A stretch of 64,000 nucleotides of DNA from Phlebopus portentosus (Eukaryota; Basidiomycota; Agaricomycetes; Boletales; Boletinellaceae): the NCBI GenBank assembly GCA_037892935.1, contig JAYXKI010000006.1:1240001-1304000 (forward strand). The letters are read 5' to 3'. How positions within the stretch are numbered: position 1 is the stretch's first letter; every line of letters begins with the position of its first letter. Positions 1-64,000 of the stretch are shown in pieces. The position numbers were made by a program, and so were the translations under genes. The notes below the pieces were generated by a model. The model did not search any database. It was not told the DNA's origin and saw only the letters and a program-made list of their open reading frames with translations.

Positions 1-240
1 CTTGGACACTCGAATTCAATCACATCCGATGGACGTCGTAGACAGAGACGCGAGCCAGGAGAACCATTAGGGATATCACCTTCTAGTTCGTCACACTTCG
101 GGCGCGCGAGACTTAGTGCTATTGGCGGACATCGAACGCCTATTACCACGCCGCAGCGTAGTCCGGGCCCGGATGCAACATTTGCGCAAGGCAGCGCGAT
201 GCATGAAGGCACCGGTGCTATCATCGGCCGAACAACATGA
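1..240 (+). CDS. 3' end of an unidentified gene (partial)
   Basis: The frame starting at base 1 is open for 79 codons and ends in TGA at 238-240. The peptide is rich in Ser, Arg, Gly and Pro (for example SPSSSSHFGRARLS and TPQRSPGPDATF) and ends with the residues GTGAIIGRTT. Such composition is typical of a disordered C-terminal tail. I recognise no domain. The start and any upstream exons lie outside the window. The call rests on an open frame running in from the edge, on composition unlike the AT-richer sequence after 240, and on the absence of an ATG near the start of the frame, which fits a continuing exon. Confidence 0.45.
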   Translation, partial: LGHSNSITSDGRRRQRREPGEPLGISPSSSSHFGRARLSAIGGHRTPITTPQRSPGPDATFAQGSAMHEGTGAIIGRTT

Positions 241-669
241 TTATCTTCTCCCGTTCAAAACAACCAATCCATCTTGCTGATTTGCTCAGGACCTTGTTGT
301 GCTTGCAATTGTCATATGCTATTCATTTCTTTGTACATGATGTCGGATTCATTTTTCTTTGAACTCTTGTCACATATTTACCAGTATTCCCGTACGCCTT
401 TTACGATTGTAATCACGCCCCCGCATCAAGCTCATGACGGAAACGCTTCGCATATGTCATTATATACTGGTGGACAAGCCTGACCTATTCGTCACACCTG
501 AAATGGACGTGAAGATGATTGCTGTATTGTCAGTGACTACACAAGTTCTACATAATGGCAAGATTGATACATATCAATGTACCCTAAATTCTTCTTTACC
601 ACAAGTACAATGACTCAATCAGCTCTCTTCAGTCCAAACGATACACTTGTTCGAGCAGAACCTCGATGA

Positions 670-1985
670 GGGATAATTAATTTTCAGGACGGCGCAGAAT
701 AGCGCCGGACGACACTATATCGTCTTCCACCCCGAGACGGGCAACGGTTTGACCGAAGAAATGTCATCGGAGCGAGATCCACTGATGCAGTGGACTGCGA
801 CTCGCTTCGCGCGAGACGAAATGAGGGGTACTTGATTTTCCATCTTTATGTCTACTCGATACAGCAGTCTGCTGTGACGCGCGACAAGCTTCCAAACATC
901 TTGATTCATGCGATCGTGTCCGAAACGTAGGATGCAATCGTACCAAGAAAGGCCGGTCCTCGTATGCGACAAACTAGCTGAATCGTCCGATACGGTAGCG
1001 TGGCGAAGACGTACACTTTGAGTCCAGAGATCTTTCAACAACTTAGTGGGAGAGAGCTTGAATTTCGCACAGACGACGTTATATGCGTCATCTGGCAGGA
1101 ATCGACGAGGTCTGCAGGCCATAAGGGGAACGGATCAAAGCTAAGGCAGTCGAGTTTCATGAAGCGAACTATTTCGGTGAATATTTGAGAACACCTGTCA
1201 TTCTTTAAGTAAGTAATATGTTCATGCAAGCAGATGAATGATACCAACCATACTTTCCGATACCACGACAATACACAACACGCCATAGTCGAACAGTTTC
1301 CACTTTTTCCTCTTGCCAGCAAAAACATCTCGACCGTAAGGGTACACAAGCGATGGTGAGAAGCATCGCAAGGTAAATGAGGGTACTTGGTTTTCCATCT
1401 TTGTTTACTCGATACAGCAGTCTGCTGTGATGCTCCGCGCGACAAGCTTCCAAAATTCTTGATTCGTGCGATCGTGTCCGAAACGTAGGATGCACTCATG
1501 CCAAGAAGGCTGGCCCTCGTATGTGACAAACTTGCTGAATCGTCAGATATGGTAGTGTGGCGAAGACGAACACCTTGAGTCTAGCTATCTTTTAACAATC
1601 GGTGGGGGGCAACGGGATATAGGTCCCATTTCGATCAGGCAGCATTCTGAGATGCCACCCGGGAAGTCGGGTCCGCGGGCTATAAAAGGGAATCGATCGA
1701 CATTTAGGCAGTTGAATTCCGTGAAGCGAACGACTTCGGCGAATATTTGAGAACACCTGTCGTTCTTTGAGTATCATGTCGATGCAAACAGATGAGCCAT
1801 ACTAACCAGATTTAACGATGCCACGGCAATAAACAACACACTATAGTCGAACAACTCCCGCTTTCCCTTTTGCAAGACCATCTCGACAGTGGTAACGGGT
1901 GCACAAGCGTCGGTGATAACCATCGCGAGGCGAGTGAGGGGTAATTGATTTTCAGTTGGTAACCGAGTCTCGACTGGATGCATGA
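670..1985. repeat. Tandem array of diverged ~556-bp units with gene relics
   Basis: Blocks recur with a spacing of 556-557 bp. The string GAGGGGTACTTGATTTTCC or close variants lies at 823, 1379 and 1936. The block from GATACAGCAGTCTGCTGTGA through GTGTCCGAAACGTAGGATGCA occurs at about 857-935 and 1412-1496. The block AATATTTGAGAACACCTGTC occurs near 1182 and 1743. Copies differ by many substitutions and small indels, roughly a fifth of positions by eye. On the minus strand, parallel peptide scraps appear in each unit, such as QIFTEIVRF in one and, with the frame adjusted, QIFAEVVRF in the other. Frames are interrupted, so this looks like a decayed tandemly duplicated gene rather than a live one. 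I cannot name the family. Confidence 0.7.
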
Positions 1986-2054
1986 CCGCTCTGCTCTCAC
2001 AGCTGCTGGCACAGCTAGGAGAGCAGAAGGGTCATACGTCCACGCTCGGGGAGC

Positions 2055-2077
2055 CCACCTTCTGTGACAGAAGGTGG
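2055..2077. repeat. Perfect 10-bp inverted repeat, 3-nt loop
   Basis: CCACCTTCTG, TGA, CAGAAGGTGG form a perfect hairpin just outside the diverged tandem array and about 250 bp before the permease start. It could be a palindromic protein-binding site, a relic of a miniature element end, or chance. No run of T follows it, so it does not resemble a Pol III terminator. Confidence 0.6.
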
Positions 2078-2325
2078 TATCTCAAAGGGCGACAGATCAC
2101 TGACAGGGCGCTCTATATACCAATAGTTCGAACTCCGCAACTCCGACGGCCTCGCGCCACCCGGTGCCGGTCCAGTCCAGTCCGTGTGACTAGGTTAGCT
2201 TCTTTAAACTAACTACAGCACTACTACTACTAGTAGCTACTGTAGGTCTACTTAGATCCTCAGTCACAGTGTCAAGCTCCGTTCACAGTATACAGCGCAA
2301 AAGAATCGATCATTGGCGATGAGCA

Positions 2326-4652
2326 ATGCATGACCAAACGTCAGAAGATAGAGAGTCTTCCGGTGATAGTGAAAGTGATCCGCTATTGGGCGCCCCAGTA
2401 GAAACGGTAATTATTCATAATCAACAGGCAGAAAGGCTCTGATGTCCTCTTCAATCCTCCAAAATGACTACTCAAGGTCAATCCACTCGGCCATGAAGTT
2501 GGCTTACTGTCCTGCGTCATGCTCAATCTCGGCGAAATGTTAGGCTCTGGCATCTTTTCTATTCCCGGAATTGTAATGAAATCTCTCGGATCCGTTGGCA
2601 TGTTTATGCTGGCTTGGATATTAGCACCAATCTTCACATTTGGTGTGCTTAATGGATTAATCATTCATAAATCGTCATTAATATATTATCTCTTTAGCTG
2701 GTTTATCTGCGTATACCGAGCTCGCAAGCATGTTTCCTAACAGATCAGGAGCAGAAGTCGTGTACTTAGAGCAGGCGTATCCACGTCCTCGATCCTTGGT
2801 TCCCGTATCCTTTGTGGTGACGACGGTTCTCCTATCGTATGCAAACAAGTCTTTGATAAATAAATCATCTTATGTCCCTCTGCAGATTTAGCGCGACGAA
2901 CTCCATTGTATTCGCACAGTACTTTATGGCTTTCTTCGAACTTCCTCAGACAGGAGGAAGGCAAACCATTCTCGCGCTATCTATGGTCACAGTTGCGCTG
3001 TCAAGTTGGTGCCGCAGATTTGGTCTGGATGTCTTAACTTATATTCACTCGCGAATCACTTAGTACCGGCTGTTTCTACGAAGTGGTCATTAAGAGTAAT
3101 GAATGCCCTGACATTTGTGAAGATTTTGGAGCAGCTATTGTGAGCTTTGTCGTTGTTTGTATGAAAGCTTCTCGTGTCAACATTCACAAGCCTTATCTTA
3201 GGTGGAATAGCCGTCCTTTCAGGTCTGACTCGCATCCAAGATCCATGGTCGAACTTCTCCGATCCGTGGTCGGGAGCCACATTCAACGGAAATTCGATTG
3301 CAACCGCCTTCGTCAAGACGCACTTCGCCTTTGTTGGTTGGAACAATGCATTCAACGTTCTTGCCGAAGTGAAAGGTCGAGATCCGGTCCGGACAGTGCG
3401 CAACGCCGGCCGAATTTCGTTGTCGCTTGTCTCGTTGCTCTTCCTTCTGACAAACATCGCCTATATCGCTACCATTCCGAAGGAGGAGATCCGACAATCT
3501 GGACAACTTATCGGCGCGTTGTTCTTTCAGAAGGTATTTGGTGATTCATGGACAGCGAAGCTTTTGCCCGTGATGGTAATGTTCAGTTCTCTCGGGAATG
3601 TTGTACGTCTATTCCTTGCTCATTGTCGCCGTCATTCGTTTAGCTGACGAATAACCCAGATCGCTAGTGTAAGGGCCTTCATAAATTTCCTACTAAATGC
3701 TTATCAACACATCCTTCAAGGCCATTGGGAAGGCTCGTATCATCCGAGAAATTGCACGTCAAGGTCTTCTTCCATGGCCCGAGTTTTTTGCCTCGACGAA
3801 GCCCTTTGGTACACCTCTCGGACCATTACTTATGAAATACGTCTTGACAATTTTCGTCATTCTCGTCATTCCCGCGGGCGATGCATTCAGTTTCCTGCTT
3901 GATTTGTTCTCCTATCCTCATCTTGTATGTACAGCCCATCAAACATCAATACCTGGTAATTGACTACTGATAATTTACTGCTTCAGTTCTTCTCAGCTGC
4001 TACAACATTTGGAGTTTGGATTTTACGGAGAAGGTTCATCGCCACGGGATCACCAAAGGCGTCTTCCAAGTACAGAGCATCTAATACTTCGGTCATTCTA
4101 TACCTTGCAATTTGTATATTCCTGATTGTTACGCCATGGTGCGATGTTTTCCTTTTTCACCTACAATAATGACACAAACGTGCTCTATTAGGATACCTCC
4201 TGAGAAGGGGCACGCTGACGTATCGTTCTGGTACGCAACGTAAGTATTTATTGTCGTTCATGTTTTGTACCAGCCCTCATCTGCCTTTAATCCAAGGTAC
4301 TGCGTTGCTGGGATTCTCATATTACTCGTAAGTCTGCACACTCCGAAAGTCTGTCCGACCTGGTCGTTCACTTGATTTGTTATAGGCATGCGGTGTGTAC
4401 TACTACGTCTGGATTGTCCTTCTCCCACGTCTAGGAGGGTATGAAGTCGTAGAAGAGATCGAGGAACTCGAAGGCGGGGCACGGCTCGCTCGCCTCGTGC
4501 GCAAGTATCCGAACAACTCCTCGAGGCAGGCTTCGCTTGGTTCCGATCAGAGAAATCTAGCCGGTGATGACTTTGACATCAGTAATGGGTATGGAAGTGA
4601 TGGAAATAAATTGAAACGGCAGAGCCGCGAAGAACGAGAACCGTTGTTATAG
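2326..4652 (+). CDS. MUP1/LAT-type amino-acid permease
   Basis: Multi-exon gene for an APC-superfamily permease of the fungal high-affinity methionine permease/LAT type. The ATG at 2326 opens an acidic N-terminus. A phase-0 intron joins it to EVGLLSCVMLNLGEMLGSGI, the TM1 unwound helix with the GSGI substrate motif typical of LAT proteins. Later exons give YTELASMFPNRSGAEVVYLE (TM2-3 loop), FSATNSIVFAQYF, WSLRVMNALTFVKI, ILGGIAVLSG, FAFVGWNNAFNVLAEVKG (TM6 region, strongly family-like), ARQGLLPWPEFFASTKPFGTP (TM8 loop) and the final membrane segments. The stop is at 4650-4652. At least eight short introns are needed. Both cytosolic tails carry acidic dileucine signals: ESDPLLG near residue 20 and EREPLL at the very C-terminus. 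Likely role: uptake or vacuolar handling of methionine or other neutral amino acids. The exact substrate cannot be read from sequence. Confidence 0.88.
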
Positions 4653-5756
4653 ACCATAAATTTACTTCTAAGCCGTCTGATTGTAAATTCGTCCCAGGGG
4701 AGGAAGCATGCCTTTCTGTCTATGCACAATAAATATTATCATCGGTGGCGTCAGAGATACGGTCGTTAAAGTATATATTTTTATTATGCTAAACAGACAA
4801 ACGGAAAATTTATTGTTACATAATTTAGAACCTACAGGTTCTGAACATCTGCACGCGCGATAGAATTCAGCGCCCGCCACCTTCAGATTATTCAGATTAG
4901 ACGACATCATTTCCGAGGAGACAACGCACATTTATTTTTAAATGACGCTATGATAGGCGATTTACCGTGGGCTCCACCTCCGCGATACGAGGTGGCACGA
5001 GACCCGGCCGTCAACGGCGATCGTGTCTACGGTTTGCCAGTCCAAGAGAAAAACAAAGTATTCATATCCATCCAAAACATGCACCAAATTTTCCGCTTCC
5101 TGACGGTGCAAAAATACTGAGATATAGCAATGAATATCAGGCCTAGGGCAGAGAGAAAACCATCACTTGTCAATTTGGACGACCCGGCGATTTTTTCGTT
5201 AAATTTATCCACTTGCAGTTCAAAGCGTCTTGAGTTGAATGTGGTGTCAAGAATTTATTTGCGAATTGAACATCTCGCTTGTATAGAGAGGATAGGGGGT
5301 TGGAGGGGTTGTCCTCTGGAGATGGGTGGGAGGAGGATGTCGCATATCATATCACCGTTGTGCTAGACAGTACTCTTCTGTTCTTTCGCAAAAGTTCTGG
5401 ATAGAGCAACGTGGAAGATACGATACAATCTAAATAAATTGAGAGGGGGATTCTACTTACAATTGACTAGTGTACATGACCGAAGTACCAGACATATCGA
5501 GGCTATCCAAAAGCATTTTTCCAAATTGTTTTGACCACCCTTCAGTTGAGCGATAGGAATATCCGTAGCAGCTCGTCTCCTAGATCCGAAGAAACCATGT
5601 TGTGTGTATGATGAAATCCGAAGATATGTTCTCGGCTCGTTACTGTGCGACGCTCGTAGTGCTTCCTTGGCATACCGCGAGTACATCGACCTCCTTGGAT
5701 ATGTTGCTCAACAAGGATCCTCTATAGATAACCGGGCGCTCCATGACCAGGGGAAA
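4653..5756. other. Gene-free stretch between permease and OMA1
   Basis: About 1.1 kb between the stop of the permease (+) and the stop of the peptidase (-), so it holds two converging 3' regions. It is AT-rich near 4660-4960 with AATAAA-like sequence around 4728. Short open frames on both strands near 5450-5850 show no recognisable motif. I see no repeat or RNA gene. Confidence 0.5.
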
Positions 5757-7721
5757 TCATCCTTGAGCAAGCTTCTTCTGTTCCTTCTTTGCCTTCTTGG
5801 CCTTCTTCTCCTTCTTCTTCAGAGCCTTCAAGCGCTCCGTCTCCCAACGATGTAATTCGCTCTTTAGCCTAAGCAGGCGCGCTTCGTGGGCTGGATGTGC
5901 TGCGCTCATGATCCTCCTTACGAGTTTCGTAGCTAAATCACTATACGAGTCATCGCCCGACGAGGCTGAAGTGTGTTTATCAACAAAATATCTCGCACGT
6001 TCCACCTCGAGTGAAGGTGAGCACTCCGAAAGCTCAGAGTCACGGCGGTGCATCCAAAATTTGATCGTTGCGCGGGCGTCGAATCCAGCATGGGCCAATA
6101 CACGTGTAGAGACTGTGTCTGCTTCAAACTCCATGGCTACGCTTGTGCAGTATTCCTATATAAATATCAGACGTCAGAATGAATTCGGATGTTTAGCGAA
6201 GTGTGAATGTATTTAACATACTGATAGTTTTACAAATTCCCCAGCTCCAATCTTTCCCCAGTTCGCAACAGCGTCGTTCACGAAAGGACCAAATATCATA
6301 GTTATCGGGAAGACAACGGCACGGACCAGATCCGAAAATATAGAAACTGTACCAGGAAGGAAGACTGTGCCAGCGGACAGTGACTCGAGGTGATGAGAAA
6401 GGATGAGATGCGACAATTCGTGAGCTAAGAGGATTGCTATTTGGGTTAGCTGCTCTTCCGTGGGTTCCCGAGGTACTGATGTCAGAGGTTGCTGCGGCTG
6501 CGGGACAGGCGAAGAAATCGGACGGGAGAAGGCCAATAAAGAACCCATAAATTCCGAAGCTATCGAACGAGATTGAGCTGGAACTTGAGGTACCGGCGAA
6601 GGGCTCTCGATGGTGGAAGCAAACCCATCTCCGAATATCCTATCAAGAAAACCAGAATAGACAACAATGCCGCCTCCTCCGTCGGGCCCAAACCCGAATG
6701 AGAAAGCATTGTCACAATCTGGACGATCAACGAGGACAAGGTTGTACGGCGGACCTGGAATCAGATGAGGGGAGTCAACCGTATCACTCGTTGTAGAAGC
6801 AGCAGACGACTGCTCCTCTTCGCAACACATAGTGTCGCAAAACCAACGAAGATATTCCTTGGCACGAGGTCGTGGCTTCAAAGGATACTTTGCAGGAGGG
6901 GGGAATGGAATGTCGTCTGGGTCACGATCTGGCCATGGAAGATCCGCACTCTTCTCTGCAGCAAGAATAGGGATCGTGCCCTCGAGGCGACGCAGAACGG
7001 ATTCGACAACTTGGTAACGCCAATCAGTAGGCGGTATGATGTTCGGAGGACCATCTTGGGATATCACCTCAAGCACAGCGCGGTACCATCCGTCGCCTTG
7101 CAACTGCTTTAGAATTGATTCCTCCTCTTCTGGAGAAAGTAATATGACTCGCCAGCGCCCGGACAGGGGAGTGCGCTCAAGGCTTGCCAGGAAGGTGAGA
7201 CCGAATAGGACGATGGGTACCGCGATTAGGAACCTATACGAGATGATAGACTTTCGCAAGTGTCGTTCCACCTTGTCTCGCTTGTAGGCGAGTTCTGGGT
7301 GGTGCTTGATTATTTTTTTCAGATATCTGCGGGCCATGAAGTTCCTGACAGCAACGATGGGAAGAAAAGTCAACGCAATCTTCGTCACTGTACGAGCGAC
7401 TTCAAGTGACGCTGAAGCCTTAACGAGAATCAGTCAAGGATACTGATTTAGTACGAAGGCACATACTTTGAGGATGCTAGCAAGGAGCCCTGCAAAGAAT
7501 GGACGGCTACGCGGCGGCGACGTGTGAAACTTTGCCAATCGCTCATACTGAGGAGGTCGAATCAGCGAACTCCTGCGCGCAGCAGTCAATGGAACGCTTG
7601 ACTGAGACGTCCAGCACGATACATTTCTTCGATTTCCAGATTGAATTTGCACAGATAGCCTGTAGGAAGCCGGTACTGAGATTACTAGACGAGCTGTAGA
7701 TCGAGAGCATGAGCGAAGCAT
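5757..7721 (-). CDS. OMA1: OMA1-like mitochondrial M48 metallopeptidase
   Basis: Three exons on the minus strand. Exon 1 (from ATG at 7721) encodes an Arg/Ser-rich, acid-poor presequence (MLRSCSRSTARLVIS...) followed by FHTSPPRSRPFFAGLL, a typical mitochondrial targeting region. Exon 2 carries two hydrophobic segments, the conserved NAFSFGFGPDGGGGIVVYSG strand region and the zinc motif HELSH in ILLAHELSHLILSHH. A short intron near 6155-6223 joins it to EYCTSVAMEFEADTVSTRVL, whose E..EAD supplies the third zinc ligand of gluzincins. OMA1 is an inner-membrane stress protease acting in mitochondrial quality control. At about 600 residues the protein is longer than yeast Oma1. It has a Pro/Ser-rich insertion (about 6480-6620) before the HExxH and a Lys-rich tail (KKKEKKAKKAKKEQKK). 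The zinc ligands are all present. Confidence 0.9.
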
Positions 7722-8144
7722 ATTTTCAGAACATTTAGCTGTTTGATGATGAAAGGAGGAGTCAGTCAGTTATGGGATGGTCGTCGGAAGCGAGACTATT
7801 TATTGACGCGTCCTGTGTTCTGCTGACAAAGCAGTCGGCGCTTCATTCCAAGAAAGAGGAAAGGTGCCATCAAAATCTAGATCCTATCGGACCGTTCTTT
7901 GCCCTGATTGTTTCCTATAGTTAGTTCGTCTGTATCAACATCTGCATCCACATCAACAGACAAAAACAACCGTCCTCTCATTTATGCGAAGCCAGAAATC
8001 GAATAGTGTACATCATTAAACCGACTTATTGAGTACTTAGCACCAGCTCAGTCTGAGTTAGATCACATCAAAGAGAAAACGAAACACAGCACAAAAATGT
8101 AGTGGGGGAATCCACAAGACTAGATAGTAAGTAAAGACCAAGAA
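7722..8144. other. OMA1 promoter / RSP5 3' region
   Basis: The OMA1 start and the RSP5 stop face this 420-bp interval. It must hold the OMA1 promoter and 5' UTR and the RSP5 3' UTR. I see no gene in it. A tract around 7800 (GAGACTATTTATTGACG) gives a weak TATA-like TCAATAAATAG on the minus strand about 80 bp from the OMA1 ATG. Confidence 0.4.
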
Positions 8145-11100
8145 TTACTCCTGTCCGAACCCAACAGTTTCCCTTGAAACAAAAGCGTTCAGCTATGAGA
8201 AGGCAGAAAAACAGACGCAGAACGTACTCCACTGCAAGAGTAAGCTTCTGTTCCAAGGTTTGGTAGTCCTTGTACGGTGGAAGATCGAGACGGTTGAAAC
8301 AGGTCTATCAATAGGATGAGTGCATATTCATCCGAACCATGTCGGGATACTTACATGACTCTTAGGCAGCTGGGATGGATCACCAGACTTCTCAATCGTG
8401 AAGCGGCGGGGACCATCAGATCCTTGGAGATCCTTGAATCCATTGACCGGTATTCGTGAAGTTCCCGTAGTGAACTGCAGCAAACGTGACTTGCGTTCCG
8501 GAGGCCAACTACGGATGCATTTCCAGAACCACTGAATGACCTCGTCGCTCATCTCATATCCACGATAGTCCGTGTACTTAGCCCAGTCGTCCCTGCAAAG
8601 ATCTTAGAGTGTGCAGGAAAAGTAGAATGGAATTATCCACTTACACATCAATCTCGGACATACCGCCAATGAGCAGCTCAAGCTCACGCTCATCGAACAC
8701 GTTAATGAGCTCTTGAGGAATAAGCTCATTGAAACCCGACATGAAGGCCTCAAATTGCTCCTGCACGCGCTTGTAGATACGATACTCGACAACGAGATCG
8801 ACGTATTCCTTCTTATTCTCATCGGTGACCGGAACATCTGCTCCTCCAAGCTTAAGTTCAATCGTGACCATTTCGCCGAATCGTTCTTCGGCAGTAGTGA
8901 AAGTTTCATCGATAACACCCTCAATGCTGTTCTCTCTGTAGAACACGTCAGAATGAAACAGTATGAAACAGTCCTTCGATTTGAAAATAATTGGATACTT
9001 ACAGCATCCAGGTCAAGCCTCTGAACAGCTCCGCGTCTACACTTTCCAGGTCCGCGAGTGTCACCTTCTTCTTCAAGATCATCTTATAGAAACTGACGAT
9101 GAAGTACGCATCGAGAAAACGTCTATGGAAAATCGCCAGGCCAAGGGTACGTCCAATGAACTTGAAATAGTTCAAATGCTCGGGATTTACACCTGATGCC
9201 GGATTGATCTGTAATGTGTAGTTGTCGTGTGCGGAATACTCGAACAAGCAATAGAATGGCTAATGATGGAGGTGAGGACGATCAACGTTGACATACACAG
9301 TAAAGGAGGGCTCACATTGAACATTTCGTGTGACAGCAGGAAGAAGAACTCTCTGTAGTAACTGTTAGTACTGATAACAGGCGAATGCGCTCTGGAACTC
9401 ACCGTGAAACTCCTCCGTAATCCAGTCCATCTTCACCATCAAACTTAATCATAAGCCTCTTCTTGAGATCACTGGGCGTTTGTCTCATGATCTCGGCATA
9501 CGAATCTTCAAAGATATGGTTTCTTCTAATCTTGATTTGGCAATTGCCAGGCTGTGCACGCATCGCTGGCTGGCTGCGGAAGTAGATAAGTTTACGACGG
9601 AAGTCGCGCTTATACTGCGGAACGTTCTGATCCAGTGATGATGGGAGACGAGCTGGAATAAACAGTCTTAGCATCTGTGATGTACATCAATGCATGAACT
9701 TACGATCATCCCAAGTCGTCGTTTTCGTGCTGAAGGGCTATCAGTCAAACCAGCGAAAAACAAACATTTCTGAACTACGTACTTATGATCAACTGTGTAA
9801 AGCGCATGAGCCAAAGTCAAATTTTAAACAATACGATAACCTACCGAAGTAAATCCTTGCCGTCGATGTCAGTCTCATTTCCCATCCAGACGGAAGAGGG
9901 CCCAATTGCGAGATGGACTGCGGCTGAGCAGTCGTGGTCGTACCGTTCGGGCCCATTACACGGACAATGGTCTGACGACGCGGATCTACCCATGTCGTGG
10001 TGCGCGTTCTATGATGAAGTATTGAGCTTTCGAAGGACATGACAGACTCTGCGATACTCACGTATGGTCTACATAATACGGACGACCTTCAGGCGTGAAA
10101 CGTTCTTCCCAACCAGCAGGTAGAGGACCCAAACCAGCAGTCGTTTGAGAACTCTGAGCAATCGGAGTCGCCGAACTGGCGGAAGTCGAACGAGCCACAC
10201 CAGATTCAACCATATCATCCGCAAGAACACGACGATTATGTTGATCACGAGCCGCATTGGTCTCTCCTTGTTGCGCGGTGTTATTGGCAGCCTGGTTCGT
10301 AGATGGACGATGCCATGTGGTGCTTCGAGTACTAAAGATAGCATGTTAAAATAGCAAGTATGATGAAAATAAGTCAGACTTACTTGTGATCTACATAGTA
10401 GGTTCGTCCCAAAGGATCAATGCGACGTTCCCATCCAGGAGGGAGCGGCCCGAGGTGGTCCTCATGAGGGTTGAAGCTTCGTGCTGCAGCCGCAGATGCA
10501 TTGGTCGCGGCACCAGCTGGCATAGGGGTCTGGGAGACATTAGGAGCAGTCGGAGATGCAGTGGCCATGGCCGATCCTGTGCTGCCCGCGACTGTAGTTG
10601 CACCGCTTATGGGACGAGAAGCAGGTATCGTCTCGGCTTCCGCAGCCGGAGCGGAAGTAGCCGTCGTTGGCGACCGATTAATTTGGGGCGTCGGCATCTG
10701 CATGACAGGCTGTTCAGTATGTGGTGTCGCTTGACCAGCTTGGTGACTTGGCGTCCGAGAAAGAGCGGAGGCAGATCCAGTTGTCGAAGCGGCAGCAGGC
10801 GATAGTGAGGATGCTGAGTCTTCAAGACCCATGTTCGCAAATGCAGTCTCCAGATTTGACTGTGCTGAAGGTCCAGGATTGCTGATGGGTTGTGAGGTAT
10901 TCGTTGAGAGATATATGATGAGTTTCCCATGCACAACCAAATTGTCATTGGACTTCTTCAAGTCCAACGTGAGCATTTCTGTGACAAGTCAATCTCAGAT
11001 CCGAAAGGAAGAGCAAGATGAAAGATCGCACCATGTCCACCCAACTCCAGGTCAAGCACATCGCTAACTCGAATATTTACCACACCCAAGAAGCCTTGAT

Positions 11101-11519
11101 CCCGCCGTTTGAACTTGCGTTGGTCAAAAATCTGGACAGCTATGACCGACGAGTCCTTCACAATACTGTTCGAGTATGTAAGAGCTAAATCCAACTACGC
11201 GGTTTAGAGACCAGAACATACACATCGAAGTTCTCATTCCAGTAAGGATTCAAGGTCTTCTTGATGACACTAGTTGTATGCGTTTGCTCCGCATCAACAG
11301 TGATTACGGCGAAAGGGTCGGGTAGCCTAAAGACATCCCTCTTCGACAGACCATCGGCCGCAACAACTATCCAGCCTCCTCAGAACAGCGGAAAGTTACA
11401 AAATAGCATGCAAGCTCACCAGTGATCCGAATCTTCCTTGTTCTGTCGAAGGGAGTCAGTCAACCTAACGCTGATAAAGGAAGAACAATTATTGCTTACA
11501 GAGGGCCAGAACTCGGCAT
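8145..11519 (-). CDS. RSP5: NEDD4-family HECT E3 ubiquitin ligase (C2-WW3-HECT)
   Basis: Many-exon gene encoding the complete Rsp5/Pub1/HulA architecture. The ATG at 11517-11519 opens a C2 domain over four short exons ([20 protein letters not shown], then [20 protein letters not shown], then YWNENFDV). A long Ser/Ala/Thr/Pro linker (about 10500-10980) leads to three WW domains, each with LGPLPxGWE, YYVDH or YFVDH, and TTW. The HECT domain includes [50 protein letters not shown] and the catalytic cysteine in [16 protein letters not shown]. The codons for SH and TC are separated by an intron at about 8288-8354. The protein ends ...[11 protein letters not shown], with the stop at 8145-8147. Rsp5 ubiquitinates plasma-membrane transporters through arrestin adaptors. 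All functional residues I can check are present. Confidence 0.97.
9783..9792 (-). other. RSP5: 10-nt microexon in the third WW domain of RSP5
   Basis: Minus-strand sequence reads CAG, then TTGATCATAA, then GTACGT. The upstream exon ends ...TAC TTC G at 9845 and the downstream exon starts C ACG AAA at 9729. Joining them gives [14 protein letters not shown], exactly the WW consensus. The flanking introns are 52 nt (9793-9844) and 53 nt (9730-9782). The next exon (9704-9729) is only 26 nt. Confidence 0.88.
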
Positions 11520-11821
11520 CTGAATAGTCTGTTCAGACTTAGTTAAAAGATACAGTAATATTCGTTTGAAGCGTTGCGGTCAATTCAAAAGGATGGTAGT
11601 CGACAGGCGCAATAGCGATGAAGGTCAGAGACAGAGTCGGAATGGGTCGCACGGGTCGGTTACCGTTTCGACGATGATACAAGATTGTACCAGAATGGAA
11701 GGTGATTTACTCACGCCACACAGATACCACTTTCGATTACAATTTATGGAAATACTGTCCTTAGCCAAGGCCATCATTCTCTGTTGTTCGGTCTCGTCAC
11801 ACCTTCGGCACCTCATTAGGG
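11520..11821. promoter_or_regulatory. Divergent promoter region RSP5 / Sec14-like
   Basis: The starts of RSP5 (-) and the Sec14-like gene (+) are 302 bp apart, so both promoters lie here. I find no clear TATA box for either direction. Confidence 0.4.
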
Positions 11822-13078
11822 ATGTCGATTTTCGCTCCTCTTGAAGTGCCTACAATATCTGCAAACGAAAGGCTGAAAGAAATTAAGCTCACTGAGGAGC
11901 AGGAGGCTAAATATGCTGAGGTATTGGCACACTTTGACAAGGAGGTCCATAAATTGCCCGGTGAAGAAAAAGGAGAGCTGATGGATGAAGAAAAGATGTG
12001 GTTGGTGAGTACGTGACTTTTTTTATCTGACGATAGTTCGCGTTGACACTCTGACTTAGTCAAAAGATTGTATCCTAAGGTGGGACAATTCCTCGTTCCA
12101 TGAGTGTTGGTAGTCATCCTCCTTGCATTTTTTTTTACTTTTAACTCAGATATTTGCGTGCTTCAAAATGGAATGTCGCGACAGCAAAACATAGGATTGA
12201 AGATACTCTCAAGTGGAGACGTGAATACGGATTTTATAACGAAACCTTGAGCCCAGAGAATGTTGAAGCGGAGGTAACCTTCATTCTCATAAGATTCTTT
12301 TAGCTTCGAATTGAGATATTTTTCGTTTTATTCACAAGGCTGTAACAGGGAAGGAAGTTCTCTTCGGTTTCGACGTACAAGGCCGACCCGCATTCTACAT
12401 GATTCCGAGTCGACAGAACACCGAAGAATCTCCCCGACAACTCCAGTACGCCGTCTGGATGATGGAACGATGTATTGATCTTATGGGTCCAGGCGTTGAG
12501 TACGTGCCCCATCCCCAATAATATGAGTTGACATCAAACTTTTGCGTTAAAAACCAAGGACTCTAGATCTTCTCATTAACTTCGCTGATAAAGGAAAGAA
12601 CCCTTCATTCAGCACCGCGCGCACGATGCTTCATTACATCCAAGCACACTACCCAGAAAGACTCGGCCTCGCTCTCATTATCAACGTACCAATGCTAGTC
12701 AACGCGTTCTTCAAGCTCATCATGCCCTTCGTCGACCCCGTCACTCGACACAAAGTTAAATTCAACCCACGAATAATAGAGGACGGCTTCTTCACGCGCG
12801 ATCAAATTATGAAACAATGGTGGGGCGGGGACTGCGACTTTGAATACGTGCATGAAAAATATTGGCCTGCGCTTGTGCATATGTGTGGCGAGCGTAGAGC
12901 AAAACAGATGAAGCGCTGGAAAGAGCTCGGGGCGAAGGTTGGAATCAGCGAATGGGATATGAAAACTGGATGGGATACCACAAGTAATAGTCAGTCGGGT
13001 ATGGTATCTATATCGGAGAAAAATGCTGAGACGCCTGCAGTAAGTGTCGACCCTCCTGCCGCCATAGTGAATGCTTAA
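11822..13078 (+). CDS. Sec14/CRAL-TRIO phosphatidylinositol-transfer-like protein
   Basis: Five exons. N-terminal CRAL-TRIO-N helices include LTEEQEAKYAEVLAHFDKEV, then KDCILR joined across an intron to YLRASKWNVATAKHRIEDTL, then KWRREYGF. The lipid-binding domain follows: GKEVLFGFDVQGRPAFYMIP, YAVWMMERCIDLMGPGVETL, DLLINFADKGKNPSFSTART, HYIQAHYPERLGLALIINVP and AFFKLIMPFVDPVTRHKVKF. The C-terminal part DCDFEYVHEKYWPALV resembles the Pdr16/Sfh subgroup rather than canonical Sec14. The ATG at 11822 begins MSIFAPLEVPT and the stop is at 13076-13078. The family exchanges phosphatidylinositol and other lipids between membranes; in yeast the Pdr16 group affects azole tolerance and sterol handling. 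The ligand is not readable from sequence. Confidence 0.9.
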
Positions 13079-15592
13079 GGCGGGTTCGACTGTCATTTCT
13101 ATTTGTTCAAGTCTTATGTTTGATCTGGAGAGTTCTTTGCTAGTATATCGCATTATAAGACTTAATTTAGAGCCATCTTCTATGTGTGCTTTCCCGTCAG
13201 TAATACATACTCTGTTCTCTATGGATTAAAGCAAACGTCGAATCAATTTCGACATGACCACAAGATAATTGTTCAGTATTATCTATCAGAACCTGGTTCG
13301 CCTCCTCTATCATTGGTGATATGGATCATCCGCGATCCAAATGGAGAGGATCCAGAAGCAATATGTATTATTCGTACCCGAGTCCGCACCAGCGGTTATG
13401 AAACATCAACACTGTGCAGAAGTTGATAATAGATCATACCGGAAAAGTAATATAGCGCACGCTTGCTCTTTCATGACGACATGAAATTTTCGTCGATGCT
13501 CAGGGATGAGAGTTTCGGTCTGACTTTTTTCTTTCAGGCGATGCGCCTTGTACGTTTATCAGTACCAGGCAAGAATACATATGCTTTCCAAAATCGTTGG
13601 GAGAGCTCTCATTGATGAGTTAGGTCACCCAGGCTGGCTCCGATTCTGCGAGTCAGACAAGACGATGAGCTCAGAAGATACAATACGCGCCTCCGAGTGA
13701 ATGCCTTCACAGAGAAGCCGTCTAACCGCAATCGGAAGGTAAGTACCACGTGCCGCTACAAAACGCGTCAACAAACCACAACAACGCGACTTGACTGCGA
13801 CTCATGACACGCCAACAGCCGAAATTCGATCTGTGAACTGTCCTACAGTTCAAAGGGCAGTATGCTTGCCGCGATGCTTCAGCGCGCGTCTGTCTGGAAC
13901 GTTCTCTGTCTGAGGCTTGAATTGTTCGAGTCAATTGCCCTATTGCGGGTTTGCAGTCCCACTAGCAATCTAAGCTGCTAGCCTCATAACTTTTTTGCCG
14001 CACTGCCGCCATCTGCCACTTTCCAGATTATAAAAGGTCGCCCCCTCTCGCTCTTCTCCCTCATGCATCTCTTCCGCCTTCCGCCATCATCTCTTATCCT
14101 CTTTGGTGGCTTCCTCCCTTCATCGTCACGGTCAACCCTCTCTCTAAGACTCTCGGGGCCTCGCCATGATGTGCTCTCGACACCCGTCGTACATCCACCC
14201 ATGTACTCTATCGGTACCTCTGACCGTGGCCGCCGTCCACTGTCGGCGGTGGCGATACTGACCTCACAGGGCCGTCTGTCACATTCTTCCTTATCGCGTA
14301 CCTCGTGTTCTGCCCTCGTTCGAATACTGATAATACCACTCCATCCGCCCCTGATGCTCGCTATTAGTCGCCCATCCGACAAATAGTCCAACGAAAGACA
14401 CTTGATGTAGCCATCGACAGACGCTATACCATGTGAAAAACACTGGAAAGCGTGTGGCCGGTTATGCCGACCACCCTCCGACTGCGCATGAGATGTGCTT
14501 TGCACACAAATGTAAGTCGCACGTCGCGGTCGGTGCATCGGGACAGTGCACGGCTCACCCTCCTCGTTGAGTAGATCGGCATGTCTGCACCGCTCGGTCC
14601 AAAGAGACTGAGTAGCCGACGGGCTCGCAGGTCAGACCATTAATGCCATCGATCCCACACGAGTGGAGGCGGAAAGGTCGCTGAGCGTTCCAGAATGCCA
14701 ACGGTGTTCGCTCGGCGACCAGGCCTACGAGCCATCGGAGGAGACACAACACCTGCTACCCTGTTCGGACCGACGTCTGCTATAGCCATGAGGGTTACCG
14801 ACGGGTACCGGCTGCGGGTGATCATCCGAACAGTGAGTGGCAGGGTTGGGACAGGCTGACAGCACAGGTGTTGGCAACCGAAATGTGCTTGAAGCCAGAG
14901 CGTTGACGGCTATCCGGAATGGACGGAAGCTGGTCACGAACTTGAAGTATGTCGTATCTTATCTCTTATCGTCATGTGCCACTTAATCGTCGCAGGTCTG
15001 CATCACCTTTGTGGCAATCATGATCGCAGGGCGGGCCGATTCTGCATGAACAAAAGTACTGCAACGCAACATAGCATCCTCGCCTGTGCGAAGTAACGAC
15101 CGTCTTGGCAGTTAGCACCTGATATCGACCCGCAACTGTATCGAGCTCGTTGACAAATGTCTGCGATAAATCACGCTCTCCCTGGATACGACGAGTCAGC
15201 AATAAGTAGCTGAGCTTGTGTTCTCGCGCAGATGTATCGTGCAGTTAGTGCCTTCGGAGAGCATTGGGTGCGGGGCCATGGGTGAACAAATCGGATTAAT
15301 ATTGTCTTCAGCATTGTACAATTTGTTGCTCGACGCTAATGTTCATCATTTAACGCATCTCGTATATTCTATCAGATTCGTATCGTGAAGAATAGGCAGT
15401 GAAGCGGCCATCATGTAGTCAAAGAAGACTTCTGTCTAGATGACGATACAAAACATATGGTAACAGGTAATGACACGAGTAAGTTCTCCCTGGTAATTGG
15501 GTAGTATAAAGAAAAGACGTGCACCCGAAAATATAACAAGAGTAAATTTAATCAAATTACGGTCGTGAAAGACCACACATATCTTCGGCGTG
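13079..15592. other. 2.5-kb gene-poor region
   Basis: After the 3' UTR of the Sec14-like gene I find no protein I can recognise. A 184-codon minus-strand frame at 13984-14538 is rich in Arg, Gly and Glu. It lies antisense to a pyrimidine-rich plus-strand tract that follows a TATA box at 14029, so it is probably a compositional artefact. 14550-15500 has only short frames with no motif. The DNA is more GC-rich at 13990-14900 than at 15280-15560. Confidence 0.4.
14029..14036 (+). promoter_or_regulatory. TATA box (TATAAAAG) with downstream CT-rich tract
   Basis: GATTATAAAAGG is followed after about 10 bp by a long CCCCCTCTCGCTCTTCTCCCTC tract, the usual layout of a fungal core promoter. The only plus-strand frame behind it, ATG 14063 to 14386, encodes 107 Ser/Pro/Arg-rich residues without a recognised domain. 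It could be an orphan gene or a non-coding transcript. Confidence 0.4.
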
Positions 15593-17190
15593 CTAGACCA
15601 GTCCACTTCCGGCCATGCGCACCGCATCGCTCACGGCTCGGACCACTTCAGTCCAGATCGTACCTACAATCCCTCTATCTGCTTGTCCAGCTAACTGTCG
15701 TCGTACGGCATCTACACTTGTCGATAGACCACTCGGATGTTGTCTTCGTCGCTTTCGCAGACGAGCGAGAATCGAGAAGAGTGGTACAAGGATGCAAAGT
15801 AGCGCGAATATTAGTCGCGAAGGACCTAATTGCGCGAGATAAGCACGGAACGTAGATGCTAGGAGTGTAAGAGTTGAAGATTGGTTGCGGTTGCGGGTGC
15901 TTAAAGTCCCGGGTGTATGGTCAGAATCAGCGCTCGTTATCCTCGAGCTATGCTGTCGTGAGCGAGATGTTCCAGCATGAACAGTCGAAGACGGAGACGC
16001 AGCACGCTTTCCAGACACCGTCGCTGTCCCAGCATGCCCGTTCGCGCGTTCAGGATGTGCAACGAGGGAAGAAGTGGAGGTAGTAGAATGTGTCGGAGTT
16101 AGCGGCGATAGACCGCCCATTCCGTGTTTCGCTCGCGCGGTATGTGGAACGACGGTACGCGTTGAGTGTGTGTCATCCGTGTCTGAGGACGAGCTGGAGC
16201 CGACTGAAGGAGAAGGAGATGGTGTTCTTGAGCTCGAGGATGAATTCGATTCAGAGGAGTCTGATAGAATAGGTGGGGGACTTGGTATCGTACGAGCCGC
16301 CTCGATTTCTTGTGTTTGTGAGGCGCATAACGTTGTTTTGAAATGCTAAATTTAAATAAGAAGTCAGCGCTGGCGATTGAAACGCGATCTGTTGGATTAC
16401 GCACTTGCCGAATATACTCAGGCAACTCGCTTTCATACTCCAAGTACTCCTGGGCATACTCCCACTCATGTAGCCGTGGCAGAACATGCAAGCAATATAG
16501 CTCGAGGATTCGTTCATATCCCTTAGCATCGCTCCGTCTGCTATCAACTGAACCTCTTTGAGCAAGCCAATCTTCAATCATACTCCTCCCAACATCCGGA
16601 CACTCAAGTTTAACACTCGACAAAATGAGTGGAACCAAAATCTGAGCAGGAAGAAAAGCGGCTTTTGGACTTTGTTGCCGCGGCGTAAAGAGTCGGACAG
16701 AGCGCGAGTGGAGCGCCGTTATGAGACCTGGGGCCGAAAGCATGAGGTTTGCACGTAACGCTGGCGGGAGCACATCAGCCCCGACCCCAATGCGTTTAGT
16801 CGATGAGGATGAAGAGGAAGAAGAGGACGGTGGTGAGGCATATGCAGATGTCTCAAGCGTGATTCGGAGGATTTCCCATTTGCGCCGATGTGTATCCAGC
16901 GCGTCTGGAGCTGAGCGGAAACCCGGCGGCGGAGGTGGCAGAAGCTCAAAAGCGGATTCAATCAGCGCGTGCGTAAGAGCGAAATCTCTCTGTAGCAAAG
17001 CGTGTGCCGCTCGAGGATACAGAGACCTCAGAGTCGAGATCGCAGAAGACGTGCTTGGACCTGGATCAGAATTCGATGAGCCATTCACCGTCGGTGCGGC
17101 GTCCCTCGGGACCGCCATTAATGGCACTGATCCAGACGAATGACTACCTCTTCTCGTTGTTGATTCCGTTGTCGTCGTCGTAGTGGACAT
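15593..17190 (-). CDS. Predicted tail-region membrane protein, possibly PEX26-like
   Basis: Two exons joined across an intron of about 60 nt: ...LEYESELPEYIRQ joins HFKTTLCASQTQEIEA. The N-terminal half is helical and TPR-like, with STLRSLYPRAAHALLQRDFA, THALIESAFELLPPPPPGF, DTHRRKWEILRITLETSAYA and EYAQEYLEYESELPEY. A long Ser/Thr-rich disordered linker follows. One strong hydrophobic segment, RLIFALLCILVPLFSILARL, is flanked by RKRRRQ and leaves about 45 residues after it. This layout (helical cytosolic domain, low-complexity linker, single C-terminal membrane anchor) resembles PEX26/PEX15, the peroxisomal anchor for Pex1-Pex6, but also other tail-anchored proteins. I offer PEX26 only as a hypothesis. 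Start ATG is at 17190 and the stop at 15593-15595. Confidence 0.75.
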
Positions 17191-19110
17191 AGCGGCAAAA
17201 AAAAACCAAACAACCTACAGTCACAAGACAAGGCAAGGCGGGTCTCGAAAATCATGTGCATATCTTGACGTCACGTAATACACTACGTTACATAACCATC
17301 AGATGGCTCCTTTAACCATTCCCATTAAGGACATTGCCTCGTTCCTGACTGTCTGGACTGGATCCACTTTTCTCCCACCTGAATGGAGGAGCAAAAGTAA
17401 ACGACCCCCGACATTGTAGTTTGGCGAGGCAATAATCGCGAGGAACACGGCCTAACTATTGGCCGTCGTGTAATTTAGGAAGCTGCAGAATGTTCAGATG
17501 GACGGAGGAATTCTTCGAGGTCAACTTTGGTGCCACCCGGCTGCAGATTCCACCTCCTGTCCACAAGAGTATGATAAAGTTTGTTCTTGTATTGGGAAAA
17601 TAAGGCAGGAGTATGAAAAGCAAGAGAAGCACCCCCGCAGGTAGCCAATGCGTGGCACTATACTTATGGTTGTACGTGGAGATGTGAGTATAGTGGGACG
17701 GTACTTTTCAGAGTCCTTCCGGCCGCACTGGAACTCTGGAAGACACGGGAGAAAGTCGCTGATGAAAAAGGACCTTAACGACTTCCCATCTTGCTCCAAA
17801 ATTAAAGCGGCTGTACTTGTCAGTCCGTCTAGAAGTCGCACAGTTATTTATATTTGAGTACATAGGGTGCACACAACGAAGATCTAGTGACGAGCCATGT
17901 TGCGAGATCCTATGCTGCTGCTAGCAACTTGTGATTACCCGAGGGAAGACCTCAAAGGTCCGAATCCAGACTATATGCGCCGACTGATACGGGTTTCATT
18001 GGCCTACATAGTGCCATTGGAGAGAAATGTCTGCCGGAGCTACGGATCTATAAATGTGACGTATAAGATCCAGAGAGAAATGGGCATGAATTGGCCTCAT
18101 TTGAAGACATGGAAAGTCAGTGAAGAGACACGTAACATGCGGGCGCATCACTGGGCAGGTTACCACCTGCTCAGCTGTGTCTGTGTGTCACTTAGTCCAT
18201 AAGGACTACCGGACCATGGACCTCGGGATTTCGGACTCTCATCAACTTGGCCTGCGGCCGTTCAAGCCCGATGAGAGTCGCGAGATGAGAAAGCAGACAG
18301 CCAAGAAATTTTAAGCACTTGTTATGGATGGCGTTCGTGTACTTAGGACCGTAGGATAGGTCATGGATGAGTCAACAGAGAGACTTCACTGATCCACTCG
18401 GTCGGAATTGAAACGAGTGAAGAGTTGTTGACATAGTCGCCATCGATTTTCAGGATTGCAATTCAACAGACGACGCGCAACCACTAGACGACATCAGACA
18501 GAGCGGGAGAAACCGCCAGCAAAAGCTACAGTAACTGAATTGACCCACGGCGGAGGTCACGATGGGATCAGGTTTGAGAGTGATGACGCGGTATATGTCG
18601 TTACACGAAGTCCACCGGAGCAATGGCACCTATTGGACATAGAAATGAACAGCGAAGGTCTGGAAAAGAGCATAGCAGTCTATAACAGTCTATTCCGCGA
18701 CGAGGAGGCACGAGAAGCATAGCACATGATCGCTCGCTAGCGACCCAGGCTAATGACACCAGTTCACGGATGTTTCTGCCATCGGATCGCAGGGTCGGTA
18801 GGAAAATGTATAGAATAGGATGGTCTAGCTGCTCATCCCCAAGACTTAGGGGAGAATTTTAGGAGAGAAGAGACGTAAACGGAAAGGTGGTGAAACGAAG
18901 CGGTTCATAACAGTGGCTTCCCGAGACAAGCGAGAAACCGTGCCATATTGCGCAAGAATTGAAGACAATTGTGCGAATGAGATGGATTCTTATGGGAGAT
19001 GCAACGCAGTTGTATATAGAACTTGAAGGGATTCTGAGTTCTGAGTAAGGTAAGACTTGTGAGGATCGGCGTTCGAATTTTGTATGCACTCCCGCTCGTG
19101 ACTTGGCGAG
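17191..19110. other. 1.9-kb region with only unrecognised short ORFs
   Basis: No gene that I can support. Plus-strand frames at 17897-18202 (101 codons) and 18456-18722 (88 codons, with ELTHGGGHDGIRFESDDAVY) are mildly protein-like and lie close together, but show no motif, and I could not link them by a convincing splice. They may be an orphan or decayed gene. Confidence 0.35.
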
Positions 19111-19118
19111 TATATAAG
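19111..19118 (+). promoter_or_regulatory. TATA box of the F-box/LRR gene
   Basis: TATATAAG lies 60 bp before the ATG at 19171, in the expected position for a start of transcription near 19140. Confidence 0.6.
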
Positions 19119-19170
19119 CTACCTCCTTGTCCCGAGCCAATGCAGACCCTCATCTTGGCAAGTACCTCCG

Positions 19171-21508
19171 ATGGCTTCAGCTTCCCTCGTCGCTCAGTTC
19201 CCTCCAGAGTTATACGATGCGATATGCTCTGCAATTTACTTTGCCGGAAATCTGCCCGCTCAGCCATCACTCGATCCAGTAGTCCTCGATGACAGTCTTA
19301 TCCCGACTGGTCTGCCCTCTTCCTATCCAGCTTCCCAGTGGTCGGAGGATACGACTCGCCGGACATTAGCCGCCCTTTGTCTTGTCAACCACGACTGGTT
19401 GGAGGCCGCTAAGCCATGGCTCTGGCGCAGAATTGAGGTGCGCCTTCCACAAGGCTGGCTTGCTTTCGTCGGCGAAGTTACCGGTGGGGAGGAAGACATC
19501 AACGAGGTGCAGCTTGAAAGTACTATCCAGCAGGCAGCTAATGCAGCTCTCGCATCTGGGTCGCTCGGGCTACCCGATGACGAAACTTCAAAAAAATTGC
19601 TCCACGAAACCATTGTTGCCTCCCTCTCCGGTCCAGACAGCTCGATTCCCCCCGAGCTCCTTTCCCCTCCGGCCTCTCGGGAACCATCTCCCCGACGTCT
19701 TAGAGCCAAGTCCAAAAGCCCGGCTCGCTGGAAGATCATGCAATCCATCAACAGCGCCTTGCAGACTGTCGTTCAGCAGGACGACGGGTCTAGTCTTTAC
19801 GGTAAGTAAATTCTGGCTTTTTTTGCCACTCGCCATTTCACTTTCTTATGGTGTCATAAGTCCCAATCCCTCAGAATATAGATCCTGGACTCCACGTGCG
19901 TCGCATCGATTTCAGCCACTTCCGGACCATCGGCATGCGCCGACTCACCGGTGAAGCCATCAAACATCGTTTCGTGACTTGGGAGCGTCTGGAAAATGTT
20001 TTAAAAGTATGTCACGTACTATTAATGGTTTGTTCCGTTTCTGACCCGATTTTCATGACTTGCTCTAGGAATGCCCGAACTTGACCGCCTTTGGTGGGAC
20101 GGAATACATGGATGGTGCATTGAACCTCTCCGTGTTGAAGGAGCTTTTCCTTCGTGGCTCGCCTTGCCGCGGTCGAGGTCGTTCTTCACGGGCGAGAAGC
20201 CTACTCGCTGACAGTGCAGACGACCAAGAGGAGCTAGACGCCGAAAGGCGCAAGGAATGCAAAGATCTTGTGGCAGTAGACTTCACGGGCTGTGTATCAG
20301 CGATATTCTTCAACGCTATCCAAGATTTCGTTTTGACTTACATCAACGTCGATGCAGCCAATTCAAGCGACGATGAGCACGGTCGAAGCTCTTCCGCGCA
20401 TCGCGGCACAAAGGAGCCTACGCAATTCCCCGGTTTACAGAGACTCGGTTTATTCGGTGTCAAAACGATTCTGCCTGACATCCTACACCCGTTCGTCCTT
20501 GCCTTCCCCTCACTCACGCACCTCGACCTGTCAAACACTCGCGTCGCATCGGACCTCCTCGAAGCGCTCGGGTCATCAACGACTGTCCGCCTCGAGGTGC
20601 TAGCTCTCGCGCGCTGCACGCATCTTACCGGTGAATCAATCAGCAACTTCTTGGTGAACAGCCCAGTCACACGGAACTTGCGACACCTCAATCTTTACGG
20701 CGACGTCACCTACCCTTCCCCACTCACACATGACCAGCTAACTCAACTCATCACTCAAGCCCCATGTTTCACGTCCGGTGCACTTGAGTACCTCGATCTC
20801 TCAAGCGCCAAGCTAACTCCAGCGCATATGTCCGCTTTCCCTCCTCAGACTCATCTCCGTTCTCTAGGTCTCTCTTACATCATTGGCCTCCCTCTGCGTT
20901 TCATCGCCGACTTTATCCGCACGCGCGCAAGCAACGTCGAAGTACTGACACTCATTCACACCTCGCCGGAGCTCATCATACCTTCTTCCGGTCGCGTGTT
21001 CAATGCGTCGATGGCGCTGCACGGGACGATCATCCAGCCGCTCTGCATGCCTTTAGTCCACTTCTATCCAGGGCTCTCTTCGGAGGAGGACATATTCATG
21101 ACGCAGGACGCAGTAACGCGTCTGCGCGTGCTCGAGCTCTCTATGCCATTGTTGAATGGACTCGGTGCTGGCGCCGGTACCTGGCGCATCATCCGCAGTA
21201 AAGGCGGTCGGGCGTGGTATGTGGACGTGGCGAGTGGATGGACAGCCGAGCCTGCACCGCCAGGTTCTAAACCCTCGACTTCACAATCAGACTTGGATGG
21301 AGTAGCAACTAACGGTGCTAGGTTCCGCCGTGGATTGGCCCACAACCATCCTCTGCGCGTCGCCCTGGAGCGGCTCGCCGACGCGCGCGGGAACGTTAGC
21401 AGCGGGACAGGCTGGCACTCCCGCAAAATGGAGGTGCTCGACGGGGATGGCATGCTCGGGCAGGAAGATGGGCTCTACGGAGCTGTTGCTTTTGCATACC
21501 AGGGTTAA
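19171..21508 (+). CDS. F-box / leucine-rich-repeat protein
   Basis: Three exons. The N-terminus has an F-box-like segment (LVAQFPPELYDAICSAIYF, then TLAALCLVNHDWLEAAKPWL). Next comes a Ser/Pro-rich spacer (SPPASREPSPRRLRAKSKSP). Two introns (from 19803 and from about 20008) join a short exon (GLHVRRIDFSHFRTIGMRRL) to the large third exon. That exon carries leucine-rich strands such as FPGLQRLGLFGVKTILPDIL, FPSLTHLDLSNTRVASDLLE, LEYLDLSSAKLTPAHMSAFP and LRSLGLSYIIGLPLRFIADF. The C-terminus KMEVLDGDGMLGQEDGLYGA is motif-like and I believe it is conserved among fungal relatives. F-box proteins of this kind act as substrate receptors of SCF ubiquitin ligases; the substrate is unknown. Stop at 21506-21508. 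Confidence 0.8.
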
Positions 21509-22103
21509 ACCCGCTTGCTACTATTTTGAATTCCGTCATCACTCATAGCTACTTCGTCCACGCCTACTCGTTCACAAAGATTCCTTCGCAACTCAATTCA
21601 TCCCATTCCGCAATACCATGATCCGCCCACTTTTGCTAGCTAGACGTTCACCACAGTTTTCTCCATCCTTCATGCTATTCCCTTGCAATCGTCCTGCTTG
21701 CATTTGCCAAGCGTCTCTCATTGCGTTGTGCCATGCCTTCTCTGCAATCAACATCCTTCTCGCATGATCATTTCTTGGAAAGAATGGTGTATTTAAGTAG
21801 GTACTATATTGGTATGGATTTCAATGGGCATCTGGATAGCAATTTCACTGACTTTTTCTTATGGAACAACGGTGATATAATGCATGATTTTTAAAGTTGC
21901 TTTGGAGTAGTGACTACAAGCACTGGCAATGAAATAGTGAACAAGAAGCAGCGGCCAGCTAGCTTTTCCTACTTACAAAACTAAGATGAAAAATGTCTGG
22001 TCTATTTTCACGAACAATCAAAAGCGAAATAAAAAGCAACGGAATTTCCTTCCGTTCCGCACAGCCACTCAATCCAAGCCATATTCTATCCAATGAACTT
22101 ACA
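21509..22103. other. Converging 3' UTR region
   Basis: 595 bp between the stops of the F-box gene (+) and VTC gene (-). Pyrimidine-rich plus strand at 21520-21760, then AT-rich. No gene seen. Confidence 0.5.
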
Positions 22104-25100
22104 TTACATATCCCCAATACGCAGCCCGACGTTCGTCAATAGTGCTGCAGCAAGCACGACGCACAAAATCGTCGGTCCCCACTTATCGTAATACAGACCC
22201 TCAGCATGCCGCTTCCGGAGCTTGAACGAACGGTACACAAAGATCCCGCAGGAATAAGCGATAGCGAGGAGGGCGGCGAAGGTGAAGAGCCCTGCTGCGA
22301 TGAGCCCGCGTGTGTCGTTTGGTGGGATGAAGTTGAGAAGGCCGGTCGAGATGGTGCCGATGAGAACGCTGAATTGCAGCCATGTCTGTTCAAAATTAAT
22401 TAACAAAAGTGAAATTTGTCAATGGACGTGTTTGATGAAAGGGTCAGAGGCGATTGTGAAGAAAAGAAGGCATACCAAGAACGTGCGCTCAGAAGCGAAG
22501 TACACCTTAGGTTCTATACGAACCGGTACAGCTATCCGCTGACCAGGAGCCGATTTCCAGAAACGTACGAGTTCACGATCGTCTCCTCGTAATCTTCTCC
22601 CAGCCGGCGCCATGACCGCTTCAGAGTCAGGATCGTCAATAGCGCTCTCATCTTGCTCCGAAGAGGCGGCTTTAGCCAACCGATTTCTGAACGTCTGGTC
22701 GAAGGCTTGCGACGGAGCAAGTGGGTCGATTGACAGACCCTTCTGCGACCTACGAGGGGCCGAGCCGGTGGTAACAGGTTGGGATGCACGTCTCCGTCCG
22801 CTCATAAGCGGCGCACGTTCATCATCCGCAACGTAATCGTCACCTTCGTCGTTCTCCTCCCTCTGCCTAGTGGGTCTTTGAGGAGTTTCTGCGCGTTCCT
22901 TCTCAAGCATGCGGTTCCGTTCGGCAATAGCTGCAGCAACTGCCTCCCCGCTTAGACCAGTTGCCTTGTCTTCGTCCCGTGCAGGTTGCAGAGCATACTC
23001 ATCGTCCTCTCCCTCGGAGACAGGTTCGGTGTATGGTCGAGGGGCCTCATACTCAGGGGTTGCCACACCAGGTGTTTCCGCTGCCGATGCTGTAGCACTG
23101 TGACTAGGACGCTCAATGTGCATTTTACCCGTGTCCGGCTTGAGAATGTCGATGTCCACTGTTGATATCAGTCAGAGTGTTGTAATTTTCCCAAAAATAA
23201 GAAACATTTACTCTGAGGAAGCCAGAATGGTACAAGATCGACGCGGTGGGGAAGAAGTGTCGCACAACCGTGAATGAATTTACTAGTGAAATGTCAACAT
23301 CTATCATTCCATGTAGTCATGTCATGCCTACCTGAACTTCGGCACAGCTTCAACAAGGTGTGACTGAACCAGTTCCGTCACCCACTCTGGTGGTTCTTGT
23401 CCATACTGCGTCTGCAACTTGACTTCCAATACACCATATCTGCATGCAAAGATAAACAAATAAATCAGGGATTCAATAACAAGATCGCTGCAGCTTACTT
23501 AAACAGTTCTTTATCCTCCGGCGGAAGTTGCGGGAACGGGTGATCAATGCCAATATCTATTCTTCGCCAGTTATTACCAGAGCGAGAACGGCCGTCCCAG
23601 TTATCTTCGCGAATCATTGACAACTCCGTATCGAGGGAAATACGGACGCGGGCGTCACCAGGTAGCTGAAATGCGGTACGGTTGTAGAATGTGCGCATGA
23701 CTAACGCAATCGGGATGAGTTATTGCAAGCTTACAATTAGCGAAGGACGAATGCTTACCTGGTCTAAGCTTCCTGGTAATAATTGAATACTGAACCTCTG
23801 TCGCCAGTTGGACCATCGACTCGATTTCTTGCTGAGACTTTTTGCCTTTCTTCGCAAGCTCCCGGAATTCCTCGTCCATGGTGTATTCTCCTCGCAAGAA
23901 CGCATTGACGTTCTCTTCCTTGATCGGAAAGCGCGCCTTCACGGATTTCTCGCCCGTCCAGTCTTCACGATGTGTCTTACGCTCAACAAAAATCTCATTT
24001 CAATGCAACATCAGTGGGAAACAACAACCCTGCGGACAAAGATATCAACCTACCTGTCTCTGTTCCATATCCCCATACCAACGTAAACGAATGGCTTCTG
24101 CGCCTTCAGTCTTTTCAAGACGGCCGAGATATAGCTCCAAGTCCTCGTTGTCAAGATAAATAGACGTGATTGCTGGAACGGACAGTAAGAGATTGTTATC
24201 ATCGGGCCGTCAAGTGACAGGATTGACTAACCAGCATCTTTCTGTTCAAAGTCTTTCTTAGGATTGAAGACTTCAATGGAGTTGAATAATCAGACAAAGC
24301 TCGACGCAGAAATTAGAATGGATCCTACCAAGCACTGGTAGATGTCGGAGAACAGCCAACTTCAGATGAACAAGGTTGTCTGGATGAACCTGTCACGGAC
24401 CGTAAATATAAGCATGAATAATGGAGAACATGTTACTACCCAGTATTTCGTGGTTTGCCTCACGAAGGCGCTCTGATTACCACCGGCTGTGGGATCGCCT
24501 TGAGTCGGGTGCCCACGAGTACGCACCAAATTATATAGCTTGGAGAGCTTGACGATAAGGCCATCCCAGTTGTACTTGTAAAAGGGACGTTTATCGAGGT
24601 ACGAATGGATGAAGGTCTCTTTCACAGGTCGGCCCGTTTGTTTCTTCGGGGAAAAGAATAAGAGATATGTAAGACTATAATAAATGTTGCACGTACGTCA
24701 TGTTTCTATGTAGGAAAGGAGCAGGTAAGTTCCGGTACGAGATCTCAAGTCGATGTCCATACCTTCAGGATCTTCATGAAACCCGTCAGGTTCAGTTTGG
24801 AATACAAAGTGAGATCGTGGACATCTGCGACGAGAGTTGCGACCTCCTCTTCCAGCCATCGGAATTGTTCTTCAAAAGTATCAGAGCTCTTCCCGCTCTC
24901 TCGATCATCATCATCCCCAGAATCCTCGTCAGAGCCATCATCGGAACCAACTTCGTCAGCATCTACACGGCGGCGCTGGCCTTCAATGTCGTTCATCGTG
25001 CCATAGCCGTTCCTTGTTCCCGTCTCTGGATGTATCTGAGTTCCGTTGAGGGCGTTGAACGATGCATGATAAGCCTCTTCCTCCTTGACGAGTCTGTGTA

Positions 25101-25535
25101 CTCTTTCCTCAGCTGAGGAGATCCTCCTAGCGAGTTCTGTGGTCTTGTGCTTCTGGAAGTCATGAATTTTGTCTAGCTCGACCTCGAGCATTCTAATGAA
25201 CTCGCTCTCGTCCTCATCGTTCCAAACATGAGAAGTCGTACGGGACTGGAAATAAAGTCAGTCACAGCAAAGGTCCGACGCCCGAAAGGAGATAGGCGCG
25301 CTGAGCTTAAAATACATAATGCATCGCCCCTCGGAGGGGCTGAGAGAGAAAAGGGAAGGGGCGGGGCGGGTGAGAATGATGGGCCGATGCTGACCTTAAG
25401 TTCCCGTTTGAGCTTATTGTAGTCAAGGTAGTATTCTCTCCATTCGTTATAAAGATCTGCCTGTATACCCTGCTCATCAGTCTTCCGTTCGAGAAGAAGA
25501 GAAAGACGAACGTTTATTTTCCTGCCAAATTTCAT
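22104..25535 (-). CDS. VTC4: VTC polyphosphate polymerase (SPX-VTC-3TM), VTC4 type
   Basis: Large multi-exon gene. I start at the ATG 25533-25535 (MKFGRKIN) because SPX domains begin that way; the same frame extends 54 codons upstream without a motif. [57 protein letters not shown]. Tunnel domain: [69 protein letters not shown] and the glutamate strand [11 protein letters not shown] long acidic linker with [11 protein letters not shown] follows, then three membrane helices to ...[12 protein letters not shown] makes inorganic polyphosphate from ATP at the vacuole and translocates it into the lumen, gated by inositol pyrophosphates binding SPX. The basic catalytic residues look intact, so VTC4 fits better than the accessory VTC2/3. 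Confidence 0.92.
24697..24705 (-). other. VTC4: 9-nt microexon encoding Lys-His-Asp in the SPX domain of VTC4
   Basis: Minus-strand sequence reads CATAG, AAACATGAC, GTACGT. The preceding exon ends ...ATC CTG AAG and the next begins AAA CAA ACG. Splicing in all three gives ILKKHDKQTGRP, the invariant SPX motif KKHDK. Skipping the 9 nt keeps the frame but deletes K-H-D from the inositol-pyrophosphate-binding surface. Confidence 0.87.
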
Positions 25536-26651
25536 GAGAGCAAAGTCACGCAGAAGAAGGACGGGATGAGAGTTGAGAAGGGCAGGAGTGAGAAGTGAAG
25601 TAATTCGAGGGAAATCTGAGGCTACCGTAGAAAGAAAAGGAGAGAGTCCAATGAAGGAAGAGAGTGCCACAGCGAACGTGCCTTCATTCGATGGCATCCC
25701 ATTTCTGGAAAGAGAGGGATCTACAGAGATCTACGCGTATCGCCACACTCAGCGCCTAATTTCCAATTTGCCTTTACGAGTCCAGCGTCGAAGTGTTTGA
25801 CGACTTCAACTTGCCATGATGAGCAAAGCGCTCGATTTTCGTATTTTTACAACCCCAGCCGTTAAGGTGCCTTGTTCTTCTGATTAATTCAGTCGCTCAA
25901 ACTTCTGGAGGTTAGGTCCATGGGCACCATGGCACTCATCGGTATGCCAAAACCCAACGGATATCTTTCAAGCATGCAACTTGTTCAATAGCGCGACTCG
26001 CACGCCTTACGGTCCTTTCCTCTTTATGCACAATATTTGGTAGCCGTGAGTCACTGGGGATCTTATATACTGCTATTCCGAATTTCGTTAGTTTTCCTTC
26101 TTTCCGCTTACACTTTGCAAATACGGTGCAGACATGCTATTTTGCAACCATGGGTTTACTATTTCTTGCTTCCAACGATCAACTATCCGTAACATGGTGC
26201 ATGCATATTCAGGTAAACCGGATGTAGAAATGAAGGAAACGCTCGTGCCAGGCTTATTAAAATTTCCTTGCGGTCTTTGAGAGGTTCGGGTTGCAAGATG
26301 TTATCAAGCTCTACTGTCTTGCATCGTACTTCATGTTCACGCTATTTCATGAGATTTTATTCCTCTGGGGACCCACTGCTGAGTCTCGAAGCTTCATGCT
26401 TGGTCAATTTGAACGCTACCTGTGAGCGTTATAAAGCCTGTCGGCTCGGAGTCGGAGACTAAATCATCACAAAGGTAGCATTCCAATGTTTCTTGTTTTT
26501 TTCTTCGCATCGCTTACTCTTTGTTGTCCAATGTCATGAGCTCACCAAGTCCTGCTCCCGAAGGGGCATCCTCTTTTGTAGTACGTGCGCATACAGGTAC
26601 ACCGGAACTTGAAAGGGGGGATATTAAACAACCGTCTTACGTTAATGATAC

Positions 26652-27413
26652 TTGGTACATATCACACGTGCTGCGCTCCTGGATGCTCGAAGTCACCTCC
26701 CGCACATTGTATCGGGCTTCTTTGCCGATTTCTGGATGAACTGCGCCGTCTTCCCGAAAATGAAGGAGCCAATTGCACCACAGGGTCCGGACAACTACAA
26801 TGAGACGCCATCGCGATGGTCTTCATGGATCACGAGCATCATAGAAGAGTCCGAATGCAATCTTGTGCTCCCTCTCACCAAGGCAAAGCCCAGGAACTCG
26901 CCCCTTTCCTGGCTCGACATTAGTCGACGCGTCCAGGATGGAATCGCCGGCCCGTTCTATCCCCCAGTTTCCCCAATATCTCTGACTAACCATTATATCA
27001 GTATGGAGCGAAGGAAGTCTAAGAGGTTTACCGATACCTTAGCCAACACAGGGCCTATTATCCAGACTCAACTGGCGGCCCGCGCAGTCTCCGGCCGTTC
27101 CTTGGCTACAACAAGTTTCAACAGTCTAAGATTATTCAATTTCTCCTGCGAATCGGGGAAGCCAAAGACCCTGGATCTCGGCATTGTCGAGGATACAATT
27201 ATGCGGGGGAGTCGTGTGAGGATTTTATATTGCGCGTTATTCGAGTTTCTTGTCCGCAACTTACGAGCCAACGCAGATGCGGGGGAGTCGTGTGAGGATC
27301 TTATATTGCGCGTTATTCGAGTTTCTTGTCCGCAACTTACGAGCCAACGCAGATCCCAGCCCGGGAAAGTCGAAAGGCAGAGTAGAGAAAGTCTAGAGAA
27401 CGGCCTCATTTAG
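26652..27413 (+). CDS. Unrecognised 253-codon ORF, possibly a decayed gene
   Basis: Open from ATG 26652 to a stop at 27413. No domain recognised. Residues about 184-234 consist of the two translations of the 76-bp duplication in different frames, which argues that the C-terminal part is not an ancestral protein. Upstream, at 26521-26739, an overlapping frame encodes a different peptide (SPAPEGASSFVVRAHTGTPE). I cannot decide between an orphan gene with introns and chance. Confidence 0.25.
   Translation: MVHITRAALLDARSHLPHIVSGFFADFWMNCAVFPKMKEPIAPQGPDNYNETPSRWSSWITSIIEESECNLVLPLTKAKPRNSPLSWLDISRRVQDGIAGPFYPPVSPISLTNHYISMERRKSKRFTDTLANTGPIIQTQLAARAVSGRSLATTSFNSLRLFNFSCESGKPKTLDLGIVEDTIMRGSRVRILYCALFEFLVRNLRANADAGESCEDLILRVIRVSCPQLTSQRRSQPGKVERQSRESLENGLI
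27201..27352. repeat. Near-identical 76-bp tandem duplication
   Basis: The unit beginning ATGCGGGGGAGTCGTGTGAG starts at 27201 and again at 27277, with essentially one difference (GATTTTATAT versus GATCTTATAT), and the second copy ends at CGCAG followed by ATCCC. The unit is 76 bp, not a multiple of three. Confidence 0.9.
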
Positions 27414-27504
27414 TCTTCTATTGTTATTGGAAACCCGAGCAAGAAGACACTACAAATGATTCGCAAAAGGATTTCACTATAACTTTATAATGTGTTATCT
27501 TATC

Positions 27505-28965
27505 TTATCCCTCCAGGTTAAGATCTGCGATCTTGACAAACTGGCCCGATTTGAAGCTCTCGTTCGCGGCCAGTCCTACTGCGAGGGCGTTCGTGCCATC
27601 GCGGACTCCCGCCTTCTGCTTCGAAGCGTCACCCTTGTCGACTTCTTCGCCGGGACGAGGGCCAAAGAGAACGCTGAGCATCCGCGAGTCTCCGCCACCG
27701 TGTCCTGCGTGCTCATACTCGACGGGAACTTCGTATGGCCTCTGCCAGAGCGGGTGCACGCTGATACGAACGCCTCCAGCGTTCGCCATGGCTTCGGTAC
27801 CGTGTACCATGCCGCCTGTGATTTGAGGCCCGGCTGGCTCTCTGAATTTCGATTCTACAACCTCGAGCTCGAGACGCCCGTGAGAACCGTTGAACATGAC
27901 ACGGTAGCCTTCCCAAGGCGAGTAGGCGGTCAGATGGTATGTCATTGTTACGCCACTGTCGTAGCGAACGAGCAAAGCCATATCGTCTTCGATGCCGATA
28001 TCTGGCGCGAAGACCTAGACGAATAGCTAAGCTTATGCACGGCGACAATGATCATTGTAAAAACTCACGTTCTGGTCGCGATGGTAACCGTCGGCCTTCT
28101 CTGCGTCTGCATAGAGACTCTTGAGCACCGGTTCATCGTCAAGGTGGATTGCGAAAGGATCGCCTTTGGCAGCATCGCTTCCGCGAGCGCGTTCATAATC
28201 CTTCGCCCAGCCGTAACGCTTCCCATTTTCCGCGCCATAGAACGCTGTGCGTCCCATGCCAGCGACTTCAACGGGATTCGCATCTATCCACCAATTGACG
28301 AGGTCGAAATGGTGACCAGATTTGTGCACCATTAATCCACCGCTATTTGACTTGGAGCGGTGCCAACGTCGGAAATAGTCAGCGCCGTGGACAGTGTCGA
28401 GAAGCCATTCGAAATGAACAGAGAGGACAGTGCCAATCTCGCCGCCAGCGATGAGGCACTTGACTGCCTCGTGGACGGGATTGTAGCGATAATTGAAGGT
28501 GACCGTAAGGTCGCCGTTGTAGTGCTTGACTGCCTGGTTGATTTCCCGACACTTTTCAACGTCTGTCGTCATCGGCTTCTCCGAGATGACGCGTACTTGA
28601 GACATAACACGTCAGTTCAATTTGTTAAAGAAGAGAAAGACGTTGATAAAAATACCTCCTTCTTTCAGTGCCGGAATGATGTATCTGTCATGAAGCGCGT
28701 CGATGCAAGTAATAACAACGATATCGACCCGCTCCTTCAATAGCATTTCTCTGAATTGCTCCGGAGGGTAAACAGGTACGCGAGGCTGTTTGAGGCTCTC
28801 GAGGCGATCGTTGTAATACTGTGCGCGTACGGTGTTGGGCTCACAAAACGCGACGATAGTCATGCCTGGGCGTTGTGCAACGCCATTCACAAACATGAGT
28901 CCACGGGAACCTGTACCCACGATCGCGACGCGCCCGACATTAGAGGCATCGTTTGTAGATGCCAT
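27505..28965 (-). CDS. Gfo/Idh/MocA-family NAD(P)-dependent oxidoreductase
   Basis: Three exons. Exon 1 (ATG 28965) carries the Rossmann dinucleotide loop VAIVGTGSRGLMFVNGVA and VDIVVITCIDALHDRYIIPA. Exon 2 has VRVISEKPMTTDVEKCREIN with the family EKP lysine, FNYRYNPVHEAVKCLIAG, and GGLMVHKSGHHFDLVNWWID with the catalytic region. Exon 3 (ORF end 27505) has the beta-sheet domain with TYHLTAYSPWEGYRVMFNGS and FGPRPGEEVDKGDASKQKAG. The family oxidises or reduces sugars, polyols and related compounds with NAD(P); the substrate cannot be told. It is divergently transcribed from an MFS permease 423 bp away, which may import its substrate. Confidence 0.92.
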
Positions 28966-29388
28966 GGCTTGTGTCTTCTTACGTGCAACATTGGCGACTG
29001 TTCCTTGGTTGTGTTTATAAGATACGAGGCAGAAAGATGTCTGCGTCCGCCGGAGAATGGCGGGCCGGTGGTACCGATGGGGAATGGGTCATGTGATCAT
29101 GCGATTTGAGCCAGTCACGATCGAGATTCTTTTCTTCAGCCACCCCCGCATGGAGAAGGGAAGCCAGGAACAAAGGCTTTATTCATGTCATGTAAAGAAG
29201 AGTTCAGACCTTGGCAAAATGAAGTTCACCCGCTCGGCCCGGCTCTCGGTCACACTTCTTTGTTACCGATCTCTGGTCTGGTATTTATACTAGACATGTC
29301 TGCAGTCGATAGAACAGCGGGGTGAACTCTTTTCTCCTCGTCGCTCTCCTTGCTCATCTCGTCGTTCGTCTCGTATCCTGCTTTCACA
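28966..29388. promoter_or_regulatory. Shared promoter region of oxidoreductase and MFS permease
   Basis: The two divergent starts are 423 bp apart. A TATA-like GTATTTATACTAG lies at 29280-29292, about 100 bp before the permease ATG, followed by a CT-rich leader (CTCTTTTCTCCTCGTCGCTC). A TTTATAAG string sits near 29016. Confidence 0.45.
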
Positions 29389-31249
29389 ATGACAGAGCTG
29401 GGCAAGTCTGCACCTTCTATTCAGGATGAGAAGGAGTCCTTCGCTCACGAGGAAGGCGTCCAGCCCTCTCTTGCACCTCTTCCGACCGAAGTCCATAAAC
29501 CCAGAGTCGAGGGTGGTGACAAGGCAGCAGAAGTTCTTGCTGAGGTGACCGAGCGCATGGTCGTCACTCCCGAGGAAGATCGTCGCATCTTGCGAATGGT
29601 CGACTTGCATGTTCTGCCTGTCATGTTGCTCGTCTACTTCCTGCAGCAACTTGATAAATCTTCCCTTTCTTATACCTCCGTTTTTGGTATCGTCGAGGAA
29701 GCAAACCTCGTTGGCAGCGAATACTCTTGGCTCTCTTCTATAGTATACGTTGCTCAGCTCGTCTTTCAGCCGCTCTCCTCTTATGGCATTGTCCGACTTC
29801 CTGTAGGAAAATGGGTGAGCTTTACTGCTAGACGCGTTTTCTTTATAGCTCACAGGTCTTCGTTCCTAGATCTTTTTCAACGCGCTCTGCTGGGGCGCGA
29901 CTGTTGCAGCGTCTGCTGCGGCGAGAAACTTCGCGGGTCTATTGACGGCGCGTTTGTTCCTCGGGATCTTTGAGGCAACGATTGCCCCGTCGTTCATTGC
30001 TATCACCCAAATGTGGTGGCGCAGGCGAGAACAAACGTATCGTACCGCTGCGTGGAACGCTTCAAACGGCGTATGTGCTGTGTTCGGCTCCCTTGTTTCC
30101 TACGGTATCGGCCACATAAAGAATGAGAACCTCAGACCTTATCAGGTCAGTACTTATTGCTATTTGGCTACGCAGTTAATTGACGCATTCTCTCTAGGGC
30201 ATCTTCCTCTTCTGTGGATGCCTTACGGTTGCTTTAACACCGCTTGTCTGGTTCTTCCTCCCTGACTCTCCGGCCACCGCCAAGTTCTTGAAAGGAAATG
30301 ACCGCGTCCTTGCTCTTGAACGTCTGCGTGACAATAACATGGGAACCGAGTCCAAAGTTTGGAAATGGGATCAATTCTGGGAGGCGTTCCGTGATTTGAA
30401 GACTTACCTATGGTTCTCGATGCTCTTTCTTGCTGCTTGTCCCTCTGGTGGTATCGGCGCCTTTGGGACTCTTATCATCCAGGGCTTTGGGTTCGACTCT
30501 TTTGAATCTATATTGTTCAACATGCCCTTCGGCGTACTCACCGTCGTCGCTATATTCGTGGGCGCCTGGCTCTGCAACAAGATCAAACTTCGGTTCCCGG
30601 TCATCATGTAAGCCATGCTTATTTTCAGTCTGAAACCCGACGCCGATTACCGTTGAAGCCTCCTGTGCTTATTCCCGATCGCCGGCTCGACGGCCATGCT
30701 TAAGCTTGGCCGTGGTTCAGAGTATCGTGGCAAGTTGTTGGCTTGTTATTACGTGCTCAGTGTCATGGGTGGTATCCAGCCAATGCTTTACGCCTGGGCT
30801 CCGCTTAATGCCTGCGGACATACCAAGAAGGTAACGACGACGGCGGTATTCTTCGTGGCACAGTGCGTCGGGAACGTATGTACACCATTTTTAGTTTAAA
30901 CTTGGGCTTATGAATAATTCTCATTGGTGTACAGATCGTTGGTCCCCAGGTCTACAAAACAAACATGAAGCCACGTTATACCCCAGGCCTTGTGACTGAT
31001 CTCGTTTGCTGGATCGTCCTTGCTGTGTTGGCCGGCTTCACTGGGTTGTATTTACATTACCTTAATCGGCGGCAGGCTGCTAAGCGTCTACGGAAGGGCA
31101 AGACAGCTGCTGTTGTTGATACGAGTATACTTTCGATTGAAGAGGCTGCCCGCGCGCGCGAGATAAACGAGAAAGCTGGCGAGACGAATGACCAAGCATT
31201 TGATGATCTTACTGACTTCCAGAACGAGGACTTCGTCTACGTCCTTTGA
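29389..31249 (+). CDS. MFS permease, anion:cation symporter (DAL5/TNA1-like)
   Basis: Five exons. Start at ATG 29389 (context CACAATGAC); an in-frame ATG at 29350 lies in the CT-rich leader and is less likely. Family features: RRILRMVDLHVLPVMLLVYF and FLQQLDKSSLSYTSVFGI (TM1 with the ACS-type LxxLDK), SSIVYVAQLVFQPLSSYGI, TARLFLGIFEATIAPSFIAI (TM4), ITQMWWRRREQTYRTAAWNA (the loop typical of fungal allantoate and nicotinate permeases), FLPDSPATAKFLKGNDRVLA, and GPQVYKTNMKPRYTPGLVTD in the last third. About 12 membrane helices; acidic cytosolic tail. This group imports organic anions such as allantoate, nicotinate, pantothenate or sugar acids. The divergent Gfo/Idh gene hints at a sugar-acid or polyol derivative. 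Confidence 0.92.
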
Positions 31250-31792
31250 AGACTGGTTTTGACGACTGCGGGTCCTTCCGGTCTTTCTTTCTTTTCCTTT
31301 TCTCTCCTTATCGTCACTTTCTTTATGACTTGGTGGATGAGCTCTGTTTCGATTGTCGTAACGACGGAATTCGACTATGTATCTTATATTATCTACGTTA
31401 CCTTTACAGGCATACTTGTTTATGTTTATGATTGCACTTACACAGCATATATTGACGGGAAATTAACGGCTTCTGGTCCATGCTCAATACTATTGTCAAT
31501 GCAGAGAACTGAGGCGGGTTTCACTGGCAATGGTATTCTTAACCTCTGGTTTAGCACTAATTCTAGGTATAGTAAAGGAACGCATACATATATAGAACAG
31601 AAAGTCAACGTACACATCATACAGGAGCATAATGAGACTGTCTCCGAAATGTTACTGATTGAATTTCTTTCATTTATATGCAAGTAGTGGCAGGACTGAC
31701 CTGCACGCTTTGAGGTAGCAGAATGATCGGAATTCGCCGAGTCGGGAATAACAGAACGGAACGGGACGACCGTCGCCGTCTATTCAACCATC
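31250..31792. other. Intergenic, permease 3' UTR and GTR2 promoter
   Basis: 543 bp, AT-rich with pyrimidine runs. No gene seen beyond short frames without motifs. Confidence 0.5.
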
Positions 31793-33494
31793 ATGTCGAC
31801 GAAGGTTGTGGCTGCAGCAAGTGCTCAAGGGACAGGCACTGCACGACCTACTCTAGCTCAGCAAGTCAATTCTTCAGACGATGATGATGAATTCATACGT
31901 ACCAAGATTTTATTACTGGGCACGAGACGGTGAGCGTCTATAAGGCATGGATGACTACGCCGAGGTCACTCACGACAGCGTGGCGCCTAGGAGCGGGAAG
32001 ACTAGTGTATACCAGGTCCTCTTTGAGAACTTGAAACCGAAGCAGGCTTTCTTTGTTGAGATGACGACGCGTCTAACAAAACATAAAGTTGAGTGCGTGT
32101 TGCCTAGATTGGTGTATAGTAATACCGTTATCTGACCGCGTCCGTAGTTCATTCATCCCTCTTGAAATTTGGGATTGTCCGGGAAATGTCACAGTCGATT
32201 CTCTTGGTGTTTCCTTGTCGATCTTCACGACAATAATCTTCGTCATCGACATTCAAGACTCGTACCACAATCCGATCGACCGCCTCATCAAACTTTTGAT
32301 CACCGCTCTCCAAGAAAATCCACGAGTCAACCTTGAGATATTCGTACATAAAGCTGAAGCTTTACAGGAAGAATATAGGACCGGTAAGCCTTGTATGATC
32401 GTTAATATTCGAAGCCTACAGTTTGACCTATCGCGAAGAGAGCTTCCGGCACATCCAAACTCGACTCCTAGAAGAACTTGCTGATCATACGTCTTTGATG
32501 CAAATCCCATACATGTTCTACCTTACTTCAATCTATGACCACTCTCTCCAAGATGCGTTTTCTCGCGCCTTTACGCGAATTTTGTCGCCTGGATCGCTTC
32601 CGTACCTTGAGGAACTCCTTAACGCGTTCATATCAACTTCGTCATCAAATAAAGCCTTCCTCTTTGATACAAAGGCGAAATTCTTCGTCGCTACCGACAG
32701 CTCACCAGTAGACTCAGTCACGCTTGGCTTGTGTTGCGACTATGTGCACATGTTGAATCAGTTTGGGGACCTTTATAAGTATGTATCCCGTTTTGTTTGA
32801 TGGACCTATCAGCTGAAATGCTTGCAGGTCTGCATTTGCGTCCCCGACTCTCCATCTTCGCCGGCGGGTACTGACGTCGCCAGCTTCGCAATCGCCTTCC
32901 TCAGCTCCTTCGGACGCTTCATTACCAGCTAGTCCTCAATCCGCAAAAGCCGCACCGAGCAAGGTACACGGTCTTCTTCCGGTGACACTTCGCGTGTCAC
33001 TACTCCAACGCACACTGACGCAGCCAGCGCTGAAGACGCGAGTGCTTCTTTACCGGGATCCTCGAACTCGCGGTCACACTCGAGCACAACGGCTAAGGTT
33101 CTCGATTCTGAGGAAACTGCGGTGGCGGGCAGTAGGAAAAGCACAAACCGAGTGAAAGCAGTCTTCCATCCATCATCATCGGCCAGCTTGACGCCATATA
33201 CGACGCTTGTGTTCCATGCAGTCACGCCTCGCCTCGCGCTGGTCGCTCTTCTTCCGACTACTGTTTGGGAGAGCAAACGCGGCTTAGTTGAGTACAACAT
33301 CGTGTTCTTCCGGTACGTCTGCGCGACTCTTCTCCAGGTTGCTTTGTTTATCGTATGCTGTTCTCTATCCTTTATAAAACAGGGAAGGAGTGCAAGAGAT
33401 TTTTGATCTAGAGCAAGACACTCGACGGAAGAAGAAACGACGTGCGCCGGATCCTACTCAATCTACACTTTCAAGAGTGGCGTCACGAAAATGA
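31793..33494 (+). CDS. GTR2: Rag-family GTPase GTR2/RagC-like
   Basis: ATG 31793 opens a short Asp-rich leader (SSDDDDEFIRTKILLLGTRR). An intron splits the P-loop, joining LLGTRR to SGKTSVYQVLFENLKPKQ. Next come FIPLEIWDCPGNVTVDSLG (switch II region with WDCPGN), TTIIFVIDIQDSYHNPIDRL, NLEIFVHKAEAL with the HKAE recognition motif of Rag proteins, IPYMFYLTSIYDHSLQDAFS, NKAFLFDTKAKFFVATDSSP and LGLCCDYVHMLNQFGDLYK. The roadblock half continues with TPYTTLVFHAVTPRLALVAL and LVEYNIVFFREGVQEIFDLE, ending in a basic tail at 33494. The frame changes once within 32870-33000 and needs an intron I could not place. GTR2 pairs with GTR1 on the vacuole to signal amino-acid sufficiency to TORC1. Confidence 0.9.
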
Positions 33495-33890
33495 GTGTGC
33501 TGCCATCTGCCCTGACATTCTCCTGGATATTATACTTGTTTATTCCCTCGGCTTTCATATTGAAGGACTGTTCTGACCCTGACTAGTATTCGATTCCCTA
33601 GATGTTACTGTAGACGATCTAATATCTATTACAGACTATCTGTCTATCTGTCGTATCCTGCTTGATTATGTACATGTAGACACTTTCTTCGTTATGAGAC
33701 AAGAGGAGGATGTGGTTCGTTGGTGACACAGCAAAAAAAAAATAGATGATGATGACAATGATGTAGGTAGGAAACAATAAACAGAGTAGAAATCGATGAC
33801 ATTGCAAGTGACAAGAAAGTGTTGTGAGGAAGGAAACAGAAACACCAAAGAATGCACGGGGCAAAGAATATGCATGCGTGAAGATGCTCA
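33495..33890. other. Converging 3' UTRs
   Basis: 396 bp between the stops of GTR2 (+) and the MYND gene (-). Contains an A9 run at 33732 and short GATGAT repeats. No gene. Confidence 0.5.
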
Positions 33891-36124
33891 TCATGGACCG
33901 ACTCGCATCCGAGCCTTTTCGCGGACTATGACTTCGAGAACCTTGCGTCGAATTTCACCTACTTTCCCTTCATAGATCATTTGCGGACTCAACCCACCGC
34001 GGTATGCGATTTCGTCCACAACACTCCAGACAGTCGACATTTCTCGCCCATTTTCGTCTGCGTACGGCATGACGGAGCTGCTTCTCATGTACACATAGGG
34101 ACATATTGAACCGTAGTTCGATGCGAAATACGGTGGCGACCAATAGAACTTTTGGTGGTGAAGAGGGCCTTCTGGATCACGCTCGTCGACGATGCAGCAT
34201 ACGCAAGAACTGCCATCGTGCAGACGGACGTCATCAAAGCACAAGTTATGGAATAAAGAATTTGCTGATTCTTCCATGAGCTTCTCGTCAGGTATTGGCA
34301 TCTCCGACGCAAGCGCAACGAGTAGTCGCGGGGGAAAGAAGCCATAGTGCAAGCTTATCAATGCACACTGAAGTGGAAAACAAGGATACTTCTGCGCCAT
34401 TCTATCACGGATACCGGGTAAGTGACGTCGCACGTCAAATGCTGCGAGTCTCCTCTTGAATAATGGAATAGCCCAGCGGGGAAGTGGACCAGCTAGTTCG
34501 AGTTTCGTAAGTGCACAAACTCGATTGAATAAAGAAACAAAACCGCACATTTCTTATCCTTAAGCGATTTACAGTCCCTTTTGTGATCTTTCCAATCCGA
34601 CATCTGGCATTCCTTCGAGCAATATTCCACATTTCTACAAGCTACACATCGTCTCAACGTGACCTTTCTATCGTCGCTAGCAATGTTTCCGCACTGCAAA
34701 AAAGTTTAGACTAGCTGACAAGTGCTCTGACACGCGGCGCACCTTGAAACAACCTCTATGGTATCCAGCAATCTCGAAGTAACAATAGAAGACGAACAGA
34801 TCAAAAAACCGGTTTACAAAGGACTTCCAGGCTGGCGCGAATACGCTACCCATTATCTGCTCGTGATGCTCGACGGAAAGTGTCGAAAGTGCATTTTCAC
34901 AAACGAAAAGGATCGCGGGATCGGCAAGATGGGCTGGAAGGTTTTGGGATAAAAGTGATTTCATAACGGAGAGACGTACTTCGGGAGCTTTGGCGAGTTG
35001 CGAGCAGGAAATAGCAATAGTGGGGAATATGCGAGACTGCAGGGCCTCCAGTAACCAAGCCTTTCTGTCCTCTGGACTCGAAAGGATTGCGAAAATGCAA
35101 ACACAGAGGCCGAATACATCTCCAAATTTATCAGACTTCTGTTTGTCTAACGACAGTTCCGTCAGAATACGGAGACCTCTAGAAACAGCAGTTGACCCAA
35201 TACGCTCTAGGCAAACTGCAAGAGGGTGACTCCGTATCCCTATAAATCTGCCCAAGAGTTCATTGCAAACGTGCAGTGTATCGAGCACTGGATGCTTATC
35301 GGCTTCGCTCTCTACATCCAGAATTGGTTTTAATATCGTCTCCGGCTTGCCTCCGGCAGCAGCTAACAACTCGTCGAGCGCCCTTCTCCAAGGTTTTTTG
35401 ACGCCGACAGACCCATCTGTGCTGCGCAGAATGGACTTGTCAATGTACATGAAGAAGTATGACATGCAAATGCATTTAAAATGCACACTATCGTCATCTC
35501 TGGATAGGTACAGATGCATCGCTAGGTCAAGTACACGAGGATCGGCGGCCACCTCTTGCAGCTCTTCGCACTGCCGCAGCTGACATATACCATCCAAGAA
35601 CATAGCCAGCTGTACCCAGTCCTCTCTGATGTTTGATGAAAGGCGCTCGCGAGCGCGGATATTCCGAATAAATCGAGCTTTTGCCCAGTCTAGAATCGAA
35701 GGCCAGGCCTTCAAAACGGCGGCAATGGGTGGAGTTTTCTCCTGGCAAAATACCAGAACGAATGCCGAAGACATAGCGAAAAACGATATCTCAGCGAGTT
35801 GGAACTTGATCACGCCCACTTTCTCCGGGGGACAGCTTTCCTCTATGGCCGATGTAAACATTTCCATTGCCTCTGGAAGAGCATCGGCAGGGAAAATCAT
35901 ATTTTGGATGGCATCGCGAACCGCCGTGCACGCGAAAAGGTCGCCTTGTTTCGCCCTTGCAATGACCTAATGCGATTGGAAATAAAACCTCAGGAAGATG
36001 GTTCTCGAACATGCATACTTACATTGCGAGGATTGGTCTTAATTTCCTCAATGAACCGAGCATACGCGATGTGAGGTGACCTATTTAGATGTTCCAGCAT
36101 CTCGAAGAGCGCGGGAGAGTCCAT
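33891..36124 (-). CDS. MYND zinc-finger protein
   Basis: ATG at 36122-36124 (MDSPALFEMLEHLNRSPH). A first intron joins KTNPRN to VIARAKQGDLFACTAVRDAI. A long helical region without a named domain follows (for example FFMYIDKSILRSTDGSVGVK and CVCIFAILSSPEDRKAWLLE). An intron near 34690-34740 leads to the MYND finger: CGN near 34690, then RRCVACRNVEYCSKECQMSD and WKDHKRDC, giving the C-x2-C / C-x3-C / H-x3-C zinc pattern. The C-terminal exon encodes ELAGPLPRWAIPLFKRRLAA and ends KARMRVGP at 33891. This architecture is common in expanded families of mushroom fungi; MYND fingers bind proline-rich peptides. Function unknown. The splice directly after the finger (about 34550-34580) is uncertain. 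Confidence 0.85.
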
Positions 36125-36790
36125 TTGAGAACTTGAAATGTTCAGTTACAATTCTCGCTTCATGGCGCTCGCTGCGCTGCGGATGGGAGGCCTAGGGTAA
36201 GGAGTATGTAGTACTAATAGACGCCAGTACCGGCGTTACAAAATTCTGTATTATGTAAGCTGGACCCTGGATCATCCCTTGGCTTTCGCCAGATCAACCG
36301 CGGCGCCGTGACCTGTTTTGTTCCTTCATCTCCACTGTTGGTACTCAATTAATTCAACGAGCATGCCATAGCTCTGCGTGCTGGCATGACGACAAAGGCG
36401 CTTTGGACAATGCTCTACGACTTCAAGCACTCAGAGTCACTCTAAGCTTGTAGAGCCCGGCTCAGTTGGGCAGTGACACCATTAAGAATATAAGCATCAT
36501 TAAGCAACGCAGTGCATCTTTTCTCATTGGCTTTAAAAGACCCTGGAATTTCCCTCACGCCTCATTCGTCATGAGAGACTCGTACGCCTATTGGGTCTCG
36601 TTTGGCCTCGCCTTGATGATGGTTGCCTGGTGAACCAGATACTTCGTTTACTAAGGACTGGATTTGGGCCGAGCGCCTCACTTATTCCTTTAGCGAGCGA
36701 TAGAGGCTTCGGAATATCCTATGTTTATTGGCGCATCGCACGTGGGGCCTGATGCACCGGCGCTGTTCGAATTTCAAGAACAGTCGGGAA
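36125..36790. other. Divergent promoter region, MYND gene / arrestin-like gene
   Basis: 666 bp between the two starts. No gene. Short frames are without motif. Confidence 0.45.
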
Positions 36791-36798
36791 TATATAAA
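36791..36798 (+). promoter_or_regulatory. TATA box of arrestin-like gene
   Basis: TATATAAA in GGGAATATATAAAATG lies 70-77 bp upstream of the ATG at 36868, the usual spacing for a TATA-driven fungal gene. Confidence 0.6.
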
Positions 36799-36867
36799 AT
36801 GACAGTACCGGATGGCACTGATTACCGTCTCCATTTTCCGCGCGCCCTGTGATAGCTGGCGAGTCTC

Positions 36868-38861
36868 ATGGCTCTTGTTCTCCACCCACGCAGCAGCCCT
36901 TGCGAAGGAAGCAACACATCCAACGAAAACGATAGCTCTTATCCGTATTCTTCAAAAGAGACATTGGACAAAGTATCTGCTCTGGTTGACAACAATGGCA
37001 GGCCGGTTATTCTACTCAAGCTTTACAGAACTCCGCAGACCCCAGCTTCAATCCCCATCTTCTTTGAGAATGAGGAGATTACTGGTTATGTCGAACTCAA
37101 TCTCACAAAGCCAGAAAGCGTCGAAGAAGTCGTTCTTTCGGTGTGCTTTACTTTAGAGAATCTTCCAAACGTCGGGCTGATATTTTCTTTGTTTGTGAAG
37201 GTTCGGGGAATACTGAAGGGCCTCGCCGGGCATGCAAAAGTGTTCGTTGAGGTTACGGAGCAACTTTGGGATGCGCATCAGGTCGACCAGGACTTGTGTT
37301 CGGGGCTCCAAACGGGAGAAGCTCATCGCGTACAATTGAAAGGATATTTCAACTGGCCGTTCTCTCTGAAGCTTCCTTGTCATATACCTTCAAAAGATGT
37401 CAATCCTGGTGGACCGACCGGCAGTCAACGGCTTCCTCCGTCTTTCTCGATATCTAACTCTCACTCGAATATTTCTTATGAGGTGAATATCACCGTCAGA
37501 GGGCGCCGTAATCTCGCGTAAGTATGCATTTTTAAAGAGTTGGGTATTGCTGACTTCCGTATCCAAAGTCTTTCGTCTTCATTTCAATATGTACCCGCTA
37601 TGCGGCCTCCTTGCCTAGCATCACCGGTGGGGCCGGCATGCAATCAAGCTATGGATGAAGATCAATGGGAAGTGTTCCAATCTTTCTCAGTACGCGGGAT
37701 TGCATTCGCGACATATTCGGTTGATGTAGTCTGTACGGTAAGCTTGAGTGGCTGCTATTCATTTTTCTCTGGATTTATGTTGCTCTGTTCCACTAGTTCG
37801 CTCTTCCAAAGCCTCTGTATTACACTCGAGGCGCGTCGGTCCCCTGTGCACTTGCCATCGAGAGTAGCGATGAAAATGTTCTGGAACTGCTGGGAAGTAG
37901 TCGTGCTCCTTTTGTCCGGCTTACTCGCCATGTTGAAGATATTGGCTCCGGCTTAGAAACGAAGATTGCTAAAATATGGGATGCAATTAAACAGCCAAAC
38001 ACATTCGTCAATTGTGCAACCTGGAGTGTGGCAGATGTCGGCAATGAGCAGAGCCAAGAAATAAAAGCAGCCATACGTGCGCTGCAGACAAGCCTGAGAG
38101 GTGATATGCGCTCAAAGATACTCATTGGTCAAATCTGTCTTGCGCCGGATCTAACACCATCGTTTTCATTTGCAAAAATGACTCTTAAGGTCCGTTTTCA
38201 TCATGTATTTTGAGCAATAATATGCCGGTGCTCATATTTGATTACTCAGTACGAAATTCAGATACTACCCTTCCGAGCCGCAGGATTCGTGGCTGAAGAC
38301 GGAGAGAAGGCCATATTTTTCCGGACGGGAATCAAAGTTGCCTCAGCACCGCCCATGCCTACGTCAACGCGCCCAAGCTCACCAGCATCAACACCATCTG
38401 TATCCCGTGCGAATTCTACGTGCAGACAGCAGCCACATGCTAATCTTGAGCTGTCACGGCCACGCCCTGTACCAGCATCTTCGGCGACTTATCCACCGCC
38501 TCGGAGTACTGGAGATCCATCAAATCCTGCGTGCACAAGGCGCTGCAACCGAGATTTTAATGACCGGGATCGACCTCTTCCTTCTCTGCCCAAATGCGCC
38601 AGCGCCGCAAACTCAAACCTAAACTCAGATTCTGCTTCCACTTCCAATTTCGGATCTGACTGTGATTCCCTTTGGATTCATCCGCCGGAGCGGGAAAGTT
38701 CTCTTCGAGATGAGCGTCCGAGCTCGAATCCGGATCGAGACTCAGAGGAGGAGTCGAGGTCGGCGGTCTATTCGCTGCGACGATCTGCGACGGCACCTCA
38801 AACTCGTGGACCACCATTACCGCCCCGCGCGCCGTTCCCATCCCGACAATGCACCCGTTGA
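36868..38861 (+). CDS. Arrestin-like protein
   Basis: Four to five exons. The N-terminal arrestin-like beta-sandwich includes RPVILLKLYRTPQTPASIPI, FFENEEITGYVELNLTKPES, VEEVVLSVCFTLENLPNV and SISNSHSNISYEVNITVRGR. The C-terminal arrestin half has FQYVPAMRPP, ALPKPLCYTRGASVPCALAI (joined from another exon), KYEIQILPFRAAGFVAEDGE and KAIFFRTGIKV. The tail (38335-38861) is Ser/Pro/Asp-rich and disordered. I find no canonical PPxY motif for Rsp5 WW domains, only proline runs such as YPPPRS and PPLPPRAPFP. Fungal arrestins usually act as adaptors that bring Rsp5 to plasma-membrane transporters. Whether this one does is open. Confidence 0.78.
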
Positions 38862-40390
38862 TGTTTACTACGCATCCAACGATCATTGATCGTGATTGCT
38901 GTGTGTATCATGCTATATCATCATCTCATTGGCAATTCATGATCAGCCCATTTCCCGAAACCGACACCGATTCTTACTACAGCCTGAGCACCGATACCAA
39001 TACCGGCACCCAGACAGCGATCACGTCGGGCAGACAACGAACGAATCTGTCTATGCGGTGTGTCGTCGTCAAGCGCAGATTACGCCTTCCGACATCCCAC
39101 TTCATTCAGTCATTCGTCATTTTTTGCGGCTTTGTACCACGACAGATTTGGCTTGACGGATATCGCCACCACTAATACCAGCACCTCAGTTCCGTCCCCG
39201 TTCCTCGCCCACCTTCAACTTTCTTGTCATCTTGTCAATCCCGAAAGACCCATGCCCACTGTCAGCTCAATTCCAGTATTCCCCATGCCTCCCTCCCTTC
39301 CTTCCTCTGACATGTATTGCATGCATATGTGATGTACACCCGGTTAACTTGTATGTACCACTGTACGCTTTGTATTCTCTAACAAACATCTCCCCCTCCC
39401 TCACGACGCTATTTTTATTATCTTGTTTTCATACTATTGTTGTCTTTATGTTTCCACTCAGCTCAGTTCTATGCCCGACATCCGGATCATATTCTATATT
39501 CTATTCTATATATTCACTATTTATTTTTGCATTTGCGTTTGCGTTTCATCACTACACCACAATTATTTTTGTCATACCGACGGCGTAGGTGTAATTTCTT
39601 ATACTGCGTTTGTATCTCGTAGTACTAGCTGCTAAGAATGTATGTACTTTTTGCGGATCGTCCCATCCCATGTCCAGCGCCATCAAACCACTCAGTAACT
39701 AGCTAAATAGAAAGAAACTCAAAGCATGATTCAAATGCATTTCGAACTACTATTAAAAAGACACGATGTTCTACGGTAGAGATAAAGACGAAAGGAACAA
39801 TGGGAAGGAGGTAACGTGTATCGCATATTATCGAGAGACATTGCACATGATGACGCGGGACGCATAAGACGTAAGTTTGTCAGTAAGATATTATGTGTGG
39901 ATAAGAGGGAAAAAGAGGAAAAGGAGAGAAGAGCTAGCGATCAAGAAGAAAGAGATAAGAGAAGGGAAGAGAGTTGGTTACGGATCATAAATACCGAGAG
40001 CCGAGAACGAACGAGAGAGAAGACGAATACAATGGACGCTATACATCCCAACGACAACATCAGGACGATGGCGACAATGACCAGCTACACCAATCATAAT
40101 CAAGTGTGGAATGAAAGAGGGGAGGGGGAAATAAGGTCATTGAAAACGCGGAACAACGACACCAAGATGCAGGGAGGAGTCGCAGATTACGTAGTCACAA
40201 ATGCAAGAACAGAACAAACAGATGGATGGATGGATACAGGATCAGGATCATAGAGAGACATAGCAAGACAGACGAGATGGAATGGAGACCAAAACGAGAC
40301 GAGATGCTGCATAGTTCATCACACAATAAGAGTCAAAAGAGTGCGCGGGCGGGGCGCCAAGTCGACGCGCTGACGAGCCGACGGAATAGA
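38862..40390. other. Long converging 3' region
   Basis: 1.5 kb between the arrestin stop and the G-alpha stop. 38900-39640 is pyrimidine-rich on the plus strand, with many CT-rich runs and open frames made of Ser/Leu/Phe, as expected for a 3' UTR. 39780-40260 is purine-rich on the plus strand and contains a 145-codon frame (39816-40253) rich in Arg/Glu/Lys that I regard as a composition artefact. Confidence 0.45.
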
Positions 40391-43300
40391 TTACACGAGT
40401 GAGGCGTCTTGCAAATATCCGCGGAAGATCGAATCTCTCACTATAATAGAAGGAACGGCCGATAGTACAAGTACTCCTTCCGCATAGCAAAATGACACGG
40501 AATAATTAGGAACAAATAAAAATGCGATGTTTTCTCTGCTTTCGCATCAACGAAGACAATCAAACAAGAAAGTGGATGCATCAATATCCACGGTTTCCGA
40601 ATCAAACCGGTCCTCGCCACAACAAATCAAATGATGGCGAAGATGAACACCGGAGAGCGAAGCCGATCCTCTCCCAAAATGACGAAGATCGAATAATAAG
40701 AAGTGATGTGCAATATCACATCTCATCAGCTCATACATCCGTCAACATGCGCGGCGTTTAAGTGGTGTGGAGCAGGACCAGGAAGGAGGCAGGTCCTATC
40801 ACCGATCCCCGCCCCCAATCTCAGTCTCAAACTCCAGGAGGCGCCTGGTAGCCACCCATCATGGAATAAGTTGACTGATGGCGTGATGGGCTGATGTTGA
40901 TCGTGACTCCAGCTGAGTAATGAGTATGCAACTGTGCACTGAGCACCAATGCTCTGATGAGCAGAGAGCACTCCGAATCACGACCCGGAACAAAAAGCAA
41001 GAGCATCCCGAATTCGATGCGGTGCACGAGAGTTGCGTCGGATCCGAGATTGGGCTGCCACGGAGAGGAGCAAAGTTGGGGGGAAATGATGAATGGGAGG
41101 CATTCATCAAAAAATGAAGCAGCAGCGAAAAATACGGTTGCATATGGCAGTCATCCGGTACCCGAAAACCACGCAATCCCGGATGTATATGCAATCCGGG
41201 AAGGAAGGGAAAGAAGCAGCGCAGCTTCAATCCAAAGGCGGAAGCAACAAAGTGGCAACAACGTGTTGGAACAAAAGGCTCCGATGCCGAAAGGATCCGT
41301 TTAAAACAGAGAAACCACAGGATAATAAAGAAAAAGAAACAGGACGAAAAAAAAAAACTCACCGTTCCGAATAACACTCTGCGTCGTACTCGTATCAACG
41401 ACACTAGTCTGATGTGTGTACAGCACGCGATGTTCTTCGTTATTCTTCCTATGCACCTGCAGGAAATGCGTGCGGAAGTATTCAATGACCGCTTCGTACG
41501 TGTTCGGACGGTCGCCATATGATGGAATACTATGTAACGAACAGCAAAACAATTTTCAGCTCAGAAAAGTTTACACGTGTAGAGGTTGGAGAAATGGAAG
41601 TATGGGATTCGGACGTACTATCGCTTGACTTGGACGCCTGCGGCGAGTTTTTGTTTGAGGACATCTGTTTTGTCTGTAACGTGTAAACCGAAGGAAAAAA
41701 AATCGGTTAGTGGGTCGGATACATTATGGCGATGGCGAATGGAAGTAAAGCTTACTGAGGAAAAGGACGAGATGGACTTTCTTGAGAAGCTCGTTCGAAC
41801 AGATCATCGTGAACAACTGAAGGGAGTCGTTTATCCGGTTCACCTTGGGTTCTTCCTCCAGGTACTGAGTTTCATCCCAAATATCAGCATCCCAGTTTCT
41901 AAACAAGGTACTGCGAACAAGCTGCTTACCTGATCGAATGCGCTGACAGGCGCTAAGAAAATGATAGCATTCGCATCGTCGAAGTACGGGACCCAGGTAT
42001 GGCGCTGCCCGCGCGCACCGCCGACGTCGTACAGATGCCATACGACGCTCTTTCCCGATACTTGGACCATGAATTCGTGAGAAGCGATGCCCATTGTTTG
42101 CAGACGCGCACGAAGGATGTCGTCTGTTGAGGGTGTGTAATCTGACGCGGAGACGCGGTCGATGCTCTTCATGAAGCTAGAGTGAACGTTAGATCAAGAG
42201 AACCCCCAGAGTGAAAGTTGATAACGTACTGCTCAGCACTCTCCTGTAAACGAAGCTTGCGTTTGTCGATAATGGCGCGCACGACCGGGTGCGACCAAAG
42301 CGCCTTGACATCATCCCGGCACGCGAACAAAAGGCGCGAAATCTTGTTAAGTTCCTCTTCTACGGGGTTTGGCCTGCCACTCGCAGTTCTCCTCATCATG
42401 ATTGTTCTCCTCGGAGTGTCTTCTCTTCTTGCCGGAGACGCTCATGGTCGTCTGCCAGCCGGAGCGGACGTACACGCCACCGCCGCGACGACGTGCGAGC
42501 GAGCCTACCTGGACGCCGCCACTCAGACGATCTGCGAGGCTGGCCTCCGCGGTGAGCAGCGGACTCAGCCGTAGCTTGAGCGTAGCGAGTTCTCTGCGCG
42601 TCGCAGTCGTCAGCGTAGGCAGCCCGCCTTCGCTCTCGGCTTTTGCCAGTGCATCCTGCTCTGCAATCTCCGTTTCGTCTTGTGCGTCGAGAGAATTGTC
42701 CATCACGGCAGAGGACGGACCGGCAACAGCAGCGCTAGAAGAAGAAGCAGCAGAGCTGGGTCCCGCGATGTTGGGAAGGGCGATAGTGGCGTTTTGCGGT
42801 GATCCGAGGTTGAGTGCTTCAAGCGCCTGCAGGATCCGTTTGACGTTGCGGACTACGTTGAAGTAGACGACGGCGCGCCATGATGCCCGTTCCTCATCGA
42901 GGGATGCCGGGGCGTAGAAGAGCTGGAACTGCTTTTGGAGCGTTGATTTCCCCGATTCTGCTTGGCCCAGAAGTAGTAACTAGAAACGATCAAAGATAGA
43001 TAGTTAATAGTGAACGAAGACATGCCGGAGGTGAGGCGAGGAGCGGGATCAAAAATTTCACGGCACAGAGAGAAGATTGATGATGTGTGTGAGGTTTGAA
43101 TTGAACAGGCGTTGCAACGCTCTGACACGCATGGCATGGCATGTCCATTCACTCATGTGCGCCCGTTGGTCCACCTCAGTAAGCACAAATTGACCCATGT
43201 CCACTCGGCACAGCGATTAGACGGGGAATTGACAAAGGCGATGCACGTCACCGCGCCGCCAGCCACGGGTTCTAGTGCTTTCTTAAGTCCGAAAATAATG

Positions 43301-43708
43301 TTGAAAAATTCCCCTGCTAAGCAAGTCGTGGGTAGCGCAGAGTGAAGTTCGTTCGGGAGCAGCGGTGGTCCGAAAGCAGTGAAACGAAAGGGATCACGTA
43401 AGGCAGGGGATGCCGAACAAACAGAATGAACGAGACTCGGAGACCCGACAAGCACTGAAGCAGGGAGGGACAGAGGAGAGATGGCTAGGAATGTAACTGA
43501 CCTTGACTTGCGTGTTGGCACGTTTCTTGGCCTCGCGCTCGAGGCGTATTTCTTCGTCTATTCTGTCCGAGATCTCCTTTGCCTCCCTTTCAGCTTTGAT
43601 TCTGAGCTCGCGCTCGATGTCGGACTCGAACGGAGGAGGTCTGAGGGCTAGAGCGAGAGGGTCATTATCTGAGTATATTGTCGATGTGCGAGATTGAGTA
43701 CGAATCAT
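40391..43708 (-). CDS. Atypical heterotrimeric G-protein alpha subunit
   Basis: I start at ATG 43706-43708 (MIRTQSRTSTIYSDND), behind a GA-repeat leader. Exons assemble to NTQVK, LLLLGQAESGKSTLQKQFQL (P-loop GxxxxGKS), a helical domain with a Ser/Ala-rich insertion (about 42350-42800), DDILRARLQTMGI (switch I Arg and Thr), HLYDVGGARGQRHTWVPYFD (switch II), AIIFLAPVSAFDQYLEEEP, LFLNKTDVLKQKL (NKxD), YGDRPNTYEAVIEYFRTHF, VLYTHQTSVVDTSTTQSVIR and a last 50-nt exon VRDSIFRGYLQDASLV. Odd features: no Gly2/Cys3 for acylation, the catalytic Gln after DVGG is Ala, TCAT is replaced by TSVV, and introns of 522 and 922 nt. Mushroom fungi have many divergent G-alpha paralogues; this is probably one of them. 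Confidence 0.92.
40441..41362 (-). other. 922-nt last intron of the G-alpha gene
   Basis: Donor AACG/GTGAGT at 41362 and acceptor TTATAG at 40441. The join gives ...QSVIRN-VRDSIFRGYLQDASLV with a conserved G-alpha helix 5 (V-R-D-x-I). The intron is about 15 times longer than most introns here. It holds no recognisable exon, and its minus strand is pyrimidine-rich near the donor. Confidence 0.75.
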
Positions 43709-43720
43709 TGTGTTGCTATA

Positions 43721-43736
43721 GAGAGAGAGAGAGAGA
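43721..43736. repeat. (GA)8 microsatellite in the G-alpha leader
   Basis: GAGAGAGAGAGAGAGA lies 13 bp before the G-alpha ATG; on the transcribed strand it is a CT-rich tract, common in fungal core promoters and 5' UTRs. Confidence 0.75.
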
Positions 43737-43893
43737 GGAAGAGATGGTGTTTGGAAGAGAAGGGAAGGAGTGATATACTTATGTGTAATACAGATCATAT
43801 GAGATGAGACAACTACATCAACACAGCATATTCGGAGGCGAGCAGTTGCATATTATTATTATATTGTCGATCATCGCTTAGCCTTGAACCATC

Positions 43894-45477
43894 ATGGTAG
43901 GTACAGTACAGTACAATACACAATATATTTATACTCAGTTGCACTCCTCAGTCCCTCACTCTACACACTACACATGGCGACTTGAAAGTTCGTATTGTAT
44001 ACATTATATTCAAACTGTTATTCATTCTCATCCGCCTCAGATCGAATTATTCTGCGAAGCAACTCCAAAGGCTTCCGAAAACTTCCTCGCTCACTGCGCA
44101 GCGGGCACTTACAATGGCGTAAAGTTTCACAGAAACATCGCAGGTTTCATGGTCCAGACGGGCGATCCATCCGGCACAGGAAAGGGCGGTCAGAGCATTT
44201 GGGGCAAGCCTTTCCCGGATGAGATCAGGGCTACTCTCAAGGTATGGTATGTTTGTGTTTCGTCTGCATCTGTGTGGTGTGAGTCATCAGTCATGGCTAC
44301 GATCTCTGTTGTCGCCGCAGAACGGAGAATCGGAAACCGGTGATTCGTGATTCGTGATTCGTGCTCGCTGGTAGTGCCAGTGCTACGCCATCATGCTTCC
44401 TGTTCTCCTCCTTGTTCTCCCCTCCCGCTAGTCTTTGGCAATCATATGTGTTTGGAACTTGTCCAATGATGAGATGAGATGTGCGCTGCCCCACTACGAT
44501 AATTTGGACGATTCTGGATAGTTTGGGAACGATCTGAACAGTAACAGGCGCTGGTCTCTGCACCGCACTGACTATGATCAACTTTTCTTTCCACAACCCC
44601 GTTTGAGCCCATCATTCCGTCGTCCGCATCTCGTCTGTCTGTTTGATCGTCGCTCATCGCGGAAGCCCAGCGGGCCCGATAATGCTGGATAGAAGCCATC
44701 GATCGTAGCAACCGGAAGAAACAACTGCCACATAACAGGCATACCGCACTCTCACCTCTCTTCGGGTCGAGATCTTCCATTTCTCCTATCTCTTTCCTCC
44801 GTTAACCCACTGGCTAACGATATTCCATCCCCGATGCGATACAGTTCAACGCGCGCGGGATCGTTGCTATGGCCAACTCGGGGCCTGACACCAACAAGTC
44901 CCAGTTCTTCATCACCTATGCCAAACAGCCTCATCTCGATGGGAAGTACACCATCTTCGGCAAGTAAGTATACAGTACACCCATTGCTTTTTATGTGCTC
45001 TATTCTCATCGTCGGTCAAACACTCCCTTCTTCTCTCACTGCTATGTTCCTTTCCCTTCCATTCTGTACACTCCTTCAAACGCATCGTTTCGTATGGTCT
45101 GACGGTCTGATATGCTGACGATGTGATTGGCTCTAGGGTAATAGACGGCGCCGACTCGACGCTAGACGCAATCGAGCGCGAACCCGTAGACGGGAAACAC
45201 CGTCCACTCAAGGAAATCCTCCTTAACAGCGTACGTACTCGCGTTCTAGCCTTGTTCTATTTTATTTCCTCAATTCGTACATTCTAACTTACGTATTCTA
45301 TTCAATCCTGGGTGGTAATTCCCCCGCTGCTCGTGTGTATATGCCTTTGAATTGCGTCTCACACGATCATATTCGACACGCTCTTTTTGGGACGTCTGTT
45401 GTTGTACGTTTTCTTTTGGCGGTTACTAGGTGACTATCCACGCGAACCCCATCGCCGATGCGACGCTGCTCAGATAG
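43894..45477 (+). CDS. CYP10: PPIL3-type cyclophilin (peptidyl-prolyl isomerase)
   Basis: Six exons give about 166 residues, close to human PPIL3. Exon 1 contributes only the ATG (43894-43896). A 55-nt intron leads to the 36-nt exon 2 ([12 protein letters not shown], 43952-43987). Exon 3 (44041-44241) reads [20 protein letters not shown] and [21 protein letters not shown] 603-nt intron precedes exon 4 (44845-44963), [20 protein letters not shown] and [19 protein letters not shown]. Exons 5 and 6 end with [12 protein letters not shown] and [15 protein letters not shown]. Active-site residues HR, FMVQ, ANSG and QFF are kept. The Trp that helps bind cyclosporin in CypA is His here, as in PPIL3. 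PPIL3-type cyclophilins associate with the spliceosome. The gene is divergent from G-alpha with a 185-bp gap. Confidence 0.93.
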
Positions 45478-46738
45478 TAGGAGGCTGGACGGTACTGGAT
45501 TCCTTCTAGTTCCAGAGCCGCCAGAGTGTCTCGTTCGGCTTAATGTGGATGGAATTGATGTACCTCGGTCGGGAATTCCAGTTCGGGATAGGAGGAAAAG
45601 GGAGAGAAGGAGCTGTTGTCGGTGTAAAACGAATGTGACATACGAACAACGAGGGGTTGTCTGAGCGTTTCCTCTTGTTTTCAGTGCCCACTCTGAGTCG
45701 TACTCTGCACATTGCTGTTCTCTGGTGCAGTAATTGGGGACGAACGGGGGAATGTCGATACCTGAATACCAGTACTAGTGTCGCTGAACGGAAGCTAGCT
45801 CAGTGACCCCGTTCGGCACATGCGGATGGATTGGCAACTTCTTCCTCCGTGTCTGACTACCGATACTCACATCTATTTTCTCTCTTTCTCTATTTACACA
45901 GAGGTTGCTTGTTTCTTCCTTTTTTTTCTGCTTTCTTATTCTTTATCGCACCAAGCTCCGACAATGTTCTCTCTCGACTTATTTGAACGTTCGTCCAGAG
46001 CTCCCAACGAAACAATTTCCATAATAACCGCCTATGTGTGTGCTTTGGACGGTCCCGCAGAGACCTTCTCTGGTCGGCCACGCATGCATATGTGGTTATT
46101 GCGTAAGATCGCAGTCGGTGTGCTACATCGCTGTATAGCGCTCTGCATCTCCTGCTCTTCTGCAATAGAGTGATCATCTTCCTGCATCCAAGACGTAGAG
46201 GCGACATTAATATTGACATTTTTTTCACTGCCGTTAGAGCTCGCGGAGATTATTACTTCTCTTCCTGTCTCTGTCTGTCTGTCTGTCTCTCTCTCTTTTC
46301 TTCCATCGTACGGACGAGTCCCTGTTTTCGTCTTCTTACGTATAATATTATCTGTTCATTGGAGTGGGCGATCAGGATGTGATGTGCTTTCCTCGTCCGA
46401 AGACGCATATGCGTTTATGTATTGTTTCGTATAATCGTGCACGTCTGTCTGTACATACGTAATACACAACGGTGAAAACAGGTGAAGGCTGTTTTTGCCG
46501 TAACATTATCTTCGGATCCGGTATAGGATTCTTCCGTATCGCTTCTGGATGAGTATGTGCTTCAAAAATAAGTGTGTGCACACTGTATGTATGTATGTAT
46601 GTATATATGCATGTACTCATACAAATCTCACCATTCAATACAAAGAAAACACGCCTGGCTCCCTCAAGTGACTCAAATACACCCAAAGCGTACCGCACAA
46701 AAAAAAATTTACATAGTTAACTAATTACGAAGTTACGT
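45478..46738. other. Converging 3' region with simple repeats
   Basis: 1.26 kb between the cyclophilin stop and the capping-protein stop. CTGT/CT repeats lie at about 46266-46300 and a GTAT tetranucleotide repeat at about 46585-46603. Short frames around 45820-46230 have no motif. No gene supported. Confidence 0.5.
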
Positions 46739-47965
46739 TCACTTCCGCATGAGCCCAACGAGCTCCTTCTGCAGCTCTCGCTGCTTCCTCGCGCGCTCGA
46801 GGCTCTCGTATGACCGCAGCTCGTGCACGACGTCCCGCGTCTTGCCAAAGTACACGTCCTGCAGGAGGTTCCGCATCTTGAGCTCCTGGTCCTCGACCAT
46901 CCGGCCTGTGTTCGTGATGTGCGAGGATGGGTCGGCGAGCGGGTGGTCCTGCTCGATCTAGCATAGATTATTTAGCGAAGAGCGGATGCGAGGAACGGAT
47001 AAATAGCGATATGGACTGTGAGACTAACCTGTCTCGTCATACTCCCACTCAGAGTGATCGTCCCCTCCCCCTTGCTGTCGATCCCAACACCCTTCTTGTC
47101 CTTGTCCGACTCGTCTTTATTCCGACTTTGGGTAGTGAGGTGTAGCATGATCGTGCTCGTGAGCTTGTAATGCGCGTGTCGCCCGCGCTCGGAGGCTTCG
47201 AAGACGTGGATGGAGTCCCATGCGCCCGAAGGTGCGTCGGAGGAGTTTGGAGAGAGAACTGGTGTGGAGCAAAAATCGTAAGTGACAAGTGTGAAAGGAT
47301 GAAGGAGAAAAAAGAGACAGACCCTTCTTGAGTACTACAACGCCTGCAAACCCGCCGTCGTCAAGGTCCCAAAGGTATACGGACGACACGCCGCCCTCGA
47401 AGTACCTGTCGTAATGACACGAGATCGAAAACACATCGATACATCCGTTATGGACTATTCTTTCGTTTTCATACGAGAGAGAAGAGTAAATACCGACATC
47501 TCGCGATATGTATCAAACGCCTCGTTTGCTGCGATCTCCAACTTCCGCAGCTTTGGAGACGGCGTCGTACCGTCGTCTAACGGTGGATCGTATTCATTCG
47601 TCCAAGGTGATCTTCGATCCCATGCAATCAAGTAAACGATCGAAAAAAACACATAGTTTCATAGATATGTATGCGGAATCAAAGCACGGCATAAACAGCA
47701 GAGTGCATTTGTCAATTCACCAATCAGTCTTGAAAGCACAGATAGATACGCACCGATAGCTCTCCCCATCCCGATTATAATCGCACGCAAGGTACTCCCT
47801 CCCCGTCGCACGGTCAACCATAAGTCTAAGTGGCTGATCGACGCTCCCGAGCAAGTCATCAGCGTATTCCGGACAGATGTTCACCAACGTCTGGACGTTC
47901 TCCTCTACTTTTGTCGGTGGAAGCCGACGCATGAGGTCGAGCATTGAGTCCAGGAGATCCGTCAT
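46739..47965 (-). CDS. CAP2: F-actin capping protein beta subunit
   Basis: Five or so exons from ATG 47965. Sequence reads [117 protein letters not shown], then [59 protein letters not shown] and [20 protein letters not shown], and it ends [11 protein letters not shown]. These are the diagnostic blocks of CapZ beta. With the alpha subunit it caps barbed ends of actin filaments and limits elongation. The length is normal, and the C-terminal actin-binding tentacle is present. Confidence 0.96.
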
Positions 47966-48271
47966 TTTGTTTCCAGATGAAAGAGAATAAAGAAAGAGTT
48001 GGTAAGGGAAGAGGGTTGGATGGATGCTTATTGCTATGCTACGCTATGGCTAAGGGTTCAGACGCGTCGTGAAACGCGTCGATATTCAAGCTGAGTTTGA
48101 AACTTTATTCTGATAATTCCGTGAAACTTTTGTTGTTCTCTTCTTTTCGATATGTGGTCACTACCTATGTACATGTAACCGACTCTGTCCGCCAGGTTTA
48201 ATTGAGTACCACAGAATGAGTCTACAAATCGCCGTAGCACTATGAAAATGCAGAGTACAGTTTGATGTTAT

Positions 48272-49668
48272 CTATGGGTTTGCGAGCTTCTGCCGGGCAC
48301 TCAAGATCACAAGCGCATACTGCTCGAACTGATCCTTCGACATGAAGAGTAAAGCCTGAGACAGTACTGCTTTGATGATCTGTGCACTCATTCCCTTTGA
48401 ACGGAACACATCAAACAAAGCTCCCAGAAACAAATCTTGGTGAAGCTTACCTGATACCAGCCTACCAGCCCGCGTTCCTTGAGGATACGGGTCAACAACG
48501 TAACGGCACCATCCTTCTTTGCTTTGCCTTTGGAGGAGGCGGGAGCTGTAGTCGGAAGTTCATCATCCGCGTTTTGAGTTCCAGCTTGGATTTTGACTTT
48601 GGCCATGATATACGGGTAAGTCACCTTCATTCATTGAGTAAGGTGCGAAACATAGCGCATTGAAAGGGACAAGGAAAACATACCACAGTCGCAAGCGTTT
48701 TGCTCAAAGCACCGACGAAGAAACTCTGCCATGGAGTTAATCGTGGCTGACTACCTGTTTTCTCTTTCGCCAGTAGGAGTAAACTCTTCACCCGCTCGAA
48801 TACACCGTAGGTGATCGCTGGGTTAACAGTCAAGACCAAAGAGGGCTTAAGCCCAAGCCATAAGCCAGTCACGCCCTCTGTCCGGATAATCTCCTTTCCG
48901 ACAGCCAGGAATGAATTGTCAAGTATTGTATCAGGAGGTGCAGAAACGGAAGACCCTGGATCTGCTACAGCACTATATGAGGGCTTTGAGGGCGACACCT
49001 CGGACGGTGACGAGGGCGCAGGCCTTTTGTCTGAGCGCCGAATATGACCAATTTGCTGTCGTGTTGCGATAACGGAAACAGGGATGGTGAAAATCTGAGC
49101 GAGAGCACCTGCAATAGCTCCCAGAAGAAGCTCCATAGCTGTCGAAATCGTCGGAAGTTTTGAGCCTTTCGGCAGACGACTTGTTAACCTTTTGAGATAA
49201 GATCCTCTGACGAGGGAGTAGAAAAGGAAATATGCGTATTCTGCGTGTGAATGAGCAAACACCCAAACCATGCACAGCAAGGCAAAGAACTTACGCGTTG
49301 AGAACGTATTCAACATGCTCGCGCCGAATCCATTGTAGAAGCCCGATACACCTTCTTCACGCAGAATTCGGATAAGAAGAGAAACGATAGATGCATCACG
49401 TTTCTTGCCCTTCGTAGACGCTGACGAGTCCGCTTGAATGCGCGTTTTCACCCTGATATCTTGTCAGATCATCCATGAAGATCACGGTATAGACGGCACG
49501 GGCTACACACGTATCAAGAGGATAAACAACACTGCAGAAGAGGGGATGTCAGTCAAGAAACACGAGCTAATATTGAGAAACGTACGCATTACTGAAGACG
49601 GCCCCCAAAGCTCCTGCCAAAGCGTGACCGAACGGCGTCAACTCCTGTTGCTGCTTTGGCGAGCTCAT
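48272..49668 (-). CDS. ANT1: Peroxisomal adenine-nucleotide carrier (PMP47/SLC25A17-like)
   Basis: Mitochondrial-carrier-family protein. ATG at 49666-49668 (MSSPKQQQELTPFGHALAGA). A 21-nt exon (49511-49531) supplies VVYPLD, giving the first signature AVVYPLDTVKTRIQAD. Then REEGVSGFYNGFGASMLNTF, YFLFYSLVRGSYLKRLTSRL, ELLLGAIAGALAQIFTIPVS (second repeat, PVSVIATRQQ), EGVTGLWLGLKPSLVLTVNP, AITYGVFERVKSLLLL, SFFVGALSKTLATVVTYPYI (third repeat, PYIMAKVKIQ) and LKERGLVGWYQGMSAQIIKA, followed by VLSQALLFMSKDQFEQY. The pattern PLD / PVS / PYI matches the peroxisomal ATP/AMP exchanger group, which supplies ATP for fatty-acyl activation in peroxisomes. A Ser/Pro-rich loop (about 48930-49050) is longer than usual. 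Confidence 0.9.
49511..49531 (-). other. ANT1: 21-nt microexon carrying the carrier signature PLD
   Basis: Minus-strand sequence: CTGCAG, TGTTGTTTATCCTCTTGATAC, GTGTGT. It joins ...AAT GC at 49586 to G GTG AAA ACG in the next exon, giving NAVVYPLDTVKTR. Skipping it would keep the frame but remove the first carrier motif. Confidence 0.85.
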
Positions 49669-49882
49669 CCTGGACGATGCTGGTCGAAGACAAGAGGGTT
49701 GTCTTGGATATCATGGAGTACGATGGTCGGGCAAGTCGTTGCCCGAACGCGAGCCATGTGATAGTAGAACCTTGGGTCAACCAACAAGTCGTGATTCGTT
49801 TATTTTCTTATTTGTTGATTTTTTGTTCCGCGCATTCATTTCTTGACTTCAAACCATCACTACTCAATTTTCTGGTCCTCTA
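49669..49882. promoter_or_regulatory. Divergent promoter, ANT1 / methyltransferase
   Basis: 214 bp between the two start codons; both promoters and leaders must lie here. No TATA box is obvious. The plus-strand leader before 49883 is T-rich. Confidence 0.4.
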
Positions 49883-50998
49883 ATGCCTGCCCAGATATCT
49901 CATCCAAACTTTCCTCACGACCTTGACATTAGTCCCCTTGTTCTGGATAACGATGAGAATGGATCCTTCAATGCAGAAGCTCAGAAAAGGGCCATACAGC
50001 GCTTTGGAATTGCTGGAAGGATTTGGTGATTGCTCTCCCATCACCTTGCCGATATGCCTAGCAAGCTCACACGGACAGTTGAATGTACTAGGGAAGCTGC
50101 TGAGCTATTGATTCGCTATTTTCAATTGTCCGAATCATCCGATTGGCAGCTTGACCCCCCGTGCTCAATAATTCGCAGGAAGGATGAAGACGATGTGACC
50201 ATAATCGAACTTGGTTCCGGGACTGGCTATGTCGGCCTCAGTTTAGCGGAACAGCTCTCGCGGCTAGGAAAGAGATCCGATCTAATCATCCTGACCGATC
50301 TTCCCGATGTGTGTGTTCTGCTTGAAGAAACATTGCATCATGAAAAGCATAGATGGATGACTTCACATCCCATGTGCGCGGATTTTCTTCCCGTGAAGAT
50401 ACTTCCACTCCCATGGGGAGATGTTACAGGGGTTGACCAGCTATCGGATCTTCTTGGTGGCGAACGGAATGCTATGAGTAAACCAAGACCTTTGACTCAT
50501 ATTATTTGTAGCGACCTTGTGAGTTCCCCGTTTCCACTGTCGTAATGAAGTTGACTAGCTTAGGTTTACTTTCCTCATTTACTTGCACCCTTGCTCAGAA
50601 CGCTGCTACAGCTTACATCTCCGCCCTCCTCTGACTCGGAACAATCACCGGAGGTCGTAATATCCTACAAGATTCGGAGTCTTTCAAAGGAGACAGCTTT
50701 CTGGTCTGCTTTCGGTCTATGGTTCGCATTCTCTCCTGTATCTGTCCGCCATGGGACCTCTCGCACGTCCCAGGAGAGATTTGACTGTACAGCGCTAGAA
50801 CCACTTGAGGCACAAGGTTGGCATGTCTTTGGATCTGAAGGTTTCCTTTTCGTCGGAGTTAGACGCCCGCAGTCATTCAAATGGAACGTTCCGGAGAGCG
50901 ACAGCGATCTTCTGGCAGGAATCGGTGCGCAAAACTCAGATGTGCCCCAAAGCGACGATACATTCGAAACTCTATTGATGATGCAAATGGAAGCTTGA
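49883..50998 (+). CDS. METTL21/NNT1-like class-I methyltransferase (Methyltransf_16)
   Basis: Three exons from ATG 49883 (MPAQISHPNFPHDLDISPLV). A 66-nt intron (50026-50091) joins RFGIAGRIW to EAAELLIRYFQ, reproducing the family's GxxxW-E-A motif. The SAM-binding motif I is VTIIELGSGTGYVGLSLAEQ. Further motifs are LIILTDLPDVCVLLEETLHH (acidic loop), VKILPLPWGDVTG, and HIICSDL joined across an intron to VYFPHLLAPLLRTLLQLTSP. The C-terminal half, GWHVFGSEGFLFVGVRRPQS, closes the fold. The family trimethylates lysines on translation factors and chaperones or acts on small molecules; the target is unknown. The stop is at 50996-50998. Confidence 0.88.
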
Positions 50999-51323
50999 GA
51001 ACGTGAATAGGATAGTGTGACCTCGGAACAGGTCTGATAAACTCCACTAATTTATCTCGCAACTAATTCATATCCAATCTAGTAACAAGTCCCATACATT
51101 CGTAACAATGAGTAACATTACAACAGCTTCGTGATCGAGTCAATCAAAATGGATGTGCCATTCGCCAAGGAATCCGAATCGAATCAGATCGAAAGACACA
51201 CAGACGACCATAAGGACAACAAGCTTGCTTTCTCACCATCAAGCAACGCACAACATGCAACATTTTCACGAGTCATCTAATGGCATTTCATCAATCTCAC
51301 ACTATTGTCATGAACCAAATTGG

Positions 51324-52069
51324 CTACAGGATCTTACCATCGTGAATACGGAAGGTTTCGCCAAGCGATGCCCCCGCACTTCCCTGTCTATCTCGCGGAC
51401 GAAACGTTTCACCTAATGGTGCGCCAGCACTTCCCTGTCTGTCTCTGGGGCGAAAGTTCTCGCCCAGAGGTGCACCTGCGCTACCTTGTCTGTCTCTGGA
51501 TCGAAGAGTTTCGCCTAACGGTGCACCAGCGTCTCCTTGCCTATCTCGCGGGCGGAAAGTCTCACCCAATGGTGCACCAGCGTTACCTTGTCTGTCCCTA
51601 GGTCGGAAAGTTTCACCTAAGGGCGCGCCGTCGACACCTGGAAGAGTATTCTATAATGCTGTCAAAATGCAACAGGAGTGAGGAACGCACCGTCCCGACC
51701 TCGAAATGTTTCTCCGAGAGGAGCCCCGGCTGAACCTGGAATTCCGGATTTTTATTTCTGCGTCCAAATGGATTTACTTAACCATACCTCGTCTTGAACG
51801 ACGGAAAGTTTCGCCTAGTGGAGCTCCGTCGACGCCTGCAGACCATTTCAAGGACTCTGAATAAATGGCAATCAATGCGGACTTACCATCTCTCACTTTG
51901 AACGTCTCTCCGTGCGATGCTCCATCAACCACTATCGATAGCTTTAGCTCTTGCCGGGAGATGAGACAGTGCCGAGGCACTCACCACTATGTTCCGGCTT
52001 TTCAATAGGCATAGGAATAGCAAGGATGGACGCGAAGCAAGCGAAGAATACGAGATGAAGGACAAGCAT
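51324..52069 (-). CDS. Secreted repeat-peptide precursor with nine GAPLGETFR repeats
   Basis: Five exons give 178 residues: 51985-52069, 51887-51931, 51788-51835, 51691-51735 and 51324-51637, with introns of 51-53 nt. Exon 1 encodes a signal peptide, MLVLHLVFFACFASILA, followed by IPMPIEKPEHS. Exons 2, 3 and 4 each encode one repeat: VVDGASHGETFKVRD, GVDGAPLGETFRRSRR, GSAGAPLGETFRGRD. Exon 5 encodes six more, consensus GxAGAPLGETFRPRDRQ, ending FRIHDGKIL. All internal introns are phase 1 at the Gly that opens a repeat, so exons are interchangeable units. Codons for the invariant Gly and Leu vary between repeats while the peptide does not. The layout is like fungal processed-peptide precursors, but only one repeat ends in a dibasic RR; the rest end RD or RDRQ. 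I know no named family for it. An unprocessed repetitive surface protein is an alternative. Confidence 0.85.
51327..51637 (-). repeat. Six tandem 51-nt coding repeats in the last exon
   Basis: Each 51-nt unit encodes 17 residues, G-x-A/D-G-A-P-L-G-E-T-F-R-x-R-D-R-Q. Units differ mostly at wobble positions; the core Leu codon is TTA, TTG, TTA, CTG, TTA and CTT in order. The last unit is altered (GASLGETFRIHDGKIL) and ends the protein. Confidence 0.9.
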
Positions 52070-52121
52070 ATTGATGGAACGGTGTGGGGAGATTTAGGAG
52101 GCTGCTCTCAAGCAACGTGTT

Positions 52122-52131
52122 CTATTTATCC
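52122..52131 (-). promoter_or_regulatory. TATA-like box of the repeat-peptide gene
   Basis: The minus strand reads GGATAAATAGAA, about 53 bp before the ATG at 52067-52069, a plausible TATA position. The leader between them is short. Confidence 0.5.
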
Positions 52132-53698
52132 TCTGAGGGCTTATTGGTGCTTCTTCGACTTCTTTTCCACGGTGCTTCATAGTCCTTTACGTCCGGCCTT
52201 CAGGCGAACTCTCATGACACCGCCTCAGCATTCAGATTTAGCTTACACGCAGAAGGAGTACATGATGTCGTGGGACGTACGATGGGTATTACCAAATGCA
52301 TTGAACAAATCGAAGCACTCTTTATTCACCAGCGGAAGTAAAGACACGGACCCAAGGGAGAAGCATGGCGGACTTCACAACAATTAAAACTCTCCGAGCC
52401 AGTCACGTAATAGCAACTTTCTGTTCCGCCATGCCGACGAAGACAATCTCCGATGTGTGCTAACTGCTCGCTGTGTAGCTTACCGGTCAGGGTGACAGTC
52501 GCTGAGTGTATCTTGCTTTCGTCGGAACTCGGTCGTTTATTTGTGCAGCGCATGAGAACAACTGTAGACCCATGTCTTTCTGACTTGTGCATCTGACGTC
52601 TACGCATTTCCCATCCTATCCTAGTCGGACTGATTATACTTACTCTTGAAGAATACTTATTTGGAACTGCGATTCCTTAGCGTCCTCATGGATCTTCGGT
52701 TCTTTTCCAGCCGTGTACTTTATCGGGGTTTCTGAGGAGTTTGCCGGCCTGTGAGTACGCAATAATAGCCTCCTTTCTCTCCGCGTTGAGAGTCGTCACT
52801 AGATGAGCGAGCTCTGATATTGAGCTCTACTTAATGCTTTTCAGTATCAGTCGAGAGTACGTTGGTCCTCGGAGCTTTTCGCTCGCTGTTAATGCGCACA
52901 AGAATGTAGAGTTATGCACACGAGTCACAGAACAGAACACCGAGTAGAAACATACCACCCCGGCTGCTAGAAGCGCCTCGCATGAATAAAAGATCCCCTT
53001 CTGCTAAGGGGTAGCTCCCCCCATTAGTGTTCTTCGCCCGCGTAATGGGGTACTCATCATTTCAAGTAAACCATCTGTTCAAATCGTTGGTGCGTAATGA
53101 AGAGGGTGCATACAACTTTGAATTCTATTCTTGGCTCTAGCTCCCCTAACATTCGAAGTTGACGTAGCATTAACAGAAGGACGTAATGTGCCCGACCAGA
53201 AAAGTGGGAGACGGCGATGCCTGTGGGCTCTGATATTTCCTCGGGCCAGTTGCGATCTCCGTGGATGGATATCTGTCTTCAGCAGCGTAGCATACGGCCC
53301 GAAGAAGCTCGCAGCGCTCTTCAGAGCGGATAGTCGCGTCGCCTGGTGGTAAGCCTAGTCCCAGTGATCTGCCATTATAGCTCCGATTCAATTAAGATTT
53401 TTGGCGTCCAATAGTAGATTCGTGATGGAAAGTTAGAAGCCATCACTAAGCCATCTCTTTATTCATTTATTTCGATCGAAAGTCTAGACTTACGATCCAT
53501 CTAACGGACTCGGACGGACCATCGTATCGTCAAGACATGACTGGACTGCGGTACGGATCCAGATGACGATGATAACAGCTTTACGTGTTTACTCAACTTT
53601 ATAAATCGTTAACGCAGATACAGAGTCACTATTATCTCTTTCAATTCCTTAACCCTCGCATACAGGTGGCCACTTGCGCTAAAAGCTGTTGAAAAGCG
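52132..53698. other. 1.6-kb divergent intergenic region
   Basis: Lies between the repeat-peptide start (-) and the MFS start (+). Short frames only, no motif. It contains short palindromic elements, for example GAGCTC-TGATATT-GAGCTC near 52808. The spacing is larger than at the other divergent pairs in the window, so extensive regulatory sequence is possible. Confidence 0.4.
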
Positions 53699-55745
53699 AT
53701 GTCCACATCTACCACTCAAGACGCACCTACCGGCGCTATCGATCGCTCGACAGACCCGGCAGTAACAAACGATGCCTTCGTTAAGGATCTCGGACTAGAG
53801 GCTGTGAATCCATCACTGCAAAATTTTCCATCTGTTGGCTTGCATACCCAACTAGAACAGCTCCAGATGATTGATCAAGAGACCCCTGTTTCGCTGCGGA
53901 CTCAAAGGCTGCGACAGATAGCCTGTTATTTGTGTCTGTACATATCCGGATACAAGTGAGTCGCGGATTTCCGCTGGTTGTGCGGAGCTGTTGCACTGAC
54001 TACTGCAACACTTCTAGCTGTGGAGTTACCGGAACTCTTCTTCCGTCGATAGAAAAGATCTACCACCTCAGTTATTCGTCTGTCGCTCTTTTGTTCGTCG
54101 CATTTTGCGTCGGATATTTCTTGTCCGCTTTTGGGTCCGGGAAGGTCATAGAAAGGTATCCACAAATTTCAGTCTCTTCTATCATAAAGGTTTATCATGT
54201 ACAGATGGGGTTTCGGAATGACTTTCATCGGAGCCGGAATGTCAATGATGATCGGGGTCTGTGTATTCGACTATGCATCCTGTTTGATGTGCTTATTCGA
54301 GTCACCTAGATTATCATCAACTGTTCGCAGCTCGTTTCATTCGCGCTAATGTGCGTTGCTTTTGCTACCGTCGGAATGGGATTCGCAACACAGGTTTGTC
54401 ATTTACTTTCTCGTATACATGCTCTTAATGAACTTCTTTTTCAATAGCTTGGTCTAGCCAACGCATATTTCGCTACTCTTCCGCATCCGATGCTGCGGAT
54501 GGGTCTTTTGCATGGACTTTATGGTTCGGATCTTCCACGAGTTGATCGTTTGAATGAGTTATAAGACTGTTATCAGGCTTTGGTGCTTTCACGAGCCCTC
54601 TGGTCGCATCTACCTTCATTTCTCATCACATAAAGGTCCGTTTTCATCAGTTACACTCACCACTACATCAGAGTTTGATATATGCTCATTATAAACAGAT
54701 AAACCTGTTTTATTTGACATCGCTCGGTCTGATCGTTCCATCTATAATTATATCGTACTTTGCATTTGTACACGGTTCCGCACGGTACGACAGACTCCCG
54801 AGAGAACCGGTCGTTATTGTGACTCAGGATGCGGAAGTGGCGACTGCCACCCTGAAAGAGGTAGTGAGTAGATATGATGTCTGGATCCTGGCACTTTTCT
54901 TGCTTTTCTACATCGGGTAAGTGTGAATTCTCGTCCAGGGACCAATATTAATTCTTTCTTCTTCACTTTAAAGGGCTGAAGAGTCTATGTAAGTCGTCAT
55001 TGTAGTGGTATTCATATCGTACTCTCACCTTGGTGTTCTAGTGGTGGCTGGATCGTCTCTTACATGGAGGTCGTCCGACATGGCAGTGCCGGAGGGGCTG
55101 CCTGGGTTGCTTCCGGTTTCTATCTCGGTGAGATTCTTTGCAATTTCGAAAACATCAACGCATTAATATGCTATCCGCATTATCCTAGGCATCGCTGTGG
55201 GCAGGGTGTGCTTGCCTTTCTTCAATCTCCTCATTGGAGAACGCCGAGTTGTCCTGTTATATATCATCCTCGCCGGAGGGCTCCAAGCCATTTCATGGGC
55301 AGTCAAAAGCTTCGGAGCAGTATGTACATTCTATCCCTTCCGTTTTCTTCACAGCACTCAACAGATTTATATTTGTCGTGGTTGAAGACTGCTGTGGCGA
55401 CCGCACTCGTCGGGTTCGTCATCTCGACATTCTACACCGCTGCCATCCACATGGCTTCGAAGCTTCTTCCAAGAAGGATGCACACGTCCGCTATGACGAT
55501 GATCTCCAGCATCGGCCAGAGCGGAAGCGCGATCTTCCCTTTCATTATAGGTGAGCGAGCATCAAGAAATTAATTGACTTCGCGACTTCTTATGTTGTAA
55601 CTGCATTCTGATAACCGATATTACGATAGGTGTGATAAGCAATAATAAAGGCATCTGGACGGTGCAGCCTTCTATCGTCGCATTGCTTGCGGGCCAGTTC
55701 ATTTGCTGGTCTCTTGTCCCGAGAGTCGGCAGACGTGCTGAATAA
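53699..55745 (+). CDS. MFS transporter (BSC6-like)
   Basis: Many short exons. ATG 53699 opens a hydrophilic leader (MSTSTTQDAPTGAIDRSTDP). Membrane segments follow: QIACYLCLYISGY, joined to CGVTGTLLPSIEKIYHLSYS, ALLFVAFCVGYFLSAFGSGK, WGFGMTFIGAGMSMMIGV, MCVAFATVGMGFATQ, LGLANAYFATLPHPMLRMGL, GFGAFTSPLVASTFISHH, YLTSLGLIVPSIIISYFAFV, DVWILALFLLFYIG, ESIGGWIVSYMEVVRHGSAG, GRVCLPFFNLLIGERRVVLL, TALVGFVISTFYTAAIHMAS and GQSGSAIFPFIIG, ending FICWSLVPRVGRRAE. The pattern resembles fungal MFS members annotated as BSC6/FucP-like; the substrate is unknown. The splice between about 54270 and 54350 is not resolved. It is the nearest plus-strand gene to the repeat-peptide precursor. Confidence 0.85.
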
Positions 55746-56777
55746 ACTCAGCGTCCTCGGACATCGCTGAGTTCGACGCACGATCATGATCATCCACGCA
55801 AACTTGGCAAGTCCGCACTCACGATATCCAATTCTTTAAATAGATGCTATTCATGAATATACTGTACAATAGAACTCGGTGTACATGCTTGTACTGTAGA
55901 CGTTCCGGTTATCGAAACTATTATATTCTTACAGATTTGTCCAGCCGTCGAGAGACTGCAAATGGCTACAGAGAATGACAGCTATTCCATTCCCTCAAGT
56001 AGCCTTCTGTGGTCGGATAAAACGTGAGCGGCAAAGAAGAATGCGGTGAATAATGTTTGCTCTCACAAGCCTCTACAACAATAAGGGTGATGTTCGAAAA
56101 TCGAAATCGAAAGTTAGCAGCGTGCTACGTGAACGCGGGAACCATTGCATTATCCTATTTCGCCGAAACGCTGGGAGACGTAGAGATATAACGTTCAGAG
56201 AGAGACTCTTACTTACCAATAGTGCCTTTTCCATTCCTCTGTAGCTCAATTAGTTAAAAAGCTATTTAATCCCACCAATGCTTGTGCTCCTGTTCGAAGA
56301 CGCTCACTCGACTATGAAAGGCCCTCCTTACAATCTAAATTTGAGTAAGCTCTGTGCGGCTGGTTGAGCGCCTCTCGTACATTTAGTTCACCGAAGACGC
56401 GACACCCGGGGCTCCGTCGGTGCTCTCGTGTCTCCAAATAAACATTGACTTTTGCAAATATAAATCCACTATCATGTGCTACGTTGCACGGCTTTAAGGT
56501 CGTATGGTGTCTCCCGTGAACAGGTAAAGAGTTTTCGTGACTGACAACTTGTGAACAGGGTTACTTGGCGCGAGGCAGTCGACCACAGGTATCGATTATG
56601 GGGATAAACTCGCTGCACCAGGCCTGGTGTAGACGGTCAAACGGTCTTTCAAAGTCAGGAGTCAAAAGGGAGTTTTTGTGACGTTCACATCCGCAAACTT
56701 AGGTGTTCACGAAGCCTTGCAAGGGACACACAGAAAACAAAGGGGAATAAGATTATAGCAATCATAGAAGTACAAGT
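55746..56777. other. Converging 3' region
   Basis: 1 kb between MFS and RPT2 stops. It contains a perfect 14-bp palindrome, CACCAGGCCTGGTG (56616-56629), and a stretch near 56232-56310 that loosely resembles a tRNA D-arm and T-loop but does not fold. No gene supported. Confidence 0.45.
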
Positions 56778-58459
<1,682 letters not shown>

Positions 58460-58743
58460 TATTGATTAAAATATGTATCCCTAAACGACTCGAATGTTTA
58501 TTTGTGAAGAGATGCAAAGTGAGCGCAAGTTTGAAGAGTCGGAGTAGAAGGGTCAGGAGCTGACGCAAGCGCAAATCGCGACGCGTAACCTTCAGAAATT
58601 GAAGCACGTGACTTACGGGACGTGTTTTCCGACAAGTTGAAAATATATTATTTTGTAGACTTTCAGTGGAAAACGAATTGTCTTAAATACAATTCCAGGT
58701 ACACAGTACATACAGGCAGAGGGGAAAAGAAACAAACATGGAA

Positions 58744-60090
58744 CTAGTTCTTTGAGGACATCTTCCTCATGAACGACCTCATCCTTTCCTGGGCCCTCCT
58801 CCTTCTCTCAATATCATTCACAACGCTCGCATTCGACTTCTGCAAGCTCAGACTATCACGAGGCGCAACAGTATATGTCCTGAGGTCGGCGTTCGGAATC
58901 TGGACAGCATTCCTTCTGACACGGCGTGCGTCTTCCTCGCGCATCTTGGCGAGAATGGTGTTAAGACGAGCAGGCTGTGGTGCATTTCGCGGGCCTGCGT
59001 CTTCGGCAGAAGGTGCCACGGGGATGAGGCGGTCACGGTATGAGGAACTGCGTTTGATGATTGGTCGGGACCATGCAGCGACCAGGTCGTTCGCCATCCG
59101 TGCGATGGGTGTCGTCACCCGCTTGCATTTTGTATAGAAGAGCACGATTCGACCTAATCCAGACTCCTTAAGCGAGTTAGTGTCGATGTACATCTTCGTG
59201 AGTTGCTCGAATAAGAACGTCTGAATGTTGAGCGCAGGGAGAGAGCGGTCCGGAAGTGGCTCAAGCCAACGACGCACGCCTTCAAGCAAGTTATTGTCCA
59301 TAATCGACTGCGCAAGGGAAGACCTGTCCAAATAAAACTCGCATTAGCATGAAAGGGGCTAGCGGAATCGCAAGGGCTTACTTTTGCAAGACCTCCTTGA
59401 CGCGAGGAAGGAGCTTTAGCTTCGAAATGGCAGGTTGCTTTTCTCGGTTCGCATCATCGTCCTCTGCCGCAGCTTTGAGCATCTCTTCCCGCAGCTGTGA
59501 GACTTCCTCATCTGCAAAACGTTCGATCATTTCTTCATCCTGGTCCTTCCTACGCTTTTTCGGCCGATTCGTCTTCTTGGTCTTGACGATGGCATCTATT
59601 TTTCTCTCCAGTGCCCTCTTCTTTTCTGAACATGTCAAAGAGAGTGTTAGTCTCGGACAACCACTAAGAGTGAGGAATGTTGGGAAGCTCACTCTGCTCT
59701 TCAGTAAGATCTTCTTCGGGCTCTGGCACAATAACACGTTGCCTCCTCTTCCGTTTCTTCACCACTACTGGCCGACCCTCCTCATCCGTATGTCTCCTCA
59801 CTTTCTTTTTCTTCGGTGCCTTCTCCTGCACGTATTCATCGGCAGAGTCGCTAGCCGACCCATACTCGGATCGAGGAGGTGGAGGCGAAGCGCGATGCCT
59901 CTCAAGGCGCTCCTCATGAAGATCTGCTGCTCATTCAGTTGTGTCGCTCTTGTTAAGGCCAAATGCCACTTACCCTCCTCTGCGGATGATAGCTCTGAGT
60001 CGGAGCCACCGAAGATATCTCTTTCAAGAAGCTATACAAACATCAAACCCTATTCTATAGCACTTGAGGCTAAATACTTACATTCGACAT
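58744..60090 (-). CDS. IWS1: Transcription elongation factor IWS1/SPN1
   Basis: ATG at 60088-60090 gives MSN, then an intron, then [19 protein letters not shown]. An acidic and basic low-complexity N-terminus follows ([27 protein letters not shown]). Then [20 protein letters not shown] and the conserved TFIIS N-terminal-like core: [80 protein letters not shown] and AAWSRPI. A basic C-terminus ends MRKMSSKN at 58744. IWS1/Spn1 binds Spt6 and travels with RNA polymerase II. Four exons; the length is normal for a fungal orthologue. Confidence 0.93.
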
Positions 60091-61302
60091 CGTTGCTGCT
60101 GTTGAGGTAGACGAGCTGACTGAGATGAGCTCAAGCTTTACATAAACATCTGAGTTACATAAGCGTTGGTCAAGGGGAGGATCAGATATTCCAGCAGCAG
60201 ATCAGATCTTCCAATCCACAACACCCCACATTCATTCGCAAAGTGCTCGTTGGCACCGCACTGCTTCTTCTATTACTTATTGAAATTCAGGCTAATTCAG
60301 CATTCAATTCTTCCGTTGTGTGGTTGCGTCCAATGAATGTCCGTTTTTGAAAGAGTGGCACGCTCACGTTCGGCTGGTCGGCAAGAGAGTGTGCGCCGCA
60401 AAGCATGTTTTTTGACGACAAATGACCTGAAACGATTCCCACCTAACCGTCAGGGACCGTGCATGTTTTAGTGCTCACTTTTACTGAGTAGGATGCATAA
60501 ATTTTGAAGGAGTTTAGTTATCTCTGGTAGAAGCTGAAATTAGCCAGGGCTATCGATGCATTTCCCGATCTTCGCTGTCGATTTGGCAGCACCGGTGCCT
60601 TGGAGGGCACCGGGTCAAGAAGCGGCGCTCAATGACATTCCGCGAAGAGTTTGGATCGCACGTTGCATCAATCCATGTCGCCGCAGGGGCGAATAACTTG
60701 TTGTAATTGTTATGGAGCTGGAATTGCTGTAGATGGATGAATTTCGAGAGAGAGAAAGATGACATAGCGACGAAATATGAAATTGTTGAAATTGCAAGGG
60801 AGATTAGTTGAAATAGTAATATTTTTTGCGAAAGGTCGACGTTGCTGCGGCCCTCTGGCGGTAGTCATTGGGCGCGAAGTGTATACGTAAGAGTGGATAT
60901 GACCTAATTGAGAATTGAGTATGATGACGCAAGCAGCAATGACTTGACTTGCGGAGCGAGCTTCGCGATCGGAGGGGCTGAAGCTTCGCTTCTTAACTGT
61001 AACCTAATTTCTCCGCAAATTCGTACGTCCTCGTCGTGTACTTACTCGTATTTTCGTTCGACGATAAGCAGTAACGCTTGTCGACCTCTGCTGAAGAGTG
61101 TAGTGTAGCATCCGAGAGAGTAAATGTTTTGGCGGGTACGGTGATGAGTATTCCGTCACCATCGCTTCCCTCATTTAGCCGAATTTTGCCGAACTGATCC
61201 AAGCGCCGTTCATAGAAATAGTTCCATTTTCGTCCCAGTTTCCTCTCTGCTTTCGGTCCTCTCCTTCGGCCTCTCCGTAACTGCCTTCCTTCGTTCTCGC
61301 CC
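60091..61302. other. 1.2-kb divergent promoter region
   Basis: Lies between the IWS1 start (-) and the next plus-strand gene. CT-rich sequence at 61225-61300 (TCCTCTCTGCTTTCGGTCCT) probably forms the leader of the plus-strand gene. An approximate inverted repeat GGCACCGGTGCC occurs near 60588-60599, a perfect 12-bp palindrome. No gene supported. Confidence 0.45.
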
Positions 61303-63374
61303 ATGTCCGTCGCCGTCCAGGCGATGGTGGGCGCAGCCCCGGCCCCCGCGATTTCCAATCGTGGATCCCCTTCGCCTTCGGCCGTCGAACGCAGTCAGCT
61401 TATTGACATCTCTTCAAAGCCGTCCTTTTCTCGCCGACCCTTACCTCCAGTTCCCGGCGTTACTCGCAACTCGAGCGTCATGTCCTCTTCGCCACTGTCG
61501 CGCCCAGCCCGTGCAAGCTTCATCTCGAGCGCTCGCTCCATGGGTCTAGCCACAATATGCTCAAACATGCGTGTTCTGTCGTGTTTACTGAGGTTTCTGA
61601 CTTGGTCGGACTTTCACTCACTCAGTGGCACATCTCGTGGCATTCGCCGTTTGTTCCTTGATGCAAACGTCAAAGAGACCGTCTTTGCGCGATTTATCCC
61701 TGGTTACCGCATAGCCTTGAAGGAGAGAGACAGAAGGTTGTGGGAGGACAATATCAGGATGACCTATGCGGATCTCGGACTTCTCAGTGAGTGCCGCTCG
61801 TGGTCTTCTCATCAAAAGTGAAGTCTGAATGCTTATTCCGTAGTTGCCGCGCTGGATTTGCCCTTGCATCGGTATCCTATGCAGGCACTATCGGTGCTGT
61901 CTAGTGATCTGCCTACTTGGGAGCAGATAAACACCACTAAACTTTTCCGGTCGTATTCTCTAGGTCATTCTCGTGCTGTTTTGCTATTACAAAACTTAGT
62001 ATACAGCAGTACTCGCCCGGTTCCTTCTGACCTTGATGCTCCCTTGTTAAGACCGAGCGGGTCCCCATCACAAACAGGACTACGCGAATTGACCTTCCCT
62101 GCTCCTCTCGCATACGCCGATCTGGACATGACAAATGGCAGCAGTAGTTCCAGTAAGAGCAGACCGCCTTCGGACAGCGGTGATACTGCGGCCCGTTCCT
62201 CTTCCTTCAGCTCGAAGATGGTCGTTCCAAAGTCTCTCAAACGGCACAGCAAAAAATGGGGTCCAGAAAATGGAAGCCTCGAATCAGACTTACGGAAATC
62301 CAAACGTGACCGCAGCACCTCTCGGATTTCCATCTTTGGAGGACAACGTCCCCCACCGTTGCCACAGCCTTCAACCGAGCCCGATGCGTTGCGGTACTAT
62401 TCTGGGAGCTGGCGACGCTCGTACTACGTTCCGCCACCGAGCGATGATGGCGTATTGAAGCCGCCCAAGCGCAGATTTGTAACATCACGCTATTCGAGCA
62501 ACTCATCGCTTGGAAGCTCGCCATCTCCGAGTTCCAGCAGACTCGCCGCAACTCCTAATAACGCCTCGTCGCCGCATGACCTTTATTCTGCTACGACCAG
62601 AAGTCGGGCGCCGATTTTACGTGTATTTGTTCCCTGTGCTGAGTTCACCGATGAAGTCATAACAGCATGCGAAGACCAGCTCATTGACGACGGCCTTTGG
62701 GAACACATGTCCGTTGGCGACGTTGTATGCAATTTTGGTTACGTTCCTCTTGCCGAGGAACCAGAAGAAAATGGGCAGGAAAAAGATCATAGGCGGTGGC
62801 TTGTTTTCACCGGCGCGCAGCTGGAAATATACCGTCCGACGCAGCCTCCTCCTATTACGGGTGCACTCAGTCTTCCTTCTCCTTTATATTACACGCATAT
62901 ACTCCCCCCTTTCATAAACCCACGATTGCGCCTTATCCTCCCATCATTTCGTGCTCATTACTCTCTTGCACCGTTGGCTACGAGGGTTACTTCGCCTCAG
63001 ACTCCTGGAGGATATGCACGTGTGAAGACTTTTGCATGGCTTGCGAGCTTCGATGTCTACTCTTCCCCTGGCTCGCTTGTAAGCTCGGGATGGGCTGGTG
63101 AATGGGTCCTTCAGGGCGAAGGCACGCCGGAAGGCAAGATTGCTTTGCAAGACGCTCTCCGCGGCGGTCAGGAGACCGAGCACGAGTACGAGGTCATGCT
63201 TGAGAACTGCGGCGCAGGGAAACTTTGGCTTAGGTCGGTCCCGAGGCTGATATTCTTTTCCTCTTGGCGTGTTGCCTTGCTAACAATAGTTATTTTCTTC
63301 CCAGGATGATTGCTTCTGCCCCGAGTGCGAGGCGATCGGATTGTACTAACCTTCGGACTTTCTCAGTGGATTGA
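61303..63374 (+). CDS. Conserved basidiomycete protein with F-box-like segment
   Basis: Three exons from ATG 61303. The N-terminal Ser/Pro-rich leader (PSFSRRPLPPVPGVTRNSSV) is followed by an F-box-like stretch, RVLSCLLRFLTWSDFHSLSG, and FARFIPGYRIALKERDRRLW. An intron (about 61788-61845) leads to the large exon: LPLHRYPMQALSVLSSDLPT, LGHSRAVLLLQNLVYSS, low-complexity Ser/Arg-rich sequence, then a folded C-terminal domain (RAPILRVFVPCAEFTDEVIT, LWEHMSVGDVVCNFGYVPLA, RRWLVFTGAQLEIYRPTQPP, FAWLASFDVYSSPGSLVSSG and GAGKLWLR). A final intron at 63233-63305 adds MIASAPSARRSDCTNLRTFS. I know of similar uncharacterised basidiomycete proteins but no function. Stop at 63372-63374. Confidence 0.8.
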
Positions 63375-64000
63375 ACTTTTCTTATTTTGTTCATCTCTCT
63401 TCTGACCGCACTGAATACTTTTATCAACTTTTGTTCATATATCACAATCCAATGCCTCGTCTATCTCCTAACACATCCCCATTCACATTCGCATATTGTC
63501 TTATTTTGCTATTTCCCATCTCATCCAGTCTTTCTTGCGTCTGTCAGCATAACTCACTTTCATCTGACTGAATCTCGCATCTATTCATTTTTTCTTCCCT
63601 TCATCTCTCCTCAACGCATTAGCTCATGTCTGCTCTGCAATCATTCATTCATTTACAAACAACACATCAACGTTTACAAAAACACTATTTTCTGTCTTCC
63701 CTTTTTCATCACTTTTTCACCTTCATTTGCGCTGTGGACATTTTTTTCCTACCCTAGGCTGAGAACATTCTTACATATTTCTTCTATAGTTTAGTAGATG
63801 TACAGCGCCGTTTTTGATTGTTGTACGCAACTCTGTACATGTACTTTATTAGCAAAGTACTTAAAAATAATAATGAAGCTGGCCGATGAGCCTGATACCG
63901 CGTTTGGTAACTGCCGATCATTCAATGGTCGGCTGGAAAGGTGTTTCAATTTCCGCGTGCGCGCGTCTGCATTCAAGTTTCCTTCTGAACTCTTTTAGAC
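63375..64000. other. 3' UTR and right edge
   Basis: Pyrimidine-rich plus strand to about 63790, consistent with a long 3' UTR, then mixed sequence. Frames are Ser/Phe/Leu composition artefacts. No gene seen before the window edge. Confidence 0.5.

What the first reader, a model, noticed from the sequence alone, without database searches (positions are those of the whole stretch)
51324..52069. Unnamed secreted repeat-peptide precursor: signal peptide plus nine GAPLGETFR units
Seen directly: a 17-residue signal sequence and nine copies of a 15-17 residue motif in one spliced 178-residue frame with five consistent GT..AG exons. The core G-A-P-L-G-E-T-F-R is kept while its codons vary (Leu: CTA, CTC, TTA, TTG, CTG, CTT), which points to selection on the peptide, not just recent DNA amplification. 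Known: fungal repeat precursors are cut into signalling or toxic peptides, often by Kex2. Here only one linker is dibasic, so an unusual protease or no cleavage is expected. This is my best candidate for an undescribed system.
Basis: partly seen in the sequence, partly recalled or inferred. Interest (0 to 1): 0.88.

Follow-up and report, generated by a model that had tools for sequence, protein, structure and literature searches.

The report
Secreted fungal repeat-peptide precursor, GETFRxR family
A mushroom-type fungus carries a gene for a secreted protein made of nine copies of one short, strongly conserved peptide; related proteins, one of them in Fomitiporia, keep the same peptide but mostly lack the paired-basic cutting sites by which such peptide precursors are usually found, so this kind may have been overlooked.

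Summary
On the minus strand, 52069-51324, five exons give a 178-residue protein with a hydrophobic N-terminus and nine GAPLGETFR-like units. Units 2-9 differ mostly at synonymous sites (pS 0.83, pN 0.056): the peptide is under purifying selection. No other copy was found in the 38.4 Mb genome. Seven relatives pass E 1e-3; one is annotated in Fomitiporia mediterranea and shares the signal-peptide region. Over 29 units the constant part is P-L-G-E-T-F-[RK]-x-R, usually followed by D, with x free. [quoted passage not shown] Best reading: a KEP-like precursor cut after the last Arg of F-[RK]-x-R, releasing linear peptides of about 15-17 residues. Cleavage, product and function are inferred. The nearest UstYa match is about 344 kb away, against a dikaritin. 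New variant of a known kind; three text searches for its strings or locus tag found no paper.

The parts
51985..52069 (-). Exon 1: putative signal peptide (codons 1-17, 52069-52019) and start of pro-region
   Evidence: splice; hydrophobicity and alignment with the Fomitiporia protein
51932..51984 (-). Intron 1 (53 nt, GTGAGT..TAG)
51887..51931 (-). Exon 2: unit 1, VVDGASHGETFKVRDG
51836..51886 (-). Intron 2 (51 nt, GTAAGT..CAG)
51788..51835 (-). Exon 3: unit 2, VDGAPLGETFRRSRRG, the only unit with dibasic sites in this protein
51736..51787 (-). Intron 3 (52 nt, GTATGG..CAG)
51691..51735 (-). Exon 4: unit 3, SAGAPLGETFRGRDG
51638..51690 (-). Intron 4 (53 nt, GTGCGT..CAG)
51324..51637 (-). Exon 5: units 4-9 (51-nt period, RQG linkers) and stop codon
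51324..52069 (-). Whole gene: secreted repeat-peptide precursor, 178 aa, no other copy found in this genome

Best explanation
A secreted precursor of a linear repeat peptide. The N-terminus sends the protein into the secretory pathway (inferred from sequence and from the Fomitiporia relative). A kexin-type or yapsin-type protease cuts after the last Arg of F-[RK]-x-R (inferred), giving peptides of about 15-17 residues such as DRQGSAGAPLGETFRPR; a Kex1-type carboxypeptidase would then trim the terminal Arg (inferred from known KEP processing). The conserved PLGETF[RK] segment is the active part, recognised outside the cell as a signal or in biotic interaction (inferred). Shown here: gene structure in the DNA, purifying selection on the peptide, conservation of the core and of F-[RK]-x-R in relatives, no predicted fold, no other copy found, no UstYa match within about 344 kb.
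For: Gene and nine units; pN/pS 0.067 over units 2-9. Relatives found before they entered a query alignment: P0001 E 6.8e-14; P0002 2.6e-28, P0003 1.6e-17, P0004 1.3e-11, P0005 1.1e-4 (whose query held P0001); P0006 7.6e-5, P0007 5.2e-4 (whose query held P0001-P0003 and P0005); P0008 at 0.75 is marginal. Over 29 units from these 8 and the window protein: L 28, G 28, E 27, T 28, F 28, [RK] 29, Arg at the last position 27; the residue between is of 12 kinds (P0003 and P0004 are near-duplicates and both counted). Linkers between the last Arg and the next G are 4-6 residues in tandem arrays and 26 in Fomitiporia, whose second unit ends the annotated protein at FRAR (linkers counted by eye). Signal-peptide region shared with Fomitiporia: 1 of 20000 shuffles as good, 103 of 20000 when the hydrophobic and following parts are shuffled apart. 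AlphaFold of the exon-5 array from a single sequence: mean pLDDT 52.9, no helix of 4 or strand of 3 residues. Kexin P-domain matches at 2 loci, one DPPIV/Ste13-type locus. In Pichia-expressed C. cinerea KEPs several products appeared to be cut after single Arg (PMC9769878, Results parts 1-2 of 3 and Discussion read).
Against: No RNA or peptide data. Phe is not among the P4 residues listed for Kex2 (Leu or other aliphatics), and of the 27 units with the Arg only 14 have Lys, Pro or Glu at x, which are on that paper's P2 list, while 13 have residues not on it (PMC8528282 section 3; counts). The last window unit has His in place of the Arg. The same conservation would follow if FRxR were part of an uncleaved binding motif. 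The function is a guess from the class; six kep knockouts in C. cinerea showed no axenic phenotype (PMC9769878).
Confidence: 0.6

Rival explanations
1. An uncleaved, disordered repeat protein of the wall or extracellular matrix, in which each GAPLGETFRxR unit is a binding site and the number of units sets avidity.
For: Only one dibasic linker; tandem array without predicted fold; FRxRD could be a charged binding motif (inference).
Against: Fomitiporia as annotated has only two units with 26 unlike residues between them, the second at the very C-terminus; linkers vary while the core is fixed. No Pfam family passed its cut-off.
Confidence: 0.22
2. A canonical KEP cut at dibasic sites, with most sites lost in this species.
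For: Four of 29 units carry KR (P0001 once, P0003 twice, P0004 once) and the window has FRRSRR.
Against: The last Arg is kept in 27 of 29 units while the residue before it is free; if dibasic sites were simply decaying, that Arg should not be kept. P0005 has no dibasic site after its signal peptide.
Confidence: 0.1
3. A RiPP precursor whose core is cyclised or otherwise modified, of the dikaritin kind.
For: Signal peptide plus repeated cores is the ustiloxin-precursor layout (PMC7329392 abstract); the genome has 14 UstYa matches, counted exon by exon.
Against: Nearest UstYa match is about 344 kb away on the same contig; the window protein has no Tyr; seven of ten flanking frames match families with no known modifying role for peptides, three match none.
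Confidence: 0.06
4. Not a functional gene: a minisatellite with a chance open frame.
For: The 51-nt period leaves other frames open too, including a 111-codon antisense frame, whose pN/pS is also low, 0.20.
Against: The sense frame is lower (0.082 on the same four units), third positions vary most, and relatives keep the same peptide.
Confidence: 0.02

Closest known systems
KEX2-processed repeat proteins (KEPs; Le Marquer 2019 PMC6339444, Umemura 2020 PMC7329392, Vogt 2022 PMC9769878)
   Same: Small secreted protein with many near-identical short units; probable release of linear peptides
   Different: Units are not separated by KR/RR/KK at three or more places; linkers carry F-[RK]-x-R instead, so the published filters would pass it over
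Dikaritin precursors (ustiloxin, phomopsin type)
   Same: Signal peptide plus repeated cores
   Different: No UstYa match within about 344 kb; no Tyr in this protein
Ustilago maydis Rep1 (described in PMC8528282 section 3)
   Same: Basidiomycete secreted repeat protein
   Different: Rep1 is reported there as Kex2-processed into amyloid-like fibrils; no sequence comparison with Rep1 was made here
FOMMEDRAFT_151783, Fomitiporia mediterranea (P0005, uncharacterised)
   Same: Same signal-peptide region, first unit GPPLGQTFKLRDG and a second unit GAPLGETFRAR
   Different: Two units rather than nine as annotated, with a 26-residue spacer; its gene model was not checked

Membership tests
KEP (Le Marquer 2019 / Umemura 2020 definitions) | N-terminal ER signal peptide (SignalP) | tested here: inconclusive
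   17-residue hydrophobic start, mean KD 2.49, and similarity to the Fomitiporia N-terminus; SignalP not available
KEP (Le Marquer 2019 / Umemura 2020 definitions) | At least three similar repeats | tested here: met
   nine units
KEP (Le Marquer 2019 / Umemura 2020 definitions) | Repeats separated by KR, RR, KK (or RK) sites: at least four fragments (Le Marquer) or three repeats between sites (Umemura) | tested here: not met
   two RR sites, both in one linker, three fragments; none in P0005 after the signal peptide; definitions. The authors' own programs were not run
KEP | Release of peptides by kexin | not testable with these tools
   needs peptidomics
Dikaritin / UstYa RiPP | UstYa (DUF3328) gene close by (on average 3.09 genes away, PMC7329392 abstract) | tested here: not met
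   nearest PF11807 match C6:1636117, about 344 kb from the gene
Dikaritin / UstYa RiPP | Cyclised product | not testable with these tools
   needs mass spectrometry

The most novel reading that the evidence does not exclude
GETFRxR is a conserved peptide hormone of Hymenochaetales and perhaps other Agaricomycetes, matured by one of the kexin paralogues with an [RK]-x-R specificity, so that a class of fungal signalling peptides lies outside dibasic-based catalogues.
Probability: 0.25. Interest if true: 0.7.

Novelty: new variant of a known kind. Interest (0 to 1): 0.5.

Why it matters
The two KEP surveys read here select on dibasic sites. A family whose peptide is conserved between genomes but whose linkers are F-[RK]-x-R would be missed by such filters, which suggests that the known set of fungal secreted peptides is incomplete. 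The core is short and can be synthesised, so activity and receptor questions are directly testable.

Tried and rejected
Other copies: own-genome searches with a first, too narrow pattern (none, not even this gene), exon 5, a degenerate core pattern with up to 2 mismatches (8 matches, all inside this gene; 1 in the reversed-pattern control), P0005, P0002 and P0007 (nothing, with no positive control) gave only this locus. Single 15-residue exons are near the detection limit (the gene's own score E 0.17 and 0.62), so a diverged one-unit copy cannot be excluded.

Families: Pfam gave only a sub-threshold DUF4813 match (14.5 bits against 27.6); NCBIfam nothing for the window protein and 3 of 8 relatives; Pfam nothing for 6 of 8 relatives; PDB best E 0.93; Rfam nothing at the gathering score in 40000-64000. 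PHROGs and PADLOC were not run.

Relatives: only the 7995 and 7991 candidates sharing most words were scored, so the set of relatives is a lower bound. Introns: the only direct repeat in 51638-51984 is a 20-nt pair at 75% at exon borders. Splicing onward from the donor-like end of exon 5 adds no unit at any of 13 acceptors. Frame control: on four exon-5 units pN/pS is 0.082 in the sense frame, 0.20 and 5.8 in two antisense frames (the latter with a stop); the script failed on the other three frames.

Literature: no paper text with GAPLGETF, with any of DGAPLG, PLGETF and four GETFRxR strings, or with FOMMEDRAFT_151783. Broader searches (20 of 30 listed; 12 of 1027 listed; 2 and 7 listed) showed no description of this family in titles and abstract starts. 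Supplements could not be searched, so a supplementary table may list it. The most widespread basidiomycete KEP type of Umemura 2020 (G-1, in genera including Fomitiporia) is described there as high in Tyr, unlike this; its logo is a figure and was not seen.

Papers: PMC9769878 abstract, Results parts 1-2 of 3, Discussion, passages; PMC6339444 abstract and sections 10, 15, 24; PMC7329392 abstract, sections 6 and 13, passages; PMC8528282 section 3 and passages; PMC2515848 passages only.

Full report
Observation. The minus strand of 52069-51324 was spliced with GT..AG introns of 51-53 nt into a 178-residue frame with nine units. Exons 2, 3 and 4 each carry one unit between phase-1 borders; exon 5 carries six, with a 51-nt period. 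The antisense strand also has an open frame because the period is a multiple of three. The sense frame is the constrained one: pS 0.83 against pN 0.056 for units 2-9; pN/pS 0.12 for all nine units and 0.069 for five 17-codon exon-5 repeats. On four exon-5 units the sense ratio is 0.082 and that of the open antisense frame 0.20; one antisense frame gave 5.8 and three frames could not be computed. By columns, 9 of 9 third positions and 4 of 18 others vary in units 2-9. Synonymous differences are near saturation, so the units look like old copies rather than a recent amplification (inference).

Copy number. In the 38.4 Mb genome the exon-5 protein finds only this gene, and the degenerate core pattern finds eight places, all in this gene. 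Searches with P0005 and P0002 return only this locus; P0007 returned nothing.

Relatives. The whole protein found one relative in a database of about 5.8 billion sequences clustered at 90% (P0001, E 6.8e-14). A short alignment query added P0002-P0005 (E 2.6e-28 to 1.1e-4), a third query P0006, P0007 and the marginal P0008 (E 7.6e-5, 5.2e-4 and 0.75). Searches scored only a capped candidate list. P0005 is an uncharacterised protein of Fomitiporia mediterranea MF3/22, order Hymenochaetales. It starts MLAHYVVFLASFALALAAPAPV.. against MLVLHLVFFACFASILAIPMPI.. here; 1 of 20000 shuffles scored as high, 103 of 20000 when the hydrophobic part and the rest were shuffled apart. It has two units, the second ending the protein at FRAR. 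The other seven come from unnamed assemblies; some appear to read through introns, and from their translations the exon borders look to be in the same phase as here, but their DNA was not seen (inference). The window's own species is not known to me; Hymenochaetales is a guess from P0005.

Anatomy of the unit. Over 29 units in 9 sequences (listed, counted): P 26, L 28, G 28, E 27, T 28, F 28, then R or K in 29, any residue (E 6, P 4, K 4, A 4, V 3 and seven others), R in 27, D or E in 22. The two exceptions for the last Arg are both in the window protein (FRRSRR and FRIHD). P0003 and P0004 share near-identical units and both are counted; P0003's first unit is cut at its left end. From the last Arg to the next unit's G there are 4-6 residues in the tandem arrays and 26 in Fomitiporia (by eye).

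Mechanism. A fixed core, free linkers, a fixed Arg three residues after a fixed Phe, a unit at the very C-terminus ending in that Arg, and no predicted fold (mean pLDDT 52.9 for 51333-51650, which is the exon-5 array plus four intron codons, from a single sequence) are what a precursor of released linear peptides would show. The likely cut is after F-[RK]-x-R. [quoted passage not shown] Of 27 units with the Arg, 14 have Lys, Pro or Glu at P2 and 13 have residues not on that list; Phe at P4 is not on it. So a kexin paralogue or a yapsin (a monobasic-specific protease by a title in the reference list of PMC2515848, passages only) is as likely as standard Kex2. C. cinerea KEPs expressed in Pichia gave several products that appear cut after single Arg (PMC9769878). 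This genome has kexin P-domain matches at two loci (three matches) and DPPIV-type matches at one; both counts are lower bounds.

Neighbours. Of ten flanking open frames scanned with Pfam, seven passed E 0.001: mitochondrial carrier, lysine methyltransferase, MFS transporter (below its curated cut-off), proteasomal ATPase (two frames), a TFIIS-like helical bundle and F-actin capping protein; three had no match. The genome has 14 UstYa matches, exon by exon; the nearest is about 344 kb away. Nothing found suggests a modifying cluster, but frames without a family cannot be judged.

Comparison. Both KEP surveys define the class by dibasic sites (Le Marquer 2019; Umemura 2020). Cut at KR or RR this protein yields three fragments and P0005 one, so neither would be listed under those rules; I could not open the supplementary tables to confirm. 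It works like a KEP but fails the formal test, hence 'new variant of a known kind'. It also fails the UstYa-neighbour test for dikaritins.

Limits. No transcript, peptide or fungal genome collection was available; cleavage, product and function are inferred.

Noticed in passing
51324-51340 (minus strand): The stop codon of exon 5 sits inside GATG|GTAAGATCCTGTAG, which resembles the exon-intron borders of the other unit exons; it may be the remains of a lost intron, i.e. the gene may once have had further unit exons.
   Followed up: partly
own genome, contig C4 at 1528145, 1567030 and 1625559: Three UstYa matches with identical scores and lengths, about 39 and 59 kb apart, among 14 matches in the genome: possibly a recently duplicated region.
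   Followed up: no
27201-27354: A 76-bp tandem duplication, 98% alike.
   Followed up: no
46584-46615: A TGTA microsatellite of eight copies.
   Followed up: no
51346-51681 (plus strand): A 111-codon antisense stop-free frame, explained by the 51-nt period of the array.
   Followed up: partly
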